The notes under the pieces were generated by a model that was not told where the DNA came from, searched no databases, and saw only the letters and a list, made by a program, of their open reading frames with translations. Position numbers and translations under genes: made by a program. From Candidatus Cardinium hertigii (lineage in GTDB: Bacteria > Bacteroidota > Bacteroidia > Cytophagales_A > Amoebophilaceae), in contig NZ_RARA01000017.1 of the NCBI RefSeq assembly GCF_003788695.1, positions 16,606-29,078 on the forward strand: 12,473 nt of DNA. Reading direction: 5' to 3'. Position 1 is the first letter of the stretch, and the number at the start of each line of letters is the position of its first letter. Shown in pieces: positions 1 through 12,473 of this stretch.

Positions 1-639
1 ATAAATGCCCTACCACCTCCTCTTACTCCTCTTTATGATTCGTATAATGCTAATCTTCATCCATATAACCCAATGTATGTTAGTAAAGACAAAGAGGATA
101 ATCATTTCACCCATAATTCAACCCAAAACGCAACAGATTATCACGTAACACGAAATGGACTTAAGAAAGGGCTAAAAAAATTATGGACAAACAAAATAAA
201 AAAACTAAAAACTATCACATATCGATTATTAACACTACAATATAAAGAAGCTACTCTATTCTGTTTGGAACAAAAACTGGAAAAATTAGAAAATAAAAAA
301 GAAACGTTAACCCAAAAACGAGCAACAATCGATACGGTTACAGAACTAACAAAGTTAAAAAAATGTAAGAAAAAAAAGCTTGATCTAAAAATCAGAATGA
401 AAGAATTTAAAATAAAACTTATTACCAAACAAATTCAAAAAAAACAAGTAAATAGTGAGAAATGTACAAATAATCTTCCCTATTCTCAATTTTCACCTAC
501 TACACCTCAAACAAATAGTGAGAAATGTACAAATAATAATCTCCTCTATCCTCAGCTTTTACCTACTGCACCTTACGATTCTCCTCCTTATGATCATCCT
601 CCTCCTTATAGTCTATACACTACTCCACCATATCCTTGA
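1..639 (+). CDS. Hypothetical Lys-rich protein with PPxY-containing tail, 5' end outside window
   Basis: I do not recognise this protein. Reading frame 1 is open from the first base of the window, so the gene is 5'-truncated here; 212 residues are visible. An internal ATG lies at base 73, but the residues before it (several prolines, then LTPLYDSYN) resemble the Pro/Tyr-rich C-terminus, which argues for an upstream start. Visible residues about 55-150 are extremely Lys-rich with Leu/Glu periodicity, suggesting a helical or coiled-coil region. Next come two tandem 21-residue repeats beginning NSEKCTNN, encoded by a 63-bp DNA repeat. The end is a low-complexity Pro/Tyr tail with PPY, PPPY (about 200-203) and PPY motifs. 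PPxY motifs bind eukaryotic WW domains, so a host-directed protein is possible, but this is inference. No transmembrane segment is evident. An AT-rich low-complexity protein of no known family is the alternative. Confidence 0.65.
   Translation: MNALPPPLTPLYDSYNANLHPYNPMYVSKDKEDNHFTHNSTQNATDYHVTRNGLKKGLKKLWTNKIKKLKTITYRLLTLQYKEATLFCLEQKLEKLENKKETLTQKRATIDTVTELTKLKKCKKKKLDLKIRMKEFKIKLITKQIQKKQVNSEKCTNNLPYSQFSPTTPQTNSEKCTNNNLLYPQLLPTAPYDSPPYDHPPPYSLYTTPPYP
451..576 (+). repeat. Two tandem 63-bp coding repeats
   Basis: Two copies (451-513 and 514-576) each begin with the same stretch aatagtgagaaatgtacaaa. The first 24 bases match exactly and the rest is diverged. The unit length is a multiple of three, so the repeat keeps the frame of the hypothetical protein and gives two NSEKCTNN-type peptide units. 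The second copy carries an extra AAT codon after the conserved block, balanced by a loss later. Confidence 0.8.
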
Positions 640-649
640 TCATTTAGAC

Positions 650-667
650 CACAGACCAGCATCTGTG
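650..667 (+). terminator. Possible weak terminator hairpin after the hypothetical gene
   Basis: CACAGA (650-655) and TCTGTG (662-667) form a 6-bp stem with a 6-base loop, 11 bases after the stop codon of the hypothetical protein. The following tract (tatttg) is only mildly U-rich, so the call is weak. Confidence 0.25.
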
Positions 668-792
668 TATTTGTTCACTGGCGTGGTAGCCATATGTATC
701 CGTTCAGTGGTATGGCCTATGCGTATTTTTATTTTTTTTCACGTTCGTATTTAGAAATGCACAATAATGTAAGTTTATAAAAAATGCGCCTT

Positions 793-922
793 GAACAAAG
801 CTGTGATTAGAAAATTTCAGGCTGAGAGCTATTGGAAAATCAGCCTGTTTGAGCCCAAGGCTGCAAGCCTGGGCGAGTTCTGATTTTCAGCTTTCAGCCT
901 GAAATTTTCAACAGCTTTGTTC
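793..922. repeat. 130-bp imperfect palindrome within the left copy
   Basis: The outer arms are gaacaaagctgt (from 793) and acagctttgttc (to 922). Further matched blocks inside are gaaaatttcaggctga against tcagcctgaaattttc, and gaaaatcag against ctgattttc. The centre is GCCCAAGGCT (853-862) against AGCCTGGGC (866-874) with one bulged A. Transcribed from either strand, this would fold into a long interrupted hairpin. Confidence 0.85.
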
Positions 923-943
923 ACCAGCGCTTGATTTTTTTTG

Positions 944-975
944 GCTACTTTTTTTGATCAAGCAAAAAAAGTAGC
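944..975. repeat. Perfect 12-bp-stem hairpin in the left copy
   Basis: GCTACTTTTTTT (944-955) pairs exactly with AAAAAAAGTAGC (964-975) around the 8-base loop gatcaagc. The same hairpin is conserved in the right copy at 8386-8417, so it is part of the repeat family. The T-rich stem could also contribute to transcription termination. Confidence 0.7.
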
Positions 976-1076
976 TTTAAAAGAAGTAGTTTTTAAAAAA
1001 AATGGATAAAATTATCAATAATCTATACAATATGGCTGCCACGCCAGTGAACGGATACAGCCATATTCTATATAGA

Positions 1077-1113
1077 AAAAGCCAACCCCACAACCTAATG
1101 TGTGTTGGCTTTT
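1077..1113 (-). terminator. Rho-independent terminator of the helicase gene
   Basis: AAAAGCCAAC (1077-1086) and GTTGGCTTTT (1104-1113) form a 10-bp stem with a 17-base loop about 47 bases beyond the helicase stop codon. Read on the minus strand, the second arm ends in a run of U. The stem is also flanked by T on the plus strand, so it may work in both directions. Confidence 0.7.
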
Positions 1114-1159
1114 AAGATATATTGCGTAAGCAAATATACAAGAAAATAGCTTCTATGCC

Positions 1160-2335
1160 TTAGTTCGAAAAGCTACGTCTTGGATTAAAAGGACGTGGCT
1201 TAAATTGATTAAATCTTGTATTTTGACCAAATGACCTACTTCCCTCCCTTTCTACTGGCTCATTATTAATAATACGCCAAAGTCTTTTTTCTTGAGGAGA
1301 AGAAATCATAGAAAAAGCAAAGCCACTAGCGCCAGCTCTACCAGTTCTGCCAATCCTATGGGTATAGTCTTCTGCAGCTTGTGGGAAATCGTAATTAATT
1401 ACATGCTTAATATGATTAATATCCAATCCCCTTGCAGCTACATCAGTTGCCACAATAATAGCATAACGTTTATTTCTAAAATCCTCTATTACGCGTTTTC
1501 GTTGGTGCTGCTTTAATCCCCCATGAATCGCCTGAACTTTATAATGCTCCTTCTGTAATTGATAGCTAAGACTATCAGCTTTTATCTGAGTTTTTACAAA
1601 CACAATAATAGAGCCCTCCCGTTGGCTAAGCTGTTCCAATAAAGTTTGAAACTTACCTGATTCTGAAACATAAAACGATTCTTCTTGAATATTTTTCACT
1701 TCATTATCAGCAACTTCCACATTAATTCGTTCTGGTCGCCTTAGATAGGATCCAGCTAGCCGCTCAATATTTCTATCTAACGTAGCAGAAAACATTAAAG
1801 TTTGCCGTTCTACTGGAAGCCGTTTAATGATCTTGTCTATTTGAATAGAAAAACCCATGTCTAACATTCGGTCAATCTCATCCAATACTAAAAAAGTAGT
1901 ATTACGTAAATGCAAGGACCCTCTACATAGATGGTCCTCAACACGACCAGGTGTACCCACAATAATGTTATGCGGTGAACGCAAACGCATTAACTGTTTA
2001 CCAATAGGTTCACCTCCTATTAACAATAGCGTACGCAAATGCTTACAGCCACTAACCATAGTGGTCATAACACCTGCTACCTGTTCTGCAAGCTCTCGTG
2101 TAGGTGCTAACACCAATACACTCGCTTCAGGATTACTCATAAGTTGTGCAATTACCGGAATAGAAAAGGCAGCTGTTTTTCCGCTGCCTGTTTTAGAAGA
2201 ACCCAATATATCTTGGCCCGCTAAGGCTATTGGGATCACTTGGTCTTGAATAGCAGTAGGCGCATCGTACTGCATGCGTGCCAACGCTCCCAATAGAGCT
2301 GATGGCAGATTATATTTTTGAAAAGTATTACTCAA
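1160..2335 (-). CDS. DEAD-box-family ATP-dependent RNA helicase with a DEID motif II
   Basis: This is a superfamily 2 RNA helicase of 391 residues that would unwind RNA duplexes during ribosome assembly or RNA decay in the cytoplasm. All core motifs are visible: Q motif (F5 to Q30), motif I SSKTGSGKT (46-54), Ia APTREL (77-82), GG (107-108), TPGR (128-131), motif II DEID (152-155), III SAT (183-185), IV IVFVKT (244-249), V ATDVAARGLD (296-305) and VI HRIGRTGR (326-333). Motif II reads DEID instead of the canonical DEAD; the catalytic D and E are kept. The tail (360-391) is short, basic and rich in Arg, Asn, Phe and Pro, as in RhlE-like helicases. No ATG fits the N-terminus: an in-frame stop lies at 2347-2345, so TTG at 2335 is the best start and gives a family-typical beginning. 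The gene is transcribed away from rseP and ends at a hairpin terminator. It is complete; the subfamily is uncertain. Confidence 0.93.
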   Translation of the reverse strand: MSNTFQKYNLPSALLGALARMQYDAPTAIQDQVIPIALAGQDILGSSKTGSGKTAAFSIPVIAQLMSNPEASVLVLAPTRELAEQVAGVMTTMVSGCKHLRTLLLIGGEPIGKQLMRLRSPHNIIVGTPGRVEDHLCRGSLHLRNTTFLVLDEIDRMLDMGFSIQIDKIIKRLPVERQTLMFSATLDRNIERLAGSYLRRPERINVEVADNEVKNIQEESFYVSESGKFQTLLEQLSQREGSIIVFVKTQIKADSLSYQLQKEHYKVQAIHGGLKQHQRKRVIEDFRNKRYAIIVATDVAARGLDINHIKHVINYDFPQAAEDYTHRIGRTGRAGASGFAFSMISSPQEKRLWRIINNEPVEREGSRSFGQNTRFNQFKPRPFNPRRSFSN

Positions 2336-2404
2336 AGTATGATATTAAAATTTAAAAAGTGCTTGATTGTGTTTTACACACTCAAAAAGATTCTAAAATG
2401 CAAT

Positions 2405-4056
2405 GGCTGCTTTCATGTATTTTGCTACTTACAAATCGTAAAAATCGTAAAGATAGCTGAGCAACCTGGCATCTTAATTCAGTTTAACGTATAAAAACGC
2501 TGGACACAATATAACATTTTTTTATTTAACAAGGAAATAATTTATTAAAAATTAAAAATTAAGTTCCCCCTTCACCTGCGTGTCAGCCATATTTTATAGA
2601 TTATAGCAAATGGCTAATATTTAATAATGGATGATTTTATCCATACTTGTAATGATATCCTTGCCAGGGGCGTGAACGGAAACGTATATTTTCCGTTTTT
2701 TTTCTTATCTTTATTGACTAATTTTAAATCCTATTATCATACATATAATCTTATGGCGTTCCTTATTAAAACCATTCAATTTTTGGCAGGATTATCCATC
2801 ATTGTTGGTATACATGAATTAGGGCATTTGCTCTTTGCCAAGCTATTTGGAATGCGTGTCAATAGCTATATGATTGGCTTTCCGCCTAAAATATTTAAAA
2901 TAAAATTCGGTGAAACGGAATATGCTTTAGGGTCGATTCCTTTGGGTGGAGCTGTACAGATTGCAGGTATGATAGACGAATCACTAGATAGCAACCATCT
3001 AACCAACCCTCCACAACCCTGGGAATTTCGCTCCAAATCAGCTTGGCAACGGCTAATGGTTATATTAGGAGGTATTGTATTTAATCTGATTAGTGGTACG
3101 CTGATATATATTGGACTAGTATATATGAGGGGATCTACTTATTTACCTAAAGATGAGGTAAATAAATATGGAATTATACCCAATACCATTGGTATGCAAA
3201 TGGGCTTTAAAGAGGGAGATAAAATTATCAAAATTAATGGAAAAGATTTTGAAGACTTTAATGATGCCTTGTCCCCTACCCTTTTACTGCGCGAAAAAAG
3301 CTATTATACCATCATTAGAGATGATAGGGAGTTAAATTTATCCATTCCAGAAAAAATAATAGAATACTTATCAGATAACTACAAAACCCCTTTTATACAA
3401 CCGATTTATCCTTGTGTTATTAGAACCGTTGTACCTAATAGCAACGCTTATCTAGCAGGTTTAATGGAAAAAGATCAGATTATTACACTAGCAGGTAAAG
3501 CTACACTACATATAGATCAATTGATTACGGTCGCTAAAACCTGTTTGGGAAAAGAAGTCGAAATAGTTTATTTGCGCAACGGTATACAAATGGCCACTAC
3601 CATTAAAATTGAGCAGCAAGGGTTAGGAATTGTATTAGCGCAGCCAGCCTATAAGGCATTAAAATATTCATTTCTACAGTCCATCCCTATTGGTGTAAAA
3701 AAAGCCACTACAACTATACAAAATCAATGTTTAGCTATTTGGAAACTGCTAACGGGTAAACTTAGTATCACAAAATCTTTGGGAGGCCCGATTAGCATTG
3801 TACAAATTTTCTCAAATGAATTTATCTGGGATAGATTTTTAGAACTTGTGGCCCTTTTGTCTATAGTTATCGGCTTAACCAACTTGTTACCCTTGCCAGT
3901 ATTAGATGGAGGACATGCCTTATTTATACTCTATGAAATGCTTTCTGGTAGAAAACCTTCAGATAGATTTTTAAAAATCACCCAGAAGTGGGGAATGGTT
4001 ATTTTATTGTTAATCATGCTATATGCATTTGGTAATGACATTCGTAAACTATTAAC
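2405..4056 (+). repeat. Tandem duplication, copy 1 (1652-bp unit)
   Basis: The unit begins ggctgctttcatg at 2405 and runs to attaac at 4051-4056, where the second copy begins at once. It contains about 350 bases of leader and all of rseP except the last codon and stop. Identity with 4057-5708 is complete apart from 3796 (C against A), 3814 (A against T) and the junction base 4056 (C against A at 5708). The junction base may be a one-base filler or a later change. Confidence 0.97.
2603..2752 (+). promoter_or_regulatory. rseP leader with terminator-like hairpin (copy 1)
   Basis: The 417 bases between the helicase start and the rseP start hold no gene. AACGGAAA (2675-2682) and TTTCCGTT (2690-2697) form an 8-bp stem with a 7-base loop, followed by a T-run (2696-2703). 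That is the form of an intrinsic terminator, ending only about 50 bases before the rseP ATG at 2753. A small AT-rich palindrome (2627-2644, ATGGAT to ATCCAT) lies just upstream. Either the hairpin insulates rseP from upstream transcription or it acts as an attenuator in the leader. No regulator-binding pattern is recognisable. Confidence 0.45.
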
Positions 4057-4093
4057 GGCTGCTTTCATGTATTTTGCTACTTACAAATCGTAA
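2753..4093 (+). CDS. rseP: RseP family intramembrane zinc metalloprotease, duplicate copy 1 with altered C-terminus
   Basis: This is a site-2 protease family (M50) enzyme that cleaves transmembrane segments, classically anti-sigma factors and signal-peptide remnants, within the inner membrane. From the ATG at 2753 it has 446 residues: a first membrane helix with the zinc-binding HELGH at 21-25, two PDZ-like regions (roughly 125-205 and 210-290), and a C-terminal membrane domain with N377 and LDGGH at 384-388 supplying the third zinc ligand. An in-frame ATG at 2627 would add 42 residues, but that stretch spans a terminator-like hairpin and would put HExxH too far from the N-terminus, so I reject it. 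The last codon and stop were lost at the duplication junction. After ...DIRKLL the frame runs into the duplicated upstream DNA and ends TAAFMYFATYKS. Residue 348 is Ser, the usual residue in the family's GPIS motif. It is probably active unless the tail interferes. Confidence 0.95.
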   Translation: MAFLIKTIQFLAGLSIIVGIHELGHLLFAKLFGMRVNSYMIGFPPKIFKIKFGETEYALGSIPLGGAVQIAGMIDESLDSNHLTNPPQPWEFRSKSAWQRLMVILGGIVFNLISGTLIYIGLVYMRGSTYLPKDEVNKYGIIPNTIGMQMGFKEGDKIIKINGKDFEDFNDALSPTLLLREKSYYTIIRDDRELNLSIPEKIIEYLSDNYKTPFIQPIYPCVIRTVVPNSNAYLAGLMEKDQIITLAGKATLHIDQLITVAKTCLGKEVEIVYLRNGIQMATTIKIEQQGLGIVLAQPAYKALKYSFLQSIPIGVKKATTTIQNQCLAIWKLLTGKLSITKSLGGPISIVQIFSNEFIWDRFLELVALLSIVIGLTNLLPLPVLDGGHALFILYEMLSGRKPSDRFLKITQKWGMVILLLIMLYAFGNDIRKLLTAAFMYFATYKS

Positions 4094-5708
4094 AAATCGT
4101 AAAGATAGCTGAGCAACCTGGCATCTTAATTCAGTTTAACGTATAAAAACGCTGGACACAATATAACATTTTTTTATTTAACAAGGAAATAATTTATTAA
4201 AAATTAAAAATTAAGTTCCCCCTTCACCTGCGTGTCAGCCATATTTTATAGATTATAGCAAATGGCTAATATTTAATAATGGATGATTTTATCCATACTT
4301 GTAATGATATCCTTGCCAGGGGCGTGAACGGAAACGTATATTTTCCGTTTTTTTTCTTATCTTTATTGACTAATTTTAAATCCTATTATCATACATATAA
4401 TCTTATGGCGTTCCTTATTAAAACCATTCAATTTTTGGCAGGATTATCCATCATTGTTGGTATACATGAATTAGGGCATTTGCTCTTTGCCAAGCTATTT
4501 GGAATGCGTGTCAATAGCTATATGATTGGCTTTCCGCCTAAAATATTTAAAATAAAATTCGGTGAAACGGAATATGCTTTAGGGTCGATTCCTTTGGGTG
4601 GAGCTGTACAGATTGCAGGTATGATAGACGAATCACTAGATAGCAACCATCTAACCAACCCTCCACAACCCTGGGAATTTCGCTCCAAATCAGCTTGGCA
4701 ACGGCTAATGGTTATATTAGGAGGTATTGTATTTAATCTGATTAGTGGTACGCTGATATATATTGGACTAGTATATATGAGGGGATCTACTTATTTACCT
4801 AAAGATGAGGTAAATAAATATGGAATTATACCCAATACCATTGGTATGCAAATGGGCTTTAAAGAGGGAGATAAAATTATCAAAATTAATGGAAAAGATT
4901 TTGAAGACTTTAATGATGCCTTGTCCCCTACCCTTTTACTGCGCGAAAAAAGCTATTATACCATCATTAGAGATGATAGGGAGTTAAATTTATCCATTCC
5001 AGAAAAAATAATAGAATACTTATCAGATAACTACAAAACCCCTTTTATACAACCGATTTATCCTTGTGTTATTAGAACCGTTGTACCTAATAGCAACGCT
5101 TATCTAGCAGGTTTAATGGAAAAAGATCAGATTATTACACTAGCAGGTAAAGCTACACTACATATAGATCAATTGATTACGGTCGCTAAAACCTGTTTGG
5201 GAAAAGAAGTCGAAATAGTTTATTTGCGCAACGGTATACAAATGGCCACTACCATTAAAATTGAGCAGCAAGGGTTAGGAATTGTATTAGCGCAGCCAGC
5301 CTATAAGGCATTAAAATATTCATTTCTACAGTCCATCCCTATTGGTGTAAAAAAAGCCACTACAACTATACAAAATCAATGTTTAGCTATTTGGAAACTG
5401 CTAACGGGTAAACTTAGTATCACAAAATCTTTGGGAGGCCCGATTAGAATTGTACAAATTTTCTCTAATGAATTTATCTGGGATAGATTTTTAGAACTTG
5501 TGGCCCTTTTGTCTATAGTTATCGGCTTAACCAACTTGTTACCCTTGCCAGTATTAGATGGAGGACATGCCTTATTTATACTCTATGAAATGCTTTCTGG
5601 TAGAAAACCTTCAGATAGATTTTTAAAAATCACCCAGAAGTGGGGAATGGTTATTTTATTGTTAATCATGCTATATGCATTTGGTAATGACATTCGTAAA
5701 CTATTAAA
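4057..5708 (+). repeat. Tandem duplication, copy 2 (1652-bp unit)
   Basis: This is the second head-to-tail copy of the rseP unit, directly abutting copy 1. It carries the same leader, including the terminator-like hairpin now at 4327-4349, and the same coding sequence. After 5707 it continues into unique sequence (aaatag) that supplies the native end of rseP. The right end of the duplication is therefore inside the penultimate codons of the gene. Confidence 0.97.
4327..4357 (+). terminator. Terminator-like hairpin between the two rseP copies
   Basis: This is the duplicate of the leader hairpin: AACGGAAA (4327-4334), TTTCCGTT (4342-4349), then a T-run. In this position it lies between copy 1 and the copy 2 start at 4405. 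It could end the copy 1 transcript and leave copy 2 dependent on its own duplicated promoter or on read-through. Confidence 0.5.
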
Positions 5709-5712
5709 ATAG
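4405..5712 (+). CDS. rseP: RseP family intramembrane zinc metalloprotease, duplicate copy 2 with native C-terminus
   Basis: This 435-residue protein is identical to copy 1 through residue 434 except at one site. It carries the same HELGH (21-25), PDZ-like regions and LDGGH (384-388). It ends ...GNDIRKLLK and TAG, which is the natural end for the family. Base 5448 is A instead of C, changing Ser348 to Arg within the GGPI-S-I stretch that precedes the C-terminal catalytic helices. A silent change follows at 5466. As the family usually has Ser here (GPIS), Arg is probably the derived state. Upstream the copy keeps the full leader. It lies 115 bases before lon on the same strand, so the two may be co-transcribed. 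Reduced or altered activity from the Arg is possible but not shown. Confidence 0.95.
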   Translation: MAFLIKTIQFLAGLSIIVGIHELGHLLFAKLFGMRVNSYMIGFPPKIFKIKFGETEYALGSIPLGGAVQIAGMIDESLDSNHLTNPPQPWEFRSKSAWQRLMVILGGIVFNLISGTLIYIGLVYMRGSTYLPKDEVNKYGIIPNTIGMQMGFKEGDKIIKINGKDFEDFNDALSPTLLLREKSYYTIIRDDRELNLSIPEKIIEYLSDNYKTPFIQPIYPCVIRTVVPNSNAYLAGLMEKDQIITLAGKATLHIDQLITVAKTCLGKEVEIVYLRNGIQMATTIKIEQQGLGIVLAQPAYKALKYSFLQSIPIGVKKATTTIQNQCLAIWKLLTGKLSITKSLGGPIRIVQIFSNEFIWDRFLELVALLSIVIGLTNLLPLPVLDGGHALFILYEMLSGRKPSDRFLKITQKWGMVILLLIMLYAFGNDIRKLLK

Positions 5713-5827
5713 TTGGTAACCATAAGCGCACTTGTTTTTATTTTTCTGGCATATTATTTGCTGTATTTTGATGTATACGGTAATATACGTCAGTAAAAGC
5801 GCCACTATTAATCCTTATTAAGTAATT

Positions 5828-8308
5828 ATGTACAAAAAACCACTAGAAATGGAGGGCCCGCTCTCTTCGGCATGGGCAGAAGATGGCATAGGAAGTATGG
5901 TAGAGCTCATTGTTTCTGATGAACCAGAACACCTTGCCAATGACCATTCCTTAGGTAGAATTCCCTTACTTGCCTTACGCAATACGGTTCTTTTTCCTAA
6001 TGTTATAGTACCTATCACAGTTAAAGAAAGGCAGGCCATACATTTGGTAGAGACTATACATGAACGAGATGGTCTGTTGGGCATTATAGCGCAACAAAAT
6101 CCAGAAACCTTTGAAGGCAAGCCAACTGATATTTACAAAATAGGTACACTGGCCAAAATCATCAAAATCATTAATTTCCCAAATGGCAGAACCATTGTTT
6201 TGGTACATGGAAAACAAAAATTCCAAACCATAGAGGTCTTTACAGCATCATTAGGCCTAGAGGCTACTGTTCAATTTTTAAGGGACCAGTCCTATAAAGA
6301 AGACAAGAAAGTGCTTGCTCTTATGCAATCATTGAAAGATGTGGCCATTAAGATCCTTAAATTTCGATCTGATGTATCTAATGAAGCACATACCATACTA
6401 GCTAATATTAAAAGTCCAGATTTTCTTACCTATTTTTTGGCTTCTAACTTGAATACGGATGTGCACCATAAACAAAAGTTCCTGGAGTTAAATAGCAGTA
6501 TTAAGCGAGCAAATTTACTTTTAAAACATCTTTTAAATGAATTAGAAATTTCAGAATTAAAAAAAGAAATTCAGGACAAAGTACATTCCGATATCAGTCA
6601 GCAGCAGCGCGATTACTACTTAAGGCAACAAGTAAAAGTACTACAAGATGAATTAGGAGAAAACGAGCTTACAGATGAAATAGATGCATTACGTGCAAAA
6701 GGAGACAAAAAACAATGGCCTAAAGAAGTAGCAGATTATTTTAAAAAAGAATTGGATAAAGCTGAACGCATGAGTCCTCATAGCCCAGACTATTCTATTA
6801 GTATCAACCACGCAGAACTGCTAGTAGAACTCCCCTGGGGTATTTATACCAAAGATAATTTAGATCTCAACCGGGCTAAAAAGATTTTTGATGCCGATCA
6901 CTATGGTATTGAAAAAGTAAAAGAGCGGCTTTTAGAATTTCTAGCTGTTTTGAAGCTAAAAAAAAATATGAAGGGGCCTATTTTATGTTTATGTGGTCCT
7001 CCTGGAGTAGGCAAAACCTCTTTGGGAAAATCTATTGCAAAAGCAATGGGGAGAAAATATGCACGCATTGCGCTCGGTGGACTAAATGATGAGGCCGAAA
7101 TACGTGGTCATAGAAAAACGTATATTGGAGCCATGCCTGGAAAAATTATTTATAACATTCAACGAGCCACTTCATCTAACCCCGTTATTGTGCTGGATGA
7201 AATAGATAAAATAGATGGCATGCGGGGGGATCCGTCTGCTGCATTATTGGAAGTCCTAGACCCAGAGCAAAATAATGTCTTTGTGGATAATTTCTTAGAA
7301 GTGCCCTATGACCTTTCTAATATTCTATTTTTAGCCACTGCCAATTCCATGGATCGCATCCCAGCCGCTTTACAGGACAGAATGGAAGTAATTGATGTGA
7401 GCGGGTACCTCCTAGAAGAAAAAGTGGAAATTTCAAAAAAATACCTTGTGCCAAAGCAAAGGAAAGAACATGGACTTAAATTTACCGATTTGGCTATACA
7501 AGATGAGGCCATAGCCACCATTATAGAAAGTTATACCCGAGAATCTGGTGTACGAGAGTTATCCAGACAAATAGCCAATATTTGCAGAAAAACAGCCAAA
7601 TCAATTGCTTTAGGAGAACCTTATCTTAAAAAGATTAAAAAATCAGATGTTGCTACTTTGCTTGGTCCAGAACTATTTGATAATACCCCTTACCAAGAAA
7701 CAGCTCTGCCCGGTGTTTCCGTTGGATTAGCTTGGACTGCTGCTGGTGGCGAAATTCTCTTTATAGAATCTGTATTGAGTAAAGGAAAAGGAAGGGTTAA
7801 TGTGTCTGGCCACTTAGGAGAAGTCATGAAGGAATCTGCTATGACTGCTCTTTCTTATCTAAAAGCCAACGAACAATACCTTGATGTATCACATAATGTT
7901 TTTGAAAATTATGATTTACATATTCACGTTCCTTCTGGCGCAGTGCCAAAAGATGGCCCCTCTGCTGGTATTACTCTTTTTACTTCATTAGCCTCCCTTT
8001 ATACACAGAAAAAAGTAAAAGATTGTTTAGCTATGACAGGAGAAATTACTTTGCGTGGAGAAGTGCTGCCAGTAGGTGGTATTAAAGAAAAAATTTTAGC
8101 GGCAAAACGTGTGGGGATGAAAGAGATTATCCTAAGTAGCAAAAATAAAAAGGATGTGCAAGAAATTAAAGAAATCTACCGCAATAACTTAATATTCCAC
8201 TATGTAGATCGGGTAGATGAGGTTTATCGTTTGGCGATACAAAAAGATAAGATACCAGATGCAAAAGTTTGGGATGGTAGTTTGCTGAGCACAAATAGGG
8301 AAGCTTAA
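5828..8308 (+). CDS. lon: ATP-dependent protease Lon
   Basis: Lon is a cytoplasmic homohexameric AAA+ serine protease that unfolds and degrades damaged and regulatory proteins. At 826 residues it is full length for bacterial Lon. Order of parts: N-terminal LON substrate-binding domain (about 43-240, starting [14 protein letters not shown]), coiled-coil linker (about 240-330), and AAA+ domain with Walker A GPPGVGKT (390-397), Walker B VIVLDEID (453-460), conserved [13 protein letters not shown] (426-438) and an arginine-finger candidate R518. The C-terminal protease domain has the catalytic pair S712 in KDGPSAG and K755 in GGIKEK, 43 residues apart as in the E. coli enzyme. The ATG at 5828 is the first after an in-frame stop and gives an N-terminal extension of about 40 residues before the conserved domain, common in Bacteroidetes Lon. 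Nothing looks broken. A T-rich hairpin repeat follows the stop. Confidence 0.98.
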
Positions 8309-8330
8309 AATGATTAATGATTTTATCCAT

Positions 8331-8390
8331 TTTTTTTAAAACTACTTATTTTAAAGCTACTTTTTTTAAAACTACTTATTTTAAAGCTAC
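8331..8390 (+). repeat. Two tandem 30-bp units inside the right repeat copy
   Basis: 8331-8360 and 8361-8390 are identical 30-mers (T-run, aaaactacttattttaaagc, tac). The left repeat copy has only one, slightly different unit, so this is a local duplication that arose after the copies separated. Confidence 0.95.
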
Positions 8391-8417
8391 TTTTTTTGCT
8401 TGATCAAAAAAAGTAGC
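8386..8417 (+). terminator. Perfect hairpin downstream of lon, possible terminator
   Basis: GCTACTTTTTTT (8386-8397) and AAAAAAAGTAGC (8406-8417) pair perfectly around the loop gcttgatc, 78 bases after the lon stop. The family is a repeat, and the tract after the stem is A-rich not T-rich on the plus strand, so a terminator role for lon is uncertain. On the minus strand it would be followed by T-rich sequence. Confidence 0.35.
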
Positions 8418-8438
8418 CAAAAAAAATCAAGCGCTGGT

Positions 8439-8568
8439 GAACAAAGCTGTTGAAAATTTCAGCCTGAAAGCTGAAAATCAAAACTCGCCCAGGCTTGCAG
8501 CCTTGGGCTTAAACAAATTGATTTTCTAATAGCTTTCAGACTGAAATTTTCTAATCACAGCTTTGTTC
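8439..8568. repeat. 130-bp imperfect palindrome within the right copy
   Basis: This is the same palindrome as at 793-922, from gaacaaagctgt to acagctttgttc, with the core GCCCAGGCT and AGCCTTGGGC. Several substitutions differ between the two copies, but the overall symmetry and the exact 130-bp length are retained. Confidence 0.85.
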
Positions 8569-8598
8569 AAGGCGCGTTTTTTATAAACTTACATTATT

Positions 8599-8688
8599 AC
8601 GCTATTTTTAATTGGCCACACGACTGATACGCTATTTTTAATTGGCCACACGACTGATACGCTATTTTTAATTGGCCACACGACTGAA
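8599..8688 (+). repeat. Three tandem copies of a 30-bp unit
   Basis: Units at 8599-8628, 8629-8658 and 8659-8688 are essentially identical, with the core gctatttttaattggccaca followed by cgactga. A single diverged relative is visible in inverted orientation near the left element (696-732, ttcagtggtatggcc then an AT-rich run). The array was therefore expanded from a sequence already belonging to the repeat family. Confidence 0.95.
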
Positions 8689-8698
8689 CGGATACTAG

Positions 8699-8832
8699 AA
8701 AGCTGGCAAGGCGCGCGAGGGTGAAGCGCACGCAGCATAGTACCCACTATGCAAGTTCCCCCCATGATGTATATACATACATCATGGGGATCCCAAGTAC
8801 GCTGAATCCCGAAACGGAACATAGCCAGCTTT
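8699..8832. other. GC-rich structured element with nested hairpins
   Basis: The outer ends aaagctggc (8699-8707) and gccagcttt (8824-8832) are inverted repeats. Inside are two perfect hairpins: GCATAGT/ACTATGC (8735-8741 and 8746-8752, loop ACCC), and a 13-bp stem CCCCATGATGTAT/ATACATCATGGGG (8760-8772 and 8777-8789, loop ATAC). The 8707-8736 part is strikingly GC-rich against its AT-rich surroundings. It could be a small repeat/MITE-like element or a structured RNA. No known RNA family is recognised and no protein is evident. Confidence 0.6.
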
Positions 8833-8973
8833 TCAAATTATCCTACTCAATATCATACAGAAAATGAAATTTCTTTTAAAGAAGATAAAAATTGATTAAA
8901 TTAGGCCTTAGCGTTATTAACGTCTGTATGTTTAATACAACTCTTCAACAGTACCTTCTATTATTCTTCAATT

Positions 8974-9789
8974 ATGTCTCTACAAAGGATACTATACGTT
9001 GCAAGTGAGATCGCTCCTTTTCTAGAAACCTCCCTTGTGTCAAATTGTGTACGAAAATTACCGGAAGCCATGCAAAATAGACAGATGGATGTACGGATTA
9101 TAGTACCTAAGTTTGGTATTATTAATGACCGGATGAATAGATTGCATGAAGTATTACGTTTATCAGGCACTATTGTTTCGATACATGAAGTACAGTATGC
9201 TATTTCTGTCAAAGTAAGCACTATACCCAATACGCGTTTACAAGTTTATTTTATAGGTAATGATGATCTATTTGGAAATAGAAAAGCGGTATTTAAAGAT
9301 GCATATAATAACTTTTTTGAAGATAATGACTTACGTATGATTTTTTTCTGCACAGCTGTAATGGAAAGTCTCAAAAAGCTTGAATGGGAAGCAGACATTG
9401 TACATTGTCATGATTGGATCACAAGCTTAATACCTCTTTTTTGGAAAAAATTATACAAGAACCATCCTCTTTTTACAAAAGCTAAGCTCATTTCTACTAT
9501 TTATAACAATACATTCTCACATCATTTTCCATTTTTAGCGGAAAAAGTAGCAAAGATAGGTGTGGCAAATGAAGATACCGCTTTTTTGGCTTCTGGAAGT
9601 TTTCGCAATATTATTCAGTTGGCTATGCACTATTCTGATATAGTAGTTCGTGGAGAAAAGCTTGATGCAACTGAATTTAAAGACTTATTTACTGGGCAAG
9701 ATCTGCCTTTGGTTGAAAACGACGATCTGTATAACGAGCATCATTTTAAAATGTACGCACATCTCATGTGCCCTGACCTAACTTTTTAA
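8974..9789 (+). CDS. Short GT5-type glycogen/starch synthase N-terminal domain protein
   Basis: The 271-residue protein matches only the N-terminal Rossmann half of glycogen synthases. It starts LQRILYVASEIAPF and includes ADIVHCHDWITSLIPL (about 140-155), the usual acceptor-side block. Full GT5 synthases are about 450-500 residues with a second nucleotide-sugar-binding domain, which is absent here. The KTGGL motif that normally follows the SEIAPF block is replaced by ETSLVS. Short proteins of this kind, often labelled glycogen synthase, are widespread in Bacteroidetes, so it is probably a stable family and not a fresh truncation. True synthase activity is doubtful and its role is unknown. 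The ATG at 8974 is well placed, and TATGTTTA about 45 bases upstream weakly resembles a Bacteroidetes -7 element. The neighbouring gene mlaF converges from the right. Confidence 0.85.
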   Translation: MSLQRILYVASEIAPFLETSLVSNCVRKLPEAMQNRQMDVRIIVPKFGIINDRMNRLHEVLRLSGTIVSIHEVQYAISVKVSTIPNTRLQVYFIGNDDLFGNRKAVFKDAYNNFFEDNDLRMIFFCTAVMESLKKLEWEADIVHCHDWITSLIPLFWKKLYKNHPLFTKAKLISTIYNNTFSHHFPFLAEKVAKIGVANEDTAFLASGSFRNIIQLAMHYSDIVVRGEKLDATEFKDLFTGQDLPLVENDDLYNEHHFKMYAHLMCPDLTF

Positions 9790-9804
9790 TAATCAGAGAT
9801 TATT
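9788..9804. terminator. Weak hairpin between convergent genes
   Basis: AATAATC (9788-9794) and GATTATT (9798-9804) form a 7-bp AT-rich stem with a 3-base loop, overlapping the stop of the GT5-like gene and 43 bases from the mlaF stop. No T-run follows, so this is only a candidate. Confidence 0.25.
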
Positions 9805-9846
9805 GTACCTATTCACATCCCTGGCTAGAAACCTTTAACAATTGCT

Positions 9847-10599
9847 TTAATTCGAAGGAGATAAAAGTTCTTTAAATTTCCCAACAAATAGAAAATCTTG
9901 TAATTCCGTTAGACTGGTATGTAAAATATCCTTAGAGCTCCCTTCCCATAATTTTTTACCCTGGTGTAAGAATAAAATAAAATCACCTAATGATAAAATA
10001 GTATTCATATCATGCGTTACTACTACTGTAGTGGTTTGGTAGGTAGAGGTCACTTCAGCAATTAATTCATCGATTTTCAGGGCCGTTTGGGGATCTAATC
10101 CTGAATTAGGCTCATCACAAAATAGGTATTTAGGATGGTTTACAATAGCCCTAGCTATCCCCGCTCTCTTCTTCATACCCCCACTCAACTCATTGGGCAT
10201 TTTACGCTGAACATTAGGCAACCCTACTTGCGTTAAACACGCATTGACCCGATCTTGTTTCTCCCCTAGACTCATAGTGGTTAAGATATCTAATGGAAAG
10301 CGAACATTTTCTTCTATGTTCTTAGAGTCAAACAAAGCCCCCCCTTGAAAGAGCATCCCCATTTCCCTTCTTATTTCAGTTTGTAGTGGCTTATCTCCAT
10401 AGACTAAATCGCGCCCATCAAAAAGAGAATTGCCTTGATCAGGCATAATTAAACCAATCAAGCATTTGATTAAAAGACTTTTCCCAGTGCCACTGGCACC
10501 TATTACCAGGCTCATTTGACCAGCTTGAAATGCACCACTAACACTATCTAGAATAGCTTTATTATTAAAAGACTTTGAAATATTTTCAAAAGAAATCAT
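9847..10599 (-). CDS. mlaF: MlaF-type ABC transporter ATP-binding protein
   Basis: This is the ATPase of an MCE/Mla-type ABC transporter that moves phospholipids between inner and outer membranes. Its 250 residues are typical for the family. Visible motifs: Walker A GASGTGKS (34-41), Q-loop Q85, signature LSGGMKKR (138-145), Walker B YLFCDEP (158-164) with catalytic E163, D-loop SGLDP (166-170) and H-loop H196. The family hallmarks GGALFDS (86-92) and GMKKRAGIARAI are present. The gene starts 21 bases after the mlaE stop on the same strand, so the two form an operon. The substrate-binding MCE partner (MlaD) is not adjacent, and after this gene the strand changes. The gene is complete. Confidence 0.93.
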   Translation of the reverse strand: MISFENISKSFNNKAILDSVSGAFQAGQMSLVIGASGTGKSLLIKCLIGLIMPDQGNSLFDGRDLVYGDKPLQTEIRREMGMLFQGGALFDSKNIEENVRFPLDILTTMSLGEKQDRVNACLTQVGLPNVQRKMPNELSGGMKKRAGIARAIVNHPKYLFCDEPNSGLDPQTALKIDELIAEVTSTYQTTTVVVTHDMNTILSLGDFILFLHQGKKLWEGSSKDILHTSLTELQDFLFVGKFKELLSPSN

Positions 10600-10620
10600 A
10601 GTGCATAAATTAAACGAGCA

Positions 10621-11370
10621 TTAAATACCAGAACCCAGTAAAACATAAACCAAAAGTACATCTGCTATAAGTATAGCAATACAACTATTGGTAACAGCAT
10701 CTGTACTGGATTTTCCTACATTTAAAGCCCCTCCCCTTGTATGTGACCCTTTGTAGCACGCAATAGAGGAGGTAAGCCATCCATAAACCAATGCTTTATA
10801 AAGTGCTACATGGATAACATAGGGATCAAACATTTTTCTGAGCCCCTCTATGTAAGCTTGCGGAGGGACTGAAGTAAGAAATTTACAAGTGAGGAATCCG
10901 CCATAAATAGAAAGAAACATAGCAATAATAATCAGAAGTGGATACATAAACACAGAAGCAAGAATTTTAGGTAAAACCAAATAGTTATTAGCATTTACGC
11001 CCATAATCTCCAATGCATCTATCTGTTCACTAATGCGCATAGAACCCAATTCACTAGCCATACTAGAACCTATTTTGCCCGCAAAAACAATACCGATTAC
11101 CGTTGGAGCTAACTCAGAAACCGTCATATTTCGAACAGCAAGTCCTATAAAACTTTTTTCCAATAATGGATTATCTAGCTGTGAAACAAGCTGAATACAA
11201 GTAGCTCCTCCCATGAAAATTGAAATAACGCAAACAATAAACAGAGAATCAACCCCCACTTGCATACATTCTTTAGAAACACGAGACAAAAACATACGAA
11301 ATGGCACAGGATTTTCAAACATGGCAGCTAAAAAAAGCAAATATTCTCCTAATTCTTTTACCATAAGCAT
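10621..11370 (-). CDS. mlaE: MlaE-type ABC transporter permease
   Basis: This is the integral inner-membrane permease of the same lipid transporter, 249 residues. It has an amphipathic start, then hydrophobic helices (around 42-60, 88-100, 132-160 and 230-247). The MlaE-family signature AGKIGSSMASELGSMRISEQ lies near 97-116, followed by IDALEIMGVN. The first ATG at 11370 is used; a second at 11364 would remove only two residues. It is the first gene of the mlaEF pair. A promoter-like site lies 65 bases upstream. Confidence 0.93.
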   Translation of the reverse strand: MLMVKELGEYLLFLAAMFENPVPFRMFLSRVSKECMQVGVDSLFIVCVISIFMGGATCIQLVSQLDNPLLEKSFIGLAVRNMTVSELAPTVIGIVFAGKIGSSMASELGSMRISEQIDALEIMGVNANNYLVLPKILASVFMYPLLIIIAMFLSIYGGFLTCKFLTSVPPQAYIEGLRKMFDPYVIHVALYKALVYGWLTSSIACYKGSHTRGGALNVGKSSTDAVTNSCIAILIADVLLVYVLLGSGI

Positions 11371-11434
11371 ATAATGAAGGTTTCATTTACATTAAATACA
11401 GCAATCCTATCCCTTATTGTAGGTAAAATAACCT

Positions 11435-11465
11435 CAAATATAGATACTTGTCATATTTAACCATA
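11435..11465 (-). promoter_or_regulatory. Bacteroidetes-type promoter for mlaEF
   Basis: On the minus strand, TATATTTG (11442-11435) is an exact match to the TAnnTTTG -7 consensus of the Bacteroidetes primary sigma factor. It is preceded, after a 19-base spacer, by TATG (11465-11462), one mismatch from the TTTG -33 element. This places the start about 60 bases upstream of the mlaE ATG. Confidence 0.5.
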
Positions 11466-11569
11466 AATTTAAGCTTTATAAATTAAAAATTGCACATTTT
11501 TATTATTTTTACATAGAAAATATAGTTAAGAACGCAAACGATAGTTCTATAATGGAGTATTCTACATTT

Positions 11570-12473
11570 CTAAGCAGATTTTTTTGTTTTATTTTCAAAT
11601 CGGAAAAACAAGAGCAGACCTAGCAACATACGTTCAAATATCAAAGTTAACCAAACGCCGCTTATACCCCAATGATATCTTATAACCAGAATATAACAAA
11701 TAATTGCACTTATAAATTGTGTAATCAGATTAAATACAAATGGAAATGCTCTATCATCTAAACCACGTAGTACACTATTGCCCCAATAACATACACCATA
11801 AAATAATTGGAAAATACATAGATGCTTAATCAAAAAACTTACCAAACACTTTACAATATGGACAGGCTTGTAAAAAGAAATAATGTAAGGGCTAATAGTC
11901 AAAAAGGTTAGCCCAATTATTATCGAAAAAACCGTAATCATATCACATGCTGCAAGCGCTATTTTTCTTACTAATAAGCCATTTTGAGTACCGCGTTCTT
12001 GCGCCACCAGCATAGACCCAGAAAGCCCTAAACCAACGGCAAAAATAGTAATTAACTGGCAAAGATTAAATAAAATGGCATGAGCTGCTTGCGCTTCTAC
12101 ACCAATACAACCTACTACCATCGCAATAAAAAACAGATAAGCGCCCTCTATTCCAAACTGAATTCCAGCTGGCCAGCCTACCCACAATATTTCCTTAAAA
12201 TATCGCCATGATATTTGATCAAATTTGAAAGACATTAGATAGCCTTTTGGGCGTAAAATACATACTAAATACAGTATACCAGCTATTGCCGTAAGCGTCT
12301 CAGCACAAACCATAGCCATTCCAGCTCCCTGCAATTCAAGAGCAGGGAAACCACATTTTCCATAAATTAATAAAAAGTTAAATATTACATTTGTAATTAA
12401 GGTAAAAAATCCTAATAATAATCCAATTGTCCCATAAGAGATTCCTTCCAGATAGCGTCTGACCATATTATTA
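11570..12473 (-). CDS. MATE-family multidrug/toxin extrusion transporter, 5' end outside window
   Basis: The frame is open to the right edge, so the N-terminus is missing; about 300 of the usual 440-460 residues are visible. The fragment is strongly hydrophobic with about eight helices, matching the second part of NorM-like MATE exporters, which expel cationic drugs or metabolites in exchange for Na+ or H+. Family features: RRYLEG (near the edge), the NVIFNFLLIYGK helix start, PALELQGAGMA, WVGWPAGIQFGIEGAYLFF opening the second half, AQAAHAILFNL, and SVLRGLDDRAFPFVFNL. The ATG at 12464-12466 is internal, as conserved sequence precedes it in family members. It ends FENKTKKSA. It is not obviously linked to mlaEF: a 199-base gap with a promoter lies between them. 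NorM is the nearest model; substrate unknown. Confidence 0.88.
   Translation of the reverse strand, partial: NNMVRRYLEGISYGTIGLLLGFFTLITNVIFNFLLIYGKCGFPALELQGAGMAMVCAETLTAIAGILYLVCILRPKGYLMSFKFDQISWRYFKEILWVGWPAGIQFGIEGAYLFFIAMVVGCIGVEAQAAHAILFNLCQLITIFAVGLGLSGSMLVAQERGTQNGLLVRKIALAACDMITVFSIIIGLTFLTISPYIISFYKPVHIVKCLVSFLIKHLCIFQLFYGVCYWGNSVLRGLDDRAFPFVFNLITQFISAIICYILVIRYHWGISGVWLTLIFERMLLGLLLFFRFENKTKKSA

What the first reader, a model, noticed from the sequence alone, without database searches (positions are those of the whole stretch)
2405..5708. Very recent head-to-tail duplication of a complete rseP gene with its leader
A 1652-bp unit occurs twice in direct contact with two internal differences. 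The breakpoints lie in the intergenic region upstream of rseP and in its penultimate codons, so both copies stay intact genes. In a genome that looks reduced, keeping two intramembrane proteases could reflect selection for dosage, or an event too young to have been lost.
Basis: seen in the sequence. Interest (0 to 1): 0.7.

Follow-up and report, generated by a model that had tools for sequence, protein, structure and literature searches.

The report
Young tandem copy of rseP gene
A bacterium related to the insect symbiont Cardinium appears to carry two almost identical side-by-side copies of a membrane protease gene with its control region; this looks like an ordinary, very young tandem gene duplication that still needs sequencing reads to rule out an assembly error.

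Summary
In detail: 2405-4055 and 4057-5707 differ at two of 1651 positions, and both copies encode full-length RseP. The source is Cardinium-like (nearest other RseP 70%); rseP is followed by lon in 7 of 7 loci examined, and gives one match in each of 18 matching genomes of 21 searched. Refinements: (1) the join has at most a 2-bp overlap, then base C4056, which fits neither flank; (2) the right breakpoint lies in the 2-nt spacer of a 7-bp-arm inverted repeat; (3) each leader contains a 17-nt block also found upstream of rseP in 5 relatives; (4) copy 1 has 12 new C-terminal residues in place of its last lysine, copy 2 has S348R, a residue seen in 0 of 118 relatives; (5) the two substitutions lie 18 bp apart and complete a 6-bp inverted repeat, so may be one event (post hoc). 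Best reading: a real, young, short-homology tandem duplication, probably transient. Dosage selection is untested; an assembly or amplification chimera is not excluded. Known kind of event, modest interest.

The parts
2405..4055 (+). repeat unit 1 (leader 1 + rseP copy 1)
   Evidence: register-1652 comparison
4057..5707 (+). repeat unit 2 (leader 2 + rseP copy 2), 2 of 1651 bases different from unit 1
4054..4056 (+). novel junction: AA shared by the left (2402-2403) and right (5706-5707) flanks, then C that fits neither flank
2405..2752 (+). leader 1, 348 bp, presumed non-coding
   Evidence: start codon placed by 23 aligned relatives
4057..4404 (+). leader 2, identical to leader 1
2697..2713 (+). 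conserved block TTTTTTnCTTATnTTTA, 39 bp between it and the start codon of rseP copy 1
4349..4365 (+). same block upstream of rseP copy 2
2674..2698 (+). hairpin followed by a T run, terminator-like, abutting the conserved block (second copy 4326-4350); the number of such hits equals the shuffle expectation
2753..4093 (+). rseP copy 1, 446 aa, last 12 residues replace K435
   Evidence: TIGR00054 253.1 bits and PF02163 (on the ORF from 2627); HExxH and LDG motifs conserved; model matches RseP structures
4405..5712 (+). rseP copy 2, 435 aa, native C-terminus, S348R
   Evidence: TIGR00054 251.7 bits (on the ORF from 4279); residue counts
3796..3814 (+). span of the two differences (copy 2: 5448, 5466): AGC/AGA, S348R, and TCA/TCT, synonymous
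5699..5714 (+). AACTATT-AA-AATAGTT inverted repeat whose 2-nt spacer is the right breakpoint
5828..8308 (+). lon, downstream neighbour of rseP, kept in relatives
   Evidence: 7 of 7 loci examined

Best explanation
A Cardinium-like symbiont carries a real, very young tandem duplication of one presumed expression unit, leader plus rseP. It probably arose without long homology: a replication template switch or end joining from the hairpin-prone 3' end of rseP back to a site 70 bp outside the helicase start, using at most a 2-bp AA overlap. Each copy kept an upstream block also found before rseP in relatives, so both are probably transcribed and give about double dosage of an ordinary RseP site-2 protease. 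The array is expected to be labile to RecA and is probably a transient, near-neutral state. Shown: repeat, junction sequence, open frames, shared block, one match per relative. Inferred: reality in the cell, mechanism, expression, lability, fate.
For: Two of 1651 bases differ. rseP gives one match in each of 18 matching genomes of 21 searched in the family, so the duplication is most simply derived. The join has only a 2-bp overlap and an unshared base; an overlap-based assembly error would more easily happen at long shared sequence (inference). The right breakpoint lies in the spacer of a 7-bp-arm inverted repeat; 0.24% of window positions are within 1 bp of the centre of such a repeat (arms 7 or more, spacer up to 4; post hoc). 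Copy 1 has S348 with codon AGC, as in 4 of the 5 relative loci with serine there; R, as in copy 2, is seen in 0 of 118 relatives, so the copies have begun to differ. recA is over the curated cut-off in 21 of 21 family genomes. The 17-nt block is present in both leaders.
Against: No reads, no own genome, and no second assembly of the species were available. In the passages of PMC3411829 that I saw, the verified Salmonella duplications had junction homology of 11 bp or more; shorter joins there were hard to tell from chimeric reads, though nothing under 7 bp appears among the tested duplications in the passage. The two differences cluster within 18 bp (2.2% by chance) and one gives a residue unseen in relatives, which could also be local sequence error. 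The inverted-repeat arguments were found after looking at the data; the fold-energy version of the second one is not exceptional (14% of random pairs do as well).
Confidence: 0.7

Rival explanations
1. Assembly or whole-genome-amplification artefact: a single-copy locus, perhaps with strain variation at two sites, joined to itself through a chimeric read or molecule.
For: No reads; a 2-bp overlap with an extra base is also what chimeric joins can look like (PMC3411829 passages); one match in each of 18 matching relatives; the two variant sites are close together and one gives a residue unseen in 118 relatives.
Against: Head-to-tail join with the flanks in order (helicase on the left, lon on the right as in relatives) and two resolved differences; some sequence over the unique junction must exist for it to be assembled (inference).
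Confidence: 0.22
2. A selected amplification: extra RseP dosage is favoured, and the array is kept or varies in copy number.
For: Whole presumed expression unit duplicated with its upstream block; both frames open; RseP acts in envelope stress control in E. coli (abstracts in the search listing). Octomom in Wolbachia is a symbiont precedent for copy number with a phenotype (PMC4323108, passages).
Against: No expression, population or phenotype data; two differences give no power to test selection; 18 of 18 matching relatives show one match.
Confidence: 0.08
3. Early functional divergence: copy 1 with a changed C-terminus and copy 2 with S348R are on the way to different roles or to loss of one. 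(Not exclusive of the best explanation.)
For: S348R at a position that is G or S in 115 of 118 relatives; 12-residue C-terminal change in copy 1.
Against: One amino-acid substitution besides the tail; catalytic motifs intact in both copies; C-terminal ends vary by a few residues among relatives too.
Confidence: 0.1

Closest known systems
Spontaneous bacterial tandem duplication (gene duplication-amplification)
   Same: direct head-to-tail copies, novel junction, expected RecA-lability
   Different: one gene only and about 2 bp of junction overlap; the verified Salmonella duplications in PMC3411829 (passages) had 11 bp or more
Wolbachia Octomom amplification (PMC4323108, passages)
   Same: tandem copy-number change in an insect symbiont
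   Different: about 21 kb, flanked by direct repeats, known phenotype; here 1.65 kb, no dispersed repeats at the ends, no phenotype known
RseP / site-2 protease family (TIGR00054; A. aeolicus 9j82/9j83, E. coli 7w6x)
   Same: domains, motifs and fold
   Different: nothing seen beyond the duplicate, the copy 1 tail and S348R in copy 2
DUF1703 gene family expansion in Cardinium cCpun (PMC6387759, passages)
   Same: paralogue gain in the same symbiont group
   Different: 25 divergent paralogues (mean 39% identity, described there as not recent); here a housekeeping gene with 2 differences

Membership tests
RseP metalloprotease (TIGR00054 / M50) | score over curated cut-off | tested here: met
   253.1 and 251.7 bits against 147.55
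RseP metalloprotease (TIGR00054 / M50) | HExxH and C-terminal N/P..LDG motifs | tested here: met
   H21 E22 H25 and N377 P380 P382 L384 D385 G386 invariant over the 25 rows; their catalytic role is recalled
RseP metalloprotease (TIGR00054 / M50) | fold with a PDZ tandem | tested here: met
   PDZ_6 in 2 stretches; Foldseek best 9j83_A, E 6.1e-29, TMq 0.75, (copy 1 modelled)
RseP metalloprotease (TIGR00054 / M50) | intramembrane cleavage activity | not testable with these tools
   no assay
spontaneous tandem duplication | direct adjacent copies with a novel junction, single copy in relatives | tested here: met
spontaneous tandem duplication | direct repeat homology at the endpoints (usual, not obligatory) | tested here: not met
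   at most 2 bp; so of the short- or no-homology type
spontaneous tandem duplication | presence in the cell (reads, depth) | not testable with these tools
   no reads; genome not held
selected amplification (Octomom-like) | copy-number variation linked to a phenotype | not testable with these tools
   no population or phenotype data
transposon-borne duplication | flanking IS or transposase | tested here: not met
   no transposase among the 9 ORFs scanned (9 of the 18 listed); no dispersed repeat at the breakpoints among those listed (20 of 33 direct families, 25 of 40 inverted pairs)

The most novel reading that the evidence does not exclude
A small-genome symbiont uses a RecA-labile tandem array of a complete rseP expression unit, formed at a hairpin at the 3' end of the gene and carrying an rseP-linked upstream element, as a reversible dosage switch for envelope proteolysis; a hairpin-templated double substitution has already begun to separate the copies.
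Probability: 0.06. Interest if true: 0.55.

Novelty: new member of a known kind. Interest (0 to 1): 0.25.

Why it matters
Symbiont genomes are thought of mainly as losing genes. A young duplicate of a core membrane protease would show that single-gene amplification still happens there and would give a clean case of a short-homology duplication with its first differences in place. The block upstream of rseP in Cardinium-type genomes is a small testable regulatory lead of its own.

Tried and rejected
Own genome: not held, so genome-wide copy number and depth could not be examined. TIGR00054 over 291 genomes of the order was meant to give a base rate of multi-copy rseP; most genomes rang several times (up to 6), presumably through other PDZ proteins, so it is uninformative and not used; with this looser profile several family genomes too show 2-4 matches (for instance G010, G011, G018, G019), which I read as PDZ cross-hits but did not inspect, whereas the window's protein gave one match each. 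The leader as DNA against 21 genomes gave only matches of 27-59 bp in 4 of 21; their places were not examined and they are not used. The repeat shared by the leader (2568-2604) and the intergenic region at 1018-1054 does not lie at a breakpoint, so it was rejected as the cause. A mobile-element origin of the unit was rejected for want of a transposase or end repeats among what was scanned. Promoter scan: 17 sigma-70-like sites against 18.5 (sd 4.5) in shuffles, uninformative. Literature: the seven searches listed no paper whose title or shown abstract start describes a duplicated rseP in Cardinium or another symbiont; I saw passages of four papers only; PMC12560110 has 0 occurrences of rseP in its main text.

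Full report
What was checked. The window was compared with itself at a shift of 1652 bases. From 2405 to 4055 it equals 4057 to 5707 except at two positions, 3796 (C, against A at 5448) and 3814 (A, against T at 5466). Outside these limits the match ends. The only overlap at the join is AA (2402-2403, 4054-4055, 5706-5707). The unit therefore formed with at most 2 bp of homology, and one base was added or changed at the join.

What the genes are. Both copies score far above the curated cut-off for RseP (253.1 and 251.7 bits, cut-off 147.55) and carry Peptidase_M50 and PDZ domains. A model of copy 1 (mean pLDDT 84.7) matches solved RseP structures of Aquifex aeolicus, E. coli and Kangiella. An alignment of 25 rows, 23 of them relatives chosen from the 118 listed, places the start at or near 2753/4405 and shows the HExxH and LDG motifs intact in both copies. 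Copy 2 ends in ...RKLLK; most of the aligned relatives end at or within a residue or two of that point, a few run on for 2 to 4 residues. Copy 1 loses the lysine and gains 12 residues, 11 of them from the leader that follows; the model continues the last helix into them at low confidence (mean pLDDT 56 in the last block).

Whose genome. No whole genome is held for the window. The nearest other RseP proteins are from Cardinium (70% and below); the database holds the two window copies as single entries, each on a contig of 37,890 bases. In the family of the nearest MAG, 18 of 21 genomes have a match to the window's RseP and each has one; the other 3 had none with this query. In 7 of 7 loci examined rseP is followed by lon, as in the window. 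Upstream the order differs: in 4 of the 7 loci I read the upstream gene as hslU (named from its sequence by recall, not by a search), split into two frames in one of them; in the window it is a divergent DEAD-box helicase gene.

The leader. In an alignment of upstream regions one short block stands out, TTTTTTnCTTATnTTTA, 39 bp before the start codon in the window, in both copies. As an exact pattern it occurs in 5 of 21 family genomes, once in each, always 31 to 81 bp upstream of rseP (with the rseP places). The pattern was read from these same loci, so finding it there is by construction; what the search adds is that it occurs nowhere else in those genomes. A form one base shorter has a second site in one of the loci (L027:12536). 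The reversed control pattern gave 9 hits in all, so the motif is not unusually frequent overall. Thirteen of the 18 rseP-bearing genomes lack the exact form. The block may be a promoter or another control element, which is inference; its duplication suggests that each rseP copy has its own control region. A terminator-like hairpin abuts it in the window, but such hits are at the level of chance.

Divergence of the copies. Position 348 is G in 101, S in 14, and A, K or E in one each of 118 relatives; R occurs in none (these are the listed best 118 of 7878 hits, of which only 8000 candidates were scored). Copy 1 has S with the codon AGC, as in 4 of the 5 relative loci with serine there, so copy 2 most likely carries the new state. 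The other difference is synonymous and could not be polarised. Two random sites in 1651 bp lie within 18 bp of each other in 2.2% of cases. The two changes together turn a 4-of-6 match into a perfect 6-bp inverted repeat, ATTAGA ... TCTAAT, in copy 2; 1.2% of random pairs at this spacing complete such a repeat. This fits a single hairpin-templated event, but it was noticed after the fact, and the gain in predicted folding energy is not exceptional (14% of random pairs). With one or two events and possible gene conversion between copies, the divergence cannot be turned into an age.

Mechanism. The right breakpoint falls in the 2-base spacer of AACTATT-AA-AATAGTT. Only 0.24% of window positions lie within one base of the centre of such a repeat. 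A hairpin there could stall replication and favour a switch back to the leader. This too is post hoc, and no such repeat was found at the left breakpoint. The long interspersed repeats of the window do not touch the breakpoints, and no transposase is among the ORFs scanned, so recombination between repeats and transposition are unlikely causes. Once formed, 1651 bp of near-identity should recombine readily: recA is over the cut-off in 21 of 21 family genomes, with internal stops in one; for the window's own genome this is an inference.

Real or artefact. For reality: the join is specific, the flanks are in order, and the copies differ. Against: no reads; a 2-bp join is what chimeric molecules can also show, and in the passages of PMC3411829 that I saw the verified duplications had junction homology of at least 11 bp. 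I put reality at about 0.7 to 0.8.

Verdict. A confirmed sequence observation, most likely an ordinary young tandem duplication of a complete gene with its control region. Selection for dosage is possible but has no support here. The kind of event is known; the case is a new member.

Noticed in passing
window 749-1000 and 8361-8612: About 251 bp copies in inverted orientation (94% identical) flank the helicase-rseP-rseP-lon block. Related sequence is an interspersed family in relatives: 33 matches in G012, 32 in G013, 9 in G014, 3 in G001, 1 each in G008, G009, G010; 7 of 21 genomes in all, with only 30 first-look candidates scored in most. Recombination between the arms could invert the block.
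   Followed up: partly
window 2697-2713 and 4349-4365: TTTTTTnCTTATnTTTA, found once per genome, upstream of rseP, in 5 of 21 family genomes (the pattern was derived from these loci); possible regulatory element.
   Followed up: partly
window 8598-8687: Three perfect head-to-tail copies of a 30-nt unit between lon and a glycogen-synthase-like gene.
   Followed up: no
window 8760-8789: Perfect palindrome with 13-bp arms and a 4-nt loop in the same intergenic region.
   Followed up: no
window 8974-9789: Glycogen/starch-synthase-like ORF of 271 aa with only the N-terminal part of the profiles matched, far below the curated NCBIfam cut-offs.
   Followed up: no
window 73-639: ORF of 188 aa with an internal repeat and a proline/tyrosine-rich tail, no family match in Pfam or NCBIfam.
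   Followed up: no
L029 (G012) upstream of rseP; G012:C1:1051584-1052545: In this relative the gene I read as hslU is split into two frames and recA carries internal stops: decay of these genes, or sequence errors.
   Followed up: no
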